Source: Micromonospora sp. CP22 (lineage in GTDB: Bacteria > Actinomycetota > Actinomycetes > Mycobacteriales > Micromonosporaceae). From it: DNA of 64,000 nt. Below, piece by piece: positions 1-64,000 of the stretch. The position numbers and the translations under genes are program-made. The notes under the pieces are model-generated. The model did not search any database, was not told where the DNA came from, and saw only the letters and a list, made by a program, of their open reading frames with translations. How positions within the stretch are numbered: position 1 is the stretch's first letter; each line of letters starts with the position of its first letter. The DNA lies in the NCBI RefSeq assembly GCF_009712475.1, contig NZ_VCJO01000002.1, positions 372,001 to 436,000 on the forward strand, given 5' to 3'.

Positions 1-337
1 CCAGGTGCTGCTCCGGAGCGAACCGCACCTCGGCGTAGACCACACCGTCGGCGGCCAGGTCGAGGGCGCACTCCCGGGCCACCCGGCGCAGTGCCGGACC
101 GGTCTGCATGACGGCGACGGTGTGCGCGAAGGTCTCCAGGTAGCGCTCCAGCGAACCCGAGTCCGCCGCCGCCACGAACCAGCGCCCCAGTTCCGCCGCG
201 TCGGTGGTGGGTAGTTCGTGACCGACCTCCGCCGCCAGATCGACGATCGTCGCAGGGCGCAGGCCGCCGTCCAGGTGATCGTGCAGCAGCGCTTTCGGCG
301 CCCTGACGATGTCCTCGTACCGCAGACTCGTGGTCAT
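1..337 (-). CDS. add: Adenosine deaminase, N-terminal part (gene runs off left edge)
   Basis: Purine salvage enzyme that deaminates adenosine/deoxyadenosine to inosine/deoxyinosine in the cytosol. The visible 112 residues start with the family's metal-binding segment: [11 protein letters not shown], with H19 and H21 in the position of the H-x-H zinc ligands, followed by the usual '[10 protein letters not shown]' helix and the [10 protein letters not shown] strand near the cut. The start ATG at 337 gives the standard adenosine deaminase N-terminus; the C-terminal two thirds lie outside the window. It belongs functionally with the nucleoside importer, deoA and cdd genes to its right, although rlmA and a DUF4272 gene intervene. 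Family assignment is firm; substrate is by homology. Confidence 0.93.
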
Positions 338-395
338 GGCTCGACCCTAGTCCCCGCCGCTGTGCCGGTGCCGGACCGGTAGGGACAATGGCCAG

Positions 396-1271
396 GTGAA
401 CCCAGCAGGACCGGACCCACGGGTGGTCGACCGGCTGCGCTGCCCGGTCTGCGGTGCAGGGCTCGCGGTCGCTCCGGTCGGCACCAGCCACGCATTGCGC
501 TGCCCGCGCCGACACAGCTTCGACGTCGCCCGACAGGGCTATGTCAACCTGCTCACCGGCCGCGCCCCGCACAGTGGCGACACCGCCGAGATGGTCGCCG
601 CCCGGTCGGATTTCCTCGCCGCCGGTCACTACGACGTCATCTCCGCAGCCCTCGCCGAGGCCGCCGTCACCGCGCTCGCGGACTCCCCCACCGACGCGTA
701 CCCCTTGGTGGTGGATGCGGGGGCGGGCACCGGCCGGCACCTCGCCGGGGTGCTGGCGGCGGTGCCCGAGGCGGTCGGGCTCGCGCTGGACATCGCCAAA
801 CCCGCGCTCCGCCGAGCCGCTCGCGCCCACCCTCGGATCACCGCCGCGTTGGCCGACACCTGGCAGCGAATTCCCCTGGCGGACGCCTCGGCAACGCTGG
901 TGCTGAACGTCTTCGCCCCCCGCAACGGCGCCGAGTTCCGCCGGGTCCTCACCCCGACCGGACGGCTGCTGGTGGTGACCCCGGACACCGACCATCTCAC
1001 CGAGTTGGTCGCCGCCCTCGGCCTGCTCCGGGTCGACCCGGCCAAGGCGGACCGGGTGGCCGCCAGCCTGGCCGGTCACTTCACCGAGGAGTCGACGACC
1101 GTGCACCGGCGGCAGCTGACATTGTCCGGCGCGGAGGTGGCCACCCTGGTCGGGATGGGTCCGAGCGCCTGGCACACCGACCCGACGGGGCTGGCCGCCC
1201 GGATCGACGCCCTCGGCGAGCCGGTCCGGGTGACCGTGGCGGTCCGGCTCGGCACCTACCGTCGGAGCTAG
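396..1271 (+). CDS. rlmA: 23S rRNA (guanine-N1)-methyltransferase, RlmA/TlrB-like
   Basis: 291-residue protein with the two-part architecture of RlmA(I)/TlrB enzymes, which N1-methylate a guanine in hairpin 35 of 23S rRNA. The N-terminal zinc ribbon is visible as C16-x2-C19 ... C36-x3-H40 followed by the conserved 'QGYVNLL' segment. A class-I SAM domain follows, with VVDAGAGTGRH as motif I around residue 106 and 'LNVFAPRN' as the motif IV region. The start is GTG at 396. TlrB-type members can give macrolide (tylosin/mycinamicin) resistance; whether this one acts at G748 or G745 cannot be read from the sequence. It overlaps the convergent DUF4272 gene tail-to-tail by 4 bp. Confidence 0.88.
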   Translation: MNPAGPDPRVVDRLRCPVCGAGLAVAPVGTSHALRCPRRHSFDVARQGYVNLLTGRAPHSGDTAEMVAARSDFLAAGHYDVISAALAEAAVTALADSPTDAYPLVVDAGAGTGRHLAGVLAAVPEAVGLALDIAKPALRRAARAHPRITAALADTWQRIPLADASATLVLNVFAPRNGAEFRRVLTPTGRLLVVTPDTDHLTELVAALGLLRVDPAKADRVAASLAGHFTEESTTVHRRQLTLSGAEVATLVGMGPSAWHTDPTGLAARIDALGEPVRVTVAVRLGTYRRS

Positions 1272-1948
1272 GTGGAGAGGTCGACCTCTTCCCAGCCGGG
1301 GGGTTCGTCATGGTAGGGCCCGCGCAGGATCACCGCCCACTCCAACGCCCACCGCCGCTGCCCGATCGCGTTGGCGTCCACCAGGCCCGGCAGCGTCCGC
1401 CCGGCGCGACTGACCTCCAGGTACGACCAGTCCAGGCAGTAGTGCAGGTCGAGCAGGGCGGCCGCGTCCGCCGGATGCTGTGGCGCGGCCAGGATGCGGG
1501 AGCGCCATTGCCGGAAGGTCTCCCCCTCGGCGATGTGCGGCAGCCGCTCCACCAGCCGGTCGTCGGTCGGCATGGTGGGGTCCAGTTGCTTGGTCAGACC
1601 GAGCACCCAGGCCAGCGAGAACAGCGCGTCGTGGTGCAGCACGAAGGAGCGGTGGTCGCCCTTGGCTCCGGTGACGAACTGGAACTCCGGCGGGGTGACC
1701 ATCTCCACCAAGTGCGAGGCGAGCAGCCAACTCATCGCAGCCTGCGGCGGCATGCCGAAGCACCGGGCCAGGATCAGGTGCAGCACGGCAATCCGTGCCT
1801 CGATCTCCGCCGTCGGCCGCAGCTCGATGTTGTCGCCCGGCTCCCAGACCAGCGGAAACTGCGGCGGCGGCAGGGGCAGCCGCAGCCGAGCCAGTTCCTC
1901 CAGGCTCGCCTCACGCACCGCGCGGGGGTCAGGGGCAGGCACGATCAC
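1268..1948 (-). CDS. DUF4272-like protein of unknown function
   Basis: About 226 residues, predicted cytosolic, no signal peptide or membrane segment. It shows the pattern I associate with DUF4272: 'ASLEELARLRLP', then 'RPTAEIEARIAVLHLILARC', and a C-terminal region with paired tryptophans ('WSYLEVSRAGR', 'RRWALEWAV'). A GTG at 1948 has an AGGA seven bases upstream and is preferred; a GTG at 1969 in the same frame is possible. Its stop overlaps the end of the rRNA methyltransferase on the other strand. Function is unknown and nothing in the neighbourhood assigns one. Confidence 0.75.
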   Translation of the reverse strand: MIVPAPDPRAVREASLEELARLRLPLPPPQFPLVWEPGDNIELRPTAEIEARIAVLHLILARCFGMPPQAAMSWLLASHLVEMVTPPEFQFVTGAKGDHRSFVLHHDALFSLAWVLGLTKQLDPTMPTDDRLVERLPHIAEGETFRQWRSRILAAPQHPADAAALLDLHYCLDWSYLEVSRAGRTLPGLVDANAIGQRRWALEWAVILRGPYHDEPPGWEEVDLST

Positions 1949-2053
1949 GGCAACATCCTGTCTGATCACGATGTCTCGGCGCCGACAGTCCCCCCTGGCC
2001 TGCGAGAATAGCGGCCCTCACGCTCCGGCACCATGGCCCGGACCAGGGTTTCG

Positions 2054-3334
2054 TCACTCGATGCGTTCGATCACCAGCGGCGTCACGGCCGGTGGCCGGG
2101 CGGCGACCGTCACCGCACGGGCCGCCTCGGCCAGCGCCGCCGGGATCAGCTCCGCCCGCTCGGCCCGCAGCTCGTAGAGGGGCTCCCCGGCACGCACCGG
2201 ATCACCGGGACGCTTGTGCAGCAGTACGCCAGCTGGCACGCTGACCGGGTCCTCCTTGCGCGCCCGTCCCGCGCCGAGCCGCCACGCCGCCACCCCCATG
2301 GCGTACGCGTCGACCGCCGCGACGTGACCGTCCGTGTCAGCGCGGACCACCTCGATCTCGGCGGCCTCGGGCATCGGCGCGTCCGGGTCGCCACCCTGGG
2401 CCCGGATCATCGACCGCCAGGAGTCCATCGCCTTCCCGTCGCGGAGAGCGGCGGCGGGGTCGGCATCGGGCAGCCCGGCCGCGTCGAGCATCTCCCGGGC
2501 CAGCGCCAGGGTCAGTTCCACCACGTCGGCCGGTCCGCCACCGGCGAGCACCTCCACCGACTCGGTCACCTCGATGCCGTTGCCGATGGCCCGCCCGAGC
2601 GGGGTGGACATGTCGGTGAGCAGGGCGACGGTCTTCACACCGTGCGCGCCGCCGAGTTCCACCATGGTCCGGGCCAGTTCCCGGGCGTCGTCGACCGACT
2701 TCATGAACGCGCCGGAGCCCACCTTCACGTCCAGCACCAGCGCGCCGGTCCCCTCGGCGATCTTCTTGCTCATGATCGAGCTGGCGATCAGCGGGATGGC
2801 CTCGACGGTGGCGGTGACGTCGCGCAGCGCGTACAGCTTGCGGTCGGCCGGGGCGAGGCCCGAGCCGGCGGCGCAGATCACCGCGCCGACGTCCCGCAGT
2901 TGGGCGATGAACTCCGCGTTGGTCAGCGCCGCCCGCCAGCCCGGGATCGACTCCAGCTTGTCCAGCGTGCCGCCGGTGTGCCCGAGCCCGCGCCCGGACA
3001 ACTGCGGCACCGCGGCACCGCAGGCCGCGACCAACGGGGTGAGCGGCAGAGTGATCTTGTCACCGACCCCGCCGGTGGAGTGCTTGTCGACGGTCGGCCG
3101 GGTCACCGCGGACAGGTCGAGCCGCTCACCGCTGGCGATCATCGCGGCCGTCCAGCGGGCGATCTCCGGCCCGGTCATGCCGTTCAGCAGGATCGCCATG
3201 GCCAGCGCCGACATCTGCTCGTCGGCCACCACCCCCCGGGTGTACGCGTCCACCACCCAGTCGATCTGCGCGTCGGAGAGCACCCCCCCATCCCGCTTCA
3301 CCCGAATAACATCAACAGCCGCAAACCCACTCAT
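2054..3334 (-). CDS. deoA: Thymidine (pyrimidine-nucleoside) phosphorylase
   Basis: 426-residue enzyme that phosphorolyses thymidine/deoxyuridine to base and deoxyribose-1-phosphate. It shows the phosphate-binding 'KHSTGGVGDKITL' and the family signature SGRGLGHTGGTLDKLES, plus a C-terminal pyrimidine-nucleoside phosphorylase domain ('GHVAAVDAYAMGVAAWRLG'). The start MSGFAAVDVIR at 3334 is preceded by GGAAG; the open frame continues upstream to 3709 but that part lacks family similarity and overlaps cdd. It is the last gene of the salvage group with cdd and the nucleoside ABC transporter. The 193-bp gap to cdd carries a strong hairpin, so it may have its own promoter or depend on read-through. 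Confidence 0.95.
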   Translation of the reverse strand: MSGFAAVDVIRVKRDGGVLSDAQIDWVVDAYTRGVVADEQMSALAMAILLNGMTGPEIARWTAAMIASGERLDLSAVTRPTVDKHSTGGVGDKITLPLTPLVAACGAAVPQLSGRGLGHTGGTLDKLESIPGWRAALTNAEFIAQLRDVGAVICAAGSGLAPADRKLYALRDVTATVEAIPLIASSIMSKKIAEGTGALVLDVKVGSGAFMKSVDDARELARTMVELGGAHGVKTVALLTDMSTPLGRAIGNGIEVTESVEVLAGGGPADVVELTLALAREMLDAAGLPDADPAAALRDGKAMDSWRSMIRAQGGDPDAPMPEAAEIEVVRADTDGHVAAVDAYAMGVAAWRLGAGRARKEDPVSVPAGVLLHKRPGDPVRAGEPLYELRAERAELIPAALAEAARAVTVAARPPAVTPLVIERIE

Positions 3335-3436
3335 CAGAAGATCTTCCCTAGTCGTCCGGCATACCGGATATGTGCATCGATCGCCGAGGGACCACCATGT
3401 GGTCACCGTCGCACGGCTGGTGACCCACGACGGGCC

Positions 3437-3500
3437 GGGGCCGACCGTGCCCGGCGGAGGGATCAAGCCTGACCGCCCGGAGCCGGGAACGGTCGGCCCC
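3437..3500 (-). repeat. Intergenic hairpin element, copy 1 (conserved 26-nt loop)
   Basis: Arms 3437-3455 and 3482-3500 pair at 18 of 19 positions (one G/A mismatch); two further pairs extend it to 3435/3502. The 26-base loop 3456-3481 contains GATCAAGCCTGACCGCC and is identical except at one base to the loop of copy 2 at 36115-36140, although the stems differ in sequence. It lies 27 bases past the cdd stop in the minus direction, so it could terminate cdd transcription. Flanking GGTTGGG (minus strand) is also shared with copy 2. Confidence 0.8.
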
Positions 3501-3527
3501 GGGCTCCAAGCCCAACCAACGACAAGC

Positions 3528-4229
3528 TCAACCCCAGCGAACCGGAATCTCCGCCGGCGGCTCGCCCTCACCGGCCCAGAAGATGGTGCCGGACGCGTCG
3601 ACCACCACCACCCGGGGCGTACGCGCCAACCCCCAGCCGATCGCCTCCGTCGGGTCGTCCCAGCTCGGGCCCTCCTCCAGCACCCCGGTCTCGGCACCCG
3701 CGTCGTCACCGGCGGATCGTTCCCAGTAGGCCGTCCAGACCTGCTGCCCGGCGGAGAGGTCAGGGTGCACGAAGACGGTGCCCCGCCCCCGCCAGGCGGC
3801 GAGCCGGTCGGGGACCACCGGCACCGGCCGCTCCCCGGTGACCGCCTCGATGTCGGCCACGTCGAAGGCGTGCGGCAGCAGTTCGGCCATCCGCAGCGGC
3901 CCGCCCTTGGCCTCGACGAGGCACTCCGGCCCGCCCTGCTCCCACAGCAGTTGCCGGCAGCGCCCGCACGGCATCAGCGGTTCGCCGGTGGCGTCGACGC
4001 AGGACAGCGCCACGATCCGACCGCCGCCGGTGGCGTGCAACGAGGAGACCACCCCGCACTCGGCGCAGAGCACCACACCGTACGCGGCGTTCTCCACGTT
4101 GCAGCCGACCACGACCCGGCCGTCGTCGACCAGCGCCGCCGCCCCGACCGGAAAGTTCGAGTACGGCACGTACGCGTGTCGCATCACCTCGGTGGCCGCG
4201 GCCCGCAGCCGCTCCCAGTCGATCTCCAT
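3528..4229 (-). CDS. cdd: Cytidine deaminase with a C-terminal extension
   Basis: Hydrolytic deamination of cytidine/deoxycytidine to uridine/deoxyuridine. Residues 1-130 are a complete small cytidine deaminase: 'SNFPVGAA', 'NVENAAYG', zinc ligands in C55-A-E57-C58 with E57 as the proton shuttle, and P87-C88-G-R-C91. Bacterial enzymes of this type normally end near residue 130. This protein continues for about 100 residues (around 136-233) with an Asp/Trp-rich segment ('VWTAYWERS', 'EAIGWGLARTPRVVVVDASG'). I do not recognise the extension. The start ATG is preceded by AGGAGGCAGACC. The gene sits 15 bp downstream of the permease genes, as expected for a nucleoside uptake/salvage operon. Confidence 0.92.
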   Translation of the reverse strand: MEIDWERLRAAATEVMRHAYVPYSNFPVGAAALVDDGRVVVGCNVENAAYGVVLCAECGVVSSLHATGGGRIVALSCVDATGEPLMPCGRCRQLLWEQGGPECLVEAKGGPLRMAELLPHAFDVADIEAVTGERPVPVVPDRLAAWRGRGTVFVHPDLSAGQQVWTAYWERSAGDDAGAETGVLEEGPSWDDPTEAIGWGLARTPRVVVVDASGTIFWAGEGEPPAEIPVRWG

Positions 4230-4244
4230 GGTCTGCCTCCTGGG

Positions 4245-5525
4245 TCAGCCCTTGATGTACGGCTTGCCGTCGGCGGCCGGAGCCCGTACCCGACCGACCA
4301 GCCCGGCCACGGCCAGGATCGTCGCCAGGTAGGGCAGCATGGCCAGGAACTGACCGGGGATGATGCTGTTGATCGCACCCAGGTAGGTGGCCAACTGGTC
4401 GGCGAAGCCGAAGAAGAGCGCGGCGAGCAGCGCGCCGGTCGGGCTCCACCGGCCGAAGATCAGCGCGGCCAGGGCAATGAAGCCCTTACCGCCGATCATG
4501 TTCTTGGTGAACGAGAAGAGCGCCAGCGTGTAGGAGGCGCCACCGATACCGGCCACCGCGCCGGCCATGATCACGTTGCGGTAGCGCAGGCCGAGCACCT
4601 TCACACCCAGGGTGTCCGCCGCCGTCGGGTGCTCACCGACCGACCGGGTCCGCAGCCCCCACCGGGTACGGAACAGCGCGATGTGGATCACGAGCACCAG
4701 CAGCAGGGCCAGGTAGAGGAAGATGTTGCCCCGGAACAGCGCCGGACCGAGCACCGGGATGTCCGACAACAGCGGGATCTCCCAGTTGCTGAAGCGCGGC
4801 GCGCTGTTGTACTTGGCGGCGTCGGTCTGCATCAGCCGCTCGTAGAGGAAGCCGGTGATGCCGACCGCCAGCAGGTTCAGCACGATGCCCATGACCACCT
4901 GGTCGACCAGGTACCGGATGCTGAACACGGCCAGCAGCAGCGAGATGAACGACCCGCCGACGGCGGCGGCGAGCAGGCCGACCCAGACGCTGCCGGAGAT
5001 GCTGCCGAACAACGCGCCGCTGAACGCGCCCATCAGCAGCTGCCCCTCGATCGCCACGTTCACCACGCCGGAGCGCTCGCAGAGCACCCCGGCGAGGGAA
5101 CCGAAGATCAGCGGCAGGGCGAGCAGGAAGGTGCCCCGCACGATGTTGACCAGCGGCATGAAGTTCTGCCCGGTCGGCGCGGCGGAGACCTGCCAGCACA
5201 GGAAGGAGAACACGAAGGCGATCAGACCGACGGCGAGCACCGGGACGAACCAGCGCTTCGGCAGACCGACGAGCATCGCCCCACCGGCGGCCAGCGCGAT
5301 CAGGCCGAAGAGGACCGCACCGACCGTACCGTTGATCTCCAGCGCGGCACCGGCGGCGTCCTCACTGAGCGTGAAGCGGGCCTGCTCGCCGGTGGCGAGC
5401 ACACCGAACAGCACGGTGGCCAGCAGCCCGAGCGCCAGCAGCACCAGGCCGACCTTGCGGGTACGGGTCCAGAAGCCCTCGTCGACCGGCGCGACCGCGA
5501 CGTCGGGAACAGCCGTGGTGGACAT
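4245..5525 (-). CDS. Nucleoside ABC transporter permease (second subunit)
   Basis: 426-residue integral membrane protein of the branched-chain/ribose permease fold (BPD_transp_2), of the type that partners BMP-family lipoproteins in nucleoside import (YufQ/BmpC-like). After a short cytosolic N-terminus there are about ten hydrophobic segments. Conserved features include 'GVLCERSGVVNVAIEGQLL' with the GxVNxAIEGQ pattern, and 'HPTAADTLGVKVLGLRYRNV', the coupling-helix region that contacts the ATPase. The first permease stops 3 bp upstream, so the two are surely co-transcribed. Substrate as nucleosides rather than sugars is inferred from the adjacent cdd, deoA and BMP genes. Confidence 0.9.
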   Translation of the reverse strand: MSTTAVPDVAVAPVDEGFWTRTRKVGLVLLALGLLATVLFGVLATGEQARFTLSEDAAGAALEINGTVGAVLFGLIALAAGGAMLVGLPKRWFVPVLAVGLIAFVFSFLCWQVSAAPTGQNFMPLVNIVRGTFLLALPLIFGSLAGVLCERSGVVNVAIEGQLLMGAFSGALFGSISGSVWVGLLAAAVGGSFISLLLAVFSIRYLVDQVVMGIVLNLLAVGITGFLYERLMQTDAAKYNSAPRFSNWEIPLLSDIPVLGPALFRGNIFLYLALLLVLVIHIALFRTRWGLRTRSVGEHPTAADTLGVKVLGLRYRNVIMAGAVAGIGGASYTLALFSFTKNMIGGKGFIALAALIFGRWSPTGALLAALFFGFADQLATYLGAINSIIPGQFLAMLPYLATILAVAGLVGRVRAPAADGKPYIKG

Positions 5526-5528
5526 GCC

Positions 5529-6854
5529 TCACCAGCCCTTCGCGAGGCTCGTCTGCAACCGGGCGGCCCGTGCGGCCCGGAGCTGGAAGATCGCCTTCAC
5601 CAGGGCCGGCGCGGCGATGAAGATGACGATCAGGGCCTGGAGCACGGTGACCAGCTCCAGCGAGATCCCCGAGTACGACTGCATCCGGTTGCCGCCCGCC
5701 TGCAACGCGCCGAACAGCAGCGCGGCCAGCGCCACCCCCCACGGTTTCACCCGGCCGAGCAGGGCGACCAGGATGCCGTCGAAGCCGATCTGGGCGACCA
5801 CCAGGGGGGTCAGCGCGGCGGCGGTGGTGCCGAGCACCATCTGCGAGCCACCGAGACCGGCCAGCGCCCCGGCGAAAACCATGATCAGCACGTACGTGCG
5901 GGTGACGCTCATGCCCGCGGTGCGGGCGGCGTCCGGGTTGGCGCCCACCGCCCGCAGCTCGAAGCCGAGCGTCGAGCGGTTGAGCAGCCAGGCGACCGCC
6001 CAGGTGGCCAGGACGGCCAGCACGATGCCGGTGTGCGCCCGCAGCGGCTCGCCGAAGATCCGGGGAAGTTGGGCGGAGCTGTCCACGGCCCGGCTGATCG
6101 CGTCGGTGCGGTTCGGGTCCTGCACCCCGTTCTGCACGATCAGCCAGGTGAGGAAGTAGACCGCGATGTAGTTGAGCATGATCGTGTTGATCACCTCGTG
6201 GGCGCCGGTCCGCGCCTTGAGGATGCCCGGGATGAAGCCCCAGATGGCGCCGCCGAGCGCACCGGCCAAGACCGCGACCAGCAGGTGCAGTCCGGGCGGC
6301 AGCGGCAGCAGGAAGCCGGCCAGCGCGGCCAGGATGACGCCCATCGTCGCCTGTCCCTGCGCGCCGATGTTGAACAGGCCGCCACGGAAGGCCAGCGCCA
6401 CCGACAGGCCGGTGAAGACCAGCGGAGCGGTGTAGGTGAGGGTCTCCGAGATCGGGCTGAGCGCCGCGTCGGCGTTGGTCGCGGCCGGATCGAAGATCGA
6501 GCCCTTGAACAGGTTCGCGTACGCCTCGCTGACCAGCGTCCAACTGGCGTTGATCGCGTCCGACGGGCGGGCGGTGATGTAGCTGTAGGTGGCCAGCACG
6601 TCCGGATCAGAAATGATCATCAGTACGGCGCCCACGAGCATCGCCAGCACCAGCGAAAGCAGGGTCACCGTGAAGGTGTTGGCGGCCCAGAGGTTCTCCA
6701 GGAACAGCCGCCCCAGCGTGGGGTGCGGTTCCGGTTCACCGGGTGTGTTGGCCGGCTCGGCGCGTTCGGTGTTGCCGAGCGCGCTCCGGGCGGCCTGGTC
6801 CTCACTCGCCGGTTCCTTGTCCGGGGAACTCGGCTGGGAATTGCGCTCGCTCAT
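5529..6854 (-). CDS. Nucleoside ABC transporter permease (first subunit)
   Basis: 441-residue permease, paralogous in fold to the gene at 4245-5525 (YufP/BmpB-like). It has a charged, probably disordered N-terminus of about 55 residues, then multiple membrane segments. The typical '[19 protein letters not shown]' and the coupling segment '[18 protein letters not shown]' are present. It overlaps the ATPase gene by 4 bp (ATGA), indicating translational coupling. Expected to form a heterodimeric channel with the other permease in the cytoplasmic membrane. Confidence 0.9.
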
Positions 6855-8542
6855 GCCTTCTTGTCCTCGCTACCCTCAGGGGCAGGTGCCACGCCATCGG
6901 TGGTGGCCGTGACGTCCCGGTCGGTGATCGCCTGGGTGCCGGCGTCGGATGACACGTCCGCGTCGGCGGTGGCCGCCACGTCCGGGTCGGTGGTCGCCGT
7001 CGGCACGGTCCCGTCGTCCGGGGAGCCGCCCGTGGCGTCCGGGGTGATGCCGGCCATCAGCAGGCCGATCTCCTCACGGGGGGTGTCCGGGCCGACCACG
7101 CCGATGATCCGCCCGCGGTACATCACCGCGACCCGGTCGGCCAGCCCGATGACCTCGTCCAACTCGCTGGAGACCACCAGCACGGCGGTGCCGATGTCCC
7201 GCTCGTGGATGACCCGGCTGTGGATGAACTCGATCGAGCCGACATCCACCCCCCGGGTCGGTTGGGCGGCGATGAAGAGCTTCAGCGGCCGGGACAGCTC
7301 CCGGGCCACGATCACCTTCTGCTGGTTGCCGCCGGAGAGGGTGCCGACCGGCGCGTCGGCCGACGAGGTCCGTACGTCGAACTGCTCGATCCGTTCCGCC
7401 GCCGACCTGCCGATCTCGTCCGGTCGCAGCGACAGGCCGCGACCGAAGGGCGGCCGGTCGTACATGTCCAGCACCAGGTTCTCGGCGACGCTGAACTCCT
7501 TGACCAGCCCGTCGACGCTGCGGTCCTCCGGCACGTAGCCGACGCCCGCCCGGAGCACCTTCTTGGTCGACCAGCCGTCGATCCGCTGCCCGTCCAGGGT
7601 GACCGTGCCGGCGAGCACCGGCCGCAACCCCATGATCGCTTCGATCAGTTCGGTCTGGCCGTTGCCCTGCACGCCCGCGACGCCGAGCACCTCGCCCGCG
7701 CGTACCGTCAGGTCGACGCCGTCCACCGCGCGAACCTGACGGTCGTCGTCGACGACCAGGCCGGCGATCTCCAGGACCGGCTCGCCCGGGGTCGCCGGGG
7801 CCTTGTCCACGGTGAGCCGGACGGTGCGGCCGACCATCAACGCGGCCAGTTCGTCCCGGCTGGCCTCCGGCGAGGCCGTGCCCACGGTCTTTCCGCGCCT
7901 GATCACGGTGATCCGGTCAGCGATCGCCTTGACCTCGCCGAGCTTGTGGGTGATGAAGACGATCGACTTGCCGGCGGCCTTGAGCGACCGCATCACCGCG
8001 AGCAGTTCCTCGGTCTCCTGCGGGGTGAGCACCGCCGTCGGCTCGTCCAGGATGAGCAGGTCCACGTCGCGGGTGAGCGCCTTGACGATCTCCACCCGCT
8101 GCTGGACGCCGACCGGCAGGTCCTCGATCACCGCGTCCGGGTCGACCCGCAGGTTGTACCGCTCGGAGACCTCGGCGACCTCGCGCCGGGCGCGACGCCG
8201 GTCCAGGAAGCCGGCGATGCCGCCGCGCACCTGCTCGGCACCGAGCATGATGTTCTCGGTGACGGTGAAAACGGGCACGAGCATGAAGTGTTGGTGCACC
8301 ATGCCGATGCCGGCGGCGATCGCGTCCGAGGGGCCGCGCAGCTTCAACGGCTCGCCGTCGACCAGGATCTCACCCTCGTCGGGCTGGTAGAGCCCGTAGA
8401 GCACGTTCATCAGGGTCGACTTGCCGGCGCCGTTCTCGCCGAGCAGGGCATGGATCTCTCCAGGCTCCACCGTGAGGTCGATGTGGTCGTTGGCGACCAG
8501 ATCACCGAACCGCTTGGTGATGCCGCGCAGTTCGAGTCTCAG
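6851..8542 (-). CDS. Nucleoside/sugar-type ABC transporter ATP-binding protein (double NBD)
   Basis: About 563 residues with two fused nucleotide-binding domains, as in ribose/nucleoside importers. NBD1 has Walker [10 protein letters not shown], a Walker B '[13 protein letters not shown]' and an H-loop 'FITHKL'. NBD2 has a degenerate Walker A (GVQGNGQTE), the signature LSGGNQQK and '[14 protein letters not shown]' in place of a consensus Walker B, the usual asymmetry in this class. Residues after about 500 are an acidic low-complexity tail. Similarity begins at [13 protein letters not shown], and the only suitable start there is a CTG at 8542, with GGAGG five bases upstream; no in-frame ATG/GTG/TTG fits. 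The frame is open to an ATG at 8716 but that part looks non-coding. Confidence 0.9.
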
Positions 8543-8689
8543 CGCAACCTCCTGGAGTGCGAAGCGATGGTGCAGCGTAGCTGCTGACGAGCGGCACGGC
8601 GTCGGCCGAACCGGTGGCGCGGATCGGCCGCTGCGGCACTGCGGGTGAACCCCGCGCCCCAGCGGCCGGAACGTTGTGTGGCTCTGCTC

Positions 8690-8730
8690 GTCGGCCGCCC
8701 CCGGTGATCGTCTCACCGGGGACGGCCGAC
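8690..8730 (-). terminator. Hairpin after the BMP lipoprotein gene
   Basis: Arms 8690-8707 and 8713-8730 pair almost completely around a 5-base loop, five bases past the stop of the lipoprotein gene in the direction of transcription. No T-run follows. In a binding-protein-first ABC operon such an intercistronic hairpin usually acts as a partial terminator or 3' stabiliser, giving more binding protein than permease; this role is inferred. Confidence 0.65.
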
Positions 8731-8735
8731 CCGGG

Positions 8736-9815
8736 TCACTTCGGCTGGGCGGCCGAGGTGACCGTGACGGTGCCGGCGGCGATGTCCGCCTTCAGCTTGT
8801 CGACCTCGGCCTTCAGCTCGGCCGGAACCTTGCTGTCGAAGTCGTGGTACGGGGCCAGCGAGACGCCCTCGTTGGCCAGCGTGCCGACGAAGCCCTCCTC
8901 GGCGTTGAGCTTCTCGCCGCCAGCGGCCTTGAGGACGGCGTCCTTGACCGCACCCGGGATGTTCTTCACCACGGTGGTGATGATCGCCGGGCAGTCCGGG
9001 GTGCTCTCGCAGCCGTCGACGTCCACCCAGATGGTGTTGTACTTGCCACCCGAGGCCTTGGCCGCACCGGTGGTGCCGAGGCCGGCGCCGCCGGCGACCG
9101 GCATGATGATGTCCGCACCCTGGGCGACCAGCGCGTCGCTGACCTTCTTGCCCTCGTCCTGCTTGACGAAGTCGTTGGTGAAGGAGCCGTTCTGGGTCTC
9201 CTTGTTCCAACCGAGGGCCTGGACGCTCGCGCTCTTGGCCTCGTTGTAGTAGGCCACGCCGTCGACGAAGCCGTCCATGAAGATGGTCACCGGCGGGATC
9301 TTCATGCCGCCGTAGGTCGCCACCTTGCCGCTCTCGCTCATCCCGGCGGCGACGTACCCGGCCAGGAAGCCGGCCTGGGCGGTGTCGAACTCCATCGGGT
9401 AGACGTTGGCCACGCCCGGGTTGGCGTCGACGATGCCGAACTGCTGGTCCGGGTTCGCCTCGGCGATCTTCTTGGTGGCGTCCTGCATCAGCCCACCGAC
9501 GGCCAGGATGAAGTCGCAGTCCTGGTTGACGTACTGGGTGAGGTTCGGCTCGTAGTCCGCCTCAGCCTTGGACGCGACGTACTTGATGTCGATGTTGCTG
9601 TTCTCCGCCTTGGCCTCTTCCAGGCCCTTCCAGGCGGAGGCGTTGAACGACTTGTCGTCGATGCCGCCGACGTCAGTGACCATGCAGGCGGTGTACTTCT
9701 CGCCTGAACCGGCGTTGTTGTCCTCATCCGGAGCCTCGCCACAGGCGGCGGCGCTCAGTACGAGCCCACCCGCCGCGATGATCGAGGCGATCCGCATCCC
9801 ACGCACCGAGCGCAA
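8736..9815 (-). CDS. BMP-family nucleoside-binding lipoprotein
   Basis: 359-residue extracytoplasmic binding protein (BMP/PnrA family) delivering nucleosides to the ABC importer downstream. A lipoprotein signal peptide ends in the lipobox LSAAAC, followed by an acidic linker. The family's opening '[20 protein letters not shown]' is intact, as are '[16 protein letters not shown]' and '[13 protein letters not shown]'. The start chosen is TTG at 9815, six bases after AAGGAG; an ATG seven residues later would lack a ribosome-binding site. It is the first gene of the operon reading leftwards; a small inverted repeat (CACCGCG/CGCGGTG, about 9838-9856) lies in its leader. Confidence 0.93.
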
Positions 9816-10074
9816 GACGTCTCCTTCCCATTGCACACCGCGGGTTACGCGGTGGCAGCCCTTGAACCGGCCTGCGCCTTGCCGCCGGCGTCCCACGTTA
9901 CGGGAGGAGAGCGTACGCCCACGCCCACCTGCCGACCGACAATCGTGCAGGACTGTTGGAGGCCTGTTACCCCTACGTAATGCTTGGGTGGGCCCCGTCA
10001 CTCAGGGTGCCGGTAGACAGGTGGGCGTGTGCCGTAAAAGCGAGTTTTCTCCGTCGGCGCAGTGGGCCGCCCCG

Positions 10075-10425
10075 CTACCGCCAGAAGACCGCCACAGCCG
10101 CGTTGACCAGGGTGAGTCCCACGATGGCGAGGAAGTGCCCCCGGTTGACCTCAGTGCGCTTACGGGAGAAGAAGACCATGACGAAGATCAGCAGAGCGAT
10201 CACCAGCTTCGTCACAAGCTTCCCCGGCGCCGGCTCGTCGCCGTCGCGCAGCGGCGCGCTCAGCCCGATGCCGCTCAGCACCTGGATCACGGCCCCCCAG
10301 AGCATGGCGGCGTTGACCCGGAGCTTGCCGGTGAGGTATTGGGCGATCGCACCACCGAGCAGCAGCGCGAACCCGATCAGATGGACGTAGAGGAGGATGA
10401 GTCGAAGTGCTTCCACCCGACCCAT
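10075..10425 (-). CDS. Small integral membrane protein, function unknown
   Basis: 116 residues with four predicted membrane helices: 'LILLYVHLIGFALLLGGAIA', the 'AAMLWGAVIQVLSGIGL' segment, 'LVIALLIFVMVFFS' and 'LAIVGLTLVNAAVAVFW'. The N-terminal helix with a Y-x-H-L motif recalls small cytochrome-like or copper-resistance-type membrane proteins of actinomycetes, but no cofactor ligand pair can be argued. It lies alone between the nucleoside and maltose transport groups; no regulation is evident. Confidence 0.75.
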   Translation of the reverse strand: MGRVEALRLILLYVHLIGFALLLGGAIAQYLTGKLRVNAAMLWGAVIQVLSGIGLSAPLRDGDEPAPGKLVTKLVIALLIFVMVFFSRKRTEVNRGHFLAIVGLTLVNAAVAVFWR

Positions 10426-10512
10426 CCTGCCCTATCAACGACGTTTTGTAGTAGAGGCGCCCCCGGAAATCCGGGCTGCTCCCGGCACCGGCGACCGGCC
10501 GATCACGCCCGG

Positions 10513-11412
10513 TCAGCCCTTGGTGCCTCCGGCGGTCAGCCCGGAGACCAGGTGCCGCTGAGCGATCATGAACACCACACCGGCCGGCACGGTCACCAGG
10601 ACCGCCGCCGCCGTCAGGTACTCCCACTGCGGGTTGAACTGCGGCACGAACTGCTGGAGCCCGTACGCCAGGGTGAACGTGTCGTCGGTCTGGATGAACG
10701 CCGACGCGTACATCACCTCGCCCCAGGCGGTGAGGAAGGTGTAGAAGGCGGTGACCGCGATGGCCGGTCGGGCCAGTGGCAACACCACCCGCCAGAAGAT
10801 CGCGAACGGACCGCAGCCGTCCAGCGCCGCCGCCTCGTCCAGCGAGGTGGGGATGGAGTCGAAGTAGCCCTTGAGCATCCAGGCGCAGAACGGCACCGCG
10901 ATGGTCAGGTACGCGATGACCAGAGCCGGCAACGTGTTGATCAGACCGAGCCGGGCCATGATCGTGTAGATCGGCACGATCAGGATGGCCGCCGGGAACA
11001 TCTGGGTGATCAGGAAGGTCATCATCAACGGCCGACGCCCGGGGAAGTTGAACCGGGACACCGCGTATCCGGTGGTGGCCGAGAAGAAGATGCCGATCAG
11101 CATCGTGAACGCCGCCACGATCACCGAGTTCAGCAGCCACCTCGGGAAGTTCGTGTCGAACAGCACGTAGCTGTAGTTGGCCAGGGTCGGGTCCTTGACC
11201 AGGGTCAGCTCGCTGCTCTGCACCGCGTACCCGGGTTTGAACGAGGCCAGCAGCACCCAGACGATCGGGCCGAGCGCGATCAGCGAGGCGATGACCAGCG
11301 TGCCGTGCAGCAGCAGGGATTTCACCGGGCTGCGCCGGCTGCGGCCGGGCCGGTTGCCGACCTTCGCCGGGGCGGCCGGAACCGCCGCTGCGGGAGTGGT
11401 CAGTTGGCTCAT
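10513..11412 (-). CDS. malG: Maltose/maltodextrin-type ABC transporter permease MalG
   Basis: 299-residue inner-membrane permease of the MalG family with a ~35-residue cytosolic N-terminus and six membrane helices. The EAA coupling loop is visible as 'DEAAALDGCGPFAIFWRVVLP', where the ATPase docks, and the C-terminus 'SGLTAGGTKG' is typical of actinobacterial MalG proteins. malF stops 1 bp upstream, so the genes are co-translated. The importer ATPase is not encoded here; in actinomycetes a single MsiK-type ATPase encoded elsewhere usually serves several such importers (inference). Confidence 0.9.
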   Translation of the reverse strand: MSQLTTPAAAVPAAPAKVGNRPGRSRRSPVKSLLLHGTLVIASLIALGPIVWVLLASFKPGYAVQSSELTLVKDPTLANYSYVLFDTNFPRWLLNSVIVAAFTMLIGIFFSATTGYAVSRFNFPGRRPLMMTFLITQMFPAAILIVPIYTIMARLGLINTLPALVIAYLTIAVPFCAWMLKGYFDSIPTSLDEAAALDGCGPFAIFWRVVLPLARPAIAVTAFYTFLTAWGEVMYASAFIQTDDTFTLAYGLQQFVPQFNPQWEYLTAAAVLVTVPAGVVFMIAQRHLVSGLTAGGTKG

Positions 11413-11413
11413 G

Positions 11414-12430
11414 TCACCACACCTCGCCTTGCTTGCGCAGCGCCCGCCGGTAGAACAGCGAGAACACCAGCAGGATCGACAGGATCAGCACGCCGTACGT
11501 GGACGCGAGCGAGTAGTTGCGGATGCCCTCGAACGCCGCCCGGAAGGCACCGGTCACCAGGATCTCGGTCTCGCCCGCCGGCTGCCCCTCGGTCACCAGG
11601 AAGATGATCGGGAACATGTTGAACGTCCAGATCGTGCCGAGCAGGATCACCGTCATGCTGACCGGGCGCAGTCCCGGCAGGGTGATGTTGCGGAACCGCT
11701 GCCACGCGGAGGCACCGTCGATCTCGGCGGCCTCGTACAACTCGCCGGGAATCGTCTGCATCCCGCCCAGCAGGGCGACCATCATGAACGGCACGCCGAG
11801 CCAGATGTTGGTGATGATCGCGGTGAGCAGCGACGTCCACTGGTTGGCGAACCAGTCGACCGAGTCGATGCCGAGCGAGGTGAGCAGCGAGTTCGCCAGG
11901 CCGAAGCGCTCGTTGAAGATGAACTTCCAGGCGAAGGCGCTGACGAAGGCCGGTACCGCCCAGGGCAGGACCAGCAGCACCCGGTAGAGACCGCGACCCC
12001 GCATCGGACGGTTGAGCATCACGGCCAGGCCGAGGCCCAGACCGTAGTGGAACACGACGCACCCGAGAGTCCAGATCAGCGTGATGCCGGTCCACTGCCA
12101 GAAGTCGCCGACATTGCCGCTGAGCACGTTGATGTAGTTGTCGAGACCGACGAACTCCCACCGGTTGGGGTTCTCGGCACAGACCTCGCCACCGGTGATC
12201 GACCTGGTGCAGATCTCTGCGGCCTGGTTGGCCTCGGTGAGGTTGGTGAGGGAGATCCAGATCCCCCGGACCAGCGGGTAGAAGATCAGGACTGCCAGGA
12301 CGATGACGACGGGCAGCACCATCGCCCAGGCGTACCAGTGTTGCTCCCAGCTGCGGCGCAGCCGGGAGGGACGAGCGGATCGGCCGGGCGGCGGCGAGGG
12401 GGGCGCCGGTTCGGCTGTCACGGTGGTCAT
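11414..12430 (-). CDS. malF: Maltose/maltodextrin-type ABC transporter permease MalF
   Basis: 338-residue permease. A proline-rich cytosolic N-terminus is followed by 'WYAWAMVLPVVIVLAVLIF' and further membrane helices. A periplasmic insertion (residues ~75-100) holds paired cysteines in 'EICTRSITGGEVCAENP', frequent in actinobacterial MalF. The EAA motif is 'EAAEIDGASAWQRFRNITLP'. The start ATG at 12430 has GGAG upstream; the frame is open far upstream over malE but this is not coding. Pairs with malG immediately downstream. Confidence 0.9.
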   Translation of the reverse strand: MTTVTAEPAPPSPPPGRSARPSRLRRSWEQHWYAWAMVLPVVIVLAVLIFYPLVRGIWISLTNLTEANQAAEICTRSITGGEVCAENPNRWEFVGLDNYINVLSGNVGDFWQWTGITLIWTLGCVVFHYGLGLGLAVMLNRPMRGRGLYRVLLVLPWAVPAFVSAFAWKFIFNERFGLANSLLTSLGIDSVDWFANQWTSLLTAIITNIWLGVPFMMVALLGGMQTIPGELYEAAEIDGASAWQRFRNITLPGLRPVSMTVILLGTIWTFNMFPIIFLVTEGQPAGETEILVTGAFRAAFEGIRNYSLASTYGVLILSILLVFSLFYRRALRKQGEVW

Positions 12431-12454
12431 CAGCTGCGCTCCATGAGGGGAGGT

Positions 12455-12497
12455 CCGGCAGGGCCGGTGACCGGTGCCGGTCACGCGACCCTGCCGG
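12455..12497 (-). terminator. malE-malF intercistronic hairpin
   Basis: A compound hairpin: outer arms 12455-12463 and 12489-12497 (CCGGCAGGG/CCCTGCCGG) enclose an inner stem GTGACCGG/CCGGTCAC at 12467-12484. It lies between malE and malF and probably limits read-through or protects the malE transcript, so that the binding protein outnumbers the permeases (inference from position). Confidence 0.65.
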
Positions 12498-12519
12498 GTG
12501 CCGAGAGATCCGGCTGAGG

Positions 12520-13821
12520 TCAGTTCTCGTAGGAGGGAACGACCTCGGCCTTGTACTTCTTCGCGACGGTGTCCAGCGCGGCCTTCGGGTCCTTGTTCTG
12601 GATCAGGACCTCGGTGGCCATCTGGTCGAGCGGGCCGAAGAACTGACCGGCCTCGGGGATCCACGGACGACCGACGCCGGCCTCGACCACCGGCTGGAAG
12701 GCGGCGACGGTGGGGTTGTTCTTCACCGCGTCGAGGTCGTACGCCGAGCTGCGGGTCGGCAGCAGGCCGAGCTTCTCGGACAGGAACGCCTGCGACTCGG
12801 CGGAGCTCATGAACTTGACGAACGCGACGGCGGCGTCGACCTTCTCCTGCGGCATGCCGGACCAGATCACGTAGTTGTGGCCGCCGACCGGACCACCGGC
12901 GCGGGTCGAGCCGCCCGGCACCGGCGCGATGCCCAGGTTCTCCAGGCCGCCGAAGTCCGGTGCCTGCTGGACGTTGTTGACCTCCCACGGCCCGTTGATG
13001 ATCATGGCGACCTTCTTCTCCTTGAAGAGGGTCATCATGGTGCCGTAGGCGTCGTTGGCGGACGGCTTGGCAGCCGCCCCGCTGTCGATCAGGTCCTTGG
13101 CGATCGCCAGCCCGGCCGCGTTCTGCTCCGAGTTGATGATGATCTTCTTGTTCGCGGCGTCGACCAGGTCGCCGCCCTCGCCGTACATGAAGGGCAGCAG
13201 GAAGTAGCCGGCCGGGTTGAGGTAGAGCCCCTCGGCGTCGGTCTTGTCCTTGATGGTCTTCGCCGCCGTCTTCAGCTCGGCCCAGGTCTTCGGCGGCTCG
13301 CTGATGCCGGCCCGGTTCAGCAGTTCCTTGTTGTACATCAGCGCGAGGCTGTCGGTGACCTGAGGAACGCCGTAGGTCTTGCCGTCGAACTTGTTGGAGG
13401 CGAGCGGGGTCTCCAGGAAGTCGGACTCGTCGGCGAGCAGCTCGGAGCCGTCCAGCGCGTACAGGTGACCCAGCGAGGCGAACTCGGGCACCCAGGCGAC
13501 CTCGGCCCGCAGGATGTCCGGGGCACCGGTCTTGGCCTGCGCGGCGGTCTTGAACTTGTTCTGCGCCTCACCGAACGGGACCGACTGGTAGTTGATCTTG
13601 ACGTTCGGGTAGGTCTGGTTGAACTTGGCGATCAGCTCCTGGAACGCCGGGCCCTCGTTCTTCGGGTCCGAGGTGTCCCACCAGGTCAGTTCTGCGGTGA
13701 GGGAGGCGGGGTCGACCGCCGGCTGCCCCTCGGCCGCCTTCTCCTCGCCGCCGCACGCGGCGACGGAAAGGGCGAGAGTGGCAGAGGCGAGTACGGCGAT
13801 CCCCCTGGCTGTGCGGCGCAT
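12520..13821 (-). CDS. malE: Maltose/maltodextrin-type substrate-binding lipoprotein MalE
   Basis: 433-residue extracellular solute-binding protein (family 1). The signal peptide ends with lipobox LSVAAC followed by a Glu-rich linker. Mature sequence features include 'LTWWDTSDPKNEGPAF', 'GAPDILRAEVAWVPEFASLG', 'YGVPQVTDSLALMYNKELL' and 'VAMIINGPWEV', all typical of maltose/trehalose-type binding proteins. The start ATG at 13821 follows TAGGAGCGAAC. It is the first gene of malE-malF-malG and is divergent from the LacI regulator. The neighbouring alpha-glucosidase suggests an alpha-glucoside ligand; maltose, maltodextrin or trehalose cannot be told apart from sequence. Confidence 0.92.
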   Translation of the reverse strand: MRRTARGIAVLASATLALSVAACGGEEKAAEGQPAVDPASLTAELTWWDTSDPKNEGPAFQELIAKFNQTYPNVKINYQSVPFGEAQNKFKTAAQAKTGAPDILRAEVAWVPEFASLGHLYALDGSELLADESDFLETPLASNKFDGKTYGVPQVTDSLALMYNKELLNRAGISEPPKTWAELKTAAKTIKDKTDAEGLYLNPAGYFLLPFMYGEGGDLVDAANKKIIINSEQNAAGLAIAKDLIDSGAAAKPSANDAYGTMMTLFKEKKVAMIINGPWEVNNVQQAPDFGGLENLGIAPVPGGSTRAGGPVGGHNYVIWSGMPQEKVDAAVAFVKFMSSAESQAFLSEKLGLLPTRSSAYDLDAVKNNPTVAAFQPVVEAGVGRPWIPEAGQFFGPLDQMATEVLIQNKDPKAALDTVAKKYKAEVVPSYEN

Positions 13822-14151
13822 GTTCGCTCCTAGGTTGCCTGCCGGGTAACGGCGGGACAGTAGCAAGAACTTTCGAAACTAGAAACCCCTTGCGAACACC
13901 GCTGCAACAACCGTGCCCCATCCGCAACTCCGGTTACCGACAAGTGGCCGCCGTCGGGGCATTTCGCCCACAGAATCCGGTGACCGAACTCGCCGTATCG
14001 GTCACCATCAGCGCAGCATGTGCGGACCGAACGTGCCCTAACGGCACGGCTGCCGCGCACTGGCGAGGCGTGCCCTCGACACACCCTGCCGGGTCCTGCA
14101 ACTTCTTGCTGGCCACTGCGCAAGAAGATGGTGGTGAGCTACAGTGCCGCC
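13822..14151. promoter_or_regulatory. Divergent malE/lacI control region
   Basis: 330 bp without a gene between the divergent malE and LacI-regulator starts. It contains a TTTCGAAA palindrome (13871-13878) about 50 bp from malE, a nearby CCTTGCGAAC half-site (about 13888-13897), and a perfect inverted repeat CTTCTTGC (14102-14109) / GCAAGAAG (14120-14127) just upstream of the regulator. The CTTGCGC/GCGCAAG core recurs as a full palindrome before the alpha-glucosidase, so these are candidate operators of the local LacI protein. Apart from these I see nothing in the stretch. Confidence 0.55.
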
Positions 14152-15231
14152 ATGCGCGCTCGCCTGTCCGACATCGCCCAGCAGGCCGACGTCAGTGAGG
14201 CCACGGTGTCGCGGGTGCTCAACGACCGCCCCGGCGTGGCCCCCGAGACCCGGCAGGCCGTCCTGACCGCCCTCGACGTGCTCGGCTACGAGCGCCCCGC
14301 CCGACTGCGCAAGCGCAGCGCCGGGTTGGTCGGTCTGGTGGTTCCGGAGCTGGACAACCCGATCTTCCCGGCGTTCGCCCAGATCATCGAGTCGGCGCTG
14401 GCCCCCACCGGCTACACCCCGGTGCTGTGCACCCAGACCCCCGGCGGCGTACGCGAGGACGAGTACGTCGAGATGCTGTTGGACCGACAGGTGTCCGGCA
14501 TCGTCTTCGTCTCCGGCCTGCACGCCGACACCGCCGCCGACCACGACCGGTACCGCACCCTGCTCGCCCGCCCGCTGCCGATCGTGATGATCAACGGGTA
14601 CGCGCCGGGCCTGCCCGCGCCCTTCGTCTCCTGCGACGACCGGGAGGCCGCCGAACTGGCGGTGGCCCACCTGGTGGCTCTGGGCCACCGCCGGATCGGT
14701 CTGATCACCGGACCGGACCGCTTCGTGCCGGTGCAGCGCAAGGTCAGCGGATACAAGTCGGCGATGGAACGTCTCGCGGGTGTGGACGAACCCGAGTTGG
14801 CCGAGCTGACCGAGCTGTCGCTGTTCGGCGTCGAAGGCGGGGAGGCGGCGGCGGCCCGGTTGATCGAGCGCGGCGCCACCGGCATCGTCTGCGGCTCCGA
14901 CCTGATGGCCCTCGGTGCCATCCGGGCCGCCCGACAGCGGGGCATGTCGGTGCCGGAGGACCTCTCGGTGGTCGGCTACGACGACTCACCGCTGATGGCC
15001 TTCACCGACCCGCCCCTGACCACCATGCGCCAGCCGGTGGCCGCCATGGCGATCGCCGCGGTGCGGGCCCTGGTCGACGAGATCAACGGCCATGGCGCCC
15101 CACACTCGGAGTACCTGTTCCGGCCGGAACTGGTGGTGCGGGGGTCGACGGCGGTGGCCCGGCAGGACGGTACGCCGAGCGGTCCCAGCCGGCAGCGGCC
15201 GGCCCCGCCGGCGATCGCGGTCCCGGCGTAG
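14152..15231 (+). CDS. LacI-family transcriptional regulator (MalR-like)
   Basis: 359 residues: N-terminal LacI helix-turn-helix 'LSDIAQQADVSEATVSRVLN' followed by the hinge and a periplasmic-binding-protein-like sensor domain ('LVGLVVPELDNPIFPAFAQ', 'GYDDSPLMAFTDPPLTTMRQP'). It probably represses malEFG and the alpha-glucosidase flanking it and is released by an alpha-glucoside. The start ATG at 14152 begins right before the HTH; an ATG at 14128 in frame is possible, neither has a clear ribosome-binding site. An inverted repeat at 14102-14127 overlaps its promoter, suggesting autoregulation. Confidence 0.88.
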   Translation: MRARLSDIAQQADVSEATVSRVLNDRPGVAPETRQAVLTALDVLGYERPARLRKRSAGLVGLVVPELDNPIFPAFAQIIESALAPTGYTPVLCTQTPGGVREDEYVEMLLDRQVSGIVFVSGLHADTAADHDRYRTLLARPLPIVMINGYAPGLPAPFVSCDDREAAELAVAHLVALGHRRIGLITGPDRFVPVQRKVSGYKSAMERLAGVDEPELAELTELSLFGVEGGEAAAARLIERGATGIVCGSDLMALGAIRAARQRGMSVPEDLSVVGYDDSPLMAFTDPPLTTMRQPVAAMAIAAVRALVDEINGHGAPHSEYLFRPELVVRGSTAVARQDGTPSGPSRQRPAPPAIAVPA

Positions 15232-15285
15232 CCCGCCCGAAGCAGCACCGGCCCGACTGGGCCAGAGGACGGCTCCTGTGGCGCA

Positions 15286-15332
15286 TCTTGCGCAAGAAAT
15301 GCTTGACTCTTGCAGAGTTGGCCCGGCATCCT
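15286..15332 (+). promoter_or_regulatory. Putative MalR operator and promoter of the alpha-glucosidase gene
   Basis: A perfect 12-bp palindrome TCTTGCGCAAGA (15286-15297) is followed by a candidate -35 TTGACT (15303-15308), a second CTTGCAG half-site in the spacer, and a weak -10 (CATCCT, 15327-15332). The palindrome shares its core with the inverted repeat before the LacI gene. The transcription start is not established. Confidence 0.55.
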
Positions 15333-15410
15333 TCTCAGACACCCGTGCGTCCCCACCTCACCAGCGCCGGGTTGCCGCCGTCCCGCGACAGCAGAAACGG
15401 GGAACACCCG

Positions 15411-17042
15411 ATGACCGTCAGCACCCCCTCGCCGCTGACCTCCGACGCCGACTGGTGGCGGTCCGCCGTCGTCTACCAGGTCTACGTCCGCAGCTTCGCC
15501 GACTCCGACGGCGACGGCATCGGCGACCTCCAGGGCATCCGGGCACGCCTGCCGTACCTGCGTGACCTCGGTGTCGACGCGCTCTGGCTGACCCCCTTCT
15601 ACACCTCGCCCATGGTCGACGGCGGTTACGACGTCGCCGACTACCGCGACGTGGACCCGATGTTCGGCAACCTCGCCGACTTCGAGGCGATGATCACCGA
15701 CGCCCACGCGCTCGGCCTGCGGATCATCGTCGACATCGTGCCGAACCACACCTCCGACAAGCACCCGTGGTTCACTGCGGCACTGGCCGCCGCCCCCGGC
15801 TCACCGGAGCGGGCGCGCTACCTCTTCGCCGACGGCAAGGGCGACGACGGCGAACTGCCCCCCAACGACTGGGAGAGCATCTTCGGCGGCCCGGCCTGGA
15901 CCCGGGTTGCCGACGGTCAGTGGTACCTGCACCTGTTCGACCCGGCCCAGCCCGACCTGAACTGGCGACACCCCGAGGTACGCGCCGAGTTCGAGGACAT
16001 CCTGCGCTTCTGGTTGGACCGTGGCGTCGACGGATTCCGGATCGACGTGGCCCACGGCATGATCAAGGCCGAAGGGTTGCCGGACGTCGGATTCAGCTCG
16101 ATGACCACCGGCCGACGCCAGTCCGAACTGCTCGGCAAGGGTCGGCTGCCCTACTTCGACCAGGACGAGGTGCACGAGATCTACCGCGCCTGGCGACCCA
16201 TCCTGGACAGCTACCCGGGTGGTCGGATGGCCGTCGCCGAGGCGTGGGCCGAGACCCCGCAGCGACTGGCCCGCTACATCGGCCCGGACGAGCTGCACCA
16301 GGCTTTCAGCTTCGACTTCCTCGACGCCACCTGGTCGGCGGACTCGTTCCGCAAAGTGATCGACACGGCGCTCGCCGAGTCGACGATCGTCGGCGCACCG
16401 ACCACCTGGGTGCTGTCCAACCACGACCGGCAACGGCACGTCACCCGCTACGGCGACGGGGAGATCGGGCTGCGCCGGGCCCGGGCCGCCGCGCTGCTGA
16501 TGCTCGCCCTGCCCGGCTGCGCCTACCTCTACCAGGGTGAGGAACTGGGCCTGCCCGAGGTGCTGGACCTGCCCGACGAGCTGCGCCAGGACCCGGCCTT
16601 CCTGCGTACCGGTGAGAGCCGGGACGGCTGCCGGGTGCCGATCCCGTGGAGCGGCGAACTGGCGCCGTACGGCTTCGGCCCGGCCGGTAGCGAGCTGAGC
16701 TGGCTGCCCGCTCCGGCGACCTGGCGTGACCTGTCGGTGGCCGCGCAGACCGGCACACCCGGCTCCACCCTGGAGCTGTACCGCGCGGCGCTGCGGATCC
16801 GCGGCCAGCACCCGGCGTTGGCCGGTGTCGGCGGCATCACCTGGTTGGAGACCGGTCCGGGAGTGCTCGCCTTCGAGCGCCGGGCCGACGAGACCGTGTT
16901 GACCTGCGTGGTGAACATCAGCGACGCGCCGGTGGCGATCGACGGGTACGGCACTCCCCTCGTCGCCAGCGCGACGCTGACCGAACGCGACGGTGGGCAC
17001 CTGCTGCCGGTGGACGCGGCGGTGTGGTTCGAGCGGTCCTGA
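15411..17042 (+). CDS. GH13 alpha-glucosidase (oligo-1,6-/alpha-1,4-glucosidase type)
   Basis: 543-residue cytosolic glycoside hydrolase family 13 enzyme cleaving imported malto-oligosaccharides or isomaltose. Visible GH13 blocks: 'VYQVYVRSFADSDGDGIGDL', 'DIVPNHTS', 'GVDGFRIDVAHG' with the catalytic aspartate, 'MAVAEAW' with the acid/base glutamate, and 'VLSNHDRQR' with the transition-state aspartate. The QPDLNW segment and lack of a signal peptide fit the alpha-glucosidase subgroup. Start ATG at 15411 follows GGGGAACACCCG. It lies immediately downstream of the LacI gene but has its own operator/promoter-like region. Exact linkage preference is uncertain. Confidence 0.92.
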   Translation: MTVSTPSPLTSDADWWRSAVVYQVYVRSFADSDGDGIGDLQGIRARLPYLRDLGVDALWLTPFYTSPMVDGGYDVADYRDVDPMFGNLADFEAMITDAHALGLRIIVDIVPNHTSDKHPWFTAALAAAPGSPERARYLFADGKGDDGELPPNDWESIFGGPAWTRVADGQWYLHLFDPAQPDLNWRHPEVRAEFEDILRFWLDRGVDGFRIDVAHGMIKAEGLPDVGFSSMTTGRRQSELLGKGRLPYFDQDEVHEIYRAWRPILDSYPGGRMAVAEAWAETPQRLARYIGPDELHQAFSFDFLDATWSADSFRKVIDTALAESTIVGAPTTWVLSNHDRQRHVTRYGDGEIGLRRARAAALLMLALPGCAYLYQGEELGLPEVLDLPDELRQDPAFLRTGESRDGCRVPIPWSGELAPYGFGPAGSELSWLPAPATWRDLSVAAQTGTPGSTLELYRAALRIRGQHPALAGVGGITWLETGPGVLAFERRADETVLTCVVNISDAPVAIDGYGTPLVASATLTERDGGHLLPVDAAVWFERS

Positions 17043-17129
17043 ACGGGTACAAACCCATCGACTCGGCCGTCCGGCGTGCTACGCGCCGCCGGGCGGCTGA
17101 GCAAGACCCCTGTGGTGGGGGGTGCGACG

Positions 17130-17168
17130 GTGGCCGGTGCCCGGGGCGATCCCCCGGGCACCGGCCAC
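17130..17168. terminator. Bidirectional terminator between alpha-glucosidase and marR
   Basis: A 17-bp perfect stem (17130-17146 with 17152-17168) and short loop between two converging genes. Very GC-rich with no long T-run on either side, which is usual for actinobacterial terminators. Confidence 0.75.
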
Positions 17169-17201
17169 TCTGTGTCGTCGAGTCACGGCGGCGACCGGTG
17201 G

Positions 17202-17642
17202 TCAGCTCGGTTCGTGCTGGGCGAGCACCCGGCTGAGCAAATTGGTCAGTGTCTGCCGCTCGGTCGCCGACAGCGTCTTGAGCAGTTCGTCCTGCACCTG
17301 GTCGAGCACCCCGTCGATGCGGTGCAGTTGCCGCAGACCGGCTTCGGTGAGGGTCACCCGGTTGCGCCGTCCGTGTTCCGGGTCCGGTATCCGGTCGACG
17401 AAGCCCAGCTCGACCAGTTCGTTGACGGCCGCGACGACGTCGCTGCGGTCGATGCGGCAGCGGCGGCCGAGCAACGCCTGGCTTGACGGCCCGAACTCGT
17501 GCAAGGCGGCCAGGATGCGGTAGTGGTAGCCGCGCGCTCCCGCTGCCGCGAAGCCGTCGGACACCAGCCGGCGGGTGTGCACGGCAAGCTGGGTGATCAG
17601 CCAACTCGGCTTCACCGTCAAGCGCTGGGGAACGTCATCCAT
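17202..17642 (-). CDS. MarR-family transcriptional regulator
   Basis: 146 residues forming one winged helix-turn-helix MarR domain: 'RILAALHEFGPSSQALLGRR', recognition region 'DRSDVVAAVNELVELGFVDR' and the wing 'DPEHGRRNRVTLTEAG'. The ATG at 17642 has GGGTGGG upstream; a GTG three codons earlier is possible. It is divergent from a SnoaL-like gene, and three spaced TTGG-N5-CCA boxes fill the intergenic region, so it most likely represses that gene and itself. Inducing ligand unknown. Confidence 0.88.
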   Translation of the reverse strand: MDDVPQRLTVKPSWLITQLAVHTRRLVSDGFAAAGARGYHYRILAALHEFGPSSQALLGRRCRIDRSDVVAAVNELVELGFVDRIPDPEHGRRNRVTLTEAGLRQLHRIDGVLDQVQDELLKTLSATERQTLTNLLSRVLAQHEPS

Positions 17643-17659
17643 GACACCCACCCTAATGT

Positions 17660-17716
17660 GTTGGCCTCTCCAACATTTGCCGCTATGTTGGTTTCACCAA
17701 TGTTGGAGTCACCATC
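17660..17716. promoter_or_regulatory. Three MarR operator boxes, TTGG-N5-CCA(A)
   Basis: Three 15-bp boxes: GTTGGCCTCTCCAAC (17660-17674), GTTGGTTTCACCAAT (17687-17701) and GTTGGAGTCACCATC (17702-17716), starting 27 and 15 bp apart. The first is a perfect inverted repeat and the third is degenerate. They occupy the whole gap between the divergent marR and SnoaL-like genes, the expected place for a MarR dimer to block both promoters. Confidence 0.7.
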
Positions 17717-17729
17717 AAGGAGGGCTCTG

Positions 17730-18143
17730 GTGTCCACCGCCACCCTGACCACTGACCGCATCGAGATCGCCGAGCTGTTCGCCCGGCTGGCCAACCTGCT
17801 GGACGACGGCCGCTACGACGACGTCCACACCGTTTACCACCCCGACGTCGTGGTGCACTCCCCGCTAGGCGGCCAGCTGCACGGTCTCGACGAGGTGGCC
17901 TCCTACCTGAAGCGCAGCCAGGTTGCCGGCGAGCAAACCCTGCATGTGCACGGCGACGTCCTCGTGCACGTCAACGGCGAGCAGGCCGAGGCGAGCGCCA
18001 ACCAGCTCGTCCACCGCTACCGGGATGGCGCGCCACCGCACCAGACCAGTGGCGTACGCGTGGCCTGCACCGCCGTGCGTACCTCGGCGGGCTGGCGAAT
18101 CAGCCAGCTGCGCATCACCCTCGCCTGGACGCACGAACAGTGA
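17730..18143 (+). CDS. SnoaL/NTF2-like fold protein
   Basis: 137 residues with the SnoaL-like (NTF2 superfamily) pattern: 'IEIAELFARLANLLDDGRYD' helix, 'VYHPDVVVHSPLGGQLHGLDEV', and a C-terminal beta sheet ending in 'GWRISQLRITLAW'. The start is GTG at 17730 after AAGGAGG. Such proteins are small dimeric enzymes or ligand binders; the substrate is unknown. Divergent control by the adjacent MarR protein suggests a role in responding to a small aromatic or toxic compound (inference). Confidence 0.82.
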   Translation: MSTATLTTDRIEIAELFARLANLLDDGRYDDVHTVYHPDVVVHSPLGGQLHGLDEVASYLKRSQVAGEQTLHVHGDVLVHVNGEQAEASANQLVHRYRDGAPPHQTSGVRVACTAVRTSAGWRISQLRITLAWTHEQ

Positions 18144-18170
18144 CCTGATCGGGCGCGCGCCGGGTGGTCC

Positions 18171-18590
18171 TCACTCGGTCGCGCCGGGCAGGCGGGCGGC
18201 CACGCGGCGGAAGCCCGCGCGTAGCTCGGCCTCGCTCGGCGCAAGTAGCGGCTCCGCCGGGTGGTCGGGTTCGGTCAGTTCCTCGTCGACGACGTCCTCG
18301 ACGTCGCCGTACAGGTCGGCCTGGTCGATCCGGGCTGCCTCGGCGGCGGCGGACTGCGCGGCGGTGATCTCGCTGCGGATCTGCTCCACCGAAACCGCCG
18401 GCACCAGCGGCTCCACCACCGCCATGAACTGTTCCTCGGCCACCACCGCCTCGGCCAACGCCAACGCGTGTGGTCGCTCGTACGGGCCGCAGACCACCGC
18501 CTCCCACTCGTCGATGTCGTCGAGCGGACCGAACGTGATGATCCACGGTAGGTCCAGCATCGGCGAGTCGTCCGGCAGGTCCAGCGTCAC
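18171..18590 (-). CDS. Conserved-looking hypothetical protein, acidic
   Basis: About 139 residues, strongly acidic, without membrane segments. The opening 'LDLPDDSPMLDLPWIITFGP' followed by 'WEAVVCGPYERPHALALAEAVV' and a long Ala/Glu-rich helix suggests a small cytosolic adaptor or a phage-tail-assembly-like fold, but I do not recognise it. GTG at 18590 has GGGGG upstream; a GTG at 18602 is the alternative. It follows the GntR gene on the same strand by 112 bp. Confidence 0.6.
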   Translation of the reverse strand: MTLDLPDDSPMLDLPWIITFGPLDDIDEWEAVVCGPYERPHALALAEAVVAEEQFMAVVEPLVPAVSVEQIRSEITAAQSAAAEAARIDQADLYGDVEDVVDEELTEPDHPAEPLLAPSEAELRAGFRRVAARLPGATE

Positions 18591-18702
18591 AAGTGCCCCC
18601 ACGGGCCCATCATGGTGGTTTCCCGCCCGACCCGGGTGCGACTTCCCCGCGCATCCCACCGTCGAGGTGCCCTGCCGACGGCCCAGAAGCGCGGGCCTGC
18701 TC

Positions 18703-19071
18703 TCAGCTCGGCCGTGCCGCGTCGAGGGCCGCCCGGACCAGGGACAGCGCCCGGTCCGTCGGAACACCCAACCGAGTCGCCTCGGTCGCGTACCCGGCGG
18801 CCAGCCGCTGCAACCGGTCCACCGCGTCATCGCGGCCGGGCGCGACGAAGGTGCCGTGCCGACCACGGGTCTCCAGCAGACCCGCCGCCTCCAACTCGCG
18901 GTACGCGCGAGCCACCGTGTTCACCGCCAAGCCCAGGTCGGCGGCGAACTGCCGGACGGTGGGCAGTTTCGCGCCCACCGGCAGTCGACCATCCCCGATT
19001 AGCTCCGCGAGCTGCCCGCGCACCTGCTCGTACGGCGGCACCGACGAACCCGGGTCGATCGAGATCTGCAC
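18703..19071 (-). CDS. GntR-family (YtrA-type) regulator
   Basis: 122 residues with an N-terminal GntR winged HTH: 'VPPYEQVRGQLAELI', 'LPVGAKLPTVRQFAADLGLA', 'VNTVARAYRELEAAGLLETR'. The short C-terminal helix pair (about 45 residues) places it in the YtrA subfamily, whose members usually control ABC transporters, though none is adjacent. GTG start at 19071. Separated from the YihY-type gene by only 19 bp on the same strand, so possibly co-transcribed with it. Confidence 0.85.
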   Translation of the reverse strand: MQISIDPGSSVPPYEQVRGQLAELIGDGRLPVGAKLPTVRQFAADLGLAVNTVARAYRELEAAGLLETRGRHGTFVAPGRDDAVDRLQRLAAGYATEATRLGVPTDRALSLVRAALDAARPS

Positions 19072-19090
19072 GCCTGTCCCTCCCACCGCG

Positions 19091-20014
19091 TCAACCCGCC
19101 CCACCCGGCGCACCCGGATCGGCGTCCACGTCGACCTCGGTCGGCCGGGGACGGACCGCCAAGTCCACCGTCCGGCCGTGCCGGCTCGTCGCCGCCAGCG
19201 CGGCACCGAACAGCACCAGTTGGTTGAGCAGGTAAAGGTAGACCAGCAGCCCGACGGCGGTCGCCACCACCGTGTACGCCGGGTTGTGCTCGACCCGACC
19301 CACCCAGAAACGACCGACGGTGTTGAGCAGGGTAATGCCGACCGCGACGATCAGCACCACCGGCCGCAGCCGGGACCGGCTCATCCGCACCCGGGGCACC
19401 GCGACCAGCAACAGCGTGGCCAACACCGCGTTGACCAGCACGCTGAGCACCGCGCTGACCGTGGTGAGCGCGAACGAACCGGTGCTGCGCAGCAGGAACC
19501 GCAGCAACGACTCCAGGGCGTCCACGGCCGCCACCGAGAGACCGAGCAGCACGAAGACGACCACCAGCACACCCAGGTCGACCAGGCGGCGCACCACCAG
19601 GTTGCCCGGATGCTGGTTGAGCCCGTGGATCAGCCGCTGCGAGGACCGGATCGCCTCCACCCACCCGATCCCGGTCAACACCAGGATCAACAGGCCGACC
19701 AGCCCGACGGTGCCGCTGCTGTCGGCGACCTGGGCCGGATCGAGGAACGGCAGATTCTCGCCGAGGAACTCCTCCGCCGCCGCGCTCACCTCGTCGTTGT
19801 CCTCCAGGATCGCGCCGAAGATCGCGTACGCGACCAGGGCCAGCGCGAAGACCGCGAAGAAGCCGTAGTAGGCGATGGCGGCAGCCAGTCGACCGCCCTG
19901 CAGATCGGTGTAGAGCACCCCGGCACGCCACAGGTGGCTGAAGGCCGGGGAGCGGCGACGCACGGCGGTCAGCCGACGGTCGACGGCCGCCTCGACCCGA
20001 CCCAGAACGTTCAC
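19091..20014 (-). CDS. YihY/BrkB-family integral membrane protein
   Basis: 307 residues with six predicted membrane helices, including 'AAIAYYGFFAVFALALVAYAI' and 'GLVGLLILVLTGIGWVEAIR', the family's conserved regions. Once called ribonuclease BN, this family has no proven nuclease activity; its function is unknown, probably transport or envelope-related. The GTG at 20014 has GAGGA upstream and begins the usual 'NVLGRVEAAVDRRL'; an in-frame ATG exists at 20062. Confidence 0.85.
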   Translation of the reverse strand: MNVLGRVEAAVDRRLTAVRRRSPAFSHLWRAGVLYTDLQGGRLAAAIAYYGFFAVFALALVAYAIFGAILEDNDEVSAAAEEFLGENLPFLDPAQVADSSGTVGLVGLLILVLTGIGWVEAIRSSQRLIHGLNQHPGNLVVRRLVDLGVLVVVFVLLGLSVAAVDALESLLRFLLRSTGSFALTTVSAVLSVLVNAVLATLLLVAVPRVRMSRSRLRPVVLIVAVGITLLNTVGRFWVGRVEHNPAYTVVATAVGLLVYLYLLNQLVLFGAALAATSRHGRTVDLAVRPRPTEVDVDADPGAPGGAG

Positions 20015-20077
20015 GTCGTCATCCTCGCCGATCCGTCGTCGCGTGTCAGAGGTACCCGACACCGCCGACGGCGACGC

Positions 20078-20647
20078 TCAGCCGCCCAGTCGGAAGTCGC
20101 GGCGCGGTTGCCAGCGGGTCTGTCCGCTGTGCGAGAAGAGCGTGAAGTGATCCACTTCGAACATCGCGGAGAAGTCCGCCAGGTCCTCGTACACCTGGTC
20201 CAGCGCCTCCGGCGCGACATCCTGGGCGACCGTGACGTGTGGATGGTAGGGGAACCGAAGCTCCCGGCGTAGCTGCGGAGCGGCGTTGATGGCGGCGGCG
20301 AGCAGCTCGCACTCGCTGATGCCGGCGGCGACCGTGACGAAGACCACCTGGGTCACCGGCCGGAACGTGCCGGTACCCCGCAGGTGCAGGGTGAACGGCA
20401 GGTGCTCGGCGGCGACCCGGACGAGGTGCCGTTCCACGGCCGGCAACGCGCTCACCGGAATCTCGGTCGGCCCGAGCAGGGTGACGTGAGCCGGCACCGT
20501 GTTCTGGTCACCGGCCTCCAGCCGACGCCGGGTCAGCAGGCTGCCCCACGGCTCCGGGATGTCGACCGCGATGCCGATCTGGACGCTGTCGCCGGCCACC
20601 GGTGCTCCGGGCCCCTGATCCACGCTCCGCGCCACCCCTTCGGCCAT
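20078..20647 (-). CDS. 2H phosphoesterase (2'-5' RNA ligase/LigT-like)
   Basis: 189 residues with two H-x-T motifs, 'PAHVTLLGP' and 'YHPHVTVAQ', the catalytic histidine pair of the 2H phosphoesterase superfamily. Members cleave cyclic phosphodiesters of RNA or nucleotides; the true substrate is unknown. The initiation codon could be the ATG at 20647 or an internal GTG at the start of 'VQIGIAVDIPEPWG', where similarity begins. Sits just downstream of trpS on the same strand. Confidence 0.85.
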   Translation of the reverse strand: MAEGVARSVDQGPGAPVAGDSVQIGIAVDIPEPWGSLLTRRRLEAGDQNTVPAHVTLLGPTEIPVSALPAVERHLVRVAAEHLPFTLHLRGTGTFRPVTQVVFVTVAAGISECELLAAAINAAPQLRRELRFPYHPHVTVAQDVAPEALDQVYEDLADFSAMFEVDHFTLFSHSGQTRWQPRRDFRLGG

Positions 20648-20683
20648 CGACGCCTGCCCACACCGCCGCCCTCGACCGAGCGG

Positions 20684-21742
<1,059 letters not shown>

Positions 21743-22741
21743 TCATGACGGGCCGGCGGGTCGGCTCCGGTCCGCCGCCGCCACCGGCTCACGGCGCTGT
21801 TCGGGCAGCCGCGCGACGGTGACCGCGAGGCGGGCCACCCGCCGGCCTTCCAGGGTCAACACCCGCAGCAGCCAGCCACCGGCCGGTGCCCCCACCGGCT
21901 CCGGACCGACCGGGATCTCGTCGCCCGGCGCCGGCAGCCGCCCCAGCGCGGCCATCACGAACCCGCCCACCGTCTCGTACGGCCCGGTCGGCAGAGAGAC
22001 ACCGGTGCGGTCGGCGAAGTCGGCCAGGTTGAGCCGACCGTCCACCACCGCCGGCAACCCGGTGTACGCGGGCTCGGGCGCCTCCGCGTACTCGTCGTGG
22101 ATCTCGCCGACCAACTCCTCGATGAGGTCCTCGCAGGTGACGATGCCGGCGGTGCCGCCGTACTCGTCGACCACCACCGCCAGGTGATGCCCCTCCCGGC
22201 GCATCTCGGTCAACGCGGCCAGCACCCGCTTGCTCGCCGGCAGGCGCTTGACCTCGCGGGCCAACTGCCCGACCGTGGTGCCCGGCTCCCGGTCCGGATT
22301 GAGCACCAGGTCACGCAGATGCACGACGCCGACCACGTCGTCGTGGGTGCCGTCGACCACCGGATAGCGGGTGTGCGGTCCCGCCCGCACCAACGGTTCC
22401 GCCTCGGCGATGGTCAGCGCCGCGGAGAGGAAGACCACCTCGGTACGGGGCATCATCACCTCGCGTACCAGGCTCGCACCGGCGGCCAACACGTCGTCGA
22501 TGATGCGTTGCCCCACCGGATCGAGGACGGTGTTGGCGGCGACCAGGTCGCGCAGTTCCGCCTCACTGATCCGCTCCCGACCGGCGGCCGGTCCCGCGCC
22601 GAGCAGATGGGTGACGAGCCGCACGGCACCGTCGGCGACCCGGACCACGACCCGGGCCACCGCTCGGGCCACCGGTCCCGGCTGACGGCGGTGCAGGTCG
22701 TGGCCACGCCGCCGGGGTGTGCGCCGACGCGAGGCCCGCAT
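21743..22741 (-). CDS. CorC/HlyC-type CBS-pair protein without membrane domain
   Basis: About 332 residues. It has two CBS domains ('VMMPRTEVVFLSAALTIAEA' through 'HLAVVVDEYGGTAGIVTCED') and a C-terminal CorC_HlyC domain ('YETVGGFVMAALGRLPAPGD'). CNNM/CorC family proteins usually begin with a DUF21 membrane domain, which is missing here; residues 1-40 are Arg-rich. Members are linked to magnesium/cobalt efflux or membrane-stress functions. The ATG at 22741 has no ribosome-binding site, suggesting leaderless translation; a GTG at 22783 is possible. Divergent from galE. Confidence 0.82.
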   Translation of the reverse strand: MRASRRRTPRRRGHDLHRRQPGPVARAVARVVVRVADGAVRLVTHLLGAGPAAGRERISEAELRDLVAANTVLDPVGQRIIDDVLAAGASLVREVMMPRTEVVFLSAALTIAEAEPLVRAGPHTRYPVVDGTHDDVVGVVHLRDLVLNPDREPGTTVGQLAREVKRLPASKRVLAALTEMRREGHHLAVVVDEYGGTAGIVTCEDLIEELVGEIHDEYAEAPEPAYTGLPAVVDGRLNLADFADRTGVSLPTGPYETVGGFVMAALGRLPAPGDEIPVGPEPVGAPAGGWLLRVLTLEGRRVARLAVTVARLPEQRREPVAAADRSRPAGPS

Positions 22742-22821
22742 GCAGTGATGGTAGCCAGCCACGCCCCGTAGGGTGACCACCACGAGGCCGCGTCCGCACC
22801 GGCCAGGTAGGAGGAAGCGAC

Positions 22822-23805
22822 GTGAAACTGCTCGTCACCGGCGGGGCCGGTTTCATCGGCAGCGTGGTGACCCGGATGCTGCTCGACGCCGGGCACGAGG
22901 TGGTCGTGCTGGACGACCTGCGCACCGGTCACCGGGTCGCGCTGGCTCCCGAGGCCACCCACGTCGAGGTCGGCATCCACGACGCGGCCAAGGTGCTCAC
23001 CCCACAGGCCGGCTTCGACGGGGTGCTGCACTTCGCCGCCCTGATCGCCGCCGGCGAGTCGATGGTCGCCCCCGAACGGTACTGGCACAACAACACCGTC
23101 GGGACCCTGGCGCTGATCGACGCGGTGCGTGCCGCGGGCGTGCCCCGGCTGGTCTTCTCCTCCACCGCCGCCGTCTACGGCAACCCCACCGAGCTGCCCA
23201 TCCCGGAGACCGCCGTCAAGGCACCCACCAACACGTACGGAGCGACCAAGCTCGCCGCCGACATGGCGCTCACCTCGGAGTCGATCGGTCACGGTCTGGC
23301 CGCCGTCTCGCTGCGCTACTTCAACGTCGCCGGTGCCCACCTCGACGGTGACGTCGCCCTCGGTGAACGGCACGACCCGGAAACCCACCTCATCCCGATC
23401 GCGTTGGAGGTGGCCGCCGGTCGGCGGGACAAGCTGCAACTCTTCGGCGACGACTACCCCACCGTCGACGGCACCTGCGTCCGGGACTACATCCACGTCT
23501 CCGACCTCGCCCAGGCCCACCTGCTGGCCCTCGACGCGGCGACCGCCGGACAGCACCGCATCTACAACCTCGGCAACGGCAACGGTTTCACCAACCGGCA
23601 GGTGGTCGAGGTCGTCCGCGAGGTCACCGGGCAGCCGGTACCGGTCGAGATGGCCCCCCGCCGCGACGGCGATCCGGCCGAACTGGTCGCCTCCTCCGAC
23701 CTGGCCCGTGCCGAGCTGGGATGGCAGCCGCGCAAGCCCACCCTGCACGACATGGTCACCGACGCCTGGGCGTTCTACCGGGCCGAGATCCTGGACCGTC
23801 GATGA
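22822..23805 (+). CDS. galE: UDP-glucose 4-epimerase
   Basis: 327-residue extended SDR that interconverts UDP-glucose and UDP-galactose (Leloir pathway). N-terminal NAD-binding TGGAGFIGS, catalytic S-T in 'VFSSTAAVYGNP', Y-x3-K as 'YGATK', and 'LRYFNVAGAHLDG' followed by substrate-binding 'DYPTVDGTCVRDYIHVSDL'. GTG start at 22822 after AGGAGGAAGCGAC. Overlaps galK by the ATGA at 23802-23805. No galT is nearby. Confidence 0.94.
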   Translation: MKLLVTGGAGFIGSVVTRMLLDAGHEVVVLDDLRTGHRVALAPEATHVEVGIHDAAKVLTPQAGFDGVLHFAALIAAGESMVAPERYWHNNTVGTLALIDAVRAAGVPRLVFSSTAAVYGNPTELPIPETAVKAPTNTYGATKLAADMALTSESIGHGLAAVSLRYFNVAGAHLDGDVALGERHDPETHLIPIALEVAAGRRDKLQLFGDDYPTVDGTCVRDYIHVSDLAQAHLLALDAATAGQHRIYNLGNGNGFTNRQVVEVVREVTGQPVPVEMAPRRDGDPAELVASSDLARAELGWQPRKPTLHDMVTDAWAFYRAEILDRR

Positions 23806-24971
23806 CCGCGCGCCGCGACGAGGTGGCCGAGCGCGCCACCGCCTGCTTCCAGCACGCGTACGGTGAGGCACCCGCCGGCCGCTGGGCGGCTCCCGGCCGG
23901 GTCAACCTGATCGGCGAGCACACCGACTACAACGACGGGTTCGTGCTGCCCTTCGCGCTACCGCTGCGGACCGTCGTGGCGGCCACCGTGCAGCAGCCCG
24001 GACGCTGGAGGGTCTACTCCGAGCTGACCGGCGAGACGGTCAGCTTCGGCGTCGACGAGGTGACCAACCCCGGCCGGGTGGCCGGCTGGGCGGCGTACGT
24101 CGCCGGGGTGGTGTGGGCGTTGCGGGAGGCGGGTCACCCGGTGCCCGGCGTCTCGCTGGCCGTCGCCTCCGACGTGCCGCTCGGTGCCGGGCTCTCCTCC
24201 TCCGCCGCGCTGGAGGCCGCGGTGCTCGCCGCGCTGGTCGACCTGGGCGGGCTGACGCTGCCCGCCGAGGGGCAGCCTCGGCTGGCCCAGCGCGCCGAGA
24301 ACCACTACGTCGGCGCGCCCACCGGCATCATGGACCAGTCGGCGGTGATCCGCTGCCGCGGCGGGCACGCGCTCTTCCTCGACTGCCGCACCGAACAGGT
24401 CGAACACATCCCCTTCGACCTCGACAGCGCCGGCCTCGCCATGTTGGTGATCGACAGTCGTGCCCCGCACCGGCACGCCGACGGTGAGTACGCGGCCCGC
24501 CGCGCCAGCTGCGAGAAGGCAGCCGCCCTGCTCGGCGTGCCCGCCCTGCGGGACGTGCCGGCCGCCGGTCTCGACGACGCGTTGGCCCGGCTGCCCGACG
24601 ACGAAATCCGCCGCCGGGTCCGCCACGTGGTCACCGAGAACCAGCGGGTACTCGACACCGTCGCGCTGCTGCGCGGCGGGCAGGTCCGGCAGATCGGGCC
24701 GCTGCTCACCGCCTCGCACGCCTGCATGCGCGACGACTTCGCCATCACCGTCCCCGAGGTGGACACCGCCGTCGAGGCGGCGCTGGCCGCCGGGGCACTG
24801 GGTGCCCGGATGACCGGCGGCGGCTTCGGCGGCTGTGTGCTGGCCCTGGTCGAGGCAGACCAGTCCGACCGGGTGAGCGAGGCCGTCACCGCCGCCTACG
24901 CCACCCGCGCCTTCACCCCACCCACCGTCACCACCGTCACCCCCGCCCCCGGCGCCACCCGGCTGGCCTGA
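23802..24971 (+). CDS. galK: Galactokinase
   Basis: 389-residue GHMP kinase phosphorylating galactose at C1. The galactokinase signature 'GRVNLIGEHTDYNDGFVLP' and ATP-binding 'PLGAGLSSSAALEAA' are intact, with the third GHMP motif 'GARMTGGGFGGCVLAL' near the C-terminus. Translationally coupled to galE through a 4-bp overlap, so epimerase and kinase are made together. Confidence 0.95.
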   Translation: MTARRDEVAERATACFQHAYGEAPAGRWAAPGRVNLIGEHTDYNDGFVLPFALPLRTVVAATVQQPGRWRVYSELTGETVSFGVDEVTNPGRVAGWAAYVAGVVWALREAGHPVPGVSLAVASDVPLGAGLSSSAALEAAVLAALVDLGGLTLPAEGQPRLAQRAENHYVGAPTGIMDQSAVIRCRGGHALFLDCRTEQVEHIPFDLDSAGLAMLVIDSRAPHRHADGEYAARRASCEKAAALLGVPALRDVPAAGLDDALARLPDDEIRRRVRHVVTENQRVLDTVALLRGGQVRQIGPLLTASHACMRDDFAITVPEVDTAVEAALAAGALGARMTGGGFGGCVLALVEADQSDRVSEAVTAAYATRAFTPPTVTTVTPAPGATRLA

Positions 24972-24984
24972 CCCTCGACCCGTC

Positions 24985-25038
24985 GATCAAGAAGTTTTGG
25001 TCGGGATCGCGCGCGATCCCGACCAAAAGCTCTTGATC
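24985..25038. terminator. Long bidirectional terminator between galK and cysN
   Basis: Near-perfect 54-bp hairpin centred on GCGC. The inner arms carry TTTTGGTCGGGATC and its complement, and the outer arms are GATCAAGA/TCTTGATC. With A/T tracts on both sides it can serve both converging genes (galK from the left, cysN from the right). Confidence 0.85.
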
Positions 25039-25072
25039 AACCAGGGTTTTCGGGGGGCTCCGGGCGAGTGGG

Positions 25073-26377
25073 TCAGGGGGTTTCGACGATCATGCCGGCA
25101 CCGACGGTGCGGTTGGTGGTCTCGTCGATGACGATGAAGCCACCGGTGGTGCGGTTGCGGCGGTACTCGTCGGCCAGCAACGGAACGGTGGTCCGCAGCC
25201 GGACCCGGCCGATCTCGTTGAGCCGCAACTCGTTCGCCGACTCGTCACGGTGCAGCGAGTTGATGTCGAGGCGGTAGTGCAAACCCCGAACGATCGCCCG
25301 CGCGGCACGGGTCGTGTGCTTGATCGCGTACTTGCCGCCGATCTGGAGCGGACGGGTCTCGTCCATCCAGCAGACCATCGCCTCGATGTCCTGAGCCACG
25401 GCCGGCGCGTTGTTCGGTCGACAGATCATGTCACCGCGCGAGATGTCGATCTCGTCCGCCAGGCGTACCGTCACCGACATCGGTGGGAACGCCTCCGCGA
25501 CCGGCCCGTCGGCGGTCTCCACCGCGGCGATCCGGCTGGTGAAGCCCGACGGCAGCACCATCACCTCGTCGCCCGGCTTGAGCACCCCGGAGGCCACCTG
25601 ACCGGCGTAGCCCCGGTAGTCGGTGACCGTTGTCGACTGGGGACGGATCACGTACTGCACCGGGAAACGGACGTCGACCAGGTTGCGGTCGCTGGCGATG
25701 TGCACCCGCTCCAGGTGGTGCAGCAACGCCGGGCCTTCGTACCAGGGCATGTTCTCCGAACGGCTGACGATGTTGTCGCCCCGCAGCGCGGAGATCGGCA
25801 CGACCGTCAGATCCGGCACGTCCAGCTTCGCGGCGAAGGCGGTGAACTCGTCGGCGATCCGCTCGAAGACCTCCTGCGAGAAGTCGACCAGATCCATCTT
25901 GTTGACGCAGAGCACCAGGTGCGGCACCCGCAGCAGCGAGCAGAGGAAGGCGTGCCGGCGGGACTGCTCGACCAGGCCCTTGCGGGCGTCCACCAGGATC
26001 AGCGCCAGGTCGGCGGTGGAAGCACCGGTGACCATGTTGCGGGTGTACTGGATGTGCCCGGGGGTGTCGGCGATGATGAACTTTCGCCGGGGGGTGGCGA
26101 AATAGCGGTACGCCACGTCGATCGTGATGCCCTGTTCCCGCTCCGCCCGCAGCCCGTCGGTGAGCAGGGAGAGGTCCGTGTACTCGTCGCCCCGGGCCGC
26201 GCTGACCGCCTCAACCGCCGCCAACTGGTCGGAGAACAGCGACTTCGTGTCGTAGAGCAGCCGACCGATCAGGGTCGACTTGCCGTCGTCCACACTCCCG
26301 GCGGTGGCGAAGCGCAACAGGTCCATCGGCCGTCCGGCCGTCTCGGAACCGGTCGGCGCGAGCGTCTCGGTGGTCAT
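25073..26377 (-). CDS. cysN: Sulfate adenylyltransferase subunit 1 (GTPase)
   Basis: 434-residue GTPase subunit that couples GTP hydrolysis to APS formation by CysD. EF-Tu-like G domain motifs: 'AGSVDDGKSTLIGRLLYD' (P loop), 'DTPGHIQYTRNMVTG' and 'NKMD'. Domains II/III follow from about residue 225. It ends without the C-terminal APS kinase (CysC) fusion found in many actinobacteria. Start ATG overlaps the cysD stop (TGATG). Confidence 0.94.
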   Translation of the reverse strand: MTTETLAPTGSETAGRPMDLLRFATAGSVDDGKSTLIGRLLYDTKSLFSDQLAAVEAVSAARGDEYTDLSLLTDGLRAEREQGITIDVAYRYFATPRRKFIIADTPGHIQYTRNMVTGASTADLALILVDARKGLVEQSRRHAFLCSLLRVPHLVLCVNKMDLVDFSQEVFERIADEFTAFAAKLDVPDLTVVPISALRGDNIVSRSENMPWYEGPALLHHLERVHIASDRNLVDVRFPVQYVIRPQSTTVTDYRGYAGQVASGVLKPGDEVMVLPSGFTSRIAAVETADGPVAEAFPPMSVTVRLADEIDISRGDMICRPNNAPAVAQDIEAMVCWMDETRPLQIGGKYAIKHTTRAARAIVRGLHYRLDINSLHRDESANELRLNEIGRVRLRTTVPLLADEYRRNRTTGGFIVIDETTNRTVGAGMIVETP

Positions 26378-27285
26378 CAGAAGTAGCCCTCCCGCTTGCG
26401 GTCCTCCATCGCGGCCTCGCTGACCCGGTCGTCGCCCCGGGTCGCCCCGCGCTCGGTGATCCGAGTCGCGGCGACCTCCTCGATGACCTTCTCGACCGTG
26501 TCCGCGTCGGACCGTACCGCCGCCGTGCAGGAGGCGTCACCCACCGTGCGGTAGCGCACCCGGGCCTTGAACCGCTCCTCACCGGCCCGTGCCGGCAGGA
26601 ACTCGTTCACCGCGTAGAGCATCCCGTCGCGCTCGACCACCTCACGCTCGTGCGCGTAGTAGATCGACGGCAGCTCAATCTGCTCCCGGGCGATGTAGTG
26701 CCACACGTCCAACTCGGTCCAGTTGGACAGCGGGAAGACCCGGATCGACTCGCCCGGATGATGCCGGCCGTTGTAGAGCGCCCACAGTTCGGGCCGCTGG
26801 TTCTTCGGATCCCACTGGCCGAACTCGTCCCGGAAGCTGAACATCCGCTCCTTGGCCCGGGCCTTCTCCTCGTCCCGCCGGGCACCGCCGAAGAGGGCGT
26901 TGAAGCGGTGCTTCTCCACCGCCTCCAGCAGCACCGGGGTCTGGATCCGGTTACGCGTCCCGTCGGCGGACTCGCGGACCAGGCCGCTGGCCAGCGCCTC
27001 CGGCACACTGGCCACGACCAGTTGCAGGCCCAACTCGGCCACCCGCCGGTCCCGGTAGTCCAGCACCTCGGGGAAGTTGTGCCCGGTGTCGACATGCATG
27101 ACCGGAAATGGAATGTGGCTCGGCGCGAACGCCTTCTGCGCCAACCGGAGCATGACGATCGAGTCCTTGCCACCGGAGAAGAGCAGCACCGGTCGCTCCA
27201 GCTCGGCGACCACCTCGCGCATCACGAAGATGCTCTCCGCCTCCAGCGCGTCGAGATGGGTGACCTGGTACGCAGCGCTGGTCAT
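26377..27285 (-). CDS. cysD: Sulfate adenylyltransferase subunit 2
   Basis: 302-residue PAPS-reductase-like ATP pyrophosphatase making APS from ATP and sulfate. The PP-loop SGGKDS is in 'VLLFSGGKDSIVMLRLAQ', and 'NFPEVLDYRD' and the C-terminal 'EAAMEDRKREGYF' are typical. Co-transcribed with cysN, and probably with cysQ 74 bp upstream. Separate APS kinase and reductase genes are not in the window. Confidence 0.94.
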   Translation of the reverse strand: MTSAAYQVTHLDALEAESIFVMREVVAELERPVLLFSGGKDSIVMLRLAQKAFAPSHIPFPVMHVDTGHNFPEVLDYRDRRVAELGLQLVVASVPEALASGLVRESADGTRNRIQTPVLLEAVEKHRFNALFGGARRDEEKARAKERMFSFRDEFGQWDPKNQRPELWALYNGRHHPGESIRVFPLSNWTELDVWHYIAREQIELPSIYYAHEREVVERDGMLYAVNEFLPARAGEERFKARVRYRTVGDASCTAAVRSDADTVEKVIEEVAATRITERGATRGDDRVSEAAMEDRKREGYF

Positions 27286-27359
27286 GACACCGGCTCGATT
27301 CGCTCAGTCATCCGCTTTCCAGACCTTTCCGGTCGGAGATGTCAGGAACTGACGACAGG

Positions 27360-28178
27360 CTACCCGCAATGCCGCTGCAACGCCGCAAGTAACCGGCTGG
27401 CGAGATCCTTGCGGCACACCAACAGGTCCGGCAGACGCGGGTCCGCCTCGTTGTATTTCAGCGCAGAACCATCAATCCGGGAAGCATGCAGCCCGGTGGC
27501 CGTCGCCACAGCCACCGGCGCCGCCGAATCCCACTCGTACTGCCCGCCGGCATGGATGTACGCATCCACCTCACCGGTGACCACAGCGGCGATCTTCGCC
27601 CCGGCCGAACCCATCGGCACCAACTGCGCCCCGACATCCGCAGCGAGATCGGTCAGGAAAACCGGCGGTCGGCTACGACTCGCCGCCAACCGCACCGGCC
27701 CCGCACCACCAGCCACCGGCTCCGGCGTCACCGGCGGAAGGTCCGTCCCCAGCACCCGGCGCTGTGCCGGCAACCCGACCGCACCTGCGACCAGCCCATG
27801 CGACGCGGTCGCGTCCCGGGCCCAGAGCGCCACGTGCACCGCCCAGTCCGCGCGCCCCTCCTCGCTGAACTCCCGGGTGCCGTCCAACGGGTCGATGATC
27901 CACACCCGGTCGGCGGTCAACCGCGACACCGCACCGGCATCCACCTCGGCCGCCCACGCCAGCCGGGAACCCTCGTCCTCCTCGGAGAGCACCGCGTCAC
28001 CCGGACGCCACCTCGCCAACTCGGTACGGATCAGCTCATGCGAGACCTTGTCCCCCGCCGACTTCAACGCACCGGCATCGGCGAAACCCAACTCCGCCCG
28101 CAGGCCCAACAACGCCCGCCCGGCACGATCCGCCAGCCACCGCGCGAACGCCCCGTCGCTCATCGGTGGACCGCTCAT
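27360..28178 (-). CDS. cysQ: 3'(2'),5'-bisphosphate nucleotidase / inositol-phosphatase family (CysQ)
   Basis: 272-residue Mg-dependent phosphatase removing the 3'-phosphate of PAP/PAPS, a side product of sulfate assimilation. Metal-binding motifs of the family are visible: 'VLSEEDEGS', 'VWIIDPLDGTREF' (the DPLDGT signature) and 'YEWDSAAPVAVATA'. ATG at 28178 with GGGAG upstream. Location directly before cysD-cysN supports the sulfur-assimilation role over an inositol-phosphate role. Confidence 0.88.
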   Translation of the reverse strand: MSGPPMSDGAFARWLADRAGRALLGLRAELGFADAGALKSAGDKVSHELIRTELARWRPGDAVLSEEDEGSRLAWAAEVDAGAVSRLTADRVWIIDPLDGTREFSEEGRADWAVHVALWARDATASHGLVAGAVGLPAQRRVLGTDLPPVTPEPVAGGAGPVRLAASRSRPPVFLTDLAADVGAQLVPMGSAGAKIAAVVTGEVDAYIHAGGQYEWDSAAPVAVATATGLHASRIDGSALKYNEADPRLPDLLVCRKDLASRLLAALQRHCG

Positions 28179-28343
28179 GCTTCCGCTCCCGTCGCCACCA
28201 GCCGCGTACGCCGAGCAGCCGGCCCCGCCCGACCGCCGAACCCGCACCCTACCGGGCAATCGGCGAACCCGGCCTCCGTAGTCCGCCCCTTGACACAACG
28301 CGACGCCCAGGCCGAGCCCAGGCAGCCGACATCGACGGTCGGA

Positions 28344-28934
28344 TCAGGCCCCGTGGTACAGGTTCTGCGTGGGCTCCACACCCCGGATGACCACGGATTC
28401 CACGACATCTGCGGCCCGGTCCACCAGAAAGTCCAACTCCTTGCGCTCCACGGTGCCGAAATCCGACAGCACGTAGTTCGCCGGATCCTGCCGCCCCGGC
28501 GGACGGCCGATCCCGAACCGCACCCGCACGTAATCCTTCGTGCCCAACGACTTCGACATCGACCGAAGGCCGTTGTGCCCGCCCTCGCCACCACCACACT
28601 TGACCCGAACCTGGCCGAAACCGATGTCGAGTTCGTCGTGCACCGCGATCACCCGCCCCGGCGGCACCTTGTAGAACTGCGCCAGGCCAGCCACCGGCCC
28701 ACCCGACAGATTCATATAGGTCAGCGGCTTGACCAGCACCAGCTTCGGCCCGCCCAACCCCAGCCGCCCCTCGGCGACATCCGCCATCACCCGGCGATGG
28801 CGGCCAAACCGGCCACCCAGCCGGTCCGCCAGAAGGTCGGCCACCATGAACCCGACATTGTGCCGATTGCCCGCGTACTCCCGACCCGGGTTACCCAGGC
28901 CGACCACCAACCACGGCCCGGTCTCGTCCGTCAT
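28344..28934 (-). CDS. pth: Peptidyl-tRNA hydrolase
   Basis: 196-residue enzyme releasing tRNA from prematurely dropped peptidyl-tRNA. Features: '[20 protein letters not shown]' with the catalytic His in RHNVG, '[13 protein letters not shown]', '[20 protein letters not shown]'. The start [12 protein letters not shown] (28934) is preceded by GGAAGGTCGGGCG. In many actinobacteria pth follows rplY as it does here; a hairpin separates them. Confidence 0.95.
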
Positions 28935-29001
28935 CGCCCGACCTTCCCGCTCCCGACGGCGGTCAACCACCCACCACCGTGTCGATCACCCGATACGCCG
29001 A

Positions 29002-29030
29002 CAGGCGCCCCCGAAATCCGGGGACGCCTG
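29002..29030 (-). terminator. Hairpin between rplY and pth
   Basis: Stem CAGGCG...CGCCTG extended by CCCCG/CGGGG with one C/A mismatch and a 5-base loop, 24 bp past the rplY stop. Possible attenuator or terminator between the two genes. Confidence 0.6.
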
Positions 29031-29053
29031 CCGCAAACTGAACCGCGAGACGA

Positions 29054-29743
29054 TCAGGCCTCGGTACGGGCCTCGGTGCCCGCCTCGCCCTCGGCAGCCG
29101 GTGCCTCGGCAGCACCCTCGGTGACCTCGCCAACCTCGGCCTCGGCCTCCTCGGTGGCCTCCTCGGTCTCGGGCAGCGTCGCCTCCAGCTGCTCGGCCGT
29201 CGGCGCGGCGGTGACCGTCGCGATCGCCAACTCCGGGTCGGCGGCCAGCTCCACACCCGCCGGCAGCGCCACATCGGCGGCGGTGACCTGGGAACCCGCC
29301 TCGGCACCCTCGACCGAAGCCTCCAGGGAATCCGGCACCTTGGTGGCGTCGGCGGTCACCGAGAGGGTGTCGTGGTCGTGCACGATCAGCGTGTCCCGGG
29401 CCGCCTCACCCGTGAGCTGCACCGGCACATCCACGGTGACCTTCTCACCGCGACGCACCAGCAGCAGGTCGACGTGCTCGAACGTGTCCTTGATCGGGTC
29501 ACGCTGGATCGCCTTCGGCAGGGCCAGCGCCTGGGTGCCGTCGCTGACGTCGATGGCGAAGAGCTGGTTGGCGCCACCCTTACGGATCGCGGCCGCGAAC
29601 TCGCGGGCCGGCAGCGCGATGTGCTTGGGCTTCTCGCCATGGCCGTACAGCACGGCGGGCACCTTGCCGGCCCGGCGGGTACGGCGGGCACCACCCTTGC
29701 CGAACTCGGTACGGGGCTCGGCGCTGATCTTTACCTCGGACAC
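29054..29743 (-). CDS. rplY: 50S ribosomal protein L25/general stress protein Ctc
   Basis: 229-residue long-form L25 (CTC family), binding 5S rRNA. N-terminal L25 domain 'GKGGARRTRRAGKVPAVLYG' and 'ALALPKAIQRDPIKDTFEHVDL', then the beta-barrel TL5 C-terminal domain. The last ~45 residues are a Glu/Ala-rich acidic tail ('EEATEEAEAEVGEVTEGAAE'), common in actinobacteria. GTG start at 29743 with AGGAG upstream; the open frame continues to 29893 without similarity. Confidence 0.93.
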   Translation of the reverse strand: MSEVKISAEPRTEFGKGGARRTRRAGKVPAVLYGHGEKPKHIALPAREFAAAIRKGGANQLFAIDVSDGTQALALPKAIQRDPIKDTFEHVDLLLVRRGEKVTVDVPVQLTGEAARDTLIVHDHDTLSVTADATKVPDSLEASVEGAEAGSQVTAADVALPAGVELAADPELAIATVTAAPTAEQLEATLPETEEATEEAEAEVGEVTEGAAEAPAAEGEAGTEARTEA

Positions 29744-30000
29744 GGGGAAACTCCTGATGCTTCGCTGCGGCAGCTTGTCGTCTGGCGGTGCTGGGCGGGG
29801 GGCTCGCAGGGGCTCATGCGTCAGAAGACTGCCCGGAGCACCGCGTCGATCACGGTGCCTCCGTGCGGCGCTTCGCAGCGGCCCGCAGGGCACCCTCGCC
29901 GTGGCAACCGCACCAGTCTACCCGAGCGCTTTCCAAGCCTTCCGGCAGTCCCCGTAACCCCCGCCCGGCACCAGCCCGACGGATCAACCGCGCGACGTGC

Positions 30001-30981
30001 TCAGCTCAGCCCACCGAAGAGGGTGGTAACCGAACCGTCGTCGAAAACCTCGCGGATCGCCCTGGCCAGCAGCGGCGCGATCGACAACACGGTGAGCTTG
30101 TCGAGCTGCTTCTCCGGCGGCAACGGCAGCGTGTTGGTCACCACGACCTCGCTGATCGGGCTGTTCTTCAACCGCTCGGTCGCCGGATCGGAGAGCAACG
30201 CGTGGGTGGACGCCACGATCACGTCCGCCGCACCCGCCTCCCGCAGGATGTCCGCCGCCTTGCAGATCGTGCCGCCCGTGTCGATCATGTCGTCGACGAT
30301 CAGGCAGACCCGATCCTCGACCTCACCGACCACCCGGTTCGCCACCACCTGGTTCGGCTTCATCGGATCCCGGGTCTTGTGGATGAACGCCAGCGGGCAA
30401 CCGCCCAACCGGTCCGTCCACCGCTCGGCCACCCGCACCCGACCCGAGTCCGGCGCGACAACGGTCATCGGCCGACCCGCGTACTTGCGCTCCACGTACT
30501 CGGCCAGGATGTCCATCGCGAAGAGGTGGTCCACCGGGCCGTCGAAGAAACCCTGGATCTGCGCGGTGTGCAGGTCCACGGTGAGGATCCGGTTCGCCCC
30601 GGCGGTCTTCAGCAGGTCCGCGACCAGCCGCGCCGAGATCGGCTCCCGACCGCGGTGCTTCTTGTCCTGCCGGGAGTACGGATAGAACGGCAGGACGACC
30701 GTAATCCGCTTCGCCGAACCACGCTTCAACGCGTCGATCATGATCAGGGTCTCCATGACCCACGTGTTCACCCCGTGCGTGACGGACTGCACCACGAAGG
30801 CGTCCGAACCACGCACCGAGTCCTTGAACCGTACAAAGATCTCGCCGTTGGCGAACTCGTACGCGTCGGCAGGCGTCGGCGCGACGCCGAGCACCTCACC
30901 GATCTCCTTGGCCAGCTCCGGAAAGCCACGTCCGGAAAAGAGCATCAGGCTCTTGCGGTTTTCGGCGACGATGCTGCCCAT
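30001..30981 (-). CDS. prs: Ribose-phosphate pyrophosphokinase (PRPP synthetase)
   Basis: 326-residue class I PRPP synthetase supplying PRPP for nucleotide, His and Trp synthesis. Visible motifs are the ATP loop 'PFYPYSRQDKKHRGREPISA', the metal site 'LTVDLHTAQIQGFF' and the PRPP-binding 'CLIVDDMIDTGGTI'. It lies between glmU and rplY, the usual actinobacterial order. Confidence 0.96.
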   Translation of the reverse strand: MGSIVAENRKSLMLFSGRGFPELAKEIGEVLGVAPTPADAYEFANGEIFVRFKDSVRGSDAFVVQSVTHGVNTWVMETLIMIDALKRGSAKRITVVLPFYPYSRQDKKHRGREPISARLVADLLKTAGANRILTVDLHTAQIQGFFDGPVDHLFAMDILAEYVERKYAGRPMTVVAPDSGRVRVAERWTDRLGGCPLAFIHKTRDPMKPNQVVANRVVGEVEDRVCLIVDDMIDTGGTICKAADILREAGAADVIVASTHALLSDPATERLKNSPISEVVVTNTLPLPPEKQLDKLTVLSIAPLLARAIREVFDDGSVTTLFGGLS

Positions 30982-31045
30982 GGGCCCGTCTGCTCCCGTA
31001 TTCGGTAGGCGGTACCCGGCCTGCGCGGTGGTGGTGCGGCCGGGG

Positions 31046-32581
31046 CTATTCGGTTGCAGTATCTCCCGCCTCGGGCGTCCCGCCTACTGACTCGGCGGTG
31101 CCGTGGATTGCCTCACCTTGACTTGCGGACGACGGCGTCGCAGGAGCACCCTGCGCACCCCGCAGGGCGCGCTCGGCCGCAGCCGCGGAAGGCGTGCCCG
31201 GACGCTTGCGCGCCACCCACCCCTCCAGACTGCGCTGCGTCGCCCGGCTGACCCCCAGCGCCCCCGGCGGCACGTCCTTGCTGATCGCGCTACCCGCCGC
31301 CACGTACGCCCCGGCACCCACCTCGACCGGCGCGATCAGGTTCGTGTCGCACCCCACGAAGGCCGCCTCGCCGACCACGGTGCGGTGCTTGTTCACCCCG
31401 TCGTAATTCACGAAGATCGTCGCCGCGCCGATGTTCGCCCGAGCCCCGATCGTCGCGTCACCCACGTAGGACAGGTGCGGCACCTTGGCGCCGGCACCCA
31501 CCTCGGAGTTCTTCACCTCGACGAACGTGCCGACCTTCGACCGCTCCGCCAACCGCGCGTCCGGCCGCAGGTACGCGTACGGCCCGACGCTGGCCCCCGG
31601 GCCCACCTCGGCGCCGACCGCGTGACTGCGCAGCACCGTCGCGCCGGGCCCCACCACCGTGTCGATCAACGTCACGTCCGGCCCGACCACCGCACCGGTG
31701 CCGACCACCGAACCACCCCGCAGCTGGGTGTTCTGATCCACCACCGCATCGCGGTCCAGCGCCACCGTCACGTCGATCCAGGTGGTCTCCGGGTCGAGCA
31801 GGCTGACCCCGGCACGCATCCAGCGCTCGTTGACCCGGTCGCGCAGCAGTCGACGCAGCGCTGCCAGCTCCACCCGGTCGTTGCAACCGAGCGTCTCGGT
31901 GTGGTCGGCCGCCACATGCACGCCCACCGGCTCGCCAGCGGAGACCAGCAGCTTGAAGACGTCGGTGAGGTACTCCTCGCCCTGGTCGTTGTCGGTCGAC
32001 AACTTGCCGAGCACATCCCGCAGCCGGGCCGCGTCGAACGCGTAGATGCCGGCGTTGATCTCACGTACCGCCAACTGGCGCGGCGTGGCGTCCCGCTGCT
32101 CCACGATCTGTTCCAGGCGACCGGACGCGTCCCGCACGATGCGGCCGAGCCCGGTCGGGTCCGGCACCTCCGCGGCGAGCACCGTCGCGGCGGCACCCTC
32201 GCTCTCGTGGGCGGTGACCAGCTCGACGACCGTCTCGGGCCGCAGCAGCGGCACATCGCCGTTGAGCACCACCACAGTGCCGGTGACCTCGGGAGCCGCC
32301 TCCAGCGCGATCCGCACAGCGTGTCCGGTGCCGAGCTGCTCCGCCTGGTGGACCGCGGTGGCCTCCGGGGCGATCTCGGCCAGGTGGGCGCGGACCTGGT
32401 CGGCACCGTGCCCGACCACCACCAGGGTGCGCGCCGCCTCCAGCGGGTCGGCCGCGTGGAGGACGTGACCCACCAGGGTCCGCCCGAGCATCGGGTGCAA
32501 CACCTTGGGCAGCGAAGACTTCATCCGCTTGCCCTCACCCGCGGCAAGCACGACGACGGTACGGGGGTGGGGCTCGGACAC
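31046..32581 (-). CDS. glmU: Bifunctional UDP-GlcNAc pyrophosphorylase / GlcN-1-P acetyltransferase
   Basis: 511-residue enzyme for the last two steps to UDP-GlcNAc. The N-terminal uridyltransferase domain has 'LAAGEGKRMKSSLPKVLHP' and 'GTGHAVRIALE'. A C-terminal left-handed beta-helix shows hexapeptide repeats from about residue 265 and the acetyltransferase motif 'NYDGVNKHRTVVGE'. The last ~55 residues are an Ala/Ser/Gly-rich tail, typical of actinobacterial GlmU. GTG start at 32581. Adjacent to prs as in mycobacteria. Confidence 0.96.
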   Translation of the reverse strand: MSEPHPRTVVVLAAGEGKRMKSSLPKVLHPMLGRTLVGHVLHAADPLEAARTLVVVGHGADQVRAHLAEIAPEATAVHQAEQLGTGHAVRIALEAAPEVTGTVVVLNGDVPLLRPETVVELVTAHESEGAAATVLAAEVPDPTGLGRIVRDASGRLEQIVEQRDATPRQLAVREINAGIYAFDAARLRDVLGKLSTDNDQGEEYLTDVFKLLVSAGEPVGVHVAADHTETLGCNDRVELAALRRLLRDRVNERWMRAGVSLLDPETTWIDVTVALDRDAVVDQNTQLRGGSVVGTGAVVGPDVTLIDTVVGPGATVLRSHAVGAEVGPGASVGPYAYLRPDARLAERSKVGTFVEVKNSEVGAGAKVPHLSYVGDATIGARANIGAATIFVNYDGVNKHRTVVGEAAFVGCDTNLIAPVEVGAGAYVAAGSAISKDVPPGALGVSRATQRSLEGWVARKRPGTPSAAAAERALRGAQGAPATPSSASQGEAIHGTAESVGGTPEAGDTATE

Positions 32582-32682
32582 GACGTGGCTCCCGTCGGAA
32601 CGCGGACAGTCTCGCGGCCATGCTAACCGGACAAACCGGCCTGGTCGGCAGGGGCACGAGGATCGGCAGTTGCGGGTATCTG

Positions 32683-32754
32683 CTGGGGTGCCTGGATTCG
32701 AACCAGGAGCTCAAGGCTCCAAAGGCCTGCGGGTTGCCGTTACCCCACACCCCA
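32683..32754 (-). tRNA. tRNA-Gln (anticodon UUG)
   Basis: A complete 72-nt cloverleaf. Acceptor TGGGGTG pairs with CACCCCA; the D stem is GGGT/ACCC with a 7-base loop; the anticodon arm is CAGGC-CTTTGGA-GCCTT (one C/T mismatch at the base) with anticodon TTG after T33; the T arm is CCTGG-TTCGAAT-CCAGG. G73 is present and CCA is not encoded. Lies just upstream of glmU on the same strand. Confidence 0.93.
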
Positions 32755-32780
32755 TTGACATGTCAAGCCAACAGCCCGCA

Positions 32781-33635
32781 TCAACTGACGAACGTACGCC
32801 CAGCCGCGGACCGGAACAGCTCGGCGATCATACCCTCTATTCGCCAGTAGAGCTCGCGGCTACGCGGCACGTTGATCACGAGGCAGCCTCGGTACCCGTC
32901 GCCGACATTCCGGCGGACGGTCGTGGGGTTGTGCTTCTTCAGGCTCGCCCGGCGAAAGCGCTCGCGCGGCACCGCCAGCTCGGCCGCCCACCACTCGGCG
33001 GCCGCGTCCGGGTCGGCCGTCTCGTGGATGCTCACCCGGTAGGTCGGTGCAGCGCGGTCGACTCCGCAGGCTTCGAGGAAGCGAAGAAAGAGCGAAAGCA
33101 GCCCCGGATCGCTGTTGACGAACTGGACGTGGTCATCCCGACGCCACGGCTTCGACTTAGTGCCCTCGCACCAGTAGATCGCCGCTCCGAGGAGGAGCAG
33201 GTCCCGCTCGTCGAGCTCGCCGACCACCCGCGCGGCGAGCCCGTGCGCCTCCGCCTGCGCCTCGTCCCGCGCCGCACGGTCAGCCGACCACCACGACTCG
33301 GCCATCGCCCTCCCCCGCTGACGCCGACGCTCCCGCTCACTCTGCGAGTCCCGTTCGGACGCAAGTTGCCGGGTCCACAGGTAGGCGGTAGACCGGCTCA
33401 CCCCGAGTCGTCTCGCGATCTCCGGAACCGAATGCCCCGTCGACCGAAGCGTCGCCGCCTCGGCACGCAGGTCGTCCTTCGCCCTGGGGCGTCGTACCCG
33501 TTGCGGAGCCGGGACGCCCCGCAGCAGGTCGTAGATCCGGTTGCGGCCAAGCCCCGTACGCGCGCGGATCTCACGCACCGACAGTTGCTCCTCGGTGCGC
33601 AGTCGGCGCACCTCGGTGGCGTCGAAACCAGTCAT
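32781..33635 (-). CDS. HTH protein with homing-endonuclease-like C-terminal domain
   Basis: About 284 residues from the ATG at 33635 (a start at 33674 is possible). Two helix-turn-helix units occupy the N-terminal third: 'LSVREIRARTGLGRNRIYDL' and 'HSVPEIARRLGVSRSTAYLW'. After an Arg-rich linker, the C-terminal ~140 residues ('LLLLGAAIYWCEGTKS', 'VQFVNSDPGLLSLFLRFL', 'GCLVINVPRSRELYWRIEG') resemble the alpha-beta pattern of a LAGLIDADG-type domain, but no intact LAGLIDADG motif with catalytic acids is certain. No ribosome-binding site is visible; TAACCT about eight bases before the ATG could be a -10 for leaderless translation. Its stop is 26 bp from the tRNA-Gln 5' end. Role unknown: regulator or relic of a mobile nuclease. 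Confidence 0.7.
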   Translation of the reverse strand: MTGFDATEVRRLRTEEQLSVREIRARTGLGRNRIYDLLRGVPAPQRVRRPRAKDDLRAEAATLRSTGHSVPEIARRLGVSRSTAYLWTRQLASERDSQSERERRRQRGRAMAESWWSADRAARDEAQAEAHGLAARVVGELDERDLLLLGAAIYWCEGTKSKPWRRDDHVQFVNSDPGLLSLFLRFLEACGVDRAAPTYRVSIHETADPDAAAEWWAAELAVPRERFRRASLKKHNPTTVRRNVGDGYRGCLVINVPRSRELYWRIEGMIAELFRSAAGRTFVS

Positions 33636-33766
33636 GTGGTGCAGGTTAGGACGAGCGTGCGACAGATCCGGCATCCATTCTTGTCGCTGCCTGATGTGAT
33701 CTACCGGGGGCGTAAGTTACGGTGACGTAGGCGTAGATTCGCGATCCGACGTTCCTGTGAGGTGCC

Positions 33767-34720
33767 ATGTCCAACGCCCTTCTCGACCCTCACCCGGCCG
33801 GCCCCAAACCCCTTACTCAGGGCACCCAGTCACGCGGCATCCTGATCGCGCTGTGGTCGTTCGTGGTGATCCCGTTCGCGGCGCTGATCGCCGCCGTTCC
33901 CGTGGCCTGGGGTGGCTGGCTCAGCTGGGTCGACGTGGGCATCGCGGCCTTCTGGTACGTGGTGTCGGGCCTGGGCATCACGGTCGGATACCACCGCTAC
34001 TTCACCCACGGCTCGTTCAAGGCGAAGCGGTGGCTGCGCATCGCGATGGCCGCCTCGGGCTCGCTCGCCGTGCAGGGCGAGATCATCCAGTGGGTGGCCG
34101 ACCACCGGCGGCACCACGCCTTCTCCGACCTGGACGGGGATCCGCACTCACCGTGGCGGTTCGGTGAGAGTGTGCGGGGCCTGATCAAGGGGCTGTTCCA
34201 TGCGCACATGGGCTGGCTGTTCGGTCGCGAGCTGTCCAACCGGGAGCGTTTCGCCCCGGACCTGCTGGCCGACCGGGACATCCGGCGGATGGACAAGTTC
34301 TTCCCGGTGCTGGTGATCGTCTCGGTGCTCGGGCCGGCGGCGATGGGTTGGCTGTTGACCTGGTCCTGGCAGGGGGCGTTGACCGCGTTGTTCTGGGCCG
34401 GTCTGGTCCGCATCTCGCTGCTGCACCACGTCACCTGGTCGATCAACTCGGTGTGCCACGTGTACGGGGAGCGGCCGTTCATGATGCGCCACGGTGACCG
34501 GGCGGCGAACTTCTGGCCGCTGGCACTGGTGTCCTTCGGGGAGAGCTGGCACAACCTGCACCACGCCGATCCGACGAGCGCCCGGCACGGCGTGCTACGG
34601 GGGCAGATCGACATCTCGGCCCGGGTGATCTGGTTGTTCGAGAAGGTGGGCGCGGCATGGGACGTGCGTTGGCCGAAGCCGGAACGGATCGCGGCGAAGC
34701 TGGCGAAGCCGGCGGCATAG
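33767..34720 (+). CDS. Acyl-CoA/acyl-lipid delta-9-type desaturase
   Basis: 317-residue membrane di-iron desaturase introducing a cis double bond into fatty acyl chains. All three His boxes are present: HRYFTH (about residue 76), HRRHH (about 114) and HNLHH in 'ESWHNLHHADPTSARHG'. Four membrane helices lie between the boxes in the usual arrangement. The start ATG is preceded by GAGGT. A TetR gene follows 120 bp downstream on the same strand and is a candidate regulator of this gene, as with other desaturase/TetR pairs (inference). Confidence 0.92.
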   Translation: MSNALLDPHPAGPKPLTQGTQSRGILIALWSFVVIPFAALIAAVPVAWGGWLSWVDVGIAAFWYVVSGLGITVGYHRYFTHGSFKAKRWLRIAMAASGSLAVQGEIIQWVADHRRHHAFSDLDGDPHSPWRFGESVRGLIKGLFHAHMGWLFGRELSNRERFAPDLLADRDIRRMDKFFPVLVIVSVLGPAAMGWLLTWSWQGALTALFWAGLVRISLLHHVTWSINSVCHVYGERPFMMRHGDRAANFWPLALVSFGESWHNLHHADPTSARHGVLRGQIDISARVIWLFEKVGAAWDVRWPKPERIAAKLAKPAA

Positions 34721-34841
34721 GCGCGCCCGGGATCACCGGGCAGCCACCCCGCAAGTTACCTGGCAGTATGTCCGGGTGGACGGGCGGAAAGCAGGCAGCA
34801 TCCCACGACAGGGCGTCACCGAGCGCCAGCGAGGTGACGAG

Positions 34842-35525
34842 ATGGTCGAGGCTCCCAAGGCAGCGAGCGGCAAGCGGCGGCGGGCGGTGCCCGCGTCGGC
34901 CAAGCCGGCGTCCCGGGTACGCATGTCCGCCGCTCAGCGTCGCGAGCAGCTGATCTCGATCGGTCGGCAGATCTTCGCCGAGCGCGGCTTCGACGCCACC
35001 TCCATCGAGGAGGTGGCGTCGCGGGCGAAGGTGTCCAAGCCGGTGGTCTACGAGCACTTCGGCGGCAAGGAAGGGCTCTACGCGGTGGTGGTGGACCGGG
35101 AGGTCCGGTCCCTGCTGGACCGGATCACCACGGCGCTGACCGCAGGTCATCCCCGGGAGTTGCTGGAGCAGGCCGCGCTGGCCCTGCTCGGCTACATCGA
35201 GGAGGAGACCAGCGGTTTCCGGGTGTTGGTGCGGGAGTCGCCGGTCCTCTCGGCGACCGGCAACTTCAGCAGCGTGATGAACGACGTCGCGCACCAGGTG
35301 GAGCACATCCTCGGCGCCGAGTTCTCCAGTCGTGGGTACGACCCGAAGCTGGCCGAGTTGTACGCGCAGGCGCTGGTGGGCATGGTCGCCTTGACCGGCC
35401 GCTGGTGGCTGGAGGTGCGGAAGCCGCGTAAGGAGACGGTTGCCGCGCACCTGGTGAATCTCTCCTGGAACGGGTTGTCGAACCTGGAGGCCAAGCCGGG
35501 ACTGATCACCGCGGGCGGCCACTGA
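34842..35525 (+). CDS. TetR-family transcriptional regulator
   Basis: 227 residues from the ATG at 34842, which has GAGG eight bases upstream; an ATG at 34776 in frame is less likely. A Lys/Ala-rich N-terminal arm precedes a TetR HTH: 'IGRQIFAERGFDATSIEEVA' and 'KVSKPVVYEHFGGKEGLYAV'. The C-terminal ligand domain is alpha-helical and contains 'RVLVRESPVLSATGNFSSVM'. The gene order glmU ... TetR recalls mycobacteria, where a TetR gene lies beside glmU, so it may belong to the conserved core rather than being an accessory regulator. It is convergent with the DUF4383 genes, ending 4 bp from them. Confidence 0.9.
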   Translation: MVEAPKAASGKRRRAVPASAKPASRVRMSAAQRREQLISIGRQIFAERGFDATSIEEVASRAKVSKPVVYEHFGGKEGLYAVVVDREVRSLLDRITTALTAGHPRELLEQAALALLGYIEEETSGFRVLVRESPVLSATGNFSSVMNDVAHQVEHILGAEFSSRGYDPKLAELYAQALVGMVALTGRWWLEVRKPRKETVAAHLVNLSWNGLSNLEAKPGLITAGGH

Positions 35526-35528
35526 CGG

Positions 35529-36008
35529 TCAGCGGCGGCGGTGCATCTCGGCGACGGGGTGGTACCGGCGGTTCCGCTCGGCCTCGGCGTCCTCGTGTGG
35601 GCCGACCTTGTCGTAGAGGCCGGTGCCGAGCAGCACCAGCCCGAAGATCATCGAGACGACCACCGTCGACATGGAGAAGTTCAGGAAGTTCGCGTCGGTC
35701 TGTAGCACCGACATCATCAGGATGCTGGTGACCAGGAAGACGACTCCGGCGGTGAGGTTCATGTAGTGGCCGAGGTTGCCACGCCGGGACGCGCCGATGA
35801 TGAGCACGGCTCCGAAGACGATGGAGACCAGTGAGAAGGCCAGGTTGGTGCGGAGACCGAGGGCCCAGTCGCCGTTGCGCCCGAAGAGCGGTTGGCCCCA
35901 GGTGAGGGCGGTGCCCCAGACGCCGAAGACCAGGATGTAGAGCCCGATCAGACCGGACAGCGCCCGGTAGAACGGCCGCGCCGGATGGTTGACCGGAAAG
36001 TGCGGCAT
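35529..36008 (-). CDS. DUF4383 membrane protein (paralogue 1)
   Basis: 159 residues, four membrane helices, opening with the family motif 'NHPARPFYRALSGLIGLYIL' and containing 'RTNLAFSLVSIVFGAVLI'. The C-terminus is cytosolic, with 'GLYDKVGPHEDAEAERN'. DUF4383 proteins are common, uncharacterised actinobacterial membrane proteins. A close paralogue lies 175 bp upstream (36184-36639), with the repeat hairpin between them, so the pair probably arose by tandem duplication. Confidence 0.85.
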   Translation of the reverse strand: MPHFPVNHPARPFYRALSGLIGLYILVFGVWGTALTWGQPLFGRNGDWALGLRTNLAFSLVSIVFGAVLIIGASRRGNLGHYMNLTAGVVFLVTSILMMSVLQTDANFLNFSMSTVVVSMIFGLVLLGTGLYDKVGPHEDAEAERNRRYHPVAEMHRRR

Positions 36009-36089
36009 CGGCTCTCCTCACCCCATAGGGAACAACAAGGACATTGTTCCCCAGTCGGGCAGCCGATGCGGGCGGATGCGCAACCCGAC

Positions 36090-36165
36090 GGGTTTTCGCC
36101 GGAGCCCGGCCCGCGCAGGGATCAAGCCTGACCGCCCGGAGCGGGCCGGGCTCCGGCGGAAACCC
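36090..36165 (-). repeat. Intergenic hairpin element, copy 2 (conserved 26-nt loop)
   Basis: A 25-bp stem formed by 36090-36114 and 36141-36165 (24 Watson-Crick pairs plus one G-T wobble) presents the 26-base loop 36115-36140, which matches the loop at 3456-3481 at 25 of 26 positions. The arms share no run with those of copy 1 except a short GGAGCCCGG stretch, yet pairing is preserved. It starts 18 bases past the stop of the DUF4383 paralogue 2 gene on the minus strand. Confidence 0.85.
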
Positions 36166-36183
36166 AACCAGAACAGGAACAGC

Positions 36184-36639
36184 TCAGAGCACGAGCCGAG
36201 CCTGCTGCCACGCCTCGTGCTCCTCGTCGGTGCCGACCTTGCTGTACATGCCGGCCATCAGCAGCACCAGGCTGAGCACCATGTTGACGATCACCGTGGC
36301 GACGCTCAGGTTGAAGATGTTGGCCTCGGTGCGGATGAAGGCGAGCCCGGCCAGGCTGACCACCATGATCAGGTACGCCGACCACTGGTTGACCAGCACG
36401 TCGAGGTTGCGCCCGATGGCGGTGCCGGCCAGCACGAGCGCGCCGATCGCGAGGCTGAACACGGAGAAGCCGAGGTTCGTGCCCTGCCCCAGGGCCCGCA
36501 TGTCGCCCTGGCCGAAGAAGGGCTCACCGGTGCTGGTCAGGAGGCCGATCACACCGAAGGCCACCAGGTACAGGCCGATCAGGCCGCCGATCGCCCGGTA
36601 GATCGGCCGCGCGGGGTGGTTGACGGGGGTGTGGGCCAT
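36184..36639 (-). CDS. DUF4383 membrane protein (paralogue 2)
   Basis: 151 residues beginning MAHTPVNHPARPIYRAIGG, with four membrane helices and the same motif order as its neighbour ('GTNLGFSVFSLAIGALVL', 'NLSVATVIVNMVLSLVLLM', 'GMYSKVGTDEEHE'). The two differ mainly in loops, consistent with an old tandem duplication. The stop is followed by the stem-loop repeat copy 2. Function unknown. Confidence 0.85.
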   Translation of the reverse strand: MAHTPVNHPARPIYRAIGGLIGLYLVAFGVIGLLTSTGEPFFGQGDMRALGQGTNLGFSVFSLAIGALVLAGTAIGRNLDVLVNQWSAYLIMVVSLAGLAFIRTEANIFNLSVATVIVNMVLSLVLLMAGMYSKVGTDEEHEAWQQARLVL

Positions 36640-36790
36640 GTCTGTGTCTCCAACGCCGTTGGGTGAGGGTCGACGAGGATTCTCCCGCATCCGGCCATGT
36701 GACGCCGCACACGGGGTCCTGGCAGCGGCGTCGACCGCTGGTGGACCGGGTGCCGCAACCTCGGCCGTAGGAACAGCCGAGTCGGGTGGC

Positions 36791-38596
<1,806 letters not shown>

Positions 38597-38617
38597 ATAC
38601 CCACCTTTCATGATCAA

Positions 38618-38651
38618 GGCGTCCCGGTGCCGGGGGGCACCTGGGGACGCC
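38618..38651 (-). terminator. Hairpin in the ABC-F leader / after ispE
   Basis: Arms GGCGTCCCGGTGCC (38618-38631) and GGCACC-T-GGGGACGCC (38636-38651) pair with one bulge. On the minus strand it ends 10-15 bases before the ABC-F ribosome-binding site and is followed by TTGATCATG. It may terminate ispE or act as an attenuator for ABC-F. Confidence 0.6.
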
Positions 38652-38696
38652 TGTCGTTCAAGGGTACGCGGACGGGTCGGCGGCGGCCGGGGGGCG

Positions 38697-39644
38697 TCAG
38701 GTGATCCGGGCGCCGGGTACCGGTCCGTGGGCGGTGCGGGCCTGGCGGCACACCCCGGCGGACTCCAACTCGGCGGCGACGCGTTCGGCGTGGGCGGCGT
38801 CGGTGGCGAGGAACACACAGGTGGGCCCGGAACCGGAGACGATGCCGGCCAGCGCACCGGCCGCCTCGCCGGCCTTCAGCGTGGTGGCCAGCGACGGCCG
38901 CATGGCCAGGGCGGCGTCCTGGAGGTCGTTGCCGAGGGTCGGGGCGAGCACCCGGGGGTCACGCTGCCGTAGCGCGGCGAGCAGACCGTCGGTGCTGCCC
39001 AGGGGTGGCCCGGCGGCACCGGCCTCGCGGAGCCGGTCGAGTTCCCGGTACGCCTGTGGGGTGGACAGCCCGCCGTCGGCGATGGCGACCACCCAGTGCC
39101 AGGAGGTGGGGCGGGCCAGCACCGGGCTGACCGCCTCGCCCCGGCCGGTGCCGAGCGCGGTACCGCCGTGGATCAGGAAGGGCACGTCCGAGCCGAGGTC
39201 GGCGGCGATGCTCGCCAGTTCGTCACGGGACAGCCCGGTGCCCCAGAGCGCGTCGCAGGCGACCAGGGTGGCTGCGGCGTCGGCGCTGCCGCCGGCCAGC
39301 CCACCGGCCAACGGGATCTGCTTGCGCAGGTGCAGTCGGGCGTGTGGCATCACACCGGCGTATCCGGCGAGGGCGTGCGCCGCCCGGATGATCAGGTTGG
39401 AGTCGTCGAGGGCGAGTTCCCCGGTGCCCTCGCCCTCCATGGTGAGGGTCAGCGTGTCACCACGTCGGGCGGTCAACTCGTCGTAGATCGAGATCGCGTG
39501 GTAGACGGTGTTCAGTTCGTGGTAGCCGTCCCGACGCAGCGGGCCGACCCCCAGGTGCAGGTTGACCTTGGCGGGCACCCGTACCCGGACGGGACCGCTC
39601 GCCCCGCGCGGCTCATCGTCATCCGGACGCCAGGCCTCGGTCAC
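38697..39644 (-). CDS. ispE: 4-diphosphocytidyl-2-C-methyl-D-erythritol kinase
   Basis: 315-residue GHMP kinase of the MEP isoprenoid pathway. 'VRVPAKVNLHLGVGPLRRDG' is the conserved opening and 'PLAGGLAGGSADAAAT' the ATP-binding GHMP motif; 'GIVSGSGPTCVFLA' is the C-terminal motif. GTG start at 39644. It follows rsmA on the same strand, the standard actinobacterial rsmA-ispE order. Confidence 0.95.
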   Translation of the reverse strand: MTEAWRPDDDEPRGASGPVRVRVPAKVNLHLGVGPLRRDGYHELNTVYHAISIYDELTARRGDTLTLTMEGEGTGELALDDSNLIIRAAHALAGYAGVMPHARLHLRKQIPLAGGLAGGSADAAATLVACDALWGTGLSRDELASIAADLGSDVPFLIHGGTALGTGRGEAVSPVLARPTSWHWVVAIADGGLSTPQAYRELDRLREAGAAGPPLGSTDGLLAALRQRDPRVLAPTLGNDLQDAALAMRPSLATTLKAGEAAGALAGIVSGSGPTCVFLATDAAHAERVAAELESAGVCRQARTAHGPVPGARIT

Positions 39645-39718
39645 GGGGTGCTGCCCCGAACAGGCAACCGCAGGTCGAACGGCTTGGTCACGATCAGCTC
39701 CTCGGGCACGGCCTCAGC

Positions 39719-40591
39719 CTACTGTGCTGCCGTCGCGCGGCTCGGAGCCGACGCGGCCACGGCGGCGAACTGCTCGACGGTGAGTGACTCGCCACGGGCG
39801 CCCGGATCGACGCCGGCGGCGGTGAGCGCGGCGGCGGCCCGGTCGGCACCGCCGGCCCAGCCGGCCAGGGCCGCTCGCAGGGTTTTGCGGCGCTGGGCGA
39901 AGGCGGCGTCCACCACCGCGAAGACCTCGTTGCGGGGGACGTCGGCGCGGGGCGGTTCGCGGCGGGTGAAGGCGACCAGACCCGAGTCGACGTTGGGCAC
40001 CGGCCAGAACACGTTCGGCGGGACCTTCCCGGCGGGGCGGGCGTGGGCGTACCAGGCGAGCTTCACCGACGGGATGCCGTAGACCTTGGAGCCGGGACCG
40101 GCCACCAGCCGATCGGCGACCTCTTTCTGCACCATCACCAGGCCGTGCCGGAGGCTGGGTAGCTCGGCGAGCAGGTGCAGCACCACGGGCACGGCGACGT
40201 TGTACGGCAGGTTCGCCACCAACGCGGTGGGTGCCGGGTCGGCCAGGTCGGCGGCGGTGATCCGCAGTGCGTCCCCGTGATGCACGCTGAGCCGCTCGGC
40301 GGCCGGGCCGGCGTGGCGGGCCGCGGTGTCGGCGAGCGCGTCGGCCAGCGTGGCGTCGATCTCGACGGCGTGCACGTGGGCGGCGGCGGGCAGCAGGGCG
40401 AGGGTGAGCGAGCCCAACCCGGGGCCGACCTCCAACGCCACGTCGTCGGGGGTGAGGGCGGCGGTGGCGACGATCCGGCGCACCGTGTTGGGGTCGTGTA
40501 CGAAGTTCTGGCCGAGCTTCTTGGTGGGCGCGACGCCGAGCCGGGCGGCGAGGTCCCGGATCTCCGCCGGGCCGAGCAGGTCTGCGGCCAT
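39719..40591 (-). CDS. rsmA: 16S rRNA dimethyladenosine transferase (KsgA)
   Basis: 290-residue SAM enzyme dimethylating A1518/A1519 of 16S rRNA. Motif I '[18 protein letters not shown]', the catalytic '[11 protein letters not shown]' and the substrate loop '[12 protein letters not shown]' are intact. It starts with ATG at 40591, only 18 bp after the tatD stop. In Mycobacterium and Streptomyces a resuscitation-promoting-factor gene usually lies between these two; none is present here. Confidence 0.95.
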
Positions 40592-40609
40592 AACCCGACA
40601 GCGTACGGG

Positions 40610-41518
40610 TCAGCCGGTGACGTCGGCCGAGCGCCAGCCACCGAAGGCCCGTTCGCCGGTGGCCGAGATGGCTTCGCAGAGTTCGTCGAGGTCGGCGCCG
40701 GTGACGGCGGCCAACGCCCGGACGGTCAGCGGGATGAGGTACGAGGCGTTGGGGCGGCCTCGGTGCGGGACGGGGGTGAGGTACGGCGCGTCGGTCTCCA
40801 CCAGGATCTGGTCGAGTGGGGTCAGCGCGGCTGCTTCGCGCAGCGCCCCGGCGCTGGCGAAGGTGACCGTGCCGGCGAAGCTGAGTAGGTAGCCCCGGCG
40901 GACGCATTCGGCGGCGAACTCGGCGTCACCGGAGAAGCAGTGCAACACCACCGTGTCGGGAGCGCCCTCGTCGTCGAGGATGCGCAGCACGTCGGCGTGC
41001 GCGTCCCGGTCGTGGATCACCAGCGTCCGGCCGTACCGCTTGGCGATGGCGATGTGCGCCCGGAAGCTCTCCTCCTGTGCGGCGCGGCCGTCGTCACCGG
41101 TGCGGAAGTGGTCCATGCCGGTCTCGCCGATGCCGCGTACCCGGTCCTGACCCGCCAGTGCCTCGATCTCGCGCAGGGCTTCGTCGAGGTCGGCCAGCCG
41201 GGGCGCCTCGTTGGGGTGCAGCGCGACAGTGGCCAGCACCGCCGGGTAGCGGCTGGCCACCTCGGCACCCCAGCGGGAGGAGGCGACGTCGACGCCGACC
41301 TGCACCAGCCGGTCCACCCCGACGGCGGCGGCGACGTCGATGGCCGCCGCGACCGGGTCGTCGGCGCTGCCGCCACCGGGCACCCCGGCCTCGCTGACGG
41401 TGATGTCGAGGTGGGTGTGGCTGTCCAGTACCGGCCGGGGCAGCGGCTCGGGCGCGGGTGGGAACTCTCCGGCGCGGCGGGCGGCGCGCTGGCTACGGGA
41501 TTCGGTTGGCTCGCTCAT
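40610..41518 (-). CDS. tatD: TatD-family metal-dependent hydrolase (DNase)
   Basis: 302 residues of the TatD amidohydrolase family, 3'-exonuclease-type deoxyribonucleases involved in DNA repair. Metal ligands H34 and H36 in 'LDSHTHLD', a central Glu ('GIGETGMDHFRT'), His in 'LVIHDRDAH' and 'VLHCFSG', and Asp in 'VETDAPYLTPVPHRG'. The ATG at 41518 directly follows GAGGAG, with poor spacing, so a GTG at 41539 is an alternative. Confidence 0.9.
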   Translation of the reverse strand: MSEPTESRSQRAARRAGEFPPAPEPLPRPVLDSHTHLDITVSEAGVPGGGSADDPVAAAIDVAAAVGVDRLVQVGVDVASSRWGAEVASRYPAVLATVALHPNEAPRLADLDEALREIEALAGQDRVRGIGETGMDHFRTGDDGRAAQEESFRAHIAIAKRYGRTLVIHDRDAHADVLRILDDEGAPDTVVLHCFSGDAEFAAECVRRGYLLSFAGTVTFASAGALREAAALTPLDQILVETDAPYLTPVPHRGRPNASYLIPLTVRALAAVTGADLDELCEAISATGERAFGGWRSADVTG

Positions 41519-41708
41519 CTCCTCGACAGCATCACACACGGGACGAGTGCACCGGCCGCCACCCGGAGTGCCCCGAACGGGGCGGGGCGGGGCACCGGCC
41601 CCGGCGGTGCGGATCGGGTGGTGGGTCGGCCAGCCGGACCCGGGCCGGGCAGGAATATCACCCGCCCGGCCGGGAAGGCTCGGTCTTTCCGCTGACAGGA
41701 GGACCGAG

Positions 41709-42560
41709 ATGCCCTTCATCACCGTGGGGACGGAGAACTCCGCGCCCATCGACCTGTACTACGAGGACCACGGGTCGGGTCAGCCGATCGTGCTGATCCA
41801 CGGGTTCCCCTTCAACGGGGCGACCTGGGAGAAGGTCTCCGGACCGCTGCTCGACGCCGGCTACCGGGTGATCACGTACGACCGACGCGGCTTCGGCAAC
41901 TCGGCGCAGCCGGCGTTCGGGTACGACTACGACACCTTCGCCGCCGACCTCGACGTGCTGATGACGGAGTTGGACCTGCGCGACGCGATCCTGGTCGGCC
42001 ACTCGATGGGTACCGGGGAGGTGACCCGTTTCCTGGGCGCGTACGGCTCGGAGCGGGTGGACCGGGCGGTGTTGTTGGCACCGCTGGCGCCGTATCTGCG
42101 GCAGGCGCCGGACAACCCCGAGGGGGTCGAGGCGAGCCTCTTCGAGGGGTTCAAGCAGGCGATCCAGCAGGACCGGTTCGCCTACCTCACCCAGTTCTGC
42201 GAAGCCTTCTTCAACTACAGCGAGAACAAGGGCAAGCTGGTCAGCGAGGAGGCGCACCGGGCGCACTGGCAGATCGGCGCGCAGGCGTCGGCGTTCGCCA
42301 CGTACCACTGCGTGGACGCCTGGGGTACCGACTTCCGGGCCGACGTGTCGCGGATCGACGTGCCGGTGCTGATCGTGCAGGGCGACCAGGACAACGTGCT
42401 GCCGTACCCGAAGACCGGCCAGCGGTTGCAGCCGATGCTCGCCGACAGCCGGCTGGTCACCCTCAAGGGCGCGCCGCACGGCATTCCGTGGACGAACGCC
42501 ACCGAGGTGAACCAGGCGATCATGGAGTTCATCGGCTCGCCGACCATGGCCCGCGCCTGA
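41709..42560 (+). CDS. Alpha/beta hydrolase, cofactor-free haloperoxidase/esterase type
   Basis: 283 residues. The alpha/beta fold has the oxyanion region 'VLIHGFPFNGATWEK', the nucleophile Ser in 'GHSMGTGE' (about residue 99), an acid in 'VQGDQDNVLP' and the His in 'LKGAPHGIPWTN'. The GHSMG-T-G-E context is typical of bacterial non-haem chloroperoxidase/esterase enzymes whose physiological substrate is unknown. AGGAGG lies six bases before the ATG. Monocistronic, convergent with metG. Confidence 0.88.
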   Translation: MPFITVGTENSAPIDLYYEDHGSGQPIVLIHGFPFNGATWEKVSGPLLDAGYRVITYDRRGFGNSAQPAFGYDYDTFAADLDVLMTELDLRDAILVGHSMGTGEVTRFLGAYGSERVDRAVLLAPLAPYLRQAPDNPEGVEASLFEGFKQAIQQDRFAYLTQFCEAFFNYSENKGKLVSEEAHRAHWQIGAQASAFATYHCVDAWGTDFRADVSRIDVPVLIVQGDQDNVLPYPKTGQRLQPMLADSRLVTLKGAPHGIPWTNATEVNQAIMEFIGSPTMARA

Positions 42561-42614
42561 TCCGGTCAGGGGCGGGTGCGGGCGTGGACCGGGTCACGCC
42601 GGGCCGCGGGGCCA

Positions 42615-42653
42615 CGCGATGGGCGCGACCCGGTCGGGGTCACGCCCATCGCG
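42615..42653. terminator. Bidirectional terminator between the hydrolase gene and metG
   Basis: A 17-bp stem with one C/A mismatch (42615-42631 with 42637-42653, arms beginning CGCGATGGGCG) and a five-base loop, midway between two converging genes. Confidence 0.8.
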
Positions 42654-42660
42654 GCGTCGG

Positions 42661-44478
42661 TCAGCTTTCCAGCCGGGCCAGTTCCTCGTCCACGATCGAG
42701 GGGTCGAGCTTGCGGAAGACGGGCTTGGGCGCCGCGAGGGGGCGACCCACCACGAGCGGTACGGACTCCCAGCGCGCGCCCTGGGTGTAGTCGCCGGTCA
42801 GCACCGGGTACCCGGGCCCGCCGTCGAGGTCGTCGACCTCTTCGATCACCGGCATCGGGGCGTGCACCCCGGTGCCGCCGAGCAGCTCGTGGATCTTCTG
42901 CGCGGAGTGCGGCAGGAACGGGGTGAGCAGCGTGTTGGCGTCGCTGACCACCTGAAGGGCGACGTGCAGGATGGTGCCCATCCGGGGCTTGTCCGCCGCG
43001 TCCTTGAGCTTCCACGGCGCCTGCTCGGAGAGATACTTGTTGGCCTCGGCGACCACCTTCATCGCCTCGCCGATGGCCTGCTTCTGCCGGTGCCGGGCGA
43101 TCAGGTCGCCGACCGTGCCGAAGCCGGCGCGCGCCACGGCCAGCAGCGTCTCGTCGGCCTCGGTGAGCCCGTCCGGCCCGATCGGCGGGATCTCGCCGAA
43201 GTTCTTCGCCGCCATGGAGATGGACCGGTTGACCAGGTTGCCCCAGCCCGCGACCAGTTCGTCGTTGTTGCGGCGCAGGAACTCGGCCCAGGTGAAGTCG
43301 GTGTCGTTGTTCTCCGGCCCGGCCACCGCGATGAAGTAGCGCAACGCGTCGGCGTCGTACCGCTGGAGGAAGTCCCGGACGTAGATGACCACCCGGCGGG
43401 ACGAGGAGAACTTGCGGCCCTCCATGGTCAGGAACTCGCTGGAGACCACCTCGGTGGGCAGGTTGAGCTGCCCGAGTCGGCCCGGTTCGCCGCCCCGGCT
43501 GCCCTCACCGGAGTAGCCGGCGAGCAACGCGGGCCAGATGACCGAGTGGAAGACGATGTTGTCCTTGCCCATGAAGTAGTAGGCCTGGGCGTCACCGGAC
43601 GCGGCGAGGTCCGGCCCGTCCAGGTGGTTCCAGTACTTCCGCCACGCCTGCGGGTCTCCGGTGCGGCGGGCCCACTCGATGGACGCGGAGAGGTAGCCGA
43701 TGACGGCGTCGAACCACACGTAGATGCGCTTGTCGGTGCGCTCGCGCCAGCCTTCGAGCGGGATCGGGACGCCCCACTCCAGGTCCCGGGTGATGGCGCG
43801 GGGGTGCAGGTCGTCCAGGAGGTTCTTGGAGAAGCGCAGCACGTTCGGCCGCCAGCCCTCCCGGGTGTCCAGCCACTTGCGCAGCACGTCGGCCAGGGCG
43901 GGCAGGTCGAGGAAGAAGTGTTCGGTCTCGACGAACTCCGGCGTCTCCCCGTTGATCTTCGATCGCGGGTTGACCAGGTCGATCGGGTCGAGTTGGTTGC
44001 CACAGTTGTCGCACTGGTCGCCCCGGGCGCTGTCGTAGCCGCAGATCGGGCAGGTGCCCTCGATGTACCGGTCGGGCAGGGTCCGGCCGGTGGACGGCGA
44101 GATGGCGCCCATGGTGGTCTTCGGCACGATGTACCCGTTGCGGTACATCCCCTCGAACAGCTCCTGCACCACGGCGTAGTGGTTGCCGGTGGTGGTGCGG
44201 GTGAACAGGTCGTAGGAGAGGCCGAGGCCGTGCAGGTCCTCGACGATCACCCGGTTGTACCGGTCGGCCAGTTCCCGTGGCTTCAGCCCTTCGGCGTCGG
44301 CCTGCACCTGGATCGGCGTGCCGTGCTCGTCGGTGCCGGACACCATGAGTACGTCGTGGCCGGCCATCCGCATGTATCGGGCGAAGACGTCGGAGGGTAC
44401 GCCGAAACCGGAGACGTGGCCGATGTGGCGTGGGCCGTTGGCGTACGGCCAGGCCACCGCCGCGAGAACGTGACTCAT
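42661..44478 (-). CDS. metG: Methionyl-tRNA synthetase
   Basis: 605-residue class I synthetase. HIGH is in '[16 protein letters not shown]', the KMSKS equivalent is GRKFSSSR (about residue 350), and a four-cysteine zinc knuckle C-P-I-C ... C-D-N-C lies around residues 141-158. The C-terminal anticodon domain is complete and no tRNA-binding EMAP domain is appended. ATG at 44478. Confidence 0.96.
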
Positions 44479-44636
44479 GGACAGAAAGCCTAGTGACCCT
44501 CGCGCAGGGCCCGCGAACCAATAGGGCCCGTCGGTCGGTGTGGTGCCCCAGACCGGGTCAGCAATTCGTCCGAAATGTCGCCGACACGCTGCCTGAGCTG
44601 CCCGATCATCCCCCCGTACCGGTGTCCAATGAACGC

Positions 44637-45557
44637 GTGACTGGCAGCCGAGCCGCCCGAGAGCACTCCGACGGCCCTCCCTCCGACGCCGGGCCGGACA
44701 CCACCGCGCCGCCGCGTACCCCGGCGGTGGCGCCGCAACCCCGCACGGTGCCGTCGCCCGATGGCGAGACCGGGCCGGACCGGGCCGAGCCCGCCACCGT
44801 CGAGTTGCGGCACGTGGTCGAGGTGGAGCCGACGACCGGCGCGCCGGTGGACACGCTGCCGCGTCGGGTTCCGGTCCGGGCGAGCGGACGCCCGCGTCGC
44901 CGACAGGTGTCGTTCGACGATGATCCGCCGGAGGAGGACTCCTTCTGGGCACCGATCGAGGAGGTGCACTGGGACGGCACACCGGTCCGACCGGAGACGC
45001 CCGGCAGGGGTGAGCCGTGGTGGCGGCGGTTGCGGCCGGTCCGCCGCCGGGAACGGAGCAACCATCCACCGGACCCCTGGGCGGGGCTGTCCGCCATGAT
45101 CGGGTTGAGCCTCGCGGCGGCCTTCTTCGCCTGGGTCAGCGCCGGACCGCTCTGGGTCGCCGTCGGGCACGCCACCTCCGGCACGGTGATCGTCACCGGG
45201 TGCACCGGCGACGGCCTGACCCAGCGCTGCCGGGGCATCTTCACGGCGGCCGACGAGGAGTTCCGGACCCACGGCGTACGAGTCAGCGGGGTACCCCGGG
45301 ACCGCACCGCGCCCGGTTCCGCCCTACCCGCCCGGGTGACCGGCCCGGACGGGCACGTCGCGTACGCCGACCGTGGGGTGGGCGCGCAGTTGCGCTGGCT
45401 GCTCGGGATGCTCGGTGTGCTCGGCTGCGCGGTGGGCATCGCCCGCTGGACCGGCGCGACCCGGCTGCCCGACCCCACCGAACGGCGCTGGGCGATCGCC
45501 GCCTCGGTGGCCGGTCCGCTGCTGACCACGTTCGGGTTCCTGATCGCGGCCTGGTGA
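44637..45557 (+). CDS. Membrane protein with disordered N-terminus, function unknown
   Basis: About 306 residues. Residues 1-150 are Pro/Asp/Arg-rich and probably disordered; the C-terminal half has three membrane helices ('[16 protein letters not shown]', '[18 protein letters not shown]', '[20 protein letters not shown]') around an extracytoplasmic domain with two cysteines ('[17 protein letters not shown]') that may form a disulfide. Start is uncertain: GTG at 44637, or GTG at 44622, neither with a strong ribosome-binding site. Divergent from metG and convergent with rsmI; I do not recognise a family. Confidence 0.72.
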
Positions 45558-45589
45558 TCGCCGACGGTCGCGGGATACCCGAGCGCGGT

Positions 45590-46429
45590 TCACTGGTGCA
45601 CGAGCGTGTAGACGTCGCGGCGACGCAGCCCGTACGCGGTCGCGACGTCCGTGATCGCGTCCCGACGGCTGAGTCCGGCCGCCTCCCGCTCGGCCACCGC
45701 CGCGCGCAGGGCGTCATCGTCGGGACGGGCGGCGGGGGTGGCCGGAGCGCCGGCCACGACCAGGGTGATCTCGCCGCGCGGCTCGCCGTCGGTGGCCCAC
45801 CGGGCGAGTTCACCGAGCGGGCGACGCAGCACCTCCTCGTACGTCTTGGTCAGCTCGCGGCACACTGCGGCGGGGCGATCGGCGCCGAACGCGTCGGCCA
45901 GGTCGGTCAGCGTGGCGGCGATCCGGTGCGGCGCCTCGAAGAAGACCAGCGTGCGCTCCTCGGCGGCGAGCGCCCGCAGCCGGGCCCGCCGGGCACCGGC
46001 GGAGCGGGGCAGGAACCCCTCGAAGCAGAACCGGTCGCAGGGCAGCCCGGAGAGGGCGAGGGCGGTGGTGACGGCGCTGGGACCGGGCGCGGCGGTGACC
46101 GGCACCCCGGCGTCCAGGGCGGCCCGGACCAGGCGGTAGCCGGGGTCGGAGACGCTGGGCATGCCACCGTCGGTGACCAGCGCGACGACGTATCCCTCGG
46201 TGAGCACGTCGACCAGTTCCGGGGTACGCCGCTCCTCGTTGCCCTCGAAGTAGGAGACGACGCGACCGGCGATGGTCACGTCGAGGTCGCGGGCGAGCCG
46301 GTGCAGCCGACGGGTGTCCTCGGCGGCGACCACGTCGGCGGCGGCGAGCACCTCCCGGAGTCGGGTGGAGGCGTCGGCGGGGTTGCCGAGCGGCGCGCCG
46401 AGGAGGACCAGGCGGCCAATTTCGGACAT
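45590..46429 (-). CDS. rsmI: 16S rRNA (cytidine-2'-O)-methyltransferase RsmI
   Basis: 279-residue tetrapyrrole-methylase-fold enzyme 2'-O-methylating C1402 of 16S rRNA. 'LVLLGAPLGNPADASTRLRE', 'VVAAEDTRR', 'VSYFEGNEERRTPEL' and 'VALVTDGGMPSVSDPGYRLV' are the family blocks. ATG at 46429 preferred; an in-frame ATG ten codons upstream exists. Divergent from the mannosyltransferase pmt, an arrangement shared with mycobacteria (Rv1002c/Rv1003). Confidence 0.94.
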   Translation of the reverse strand: MSEIGRLVLLGAPLGNPADASTRLREVLAAADVVAAEDTRRLHRLARDLDVTIAGRVVSYFEGNEERRTPELVDVLTEGYVVALVTDGGMPSVSDPGYRLVRAALDAGVPVTAAPGPSAVTTALALSGLPCDRFCFEGFLPRSAGARRARLRALAAEERTLVFFEAPHRIAATLTDLADAFGADRPAAVCRELTKTYEEVLRRPLGELARWATDGEPRGEITLVVAGAPATPAARPDDDALRAAVAEREAAGLSRRDAITDVATAYGLRRRDVYTLVHQ

Positions 46430-46522
46430 TTCACCCAATGTGCCGCGCTCCTTCATCGAAGGTCGTACCGGATATGGGGACGACAGGCACCACCGACCCC
46501 TTCCGCAGCCTACGATCGCCGG

Positions 46523-48211
46523 GTGACGAGTGCGTCGACAGCACAGAGCGCGAGCCCCGACCAGCCCTCGGAGCCGACAGCGACCACAGCCGCCGGCACC
46601 GATCCGCCGACGGGCGGGATACCGGCGGCGATCCGTCGCCGGCTGGCCACCGTCGAGGCCGGGTTGAACGACCGGTCGTGGTTGGCCACGGCGGTCGTGG
46701 TGGCCATCGCGGCGGTCCTCCGGTTCGCGAACCTCAGTCATCCACCGGGCAAGATCTTCGATGAGGTCTACTACGCCCGGGACGCCTGGGGGCTGGTCGA
46801 CAAGGGCGTCGAGTGGAACTACCAGAACAACGCCCCGTCGTACGTCGTCCACCCGCCGCTGGGCAAGTGGTTGATCGGCCTCGGCGAGTGGGCCTTCGGC
46901 TACAGCGACGCCGAGCACGGCATCCTGGTGCCCGGAAACCTGTTCACCACCGCGCCGGAGTTCGGCTGGCGCTTCTCGGCGGCGCTGGTGGGCACCCTGT
47001 CGGTGCTGCTGCTGGTCCGCATCGGCCGCCGGATGTTCCGCTCCACGGTGCTCGGCTGCGCCGCCGGTCTGCTGCTCGCGGTGGACGGGTTCCACCTGGT
47101 GCTCTCCCGTACCGCGCTGCTCGACATCTTCCTGCTCTTCTTCGTCCTGGCCGCCTTCGGCGCGCTGGTGCTCGACCGGGACGCCACCCGCCGCCGCTGG
47201 GCGCGGGCCCTGGAGTCCGGGCTGGATCCGACCGCTCCGGGGCGCGCCGGTCGACCGCCCGGCGGCTGGCGGAACTGGCCCTGGTGGCGGCTGGCCACCG
47301 GCGTGCTGCTCGGCTGCGCCTTCGCGGTGAAGTGGAGCGCGCTGTTCTTCGTACCGGTCTTCGCGCTGCTGATGTTCCTCTGGGACGTCGGTGCCCGAAA
47401 GTCGGCCGGGGTACGCCGGCCGTGGCGGGACACGCTGCTCGACGGCGTGCCGTGGATGGTGCTCGCCGGCCTGGCGATGGCGGTCACCTACGTCGCGACC
47501 TGGTCCGGTTGGCTGTTCAGCCAGGAGGGCTACTACCGGCTCGCCGAGCGGTACCCGGACGCCAACCTCAGCGATAAGCCGATCATCGGCCCGCTGTGGA
47601 ACCTGGTGCAGTACCACCAGGCCGCACTCGGCTTCCACAACCAGCTCGACGACCCGCACAAGTACCAGTCGTGGCCATGGCAGTGGCTGCTGCTGGGCCG
47701 CCCGGTGGCGTTCCACTGGACCGGCGACGGCCCCTGCGGCGCGGCGAGCTGCGCCGAGGAGGTGCTGCTGCTGGGCACCCCGCTGCTGTGGTGGTCGTTC
47801 CTGCCCGCGCTGGTGGCGCTGATCTGGCTCGGGCTGGCCCGGCGGGACTGGCGGGCCGGGGCGATCCTGCTCGCCGTGGCGGCCGGGCTGCTGCCCTGGT
47901 ACTGGTTCGCCCTCGAGGGCCGGACGATGTTCTCCTTCTACGCCGCGCCCGTGGTGCCGTTCCTGGTGCTCGCCGTGGTCTACGTGCTGGGTGCCATCGC
48001 CTCGCCAGCGGGGATGAGCGGCACCCGAGCGGTGACCGGCCCAGACGAGGAGGCGAGTCGGGACCGCCGACTGGTCGGCAGTGTGGTCGCCGGGGCGTAC
48101 GTGGTGTTGGTCGTCCTCTGCTTCGCGTACTTCTACCCGATCTTCGTGGGCCTGACGATTCCGTACGAGGACTGGTCGGCGCGGATGTGGCTGGACGGTC
48201 GCTGGATCTGA
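46523..48211 (+). CDS. pmt: Dolichyl-phosphate-mannose--protein mannosyltransferase (GT39)
   Basis: 562-residue polytopic membrane enzyme transferring mannose from polyprenyl-phosphate to secreted proteins during Sec export. The first extracytoplasmic loop contains the D-E pair in 'KIFDEVYYARDAWGL' (about residues 79-80), characteristic of PMTs, and the tail shows 'YPIFVGLTIPYEDWSARMWL'. The N-terminal ~40 residues are cytosolic and Thr/Ser/Pro-rich. GTG start at 46523. Followed by a run of three hairpins. Confidence 0.93.
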   Translation: MTSASTAQSASPDQPSEPTATTAAGTDPPTGGIPAAIRRRLATVEAGLNDRSWLATAVVVAIAAVLRFANLSHPPGKIFDEVYYARDAWGLVDKGVEWNYQNNAPSYVVHPPLGKWLIGLGEWAFGYSDAEHGILVPGNLFTTAPEFGWRFSAALVGTLSVLLLVRIGRRMFRSTVLGCAAGLLLAVDGFHLVLSRTALLDIFLLFFVLAAFGALVLDRDATRRRWARALESGLDPTAPGRAGRPPGGWRNWPWWRLATGVLLGCAFAVKWSALFFVPVFALLMFLWDVGARKSAGVRRPWRDTLLDGVPWMVLAGLAMAVTYVATWSGWLFSQEGYYRLAERYPDANLSDKPIIGPLWNLVQYHQAALGFHNQLDDPHKYQSWPWQWLLLGRPVAFHWTGDGPCGAASCAEEVLLLGTPLLWWSFLPALVALIWLGLARRDWRAGAILLAVAAGLLPWYWFALEGRTMFSFYAAPVVPFLVLAVVYVLGAIASPAGMSGTRAVTGPDEEASRDRRLVGSVVAGAYVVLVVLCFAYFYPIFVGLTIPYEDWSARMWLDGRWI

Positions 48212-48217
48212 CAACGC

Positions 48218-48251
48218 GATGGGCCCGTACGCCTCGGCGTACGGGCCCATC
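48218..48251 (+). terminator. Terminator hairpin 1 after pmt
   Basis: A perfect 16-bp inverted repeat (48218-48233 with 48236-48251, arms starting GATGGGCCCGTACGC) seven bases past the pmt stop. No T-run follows. Confidence 0.75.
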
Positions 48252-48265
48252 GTCGACACATAGGA

Positions 48266-48311
48266 CGCGCCCCGATCGCCTGCCACGGGGGAAGCGGGCG
48301 ATTGGGGCGCG
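48266..48311. terminator. Hairpin 2 after pmt
   Basis: A 15-bp stem (48266-48280 with 48297-48311, one G-T wobble) closing a 16-base loop. It may be a second terminator or part of a structured 3' end. Confidence 0.65.
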
Positions 48312-48333
48312 CACCAGCAGCTTAACCACCCGC

Positions 48334-48363
48334 GACCGGGGGCACAACGGGGCAGCCCCGGTC
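48334..48363. terminator. Hairpin 3 after pmt; rest of the gap is featureless
   Basis: An 8-bp stem GACCGGGG/CCCCGGTC (48334-48341 with 48356-48363). It closes a tandem series of three hairpins in the 348-bp gap between pmt and the convergent small gene. From 48364 to 48559 I see no gene, repeat or clear regulatory element. Confidence 0.5.
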
Positions 48364-48559
48364 AGATTTCCGACGAATGCCGAATGCGACAAGAAGTCAG
48401 GGTGACCGCCGCCGCTGGGTTACTCCGTGCCGACTATGCGCCGTCGAAGAGTGACCGGACGACATCGGGCTGAACCGTTCCGTCCAGCCACGCAGCTGTC
48501 CAACGAATCGCCGGACAGCGATTTCCCGCCCCGCTTGAACGATCATCCGGGATGGGAAC

Positions 48560-48865
48560 TCAGTGCCCTTTGGGGCGACGCGGCAACCAGCCGAAGAACC
48601 GGTCCTGCAATGACGTCGAACCGGCGGCGTGCAGATCCTCGACCGCAGAGGCGAGACAGGCACCCAGGTAGACGCTGAGCATCGCGCGGTCCATGCCGTA
48701 CTCGGCCAGCAACTGCTCTCGTTTGGGCTCACACGGCCATTGGGCGTCACAGGTGCCACACATCCATCCGGGGGTCACCGGGGCGTGTTCGTCCGCCCGA
48801 CCGGGTGGGGTGCTGCCGTCCGCCTCCGCCACCGTGACACCCGGTCGATCCGCAACACCCGTCAT
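48560..48865 (-). CDS. Small Cys-motif protein, function unknown
   Basis: 101 residues, cytosolic. A disordered N-terminus is followed by 'GWMCGTCDAQWPCEPKREQL' (three cysteines, C-x2-C-x5-C) and a helix 'MLSVYLGACLASAVEDL', ending 'FFGWLPRRPKGH'. I recall many actinomycete proteins with a W-x-C-x2-C-x3-W-P-C segment plus 'LLAEYxxxxxxLSxYLxxCLxxAxxDL', sometimes mislabelled flavin reductase; their function is unknown. The cysteines could bind zinc. The ATG at 48865 follows GGAAGGGA. Confidence 0.75.
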   Translation of the reverse strand: MTGVADRPGVTVAEADGSTPPGRADEHAPVTPGWMCGTCDAQWPCEPKREQLLAEYGMDRAMLSVYLGACLASAVEDLHAAGSTSLQDRFFGWLPRRPKGH

Positions 48866-49082
48866 CGCGTTCCCTTCCGCCTCCACCGGCGACGGCGGGC
48901 CGCCGCCCGCCGTCGGGTCGACCGTCCCCGTGCACACAGTCAGCGAACGGGGACGCTCCGGTGTTACAGGATTGCGGTACGTTGACCAACCATGGCCGCC
49001 GCGAACCGCCCCAACCGGATGCCGTCACCGCCGGGCACCCGCACCGGCTCCACCGACCGCACGTACCAGCCGGGAGTCACCG

Positions 49083-49739
49083 GTGCGTGATCTTCTCCCG
49101 TCCACCGTCGCGGTGGCCGTGGCAGCTGAGGACGACTGGACCGGACAGTTGCACGAGGCCGAGGCCGCCTGTCTGGGAGATCGTGCGGTGGAAAGCCGCC
49201 GCCGCGACTTCACAGCCGGCCGGGTGTGCGCCCGGCGCGCCATGGCCGCGTTGGGGCTCCCGCCGGTCGCCGTACCGGCCGCCGCCGACCGCTCCCCCGT
49301 CTGGCCGACGGGAACGGTCGGCACCATCACCCACACCCACGGCTACTGTGCCGCAGCCGTCGCCCGCCGCGAGGAGATCCGGGCCGTCGGCATGGACGCC
49401 GAGCAGCATCGGGAACTCAGCGCTGGCGTACGCCGCCTGATCTGCCTGCCCGAGGAGGACGAGCAGATCGCGCGACTGCCGACCGACGTCTTCTGGCCGG
49501 CAGTGGTCTTCAGCGCGAAGGAGACCGTGTACAAGGTGTGGCATCCGGTCGTCGGCACCTGGCTCGACTTCCACGACGCGCTGGTGCGCCTCGACCCCGA
49601 GGCCGGGACGTTCACCGCGCGGATCGCCCCCGCGCGGGTCGCCGAAGCGCCGGTCGACCATCCGCCCGCGCTGGTCACCGGCCGCTTCGCGGTCGAGGCG
49701 GGCCTGGTACGCACCGCCGCCACGCTCGCCGTCCGCTAG
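49083..49739 (+). CDS. 4'-phosphopantetheinyl transferase (Sfp/EntD type)
   Basis: 218-residue PPTase that activates carrier proteins by adding the CoA phosphopantetheine arm. Conserved pieces: 'SRRRDFTAGRVCARRAMAAL', 'TITHTHGYCAAAVA', the metal-binding Asp in 'VGMDAEQ', and 'FSAKETVYKVWHP' (the W/F-S-x-K-E-x3-K motif). GTG start at 49083. Seven kb to its right lies an A-PCP protein needing just such activation; the two are not in one operon, so the link is inference. Confidence 0.9.
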   Translation: MRDLLPSTVAVAVAAEDDWTGQLHEAEAACLGDRAVESRRRDFTAGRVCARRAMAALGLPPVAVPAAADRSPVWPTGTVGTITHTHGYCAAAVARREEIRAVGMDAEQHRELSAGVRRLICLPEEDEQIARLPTDVFWPAVVFSAKETVYKVWHPVVGTWLDFHDALVRLDPEAGTFTARIAPARVAEAPVDHPPALVTGRFAVEAGLVRTAATLAVR

Positions 49740-49824
49740 GGGTCCGAGGCTGAATCCGGGTCACCGAACGGCCGCATGGTGGCCGGATGATCTGTCCTGA
49801 GTGGACTTGTCTACACTCCGCCCG

Positions 49825-51108
49825 GTGATCAACAAGAAATGGTCGTCAGCCGCCCTGCTCGGGCTGCTGGCGGCGACCACGCTGGCCGGCCCGGTGCCGG
49901 CGTTTGCCGACGAACGGACGGAACCAACCGCCGAGCCGCCAAGGGTCCAGCTCGTCCTGGACGTCAGCGGCTCGATGCGGGCCACCGACATCGACGGACG
50001 TAGCCGGATCTCGGTTGCTCAGCAGGCGTTCGGCGAGGTGGTGGACGCCCTGCCGGACGAGACACAGTTGGGTATCCGGGTGCTGGGCGCCACCTACCAG
50101 GGCAAGAACAAGCAGCAGGGCTGCCTGGACACCCAGCAGATCGTGCCGGTCGGCCCGGTCGACCGGGAGCAGGCCAAGGCCGCCGTGGCGACGCTGCGGC
50201 CGACCGGCTTCACTCCGGTCGGACTCGCCCTGCGCGAAGCCGCCAAGGACCTCGGCACCGGCACCACCGCCCGACGAATCGTGCTGATCACCGACGGCGA
50301 GGACACCTGCGCCCCACCCGACCCCTGCCAGGTGGCCCGCGAGTTGGCCGCGCAGGGCACCACGCTGGTGGTGGACACCCTCGGCCTCGCACCCGACGAG
50401 AAGGTACGCCGGCAGTTGCTCTGCATCGCCGCCGCCACCGGTGGCACCTACACCGCCGCGCAGAGCGCCGAGGGTCTGACCGACCGACTGAAGCAACTGG
50501 TGGACCGGGCCCGCGACACGTACGCCACCACCCCGGCGAAGGTCGACGGGACGGACGCCTGCCAGGGTGCGCCGCTGCTCTCCCCCGGCGTCTACACCGA
50601 CCGGGAGAGCTTCTCCGAACACCGTTGGTACCGGGTGCCGGTGCGACCGGGGCAGGAGTTGCGCGCCTCGGTCAGCGTGGCGCTCGACCGGCCGGTCAAC
50701 CCCGACTACGGCGTGCTGCTGCGGGCCACCGCGACGGACGGCCGGGAACTCGTCCGGGGCGTGGACGCCGGTAGTGGACGTACCGACGTGGTCTCGACCG
50801 GTCTGCGCTGGTCCGCTGGGGACGACGCCGAGGACAGCGAGGACACCGAGGCGGCAACGACGCCCCCGGCCTACACCACCGTCTGCCTGGTGGTCAGCAA
50901 CATGTTCTCGCCTCGGGCGGGCACCGCTGCGGACCCGGGTATGCCGGTCGAGCTGACCGTCGACGTGGTCGCCGCCTCGTCCGCCCCGGACGGCCCGGAC
51001 CTGGGCCGTGGCTGGGTCCTGCTGCTTCTGCTGACCCTGGCCGGCCTGCTCACCGGGCTCATCACCGGCCTGCTGACCCGCTGGTGGGTAGCCACCTGGA
51101 GGAACTGA
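49825..51108 (+). CDS. Secreted VWA-domain protein with C-terminal membrane anchor
   Basis: 427 residues: Sec signal peptide ('WSSAALLGLLAATTLAG ... AFA'), VWA domain from residue ~40 with a MIDAS site (D-V-S-G-S-M, later Thr, and 'LITDGEDTC'), a beta-rich domain (~250-390), and a C-terminal helix 'WVLLLLLTLAGLLTGLITGL' followed by Arg/Trp/Lys. So it is an extracytoplasmic, metal-dependent adhesion-type module anchored in the membrane. GTG at 49825 seven bases after TACACT suggests leaderless translation; another GTG lies at 49801. The next gene starts 3 bp after the stop and is likely its partner. Confidence 0.85.
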   Translation: MINKKWSSAALLGLLAATTLAGPVPAFADERTEPTAEPPRVQLVLDVSGSMRATDIDGRSRISVAQQAFGEVVDALPDETQLGIRVLGATYQGKNKQQGCLDTQQIVPVGPVDREQAKAAVATLRPTGFTPVGLALREAAKDLGTGTTARRIVLITDGEDTCAPPDPCQVARELAAQGTTLVVDTLGLAPDEKVRRQLLCIAAATGGTYTAAQSAEGLTDRLKQLVDRARDTYATTPAKVDGTDACQGAPLLSPGVYTDRESFSEHRWYRVPVRPGQELRASVSVALDRPVNPDYGVLLRATATDGRELVRGVDAGSGRTDVVSTGLRWSAGDDAEDSEDTEAATTPPAYTTVCLVVSNMFSPRAGTAADPGMPVELTVDVVAASSAPDGPDLGRGWVLLLLLTLAGLLTGLITGLLTRWWVATWRN

Positions 51109-51111
51109 GAG

Positions 51112-51903
51112 ATGCTCACCCGATCGGCAACCGTCGCCGCCCTGCTCGCCGTCGGTGTCGCCCTGGCTCCGGGTGCGGCACTCGCGGCCCCCACCCCCAC
51201 CCCTTCCCCCGGTGCCGTCACCGTCACCAAGGCGGGCACCTCGTACCTGAGCGCCACCCCGGTGGCCGCCGGGCAGCCCGTCCGGGTCGCCGCCTCGACC
51301 GGTGAGTACCTCTACTGGTCGTTCCCGGCCGAGGCGGGCGAGATCCACGAGATCACCGCGACGGTCACCCTCGCGCAGAACCGCACCGGCCGGTCCACCT
51401 GGACGGTGGAGGTCTTCGACGGGCTGCGACGCCGACAGGCGTGCACGGCCGGTGCGCAGACCCCGACCGCCGACGCTTCGGCGCGTACCGTCGGGCTCGG
51501 CTGCACGTTGCGGCGGGTGCGCCCGTGGGCGGAGCCGTGGTCCGGCGACCCGTTGCCCGGCACCTACTACGTGCGGCTGGCCGTGGTCGACGTCCCCGAG
51601 GCCGACCTCGGCCTACCGGTCGACGTGGACCTGCTGATCTCGACCGTCGACGACGTCGGCACCTCCGCCGACGACGGCAGGTTGGAGAAGGCGCTGGTGC
51701 CGCCGACCAACGCCGGTGCCGTCCTGGACGCCGAACCGGCGGTCGCACCGGAGGACGACGAGGAGGACGGCTGGAACCTCAACCTCACCGGTTGGCTGCC
51801 CGAGGCCGGCTCCCGCTGGATCTGGACCACCGCCGGCGGAATGCTGGCCGCGATCGCGGGCGTGGTCGGCTTCGCTCTCACCCGCCGCCCCGCCACCAGG
51901 TGA
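51112..51903 (+). CDS. Secreted membrane-anchored protein, partner of the VWA protein
   Basis: 263 residues: signal peptide 'VAALLAVGVALAPGAALAA', Thr/Pro linker, a beta-sandwich-like extracytoplasmic domain with two cysteines ('QACTAGAQTP', 'GLGCTLRRV') probably forming a disulfide, an acidic stretch ('EDDEEDGW') and a C-terminal transmembrane helix 'WTTAGGMLAAIAGVVGFAL'. SD GGAGG lies nine bases before the ATG inside the end of the VWA gene. No family recognised; co-translation suggests a complex with the VWA protein at the cell surface. Confidence 0.8.
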   Translation: MLTRSATVAALLAVGVALAPGAALAAPTPTPSPGAVTVTKAGTSYLSATPVAAGQPVRVAASTGEYLYWSFPAEAGEIHEITATVTLAQNRTGRSTWTVEVFDGLRRRQACTAGAQTPTADASARTVGLGCTLRRVRPWAEPWSGDPLPGTYYVRLAVVDVPEADLGLPVDVDLLISTVDDVGTSADDGRLEKALVPPTNAGAVLDAEPAVAPEDDEEDGWNLNLTGWLPEAGSRWIWTTAGGMLAAIAGVVGFALTRRPATR

Positions 51904-51906
51904 GCC

Positions 51907-51950
51907 CCGCCGGCAGGTCGTGCTGAGGTGCCCACACGACCTGCCGGCGG
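51907..51950. terminator. Bidirectional terminator after the VWA operon
   Basis: A perfect 16-bp stem, arms CCGCCGGCAGGTCGTG (51907-51922) and its complement (51935-51950), with a 12-base loop between the converging membrane-protein and arabinofuranosidase genes. Confidence 0.82.
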
Positions 51951-51972
51951 CCCCGGGTCGAGCCGCGACGGC

Positions 51973-53421
51973 CTACTCCAGGGCGAAGGTGGCCGACGCC
52001 CGTCCGGCCGCGTCCGGCACCGCTTCCAGGTAGAGCAGCCCGTCGCGGTGACGGACGTACTGGCCGGGGAAGTTCACCGACTCCAGCGACACCTTCGCCG
52101 CGTCGGCGAGCCCGCTCCGGCGGGTGAAGGTGGCGTCCTGCCGGAAGAGGTTCGAGCCGTCGTTGCGTTCCACCCAGATCTGGTGGTTGCGGTGCCGCAG
52201 GTAGTAGCCGGGATAGTTGGTCGACTCCAGGGAGATGCCCGAGGAGTTCGCCAGGCCGGTGACGATCCGGAACTGCGAGTCGGCCAGGTTGGTCACGTTC
52301 GGCTCCAACCGGACCCGGAACTCCCAGTGCCGCAGGTAGCGGTCGGGCAGGTCGTGGGCGCGCAGGCGGACCGGCGTCAGGCCGTCCGGCACCGGTACGC
52401 CGAAGTTCGGGGTGCCGTCGGCGTTCCAGTAGACCCGCTGGATCCGGGTCCGCCGATTCGGATCGCTCAGCGGGTCGTAGCCGTTGCCGAGATACCGCTC
52501 GTAGTTGCGTGAGTGGTAGACGATCACGTCGCTGCCGTCCTCGGCGACGGTGAACGAGTTGTGCCCCGGCCCGTACTGCCCGCTCCGGCTGTCACTGGCC
52601 AGCACCGGCGTGGCGCGCTTGGTCCACGAGGCCGGGTCGAGCAGGTTGCTGCCGGCTGCGGCGGTGAGCAGGCCGACGGCGTAGCTGGCGTCGGTGGCGC
52701 TCGCCGAGTAGGTCATGAAGACCCGGCCGTTGCGGATCAGCACCGCAGGTCCCTCGTTCACCCGGTAACCCCGGGTCTCCCAGGCGTGGGTCGGGGTGGC
52801 GATCAGGGTCGGGGTGCCCGCGTACGTCCAGGGGTTGACGGCTCGGGCGAGGTAGATGTTCGAGTTGTTGCCCGCGTACTCGGCCCAGGCCAGGTAGCGC
52901 TGACCGTTGTGCACGAAGGTGGTCGCGTCGAGGGAGAAGCTGTTGCGCGCGGGTTGGAGTTGGCCGCGTTCCACCCACGGCCCGTCGAGTGGGTTCGCGG
53001 CGCTGCTTTCCAGCACGTACGGCCGGATGGCCCAGATGTCGTCGGTGCGCCCGGCGGCGAAGTAGATGTACCACCGGCCGTCGATGAAGTGGATCTCCGG
53101 GGCCCAGATGTGCGCGCCCATCTCGCCGCTGCCGTGGCGACGCCAGATCACCCGCTCGCTGGCGGTGGCGAGGCCCTGGAGGGTGGTGGCGCGTCGCAGC
53201 ACGATGCGGTCGTACTCCGGGACCGTCGCGGTGAAGTAGTAGTAGCCGTCGGTGTGCCGGTAGATGTGCGGGTCGGCGCGCTGCTCGGCCAGCGGGTTGG
53301 TGAAGGTGACAGCCGCCGCCCGCGCCGGTGCGTCCGCCACCACCACTGCGCCGGTCACCGCCGTGGCCAGGGCCGCGACCAGTGCCAACACCCGTCTGAC
53401 ACCGCTTCGGATAGCTGTCAT
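51973..53421 (-). CDS. Secreted GH43 alpha-L-arabinofuranosidase with AbfB (CBM42) domain
   Basis: 482 residues. A Sec signal peptide precedes a GH43 five-bladed propeller with catalytic candidates Asp in 'ADPHIYRHTDG', Asp in 'SLDATTFVHNG' and Glu in 'VNEGPAVLIRNGRVFM'. From about residue 342 there is an AbfB/CBM42 beta-trefoil with repeated 'SLESTNYPGYYLRHRN' and 'SLESVNFPGQYVRHRD' units that bind arabinose side chains. It should release arabinose from arabinoxylan or arabinan outside the cell. ATG at 53421. A LacI-type palindrome at 53491-53511 lies upstream; no cognate regulator is in the window. Confidence 0.92.
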   Translation of the reverse strand: MTAIRSGVRRVLALVAALATAVTGAVVVADAPARAAAVTFTNPLAEQRADPHIYRHTDGYYYFTATVPEYDRIVLRRATTLQGLATASERVIWRRHGSGEMGAHIWAPEIHFIDGRWYIYFAAGRTDDIWAIRPYVLESSAANPLDGPWVERGQLQPARNSFSLDATTFVHNGQRYLAWAEYAGNNSNIYLARAVNPWTYAGTPTLIATPTHAWETRGYRVNEGPAVLIRNGRVFMTYSASATDASYAVGLLTAAAGSNLLDPASWTKRATPVLASDSRSGQYGPGHNSFTVAEDGSDVIVYHSRNYERYLGNGYDPLSDPNRRTRIQRVYWNADGTPNFGVPVPDGLTPVRLRAHDLPDRYLRHWEFRVRLEPNVTNLADSQFRIVTGLANSSGISLESTNYPGYYLRHRNHQIWVERNDGSNLFRQDATFTRRSGLADAAKVSLESVNFPGQYVRHRDGLLYLEAVPDAAGRASATFALE

Positions 53422-53490
53422 CGTCGTCGTCCTTCCGTCGTCGGACCGGAGCGGACACCGTCGCGGCGTCGACCGGAGCGCCCACCGGCC

Positions 53491-53511
53491 ATTGTTAACG
53501 TTCACAACAAT
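53491..53511 (-). promoter_or_regulatory. LacI-type operator upstream of the GH43 gene
   Basis: A 21-bp imperfect palindrome with core TTGTTAACGTTCACAACAA, outer arms ATTGTT/AACAAT and central AACGTT, 70 bp before the start codon. Operators of this AACGTT-centred type commonly control plant-polysaccharide hydrolases in actinomycetes. Confidence 0.65.
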
Positions 53512-53596
53512 CGCCGTCAAGAGACTGTCATCGATAGGACGACCGGCGGTCAGGTCGAGATTCGCACCCGGAGAGGCGGCGGGCCGGGCAGCCGCG

Positions 53597-54340
53597 TCAG
53601 GCCGTCGCGCCGCCGTCGACGGCGATCGACGCGCCGGTGATGTGTCGGCCACCCTCACCCACCAGGTGACTGACCGTCGCCGCCACGTCGGCGGGCGCCG
53701 CGTACCGGCCGAGGGCGATCTGGGTCCGCTGGGCGTCAGCCCCGGCGCTGTCGGCCGGGTTCATGTCGGTGTCGGTCGACCCGGGGAGGATCAGGTTGAC
53801 GGTGATCCCGCGCGGGCCGAGCTCCCGGGCCAGCGCGCGGGTCAGCCCGTTGACCGCACTCTTGGTCATCGCGTACGCGCTCACTCCCGGGGCCGGGACC
53901 CGACTGGCGAAGCTACTGCCGATGTTGACGATCCGGCCGCCCTCGCCCATGTGCCGCACCGCCGCCTGGGTGGTCAGGTAGACCCCGCGCACGTTGACCG
54001 CGATCGCCCGGTCGAGATCGGCGATGCCGACCGACTCGATCCGCCCGCCCGCGAACACCCCCGCGTTGTTGACCAGGATGTCCAGTCGCCCCCACTCGGC
54101 GACAGTGCGCTCCACCGCACCGACCACCGCCGTGGGGTCCGCGCTGTCCGCACAGATCGACAGGCCGCTGCGTCCGTACGCCTCGATGTCGGCCAGGACG
54201 GACTTCGCGCTGTCCTCGGCGCTGCGGTAGGTGAACGCGACGTCTGCGCCGTCCGCGGCGAGCCGGCGCGCGACGGCCGCTCCGATGCCTCTGCTGCCAC
54301 CCGTGACCAGTGCGACCCTGCCGGCGAGTTGAACCGTCAT
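53597..54340 (-). CDS. Short-chain dehydrogenase/reductase (FabG-like)
   Basis: 247-residue classical SDR: TGGSRGIG cofactor loop, 'VNNAGVFAGG', catalytic Ser in 'NIGSSFASR', and Y-x3-K in 'SAYAMTKSA', ending 'ITGASIAVDGGATA'. The Arg/Ser near the end of beta-2 ('FTYRSAEDSA') suggests NADPH preference. Substrate unknown. It is divergent from the HTH gene at 54605, and whether it belongs to the natural-product locus is unclear. Confidence 0.9.
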   Translation of the reverse strand: MTVQLAGRVALVTGGSRGIGAAVARRLAADGADVAFTYRSAEDSAKSVLADIEAYGRSGLSICADSADPTAVVGAVERTVAEWGRLDILVNNAGVFAGGRIESVGIADLDRAIAVNVRGVYLTTQAAVRHMGEGGRIVNIGSSFASRVPAPGVSAYAMTKSAVNGLTRALARELGPRGITVNLILPGSTDTDMNPADSAGADAQRTQIALGRYAAPADVAATVSHLVGEGGRHITGASIAVDGGATA

Positions 54341-54604
54341 GCCACAATCCTGACAGTCGACTCAGGACAGCCGTGCTCCGGGTCACTGATCGACCGAACG
54401 GGAACACCCATCCGGTCGGCAACGGCTACGCTGGGGCACCACCCGCGCCGGATCCACAGCAGCGTCCACACCGCACGGACGTTCGCGGGGTGAGAACCTC
54501 GCACCGGAACAGCCGCAGGTCGGAAAGTGTCGGCGGACTCTGGCATGGTCGACACCATGTGCGGTCGCCCGCTTGCTGAGAGTCACTCATCGATCGGCTC
54601 GGAG

Positions 54605-56101
54605 ATGCCAGTCCTTGACCTCGCCGGGTGTGCCGCGACCCTCGGGGTGAGCAGACTTCAGGTGCAACGGTGGGACTCCACCGGGCAGTTCGCCCCACCT
54701 CGCACCGGTCAGGGCACCCACCGTCGATGGTGTCGCACCGACCTCTACGAATGGGCGGCGACCTCTCCGCTGCACCTGGCCGACCGGGTGCCGCTGCGCC
54801 ATTGGCCGACAGCCACCGGCCCCCGTCCCTACCTGGGCGCCCGTCTGGTCGCCGGCAACGTCGCGCTGTTGTGGGCCACCCAGGTGGGCACGATGGCCGT
54901 CGTGTGGCCGGTCTCCGGGCGGCGCCCCACACCACGCGCCCACCTGCCTCCCTTGCTGCGTGCCTGGGGTGTGGTGGGTGCGGCGGCGGTGGCCCCCGGG
55001 CTCGGCGACGGTGGGCCGGACGTCGATCCGCTGCCGATGACTCCAGCGCAGGACGAGGCCGCATTGAGCTGGACGGACCTGTCGGCGCTGGTCGGCCAAC
55101 CACTGCCGTACTGGCCCCTGCCACTGCGGCGGGAAGTGCTGATCACTCGCTGGCGGCCCGGCCAGCCGACGGTCCAGGCGCTCGCCGGGGATTCGGAGCT
55201 GGACACCGACGCGCTACTTGAGCTGGCCATCCTGTACCCGACGGACCATCCGGCCGCCCGCCTCCTGGTCACACTCGCCCGCACCATCCTCCGCCGGAAA
55301 GCCGAGTCCGCGGGCCGGGAGATCGACACCGTGGCGCCGACGGTGGCTGCCGGCACCACCGTCGTCGCCGCCCGGCCGCTGCCCGTACCGCTGGTCGATC
55401 GGGACCAGCTGGACGAGGCCACCCGCCGTGCGGGCTGGCGGGAGATCCTGTGTCGGCAGGACGCCCTCGCCGAACACTGCCTGTCGCAGATGTTGAAGTG
55501 GGACAACGGCGCGGACTGCCCCTTCGGCCATCGGTTCACGGTCAGGCGCGCGAGCCCGACCGCCGACGAGTGGACCGCACGGCTGGAGCCGACGGTGCGT
55601 ACCGCCGCGTTCCGGCTGCTGGGCGACGTCGGCACCGACCACGAGACCCTGCGTGACCCGGCCACCGAAGCTCCCGTGGTCCGCCGCCGCGACGGCGACG
55701 GGACCGAGTTGCGCGCCGCCGCACCGCAACGGTTACCCACGACCTCGCCGTTGGCCGAGATCATCCTCGACCACCCGATCTGGGTCCGCACCGCCGACGG
55801 CACGCTCTACCCCGCTCCGCAGGGCTCCTTCTGGGGAATCGGCTGGGGGTATCCGGGCTTCGGGCCGAGCTGTCTCGCCCTGCTGATCGACCGGCTGCTC
55901 GACGACATCAACGCCCAGGCGGCGGACAGCGCTACCGGAGCCCCGGACGGCCTGCGCCGGCTCACCCGGATCACGATGCCGCGCGGCACTGTACTGACCC
56001 GCAGGCAGCTTGAGTCCGCGCGGGCAGGCACCTGGCGACCCACCCGGGACGACTTCCCCGTGCACGAAGGGCGGCACGATGCGCCTCCCCGATTTATGTG
56101 A
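54605..56101 (+). CDS. HTH (MerR/excisionase-like) protein with large uncharacterised C-terminal region
   Basis: About 498 residues if the ATG at 54605 is used. GGAG touches it directly, and ATG 54545/54557 or GTG 54527 are alternatives. The N-terminus is a MerR/excisionase-type HTH, 'GCAATLGVSRLQVQRWD ... THRRWCRTDLYEW'. The rest is cytosolic with no recognised domain. Near the C-terminus 'SFWGIGWGYPGFGPSCLALL' recalls the Gly-Tyr-x-Gly-x-Gly-Pro pattern of small uncharacterised actinomycete proteins (DUF6166-like). Its stop is 36 bp from the NRPS gene on the same strand, so it is probably co-transcribed and may be a regulator or a dedicated accessory enzyme. Confidence 0.72.
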   Translation: MPVLDLAGCAATLGVSRLQVQRWDSTGQFAPPRTGQGTHRRWCRTDLYEWAATSPLHLADRVPLRHWPTATGPRPYLGARLVAGNVALLWATQVGTMAVVWPVSGRRPTPRAHLPPLLRAWGVVGAAAVAPGLGDGGPDVDPLPMTPAQDEAALSWTDLSALVGQPLPYWPLPLRREVLITRWRPGQPTVQALAGDSELDTDALLELAILYPTDHPAARLLVTLARTILRRKAESAGREIDTVAPTVAAGTTVVAARPLPVPLVDRDQLDEATRRAGWREILCRQDALAEHCLSQMLKWDNGADCPFGHRFTVRRASPTADEWTARLEPTVRTAAFRLLGDVGTDHETLRDPATEAPVVRRRDGDGTELRAAAPQRLPTTSPLAEIILDHPIWVRTADGTLYPAPQGSFWGIGWGYPGFGPSCLALLIDRLLDDINAQAADSATGAPDGLRRLTRITMPRGTVLTRRQLESARAGTWRPTRDDFPVHEGRHDAPPRFM

Positions 56102-56137
56102 CACCACCGGGCACGGACCGGCCCGTACCGTCGAGAC

Positions 56138-58504
56138 ATGGCACCTGGTCCATCCGGGACGACAGCCCTGCCACCGTGGTCCCTGCCCGGCGCACAGCCG
56201 GGCCGCGTCCGCCTGACCCGCGAGCTGCCGGTGGCGCTGCGCGACGCACTCACCGGGGTACGCGACGACACCGCCGCCCGCGAGCGGATGCTGCTCACCG
56301 GTTGGCTCGCGGTGTTGTCGCGGTCGGTCGGCGAGCCCACGGTGAGCACAGCGGTGATCGGTGCGACCGGGGGTCTCGACCAGGTCAGCAGCCAGGTCGG
56401 TGACCTCACCTGGGCCGACCTGGCAGCAGCGCTGCGCCGGGTTCCGTTGGACGGTCGACCACACAGCGCCGTCGACGCCCGGGGCACGCTTGCCGACGAC
56501 ACCGCCGACCTGGTGGTACGGCTCGGACCCGGCTGCGCCGGGTTGGAGCTGGCCTACGACCTTGAGCACGTCGGACACGACGCCGCCCAGCGGGTGCTCG
56601 GCTACCTGCTCCACGCCCTGCGACGGCTTTCGGAGACGCCGGACGCGGCAGTGGATCTCGGCGACATGTTGAGCCCCGAGGAGCGACGGCGTCAGCTCGT
56701 CGACCTGTGCGGTGCCCGGGTGCACAACGGTCCCGACGGATTCGTCGCGGCTTTCCAGTCGCGGGCGGCGGCCGTACCCGACCGTCCGGCGGTCCGCCAC
56801 CGCGAGGGCACGTTGACCTACGGCGAACTCGATCGTGCCTCCCGTCGGTTGGCCCATCGCCTGCGCGGGCTCGGCGTCCGCGACGGCGACACGGTGGCCG
56901 TCGTCAGCGACCGGCACCTCGACTGGGTGGTGGCGATGCTGGGCGTCCTACGCGCGGGCGCGGTGTACCTACCGGTGCGGCCGGACTTCCCGCCGGCACG
57001 GGTGCAGGGCCAACTCGACCGGGCCTGCTGTCGGTTGGCGCTGGTCGACGAACCCGGCTCGATCCTCATGTCCGACGTCGTCGGCACCGACGGCTGGTCC
57101 GGCGCGGTGGCGCCGATCGCCGACTCCGGCGCCGACCCGGTCCCGGTCGACCTGCCGCCGCCGACCGGTGAGCGTCCCGCGTACGTGTACTTCACCTCGG
57201 GCTCGACCGGGCAGCCGAAGGGTGCCGTCTGCGCCCACGCCGGGATGATCAACCACTTGTGGGCGAAGGTCGACGACCACGACCTCGGGCCCGACGACGT
57301 GGTGACTCAGACCGCCTCGCAGTGCTTCGACATCTCGCTGTGGCAGGTCTGTGCGCCCCTGCTGGTCGGTGGCACCTGCGTGGTGGTCGACGTCGACCGG
57401 CAACTCGACGTGGCCGCCTTCACCGCGCTGCTGCTGCGGCACCAGGTGACCACCATCCAGGTCGTACCCTCCTATCTGGAGGTGCTGCTCACCCACCTGG
57501 AGACCGGTACGGTACGGCTGCCCCGGCTCCGGTCGGTGTCGGTGACCGGTGAAGCGCTCCGCTCGGACCTGGTCCGTCGCTGGTTCGCGGTGCTGCCGGA
57601 AGTGCGGCTGCTCAACGCGTACGGAGCGACGGAGACCTCCGACGACGCCATGCACGAGGTGCTCGACGGGCCCGGGGAGCGGGACCTGCCCGTGGTCAGC
57701 GTCGGCCGGGCCCTGCGCAACATGCGGGTCTACGTCGTCGACGACCGGTTGCGCCTGATGCCGGAGGGTGCCCGGGGTGAGATCGTGTTCGCCGGGGTGT
57801 GCGTGGGGCACGGCTACCTCAACGACCCGCAACGCACCGCCGAGGTGTTCACCACCGACCCGTACCATCCGGGCGAGCGGCTCTACCGATCCGGTGACCT
57901 GGGCCGCTGGCTGCCGGAAGGGCGGCTGGAGTTCCTGGGCCGCCGCGACCACCAGGTCAAGATCCGAGGTCTGCGGGTGGAGGTCGAGGAGGTCCGGGCC
58001 GCGCTGGCGGCGGTACCGGGGGTGCTCGACGCCGCTGTCGTCGCCGTCGGGGAGGGCAACCGGGCCCGGCTGGTGGGCTTCCACGTCGCCACTGACGAGA
58101 TCTCGTCGGACGACCTCGACAAGCAGCTCGCCACGCGGCTACCGGACTACATGATCCCGGCACACCACGTCCGGCTCGACGCGCTGCCGCTCAACGACAA
58201 CGGGAAGGTCGACCTGGCCCGACTGCGGCGGCAGGCCCGGGAGGCGACCGCCGGTACCGCCGTTGCCGAGCCGCCACACACGGCGGTCGAGCGCCGCCTG
58301 GCACTGGAGTGGTCCGAGGTGCTGGGGCTGCCGGTCGAGCGGGTGGGCCGGGACGACGACTTCTTCGAGTCCGGCGGCACCTCGCTGGCGGCGATCCACC
58401 TGCTGACCCGGCTGGGACACCGGCTGTCGCTGTCCGACATGTTGGCCGGTCCGACACTGCGTGAGATCGCGCTTCGTCTTGAGGACACCGACGTCTCCGG
58501 ATAG
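56138..58504 (+). CDS. NRPS adenylation-carrier protein (A-PCP) with condensation-domain remnant
   Basis: 788 residues. Residues 1-210 resemble the C-terminal lobe of a condensation domain ('LLTGWLAVLSRSVGE', 'LELAYDLEHVGHDAAQRVL', 'LSPEERRRQL') but lack HHxxxDG. The A domain (225-690) carries all core motifs: A3 'YVYFTSGSTGQPKGAV', A4 'FDISLWQ' with Asp235-equivalent, A5 'NAYGATETSDD', A7 'YRSGDLGRW', A8 'GRRDHQVKIRGLRVE', A10 'NDNGKVDLARL' with the essential Lys (about 687). The PCP (712-780) has Ser in 'FFESGGTSLAAI'. No thioesterase. My reading of the specificity residues is DIWQSTADDK, consistent with a short basic amino acid. Convergent with the ATP-grasp gene, 33 bp apart. Confidence 0.92.
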   Translation: MAPGPSGTTALPPWSLPGAQPGRVRLTRELPVALRDALTGVRDDTAARERMLLTGWLAVLSRSVGEPTVSTAVIGATGGLDQVSSQVGDLTWADLAAALRRVPLDGRPHSAVDARGTLADDTADLVVRLGPGCAGLELAYDLEHVGHDAAQRVLGYLLHALRRLSETPDAAVDLGDMLSPEERRRQLVDLCGARVHNGPDGFVAAFQSRAAAVPDRPAVRHREGTLTYGELDRASRRLAHRLRGLGVRDGDTVAVVSDRHLDWVVAMLGVLRAGAVYLPVRPDFPPARVQGQLDRACCRLALVDEPGSILMSDVVGTDGWSGAVAPIADSGADPVPVDLPPPTGERPAYVYFTSGSTGQPKGAVCAHAGMINHLWAKVDDHDLGPDDVVTQTASQCFDISLWQVCAPLLVGGTCVVVDVDRQLDVAAFTALLLRHQVTTIQVVPSYLEVLLTHLETGTVRLPRLRSVSVTGEALRSDLVRRWFAVLPEVRLLNAYGATETSDDAMHEVLDGPGERDLPVVSVGRALRNMRVYVVDDRLRLMPEGARGEIVFAGVCVGHGYLNDPQRTAEVFTTDPYHPGERLYRSGDLGRWLPEGRLEFLGRRDHQVKIRGLRVEVEEVRAALAAVPGVLDAAVVAVGEGNRARLVGFHVATDEISSDDLDKQLATRLPDYMIPAHHVRLDALPLNDNGKVDLARLRRQAREATAGTAVAEPPHTAVERRLALEWSEVLGLPVERVGRDDDFFESGGTSLAAIHLLTRLGHRLSLSDMLAGPTLREIALRLEDTDVSG

Positions 58505-58537
58505 CGTGCGGGTCGGAACCGGTCCGGCGGGGTGGTG

Positions 58538-59752
58538 TCAGCCGATCGCCACCGGCAGCGCCGCGACCGCCCGGTCGGCTCGCGCGCCGGCCTCCGCCGC
58601 TGATCGCCCCTGGGCGATCACGTAGCCGAGCCGTTCCAGGAACGAGCCGAGCCGGACGATCCGTCGGCCCGGCCGCGCGGTGACCACCGCGTCGACCACA
58701 CCGGGCAGCGCCAACGCTGACGCCGGGTCGGGCACCGTCTCGACGACACCGTCCGCCGTCGGCACGAGGAAGCGGACACTGGCGTACCCGTTGCGCACCG
58801 TCTGCGGTGGTGGGACACGACCCGCGCTGCGCGCCACCAGCTCCGCGATCAGGTCCTGTCCGGTGGCGACCCGGATCGCCTGCGGGATCATGCCGCCGGC
58901 CAGCCTGGGATTCACCTCCACCACGACCGCCCGGCCGCCGGTCACCCGTAGCTCGACGTGGGCCGCGCCCCACCGCAGCCCGAGCGCGGCGAGCGCGGCG
59001 CGGGCGCTCTCCGCGAGCAGCTCGGCGGTGCCGGACTCGACGGGGGCGGGAACATCGTGCCCGATCTCAAGGAACCCCCGGGTCTCGTCGACATGCTTGG
59101 CTACCACCATCCGCACCTCGCCGTCGAGCAACTCGACGGAGAACTCCGGGCCGGGCAGGTAACGCTCGACCAGCACGGCGGACGGCAACGGCAGGCCCCG
59201 CTCGTCGGTCCTGGTGGCGAGCAGGTCGGCAGCGTGGGCGGCCACCCCGCGCAGGTCGTCGCAACGGCGTACCCCGATCGAGCCCGAACGACTGACCGGT
59301 TTCACCACCACCGGCAGGCCCAGTCGCTGCGCCGCGTCGACCGCGTCGGCGGCCGACGTCACCACCTGGAACCCGGGTGAGGCGACGCCGGTGGCCGCGA
59401 ACCGCGCACGCTGGACGCTCTTGCTCCGGGCAGCGGCCAACCGGTCCGGGTCCTCCCCCGGCAGGTCGAGGGCGCGAGCCACGGCGGCGGCGGTGGCGAT
59501 GAAGTACTCGGAGCTGGAGGTCACTCCGACGACCTGCTGCGACCGGGCCAGGTCACGGCAGTGCGCCAGCACCGTGGGCAGCGCCGCCGTGTCGCACCGG
59601 TGCACCGGCAGGTCCAGCTCCGCGGCGTACGGGTAACGGGCCGGATCGGCGCACAGCAGCGCCGGGACGAGACCCAGGTCGCGGGCTCGTTCCGCGAAGA
59701 GGCGACCGCTGCCGGTCGTGTTGCTCTCCACCAGGATCAGCAGCTCAGCCAC
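58538..59752 (-). CDS. ATP-grasp ligase (amino-acid ligase type)
   Basis: 404 residues of the ATP-grasp superfamily, closest in pattern to BacD/carnosine-synthase-like enzymes that join amino acids through an acyl-phosphate. The N-terminal domain starts 'LLILVESNTTGSGRLFAERA'. ATP-grasp features are 'PVVVKPVSRSGSIGVRR' (Lys and Gly loop), 'ERYLPGPEFSVELLDGE', and the Mg site 'VVEVNPRLAGGMIPQAIRVA' (Glu, Asn). The GTG at 59752 overlaps the lyase gene by 8 bp, so the two are coupled. Substrates unknown; the context suggests ligation of a non-proteinogenic amino acid. Confidence 0.9.
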   Translation of the reverse strand: MAELLILVESNTTGSGRLFAERARDLGLVPALLCADPARYPYAAELDLPVHRCDTAALPTVLAHCRDLARSQQVVGVTSSSEYFIATAAAVARALDLPGEDPDRLAAARSKSVQRARFAATGVASPGFQVVTSAADAVDAAQRLGLPVVVKPVSRSGSIGVRRCDDLRGVAAHAADLLATRTDERGLPLPSAVLVERYLPGPEFSVELLDGEVRMVVAKHVDETRGFLEIGHDVPAPVESGTAELLAESARAALAALGLRWGAAHVELRVTGGRAVVVEVNPRLAGGMIPQAIRVATGQDLIAELVARSAGRVPPPQTVRNGYASVRFLVPTADGVVETVPDPASALALPGVVDAVVTARPGRRIVRLGSFLERLGYVIAQGRSAAEAGARADRAVAALPVAIG

Positions 59753-61181
59753 GACAGATCGCCTCGCTGGCCGCAGCGAGCGCATCGGACGCCCGGTTCC
59801 ATCCCCGGCGCAGGTCCCGCAGCTCCGCGCGCAGCCGGTGCCGCAGCGTCCAGGCGGCGGCCAGTGCCTCCGCCCGGCTGCCGGGGCCACCGCCGAAGCG
59901 GGCACGGTCGGCGGCGGTACGCGGGTCGATCCGCGCGAACCCCTCCGGTGGCCAGTCCGCGCCCTCGTCCACTGCCCGTAGCACCGCAGCACCGACCCGG
60001 TGGTGGGCCTCGCGGAACGGCACCCCCTGGCGGACCAGGTCGTTGGCGACCGCCGTGGCCTCGACGAAGCTGCGGGCGGCGACGGACTCCATGGTGTCCG
60101 GACGTGGCCGAGCCCCCGCGACCACGAGGGCGGCCAGGGCCAGCACGTCCCGCGTGGTCCGCAGTGCCGGCCCGACCGACGCCATCGCCTCGGTGCCGAC
60201 CTCGATCGAGTTGGTGAACGGCGCCGAGCGGATCGCGCTCGTCGCACTCACCCAGGCACCCAGCACCCGGGTGGGCCGCGCCTTGAGGTGTTCCAGGACG
60301 AAGGCGTTGCGCTTCTGCGGAAGCGCCGAGGAGCCGCCCACCAGCCAGTCGGGAAAGTGCACGTAACCCAGGTCGGCCGCACTCCACAGTTGCAGGTCGG
60401 CGGCGAGCCGCGACACCGTGACACCCAGGTTGGCGGCGACGCCGAGCGCATCGAGGGAGGCGTCGCGGGAGGCGATCGCGTCCACGGCGTGCAGGGGACC
60501 GGAGGCGAAGCCCAGCAACGCCGCCGTTCGCTCGGTGTCGAGGTCGATGTCGGTGCCGGCCACCGCGTGTGCGCCGAGCGGGCATCGACGGATCGAGCGG
60601 AGACAGGCCACCATCCGGTCGAGTTCTCGAAGCAGGGCGAGCGCCACCCCGGTGAGGTAGTAGCCGTAGGTGATCGGCATGGCCGGTTGGTAGTGGGTGT
60701 GGATCGCCATCACGTCGTCGAGGTGGCGGCCGGCGGCGGCGAGCAACGCGGTGACCAACCTGCCGCCCTCGGCGACCACGTCGGAGCAACGCTCCCGCAA
60801 CGCCAGGAGCGTGGTGGTGGCGTTCAGGTCGTTGCGGGACCGGCCGGTGTGCAGCAGGCCACCCACGTCAGGGCCGCAGCGACGGGTGACGGCCTCCTCG
60901 TAGGCGAGGTAGATGCCACGCGGCCGGGGAAGCGACAGCACCGGGGCGAAGCCTTCGGCCTCGATCTGACGTACGGTGCGCAGCAGACGGGCCGCCTTCT
61001 CGCCGACGATGACCCCGCGCTCGGCCAGCATCACCAGGTGCGCCCGGTCGACCTGGGCGATCAGGCGCAGCTGCGCCCGGTCGACCACCGGGTCGGGGGC
61101 CTCGTAGCAGAGCCGCTGTGCCTTGCCGGCGAGGGGGCGGGCGATTCGGCCGGTGTCCGACGACGCGAGCGGTCCGCTCAT
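59745..61181 (-). CDS. Argininosuccinate-lyase-family C-N lyase
   Basis: 478 residues of the aspartase/fumarase superfamily, argininosuccinate lyase branch, which split N-substituted aspartates into an amine and fumarate. Signature regions: H111-T-G-R-S-R-N-D118, 'HTHYQPAMPITYGYYL' with the catalytic-His region (161-163), 'PLGAHAVAGTDIDLDTERTA', and the mobile loop G283-S-S-A-L-P-Q-K-R-N carrying the catalytic Ser. The loop differs from the usual GSSxMPQKKNPD of arginine enzymes, and the gene sits between an SbnA-like synthase (ATGA overlap) and an ATP-grasp ligase rather than with arg genes. A specialised substrate is therefore likely; argininosuccinate itself cannot be excluded. Confidence 0.88.
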   Translation of the reverse strand: MSGPLASSDTGRIARPLAGKAQRLCYEAPDPVVDRAQLRLIAQVDRAHLVMLAERGVIVGEKAARLLRTVRQIEAEGFAPVLSLPRPRGIYLAYEEAVTRRCGPDVGGLLHTGRSRNDLNATTTLLALRERCSDVVAEGGRLVTALLAAAGRHLDDVMAIHTHYQPAMPITYGYYLTGVALALLRELDRMVACLRSIRRCPLGAHAVAGTDIDLDTERTAALLGFASGPLHAVDAIASRDASLDALGVAANLGVTVSRLAADLQLWSAADLGYVHFPDWLVGGSSALPQKRNAFVLEHLKARPTRVLGAWVSATSAIRSAPFTNSIEVGTEAMASVGPALRTTRDVLALAALVVAGARPRPDTMESVAARSFVEATAVANDLVRQGVPFREAHHRVGAAVLRAVDEGADWPPEGFARIDPRTAADRARFGGGPGSRAEALAAAWTLRHRLRAELRDLRRGWNRASDALAAASEAICRG

Positions 61182-62224
61182 CCGGCGAGGGCCTGTTCGC
61201 CGCAGACCTCGGCCAGCGTGCGACGTCCCCACCGCATCCAGGTCCAGTCGGGATCGCCGGACGGTGTCGGCACCTCCCGGGGGCGGACATCGGCGGGCAC
61301 CCGACGACGGGGGTCGGCATCGAGCCAAGCCTCGTCGTAGACGGTGTCGATGTAGCGGTCGCCCTGGTCGGGCAGCATCACCACGGTGACCTTGCCGGGG
61401 TGGGACGCCGCCCACCAGCGGGCCACCGCCAGAGCCGCCCCCGAGGTCGGGCCGTGGAACAGCGCATGCCGGCGGTGCAGCCGGCGGGTCTCCCGATAGG
61501 CGACCCCGGGCGGGCACCAGTGCACCTCGTCGAAGACCGTGTGGTCGAGGTTGCGCGGCAGCACGCTGTTACCGAGCCCACGCAGCTCCCGTACCTGGTC
61601 GGGCTGGCCGAACAGCACGCTGCCGGGGGTGTCCACCCCGACGGCGACCAGGTGTGGAAAGCAGGCCCGCAGCGCGGTCGCGGTGCCGCACATCGAGCCG
61701 CCCGAGCCGACCGGCCCGATCAGGGCGTCGACCCGGCCGAGCTGGCCGGCGAAGTGGTCGAGGAGCACCGCGTAGGAGGCGGGGTTGCGCGGATTGTCGT
61801 ACTGCCTCGGCCAGAAGTGGTCGGGATAGCGCTCGCGGATCTCGGCGAGGCGGGTCAAGCGCATCGTCTGGAACTCCCCGCGCGGCGACGGCGTCGCGCA
61901 CATCTCGATGCTGGCACCCAGGTCAGCCAGGCGGCGGCAGAGCCGCCGGTCCATCACCGGGTCGGTGACCAGGGTCAGCGGGCGGCGGATCAGGGCGGCC
62001 TTCACGGCGAGCGCCACGCCGAAGGTGCCGCTGGTCGACTCCACGATCATCGTGTTGGGGCCGATCTCGCCGGAGGCGAGGGCCGCGTCGACGATGTGAT
62101 GCGCGGGCAGCATCTTCATCAGCTTGAACGAGGCGCCCCAGAGCGAGCCGCCGAGCGGCACCACGGCCGGCATCAGATCCATGGCGACCGCGTCGACGCC
62201 CGCTTCCGGAGGGACACATGTCAC
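61178..62224 (-). CDS. SbnA-like PLP-dependent synthase (cysteine-synthase fold)
   Basis: About 348 residues of fold-type II PLP enzymes, most like SbnA, which builds the 2,3-diaminopropionate precursor from O-phosphoserine and glutamate. Shared features: 'IVESTSGTFGVALAVKAALI' (PLP phosphate loop), 'GPVGSGGSMCGTATALR', 'VDTPGSVLFGQPDQVRELRG' and 'LPDQGDRYIDTVYDEAWL'. The N-terminus is short and the canonical N-P-G-G-S-x-K-D-R around the PLP lysine is replaced by 'GASFKLMKMLPAHH'; K37 aligns best with the Schiff-base lysine. The GTG at 62224 is 12 bases after GGAGG; ATG 62182 is the alternative. It heads the operon with the lyase and ATP-grasp genes. Confidence 0.85.
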   Translation of the reverse strand: MTCVPPEAGVDAVAMDLMPAVVPLGGSLWGASFKLMKMLPAHHIVDAALASGEIGPNTMIVESTSGTFGVALAVKAALIRRPLTLVTDPVMDRRLCRRLADLGASIEMCATPSPRGEFQTMRLTRLAEIRERYPDHFWPRQYDNPRNPASYAVLLDHFAGQLGRVDALIGPVGSGGSMCGTATALRACFPHLVAVGVDTPGSVLFGQPDQVRELRGLGNSVLPRNLDHTVFDEVHWCPPGVAYRETRRLHRRHALFHGPTSGAALAVARWWAASHPGKVTVVMLPDQGDRYIDTVYDEAWLDADPRRRVPADVRPREVPTPSGDPDWTWMRWGRRTLAEVCGEQALAG

Positions 62225-62346
62225 GGTGATCCCGCACCTCCTCGGTACTCGCGGCGCGTCGGGTCTGTCGTGACCAGCACCATGACACACACCTGATGCG
62301 CGGTCTAACGTCTGGCTCAGCCAGCGCCGAGCGGAGGATTGCCGAC

Positions 62347-63384
62347 ATGGAACTCCCACGACATCGGGTCGATCTGCGTGCGATGGTCCGGCTCACCGAG
62401 TTGGCCGACTACGTCGTGCCGTTCTGTCTGCGGGTGGCCTGCGACCTACGACTGGCGGACCACCTCGCCGACGGTCCCCGGAGTGTGGAGGAACTAGCCG
62501 ACCTCACCGGCACTCGACCGGGCCCGTTGCTGCGCCTGCTCCGTACGCTGGCCAGCCGCGAGGTGTTCGCCGAGACCACGCCGACGGTCTTCGCCCTGAC
62601 CGATCTCGCCCAGCCGTTGCGCAGTGACCACCCGCTCTCCCTCGCCGACGCCTACCCGCTGCTGAGCTGCGACGTGGCCGCCTGGGGGCGGTTGGACCAC
62701 AGCGTGCGTACCGGCCAGGCCGCGTTCGACCTGGTGCACGGCACCGACTACTGGCAGTACATGGCGACGCATCCGGACGAGAGCCGCCGGTTCGACGCCT
62801 CGCAGCGGGCCGCGACACGACTGGAACTGCGCAGCGTGCTGGGCGCGTACCCGTGGTCCGAGCTGAACACGGTGGTGGACCTGGGTGGTGGGGACGGCGG
62901 GTTCCTGGCCGGCATCCTGGCTCGGTTCCGGCATCTCCGGGGCACCCTCTTCGACCTGCCGCACGTCGCGTCCGGCGCGGCGAAGGTGTTCGCCGACGCC
63001 GGAGTCTCCGACCGGGCCGAGGCGGTGGGCGGCAGCTTCCTCGAACCGGACGGCCAACCGGTGCCCGCCGGGGCCGACGCCTACCTGTTCAAGCGGGTGC
63101 TCTACCACTGGGACGACGAGAGCGCCACGGTCCTGCTGCGCAAGGCCCGCGCCGCGATGCGCCCGGACAGTCGGCTGCTCATCATCGAACCGGTGGTCGA
63201 TCCCGTCGTGCAGGGCGAGGCGTACGTCACCGGGCTGCGGTACGACATGTTGCTGCTGACCATGGCCGGTGGTGGCGCACGTGAGGTCTCCGCGATCGAG
63301 AACCTGGCGCGCGACGCGGATCTGCGACTGGTACGCACCATCGGCACCCTCACCCTGCCGATCCTGGAGATCTGCCCCGCGTGA
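62347..63384 (+). CDS. SAM-dependent O-methyltransferase (Methyltransf_2 type)
   Basis: 345 residues, typical of bacterial small-molecule O-methyltransferases. N-terminal dimerisation winged helix ('VACDLRLADHLADGPRSVEE', 'PGPLLRLLRTLASREVF'), SAM motif I 'VVDLGGGDGGFLAGIL', and 'YLFKRVLYHWDDE' with the catalytic His region. ATG at 62347 ten bases after GGAGG. Divergent from the SbnA-like gene and followed by the SARP gene, so it is probably a tailoring enzyme of the same locus. Confidence 0.9.
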   Translation: MELPRHRVDLRAMVRLTELADYVVPFCLRVACDLRLADHLADGPRSVEELADLTGTRPGPLLRLLRTLASREVFAETTPTVFALTDLAQPLRSDHPLSLADAYPLLSCDVAAWGRLDHSVRTGQAAFDLVHGTDYWQYMATHPDESRRFDASQRAATRLELRSVLGAYPWSELNTVVDLGGGDGGFLAGILARFRHLRGTLFDLPHVASGAAKVFADAGVSDRAEAVGGSFLEPDGQPVPAGADAYLFKRVLYHWDDESATVLLRKARAAMRPDSRLLIIEPVVDPVVQGEAYVTGLRYDMLLLTMAGGGAREVSAIENLARDADLRLVRTIGTLTLPILEICPA

Positions 63385-63433
63385 CGGGGCGACTCGAACA
63401 TCGAAGGCGGGTACGTCCATGGTCGACGGTCAA

Positions 63434-63467
63434 GGTTGCTGTTAGGTATCTGTCGTTCGGTTCCTGT
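63434..63467 (+). promoter_or_regulatory. Candidate SARP-binding direct repeats
   Basis: Three direct repeats GGTTGCTGT (63434-63442), GGTATCTGT (63445-63453) and GGTTCCTGT (63459-63467), starting 11 and 14 bp apart, upstream of the SARP gene. SARP proteins bind repeats on one DNA face at about 11-bp spacing. Autoregulation is inferred. Confidence 0.45.
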
Positions 63468-63561
63468 CCCACCGCCGGTTCAGAAGTTACGGTTCGTCCA
63501 CCCCTATCTCGGTTAATTGGATCGTCAGTCCAGCCGACCGAACCGGCTGGTCGTGAGCGGG

Positions 63562-64000
63562 ATGGATAGCAGGTCGATGGCTCAGGTCGAGGACGTGCAC
63601 GACACCGCCGACGGTGCTGCCGGACCGGGGGCAGCGGTGGAGTTCCGCATCCTCGGGCCGCTGGAGGTGCGGGCCCGCGACGAAGGCATCGACCTGGGCG
63701 CGCCGCGTCAACGCACGGTGCTGGCCAGCCTGGTCCTACAGGCCAACCGGGTCGTGTCGTTCGGGCACCTCGTCGAGGCGATCTACGGCGACAACGCCCC
63801 GCCCACCTCACGCGTCCAGATCCAGATCTGCGTCTCCGCGCTACGCCGCCTGCTGGCCGGGCACGGCCACGCCGACGCCATCCAGACCTACCCGACCGGC
63901 TACCGGCTCCACGTCGAGGCGGGCGCCCTCGACCTGCACCAGTACGAGGCCCTGATCGCCGAGGCCCGTCAGGCCCGCGACGCCCGGCGGTTCGCCGAGG
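63562..64000 (+). CDS. SARP-family pathway activator, N-terminal part (runs off right edge)
   Basis: The first 146 residues of a Streptomyces-antibiotic-regulatory-protein-type activator. After a 25-residue leader there is an OmpR-type winged helix: 'FRILGPLEVRARDEGIDLG', 'PRQRTVLASLVLQANRVVS', 'IQICVSALRRLL' and 'TYPTGYRLHVE'. The start of the bacterial transcriptional activation domain follows ('LDLHQYEALIAEARQARDA'). The start could be ATG 63562, ATG 63577 or GTG 63553. SARPs normally switch on the cluster they sit in, supporting the view that 54.6-64 kb is a natural-product locus continuing to the right. Whether NB-ARC or TPR domains follow cannot be seen. Confidence 0.88.
   Translation, partial: MDSRSMAQVEDVHDTADGAAGPGAAVEFRILGPLEVRARDEGIDLGAPRQRTVLASLVLQANRVVSFGHLVEAIYGDNAPPTSRVQIQICVSALRRLLAGHGHADAIQTYPTGYRLHVEAGALDLHQYEALIAEARQARDARRFAE

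Follow-up and report, generated by a model that had tools for sequence, protein, structure and literature searches.

A DabABC-like operon without an SbnB partner or GHMP kinase as a candidate source of L-2,3-diaminopropionate in Micromonospora sp. CP22

In the staphyloferrin B route to 2,3-diaminopropionate (Dap), the PLP synthase SbnA, for which O-phosphoserine is a known substrate, works with SbnB. Dap is also present in laspartomycin, and inactivation of dabA or dabB of the friulimicin cluster reportedly abolishes the diamino acid, which feeding restores. The dabABC genes of friulimicin and the dab genes of laspartomycin are assigned to diaminobutyrate in parts of PMC4052310, where the dab product is derived from threonine and DabB is compared with SbnB and the deaminase VioK rather than with argininosuccinate lyase (ASL). 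Portions of PMC11117518, which also treats the friulimicin genes, include argininosuccinate cleavage among the functions given for such a cluster. The friulimicin locus as presented in sections of PMC9113097 encodes GlmA/GlmB, and a trans ATTe protein acts on the position-2 CT module of a CAT-CT-CATE protein. For mureidomycin-type diaminobutyrate and for poly-Dap, ammonia is given as the nucleophile in passages of PMC3179956, PMC10714638, and PMC4668381. In the literature searched, we found no enzymology for the way in which friulimicin-type producers use such a set of synthase, lyase, and ATP-grasp ligase to form 2,3-diaminobutyrate and its relatives, and no aspartate/fumarate route for these genes in work other than the primary friulimicin, malacidin, EDHA, laspartomycin, and pacidamycin papers.

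The window analyzed here, a 64,000-nucleotide stretch of contig NZ_VCJO01000002.1 of Micromonospora sp. CP22, contains overlapping genes for a synthase resembling SbnA, a homologue of ASL, and a ligase of the ATP-grasp type (hereafter the trio), with an A-PCP gene convergent to them across a gap of 33 bp (Table 1). The gene calls agree with a preliminary description of three overlapping genes opposite an A-PCP protein, and its limits for the trio (58538-62224) are exact. The DabA-, DabB-, and DabC-type labels presume a putative gene-by-gene match to dabA, dabB, and dabC. The neighbouring peptide synthetase is of the thiazoline type, and a thiazolinyl imide reductase is encoded in the same cluster past the window edge.

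Table 1. Positions of the trio and the A-PCP gene in the window
Feature	Coordinates	Strand	Remarks
SbnA-like PLP synthase (DabA-type)	62224-61178	minus	GTG start, 348 aa
ASL homologue (DabB-type)	61181-59745	minus	ATG start, 478 aa, 4-bp overlap with synthase
ATP-grasp ligase, L-amino-acid-ligase C-terminal domain (DabC-type)	59752-58538	minus	GTG start, 404 aa, 8-bp overlap with lyase
A-PCP protein without TE	56138-58504	plus	788 aa

The best library match of the synthase is SbnA (TIGR03945), at 209 bits and thus below the curated cut-off of 350. Its catalytic PLP lysine (K37 in P0121) is invariant in all 27 aligned relatives; an altered motif had hinted that this residue was lost, which we rejected because the alignment places it at K82 of the long ORF, equivalent to K37 of P0121. 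Equivalents of SbnA Y152 and R132 are kept, and the S185 position is occupied by glycine throughout the family of the window synthase, the SbnA numbering and residue roles being those we assume. The enzyme is predicted to couple O-phosphoserine to an amine, probably that of aspartate.

The absence of an SbnB-like dehydrogenase, noted in the preliminary description, extends beyond the window: a phmmer search with the genome's own SbnB (E ≤ 1e-3) found no SbnB-like ORF in 123 kb, comprising the window and 59 kb past its right end, which eliminates an SbnB just outside on that side; the left flank was covered by the genome search only. This genome search recovered a single SbnB above the cut-off, on contig C10, where it overlaps a canonical SbnA of its own (410 bits against the TIGR03945 cut-off of 350). 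Since SbnA and SbnB are already there, a second Dap route would be partly redundant in this genome, which counts against the explanation we favor below. The locus shares a related PLP synthase with the staphyloferrin B route, but it has no SbnB partner, its synthase scores under the SbnA cut-off, and a lyase and an ATP-grasp ligase take the place of SbnB. Only one of the 81 loci examined (L088) contains an SbnB-like ORF, and as this locus holds both the trio with a kinase and an SbnA-like/SbnB-like pair, the two sets are suggested to make different products.

The best NCBIfam match of the lyase is PRK02186, whose ASL half it fits at 389 bits (the cut-off for the whole protein being 625); against argH (TIGR00838) it scores 257 bits, under the cut-off of 279.5. 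It is not the genome's only ASL, a possibility that had been raised earlier, because a separate true ArgH lies on contig C53 (564 bits). We aligned 12 trio lyases or lyase halves with two ArgH proteins, the window being represented by P0001, which is one residue off. The fumarate-side residues (SRND, T-H, GSSxxPQKxN) are retained, and together with the GSSxxPxKxN loop they place the protein among the C-N lyases of the fumarase/ASL superfamily, whereas the arginine-side stretch of ArgH (YDRDMQEDKE) is gone; 10 of the 12 have PFTNSIEVGTEA there and the remaining two a close variant of it. We take the Tyr, Gln, and Lys of the ArgH stretch to bind the arginine side, and SRND, T-H, and GSSxxPxKxN to face fumarate. 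This pattern supports the earlier proposal of an ASL-type lyase with a role other than that of ArgH; the enzyme is predicted to free fumarate from an N-succinyl intermediate, and its residues would fit an aspartate donor followed by fumarate release.

The ATP-grasp protein scores 302 bits against the other half of PRK02186, the ligase, and also matches Pfam LAL_C2; its nearest solved relative by sequence is the L-amino acid ligase BL00235 (3vot). The two halves of PRK02186 (NF002563), an ATP-grasp-ASL fusion, are the top NCBIfam matches of the window ligase and lyase, although the window has separate genes in the reverse order; the family is named argininosuccinate lyase, and we know of no tested function for it. 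At one related locus (L056), ligase and lyase are also fused into one protein. This fusion and the variable gene order among loci indicate that the trio acts as one unit. The synthase-lyase chemistry proposed below does not account for the ATP-grasp ligase, which is a point against it.

The grouping of the three genes is not due to chance, as 61 of the 80 related loci that we retained have them together; three further loci, ended by contig edges, have part of the trio. Window-type trios (60% or more) were found in 3 of 354 Micromonosporaceae genomes, including the window's own, and in none of 392 Streptomyces genomes. In genome G030, the trio lies beside an A-PCP protein, a kinase, and a methylaspartate mutase (4022451) that is the only one in this genome, and the synthetase has four HHxxxDG motifs and two A motifs; this gene content, with the PF02423 gene described below, would fit the friulimicin locus as far as it is laid out in those sections of PMC9113097. 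The window resembles this system of dabA, dabB, dabC, and the trans A-PCP-TE protein PstA (synthase 56%, lyase 49%, A-PCP 50% identity over 644 residues to G030, ATP-grasp homologous), but it lacks the kinase, its A-PCP protein has no TE, and it belongs to a thiazoline-type cluster. The only PF02423 (cyclodeaminase-family) gene of G030 (4069003) is 54 kb away from the trio, a distance in favor of the ASL. Five Streptomyces trios (L046, L047, L050, L051, and L055) have the gene order of kinase-bearing loci, no kinase at the locus, no adjacent mutase, and the same A-domain pocket loop as the window. These Streptomyces loci, presumably of the laspartomycin/glycinocin (LpmA) type, thus resemble the window in their kinase-less trios and this loop, but their gene surroundings are unlike those of the window.

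At 48 of the 61 trio loci, the stretch contains a kinase of the GHMP family that presumably acts on threonine. Its presence at most relatives had been overlooked in the preliminary description. No GHMP kinase of this family was found in the 123-kb stretch or in the whole window genome, where the best score is 24 bits, compared to 296, 412, and 439 bits in three genomes with the kinase. A 524-aa gene at position 54527 was considered as a substitute and discarded, having neither a family match nor a kinase-profile match. In the window-type relative G235, the kinase directly follows the A-PCP gene. Among 12 genomes with a kinase-less trio locus, 5 have no kinase anywhere (E ≤ 1e-10) and 7 have one elsewhere; L047, which has no kinase at the locus but one on a different contig of its genome, is a point against our explanation. 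Mutase-family genes occur elsewhere in four of the five genomes with kinase-less Streptomyces loci and are absent from the kinase-bearing genome of L035, so the association of mutase and kinase is positional only. Among columns with a majority residue in the kinase-bearing rows, none separates kinase-less from kinase-bearing rows perfectly in the synthase or the ATP-grasp ligase, and one does in the lyase (position 70, E vs. D/N/S/A/Q).

The A-PCP protein, whose N-terminus is by eye an apparent C-domain remnant, has the A-domain pocket residues D-I-W-Q-S-T-A-D-D, with the pocket positions presumed from GrsA. Its PCP is followed by 48 residues, compared to about 290-310 in G235, L041, and L051, and Pfam finds a TE in the L040 homologue and none in the window protein. 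An A-PCP with the D-I-W-Q-x-x-A-D-D code is found near the trio in the window and, scored by DIW and DD, at 39 of the 61 trio loci; the other 22 have no A domain of this code within the fetched stretch, which counts against our explanation. The code alone does not separate Dap from diaminobutyrate (Dab). In a comparison with a stricter pattern, passed by 38 of the 39 code-bearing trio loci, all 33 kinase-bearing rows have the pocket loop TEV(S/C)DDTMH, whereas all 7 kinase-less rows, from two lineages, have TETSDD(A/P)MH, with T and A/P in place of V and T. We left out L048, whose contig stops inside the A-PCP gene and whose genome has kinases elsewhere. Three of 477 gap-free columns split the two groups perfectly, two of them within this loop, and the kinase-less rows are nested twice among the kinase-bearing ones. 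We predict that this protein activates and carries the diamino acid in trans, and the earlier suggestion that the A-PCP takes this building block is supported.

What we observe is the gene content and its conservation, the lack of the kinase, the changes in the pocket, and the residues of the lyase; each substrate and chemical step of the following route is inferred. The DabABC-like operon probably makes L-Dap from O-phosphoserine and is predicted to draw the nitrogen from aspartate, and the A-PCP protein would load Dap in trans for the thiazoline-type synthetase. The PLP synthase would swap the phosphate of O-phosphoserine for the amine of aspartate, yielding N-(2-amino-2-carboxyethyl)-aspartate, from which the lyase would eliminate fumarate to give Dap. 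Since its gene accompanies that of the lyase and the two are in some cases fused, the ATP-grasp ligase probably acts on the same intermediate, and the A domain would then activate Dap and tether it to its own PCP. The chemistry of the first two steps would resemble that of aspergillomarasmine synthase and EDDS lyase, but products and contexts differ, and the sequence comparison concerns the EDDS lyase entries only. In most relatives, the presumed threonine kinase would supply O-phosphothreonine for 2,3-diaminobutyrate; since the window lineage lacks this kinase and has matching changes in the A-domain pocket, it would have to rely on the O-phosphoserine of primary metabolism. The absence of the kinase and the different pocket favor Dap, the product proposed in the preliminary description, over its methylated counterpart Dab. 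Several points speak against this route: the ammonia nucleophile published for mureidomycin-type diaminobutyrate and poly-Dap, the published likening of DabB to VioK and SbnB, the assignment of the laspartomycin dab genes to diaminobutyrate, the glycine at the S185 position, and the lack of a synthase column that perfectly separates kinase-less from kinase-bearing rows.

The window trio could instead produce 2,3-diaminobutyrate as in friulimicin, from O-phosphothreonine provided by an unrecognised kinase or from threonine directly. Most relatives sharing the A-domain code have the kinase, as does the close relative G235, and the product of the dab genes is traced to threonine in parts of PMC4052310. 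Still, this origin is unlikely, as the genome has no member of this GHMP kinase family (best score 24 bits vs. 296, 412, and 439) and the pocket loop is unlike those of all 33 kinase-bearing rows.

Purine and arginine synthesis both pair a ligase with a lyase, and a slightly smaller chance goes to a PurC/PurB-like scheme in which the ligase would put aspartate on a carboxylate and the lyase remove fumarate to leave a primary amide, with the synthase using ammonia or another nucleophile. The ligase-lyase fusions of L056 and the PRK02186 family and the place of the ligase in the amide-forming L-amino acid ligase group are consistent with this scheme, but an amide accounts neither for the 2,3-diamino acid of friulimicin nor for the free carboxylate of the A domain. 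Finally, the preliminary description had considered that the locus assembles an aminopolycarboxylate metallophore, with the lyase running in the direction of amine addition to fumarate; such a product would be similar to EDDS, EDHA, or aspergillomarasmine. Thiazolinyl imide reductases, such as the one encoded past the window, are usual in siderophore clusters, and the lyase matches 6rx8 and 6g3d at 158-159 bits, entries listed as argininosuccinate lyase that we take to be EDDS lyase. However, the lyase is closer to true ASL (184 bits) and reads T-H where 6rx8 has T-Q, and both the A-PCP protein and the relatives of the friulimicin type suggest a building block for a peptide. With little in its favor beyond the families involved, a metallophore is very improbable.

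For the Dap route, the idea of a diamino acid made without SbnB is supported; the gene set itself is not new, since homologous trios are widespread (61 of 80 loci), one lies at the friulimicin-type locus G030, and dabABC was already assigned to diaminobutyrate. More tentatively, and a little short of probable, the trio may represent a path to 2,3-diamino acids free of SbnB and NAD, in which aspartate nitrogen is delivered with release of fumarate, an ATP-dependent step is new, and the kinase is the switch between Dab and Dap, followed by the A-domain pocket twice independently. Two natural kinase-less lineages with matched A-domain changes, set against many kinase-bearing ones, make this testable. 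If the aspartate/fumarate route is true, it would be an arginine- and purine-like way to aminate the side chain of an amino acid, it would supply biocatalysts for 2,3-diamino acids, and a single gene would predict Dap vs. Dab in peptide antibiotics.

The coordinates and family matches bear out the gene arrangement of the preliminary description. Three mutually overlapping minus-strand genes (58538-62224) encode a DabA-type SbnA-like PLP synthase, an argininosuccinate-lyase (ASL) homologue, and an ATP-grasp ligase (the trio), facing an A-PCP protein that lacks a thioesterase (TE) and carries, by eye, an apparent C domain remnant N-terminal to its A domain. The synthase (209 bits to the SbnA model, cut-off 350) and the lyase (257 bits to the argH model, cut-off 279.5) both score below their family cut-offs, and the best family match of lyase and ligase is to the two halves of PRK02186 (389 and 302 bits), an ATP-grasp-ASL fusion family whose halves are separate genes in the window. 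Among the 81 loci compared, only M. andamanensis has a relative (82%) of the neighbouring 524-aa protein, the N-terminus of which has, by eye, the appearance of a MerR-type helix-turn-helix.

Trio genes and neighbouring features in the window
Feature	Coordinates	Strand	Length	Remarks
524-aa protein	54527-56101		524 aa	no family match
A-PCP protein	56138-58504	convergent with trio	788 aa	A domain + PCP
ATP-grasp ligase	59752-58538	-	404 aa	
Argininosuccinate-lyase homologue	61181-59745	-	478 aa	
SbnA-like PLP synthase	62224-61178	-	348 aa	

A scan at one genome per species yielded 165 synthase relatives, of which the best 80 were kept. With the synthase accompanied by a lyase >150 bits and an ATP-grasp >90 bits, 61 of these 80 loci contain the full trio, three (L016, L053, L062) have a partial trio with a contig end intervening, the contig ends at once in L073, and no trio lies within the fetched stretch of the other 15 (14 rhizobial loci and L072). 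Gene order is variable, ligase and lyase are fused in one protein in L056 (820 bits to PRK02186, cut-off 625), and ATP-grasp is absent from two of the 63 lyase-bearing loci, both at contig ends. Lyases of the trio group (E up to 1e-90) are found in 21 of 354 Micromonosporaceae genomes and 32 of 392 sampled Streptomyces genomes; window-type lyases number three in the former set (identities 100, 89, and 73%) and zero in the latter. The window neighbourhood is conserved in M. andamanensis (82-95%). In Terrihalobacillus (L072:133-4546), synthase and kinase genes precede two ATP-grasp matches that are weaker (83-84 bits), and no lyase is present. In Micromonospora sp. CB01531 (L088:9040-17385), a single peptide synthetase cluster holds kinase, synthase, ATP-grasp, and lyase adjoining an SbnA-like/SbnB-like pair, as if both diamino acids were required.

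The genome G030, which we infer to be Actinoplanes friuliensis, has a friulimicin-type locus with the trio, then an A-PCP protein 50% identical to that of the window, and a GHMP kinase. Its sole methylaspartate mutase lies ~7 kb from this group and its sole PF02423 (cyclodeaminase-family) gene 54 kb away, past synthetases that carry 2, 6, and 2 A motifs, with four HHxxxDG motifs in the first. This layout agrees with the friulimicin plan as excerpted from PMC9113097, in which GlmA/GlmB supply methylaspartate and PstA, a trans ATTe protein, serves the position-2 CT module of a CAT-CT-CATE synthetase. Passages of PMC4052310 assign dabA, dabB, and dabC to diaminobutyrate formation from threonine in friulimicin and laspartomycin, likening DabA to cysteine synthases but comparing DabB with the deaminase VioK and with SbnB, and an excerpt of PMC11117518 describes a friulimicin-like cluster with dabA, dabB, and dabC and with gene functions including cysteine synthesis and argininosuccinate cleavage. 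Since the PF02423 gene of G030 is distant and the ASL homologue adjoins the synthase, we tentatively read DabB as the ASL homologue. Whichever protein DabB is, the synthase of such clusters has already been assigned to a 2,3-diamino acid; the earlier interpretation was partly right, and its "new route" falls at the gene level. The window locus is a kinase-less, TE-less variant of an already known operon kind.

The proposed lack of SbnB near the trio holds, with no SbnB-like ORF across 123 kb (the window and 59 kb to its right). Of two SbnB matches in the 5.85-Mb genome, in which the window spans contig C22:372001-436000, only one (391 bits) clears the family cut-off and the other (74 bits) does not; the former overlaps a canonical SbnA (410 bits) on contig C10, with a peptide synthetase gene alongside (L090, G000:C10:16301-17278 and neighbours). 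This is a second, ordinary SbnA/SbnB route to 2,3-diaminopropionate (Dap), and the window synthase is part of another system, one free of SbnB. The genome's ArgH (564 bits), PurB, FumC/AspA-like, and PcaB-like proteins are separate from the window lyase, and this ArgH rules out the window lyase as the genome's sole ASL.

Within the fetched stretches, a GHMP kinase is encoded at 48 of the 61 trio loci and an A domain of the window type at 39. The kinase has no naming match among the library models; it carries a G-E-x-x-Q-G motif, which we take to be that of the L-threonine kinase PduX, and the natural reading is that it is a putative supplier of O-phosphothreonine. In the next window-type genome (G235), the kinase gene directly follows the A-PCP gene. 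The kinase is absent from the genomes of the window and M. andamanensis (best match 24-25 bits; three genomes that encode it score 296, 412, and 439 bits). Of 12 genomes with a kinase-free trio locus, five, including M. andamanensis, lack any kinase and seven encode one elsewhere, in the L047 genome on a contig other than that of the trio. Five Streptomyces kinase-less loci retain the gene order of kinase-bearing loci, with the kinase and the adjacent mutase both missing. The mutase is within the fetched stretch of 11 loci, all with a kinase; mutase-family genes occur elsewhere in four of the five Streptomyces genomes, and none is found in the kinase-bearing genome of L035. Laspartomycin/glycinocin, which has Dap where friulimicin has 2,3-diaminobutyrate (Dab), fits the pattern of these five loci.

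The 14 rhizobial loci (L075-L087 and L089, about 9000-14300 in most) combine GHMP kinase, DabA-type synthase, second PALP enzyme, LuxR, and LuxI genes (one representative of each put through Pfam), with neither lyase nor ATP-grasp in the fetched stretch. Their product is possibly a quorum-sensing-linked amino acid; they support a link between kinase and synthase and make plain that the synthase products can have other uses.

Kinase status is mirrored in the A domains, 41 of which were compared (33 kinase-bearing, seven kinase-less, and L048). The pocket loop reads TEV(S/C)DDTMH in 33/33 kinase-bearing rows and TETSDD(A/P)MH in 7/7 kinase-less rows (the window, L010, L046, L047, L050, L051, and L055); the L048 row, from a genome with kinases elsewhere, ends at the contig end and has the loop TEVCDDTVH. 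Only three of 477 gap-free columns perfectly separate kinase-less from kinase-bearing rows, two of them in the pocket loop and flanking code positions 330/331 (GrsA numbering). In the synthase and A-domain trees, these kinase-less rows form two separate groups inside the kinase-bearing rows, and the loop change thus arose twice along with kinase loss. Together with the laspartomycin/glycinocin fit, this leads us to read kinase-bearing loci as predicted producers of Dab and kinase-less loci of Dap, and the window trio should make Dap out of O-phosphoserine. The window A-domain residues (D-I-W-Q-S-T-A-D-D) resemble diaminobutyrate/diaminopropionate codes; section 16 of PMC12283262 lists DVWQMIGDDK for a beta-hydroxy form.

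To the right of the window (contig C22:436001-495000, L007-L009), the cluster encodes a lone C domain, a second O-methyltransferase, a P450, a thioesterase, a synthetase with two condensation-type and two A domains, and a thiazolinyl imide reductase (363 bits, cut-off 189), so Dap probably goes into a thiazoline-type peptide. Visual inspection adds more P450, C-domain, and luciferase-like genes to this large peptide synthetase cluster.

The PLP lysine of the synthase is conserved in 27/27 relatives aligned, and R132 and Y152 of SbnA also have their equivalents, but S185 is replaced by Gly (SbnA numbering). All of SRND, T-H, and GSSxxPQKxN, which we take to grip the fumarate part of the substrate, are kept in the lyase, and the YDRDMQEDKE stretch and the N-terminal segment of ArgH are swapped for other conserved residues in 12/12 trio lyases compared. 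Judged from these residues, the expected substrate of the lyase is an N-succinyl compound, but not argininosuccinate, and N-(2-amino-2-carboxyethyl)-aspartate would be a fitting candidate. Against this, ammonia is named as nucleophile in excerpts from accounts of related pathways (PMC3179956, PMC10714638, PMC4668381). The ATP-grasp protein belongs to the L-amino acid ligases; the proposed chemistry has no need for this protein, and this is the main hole in the proposal. The enzymology of the operon is now a well-posed question.
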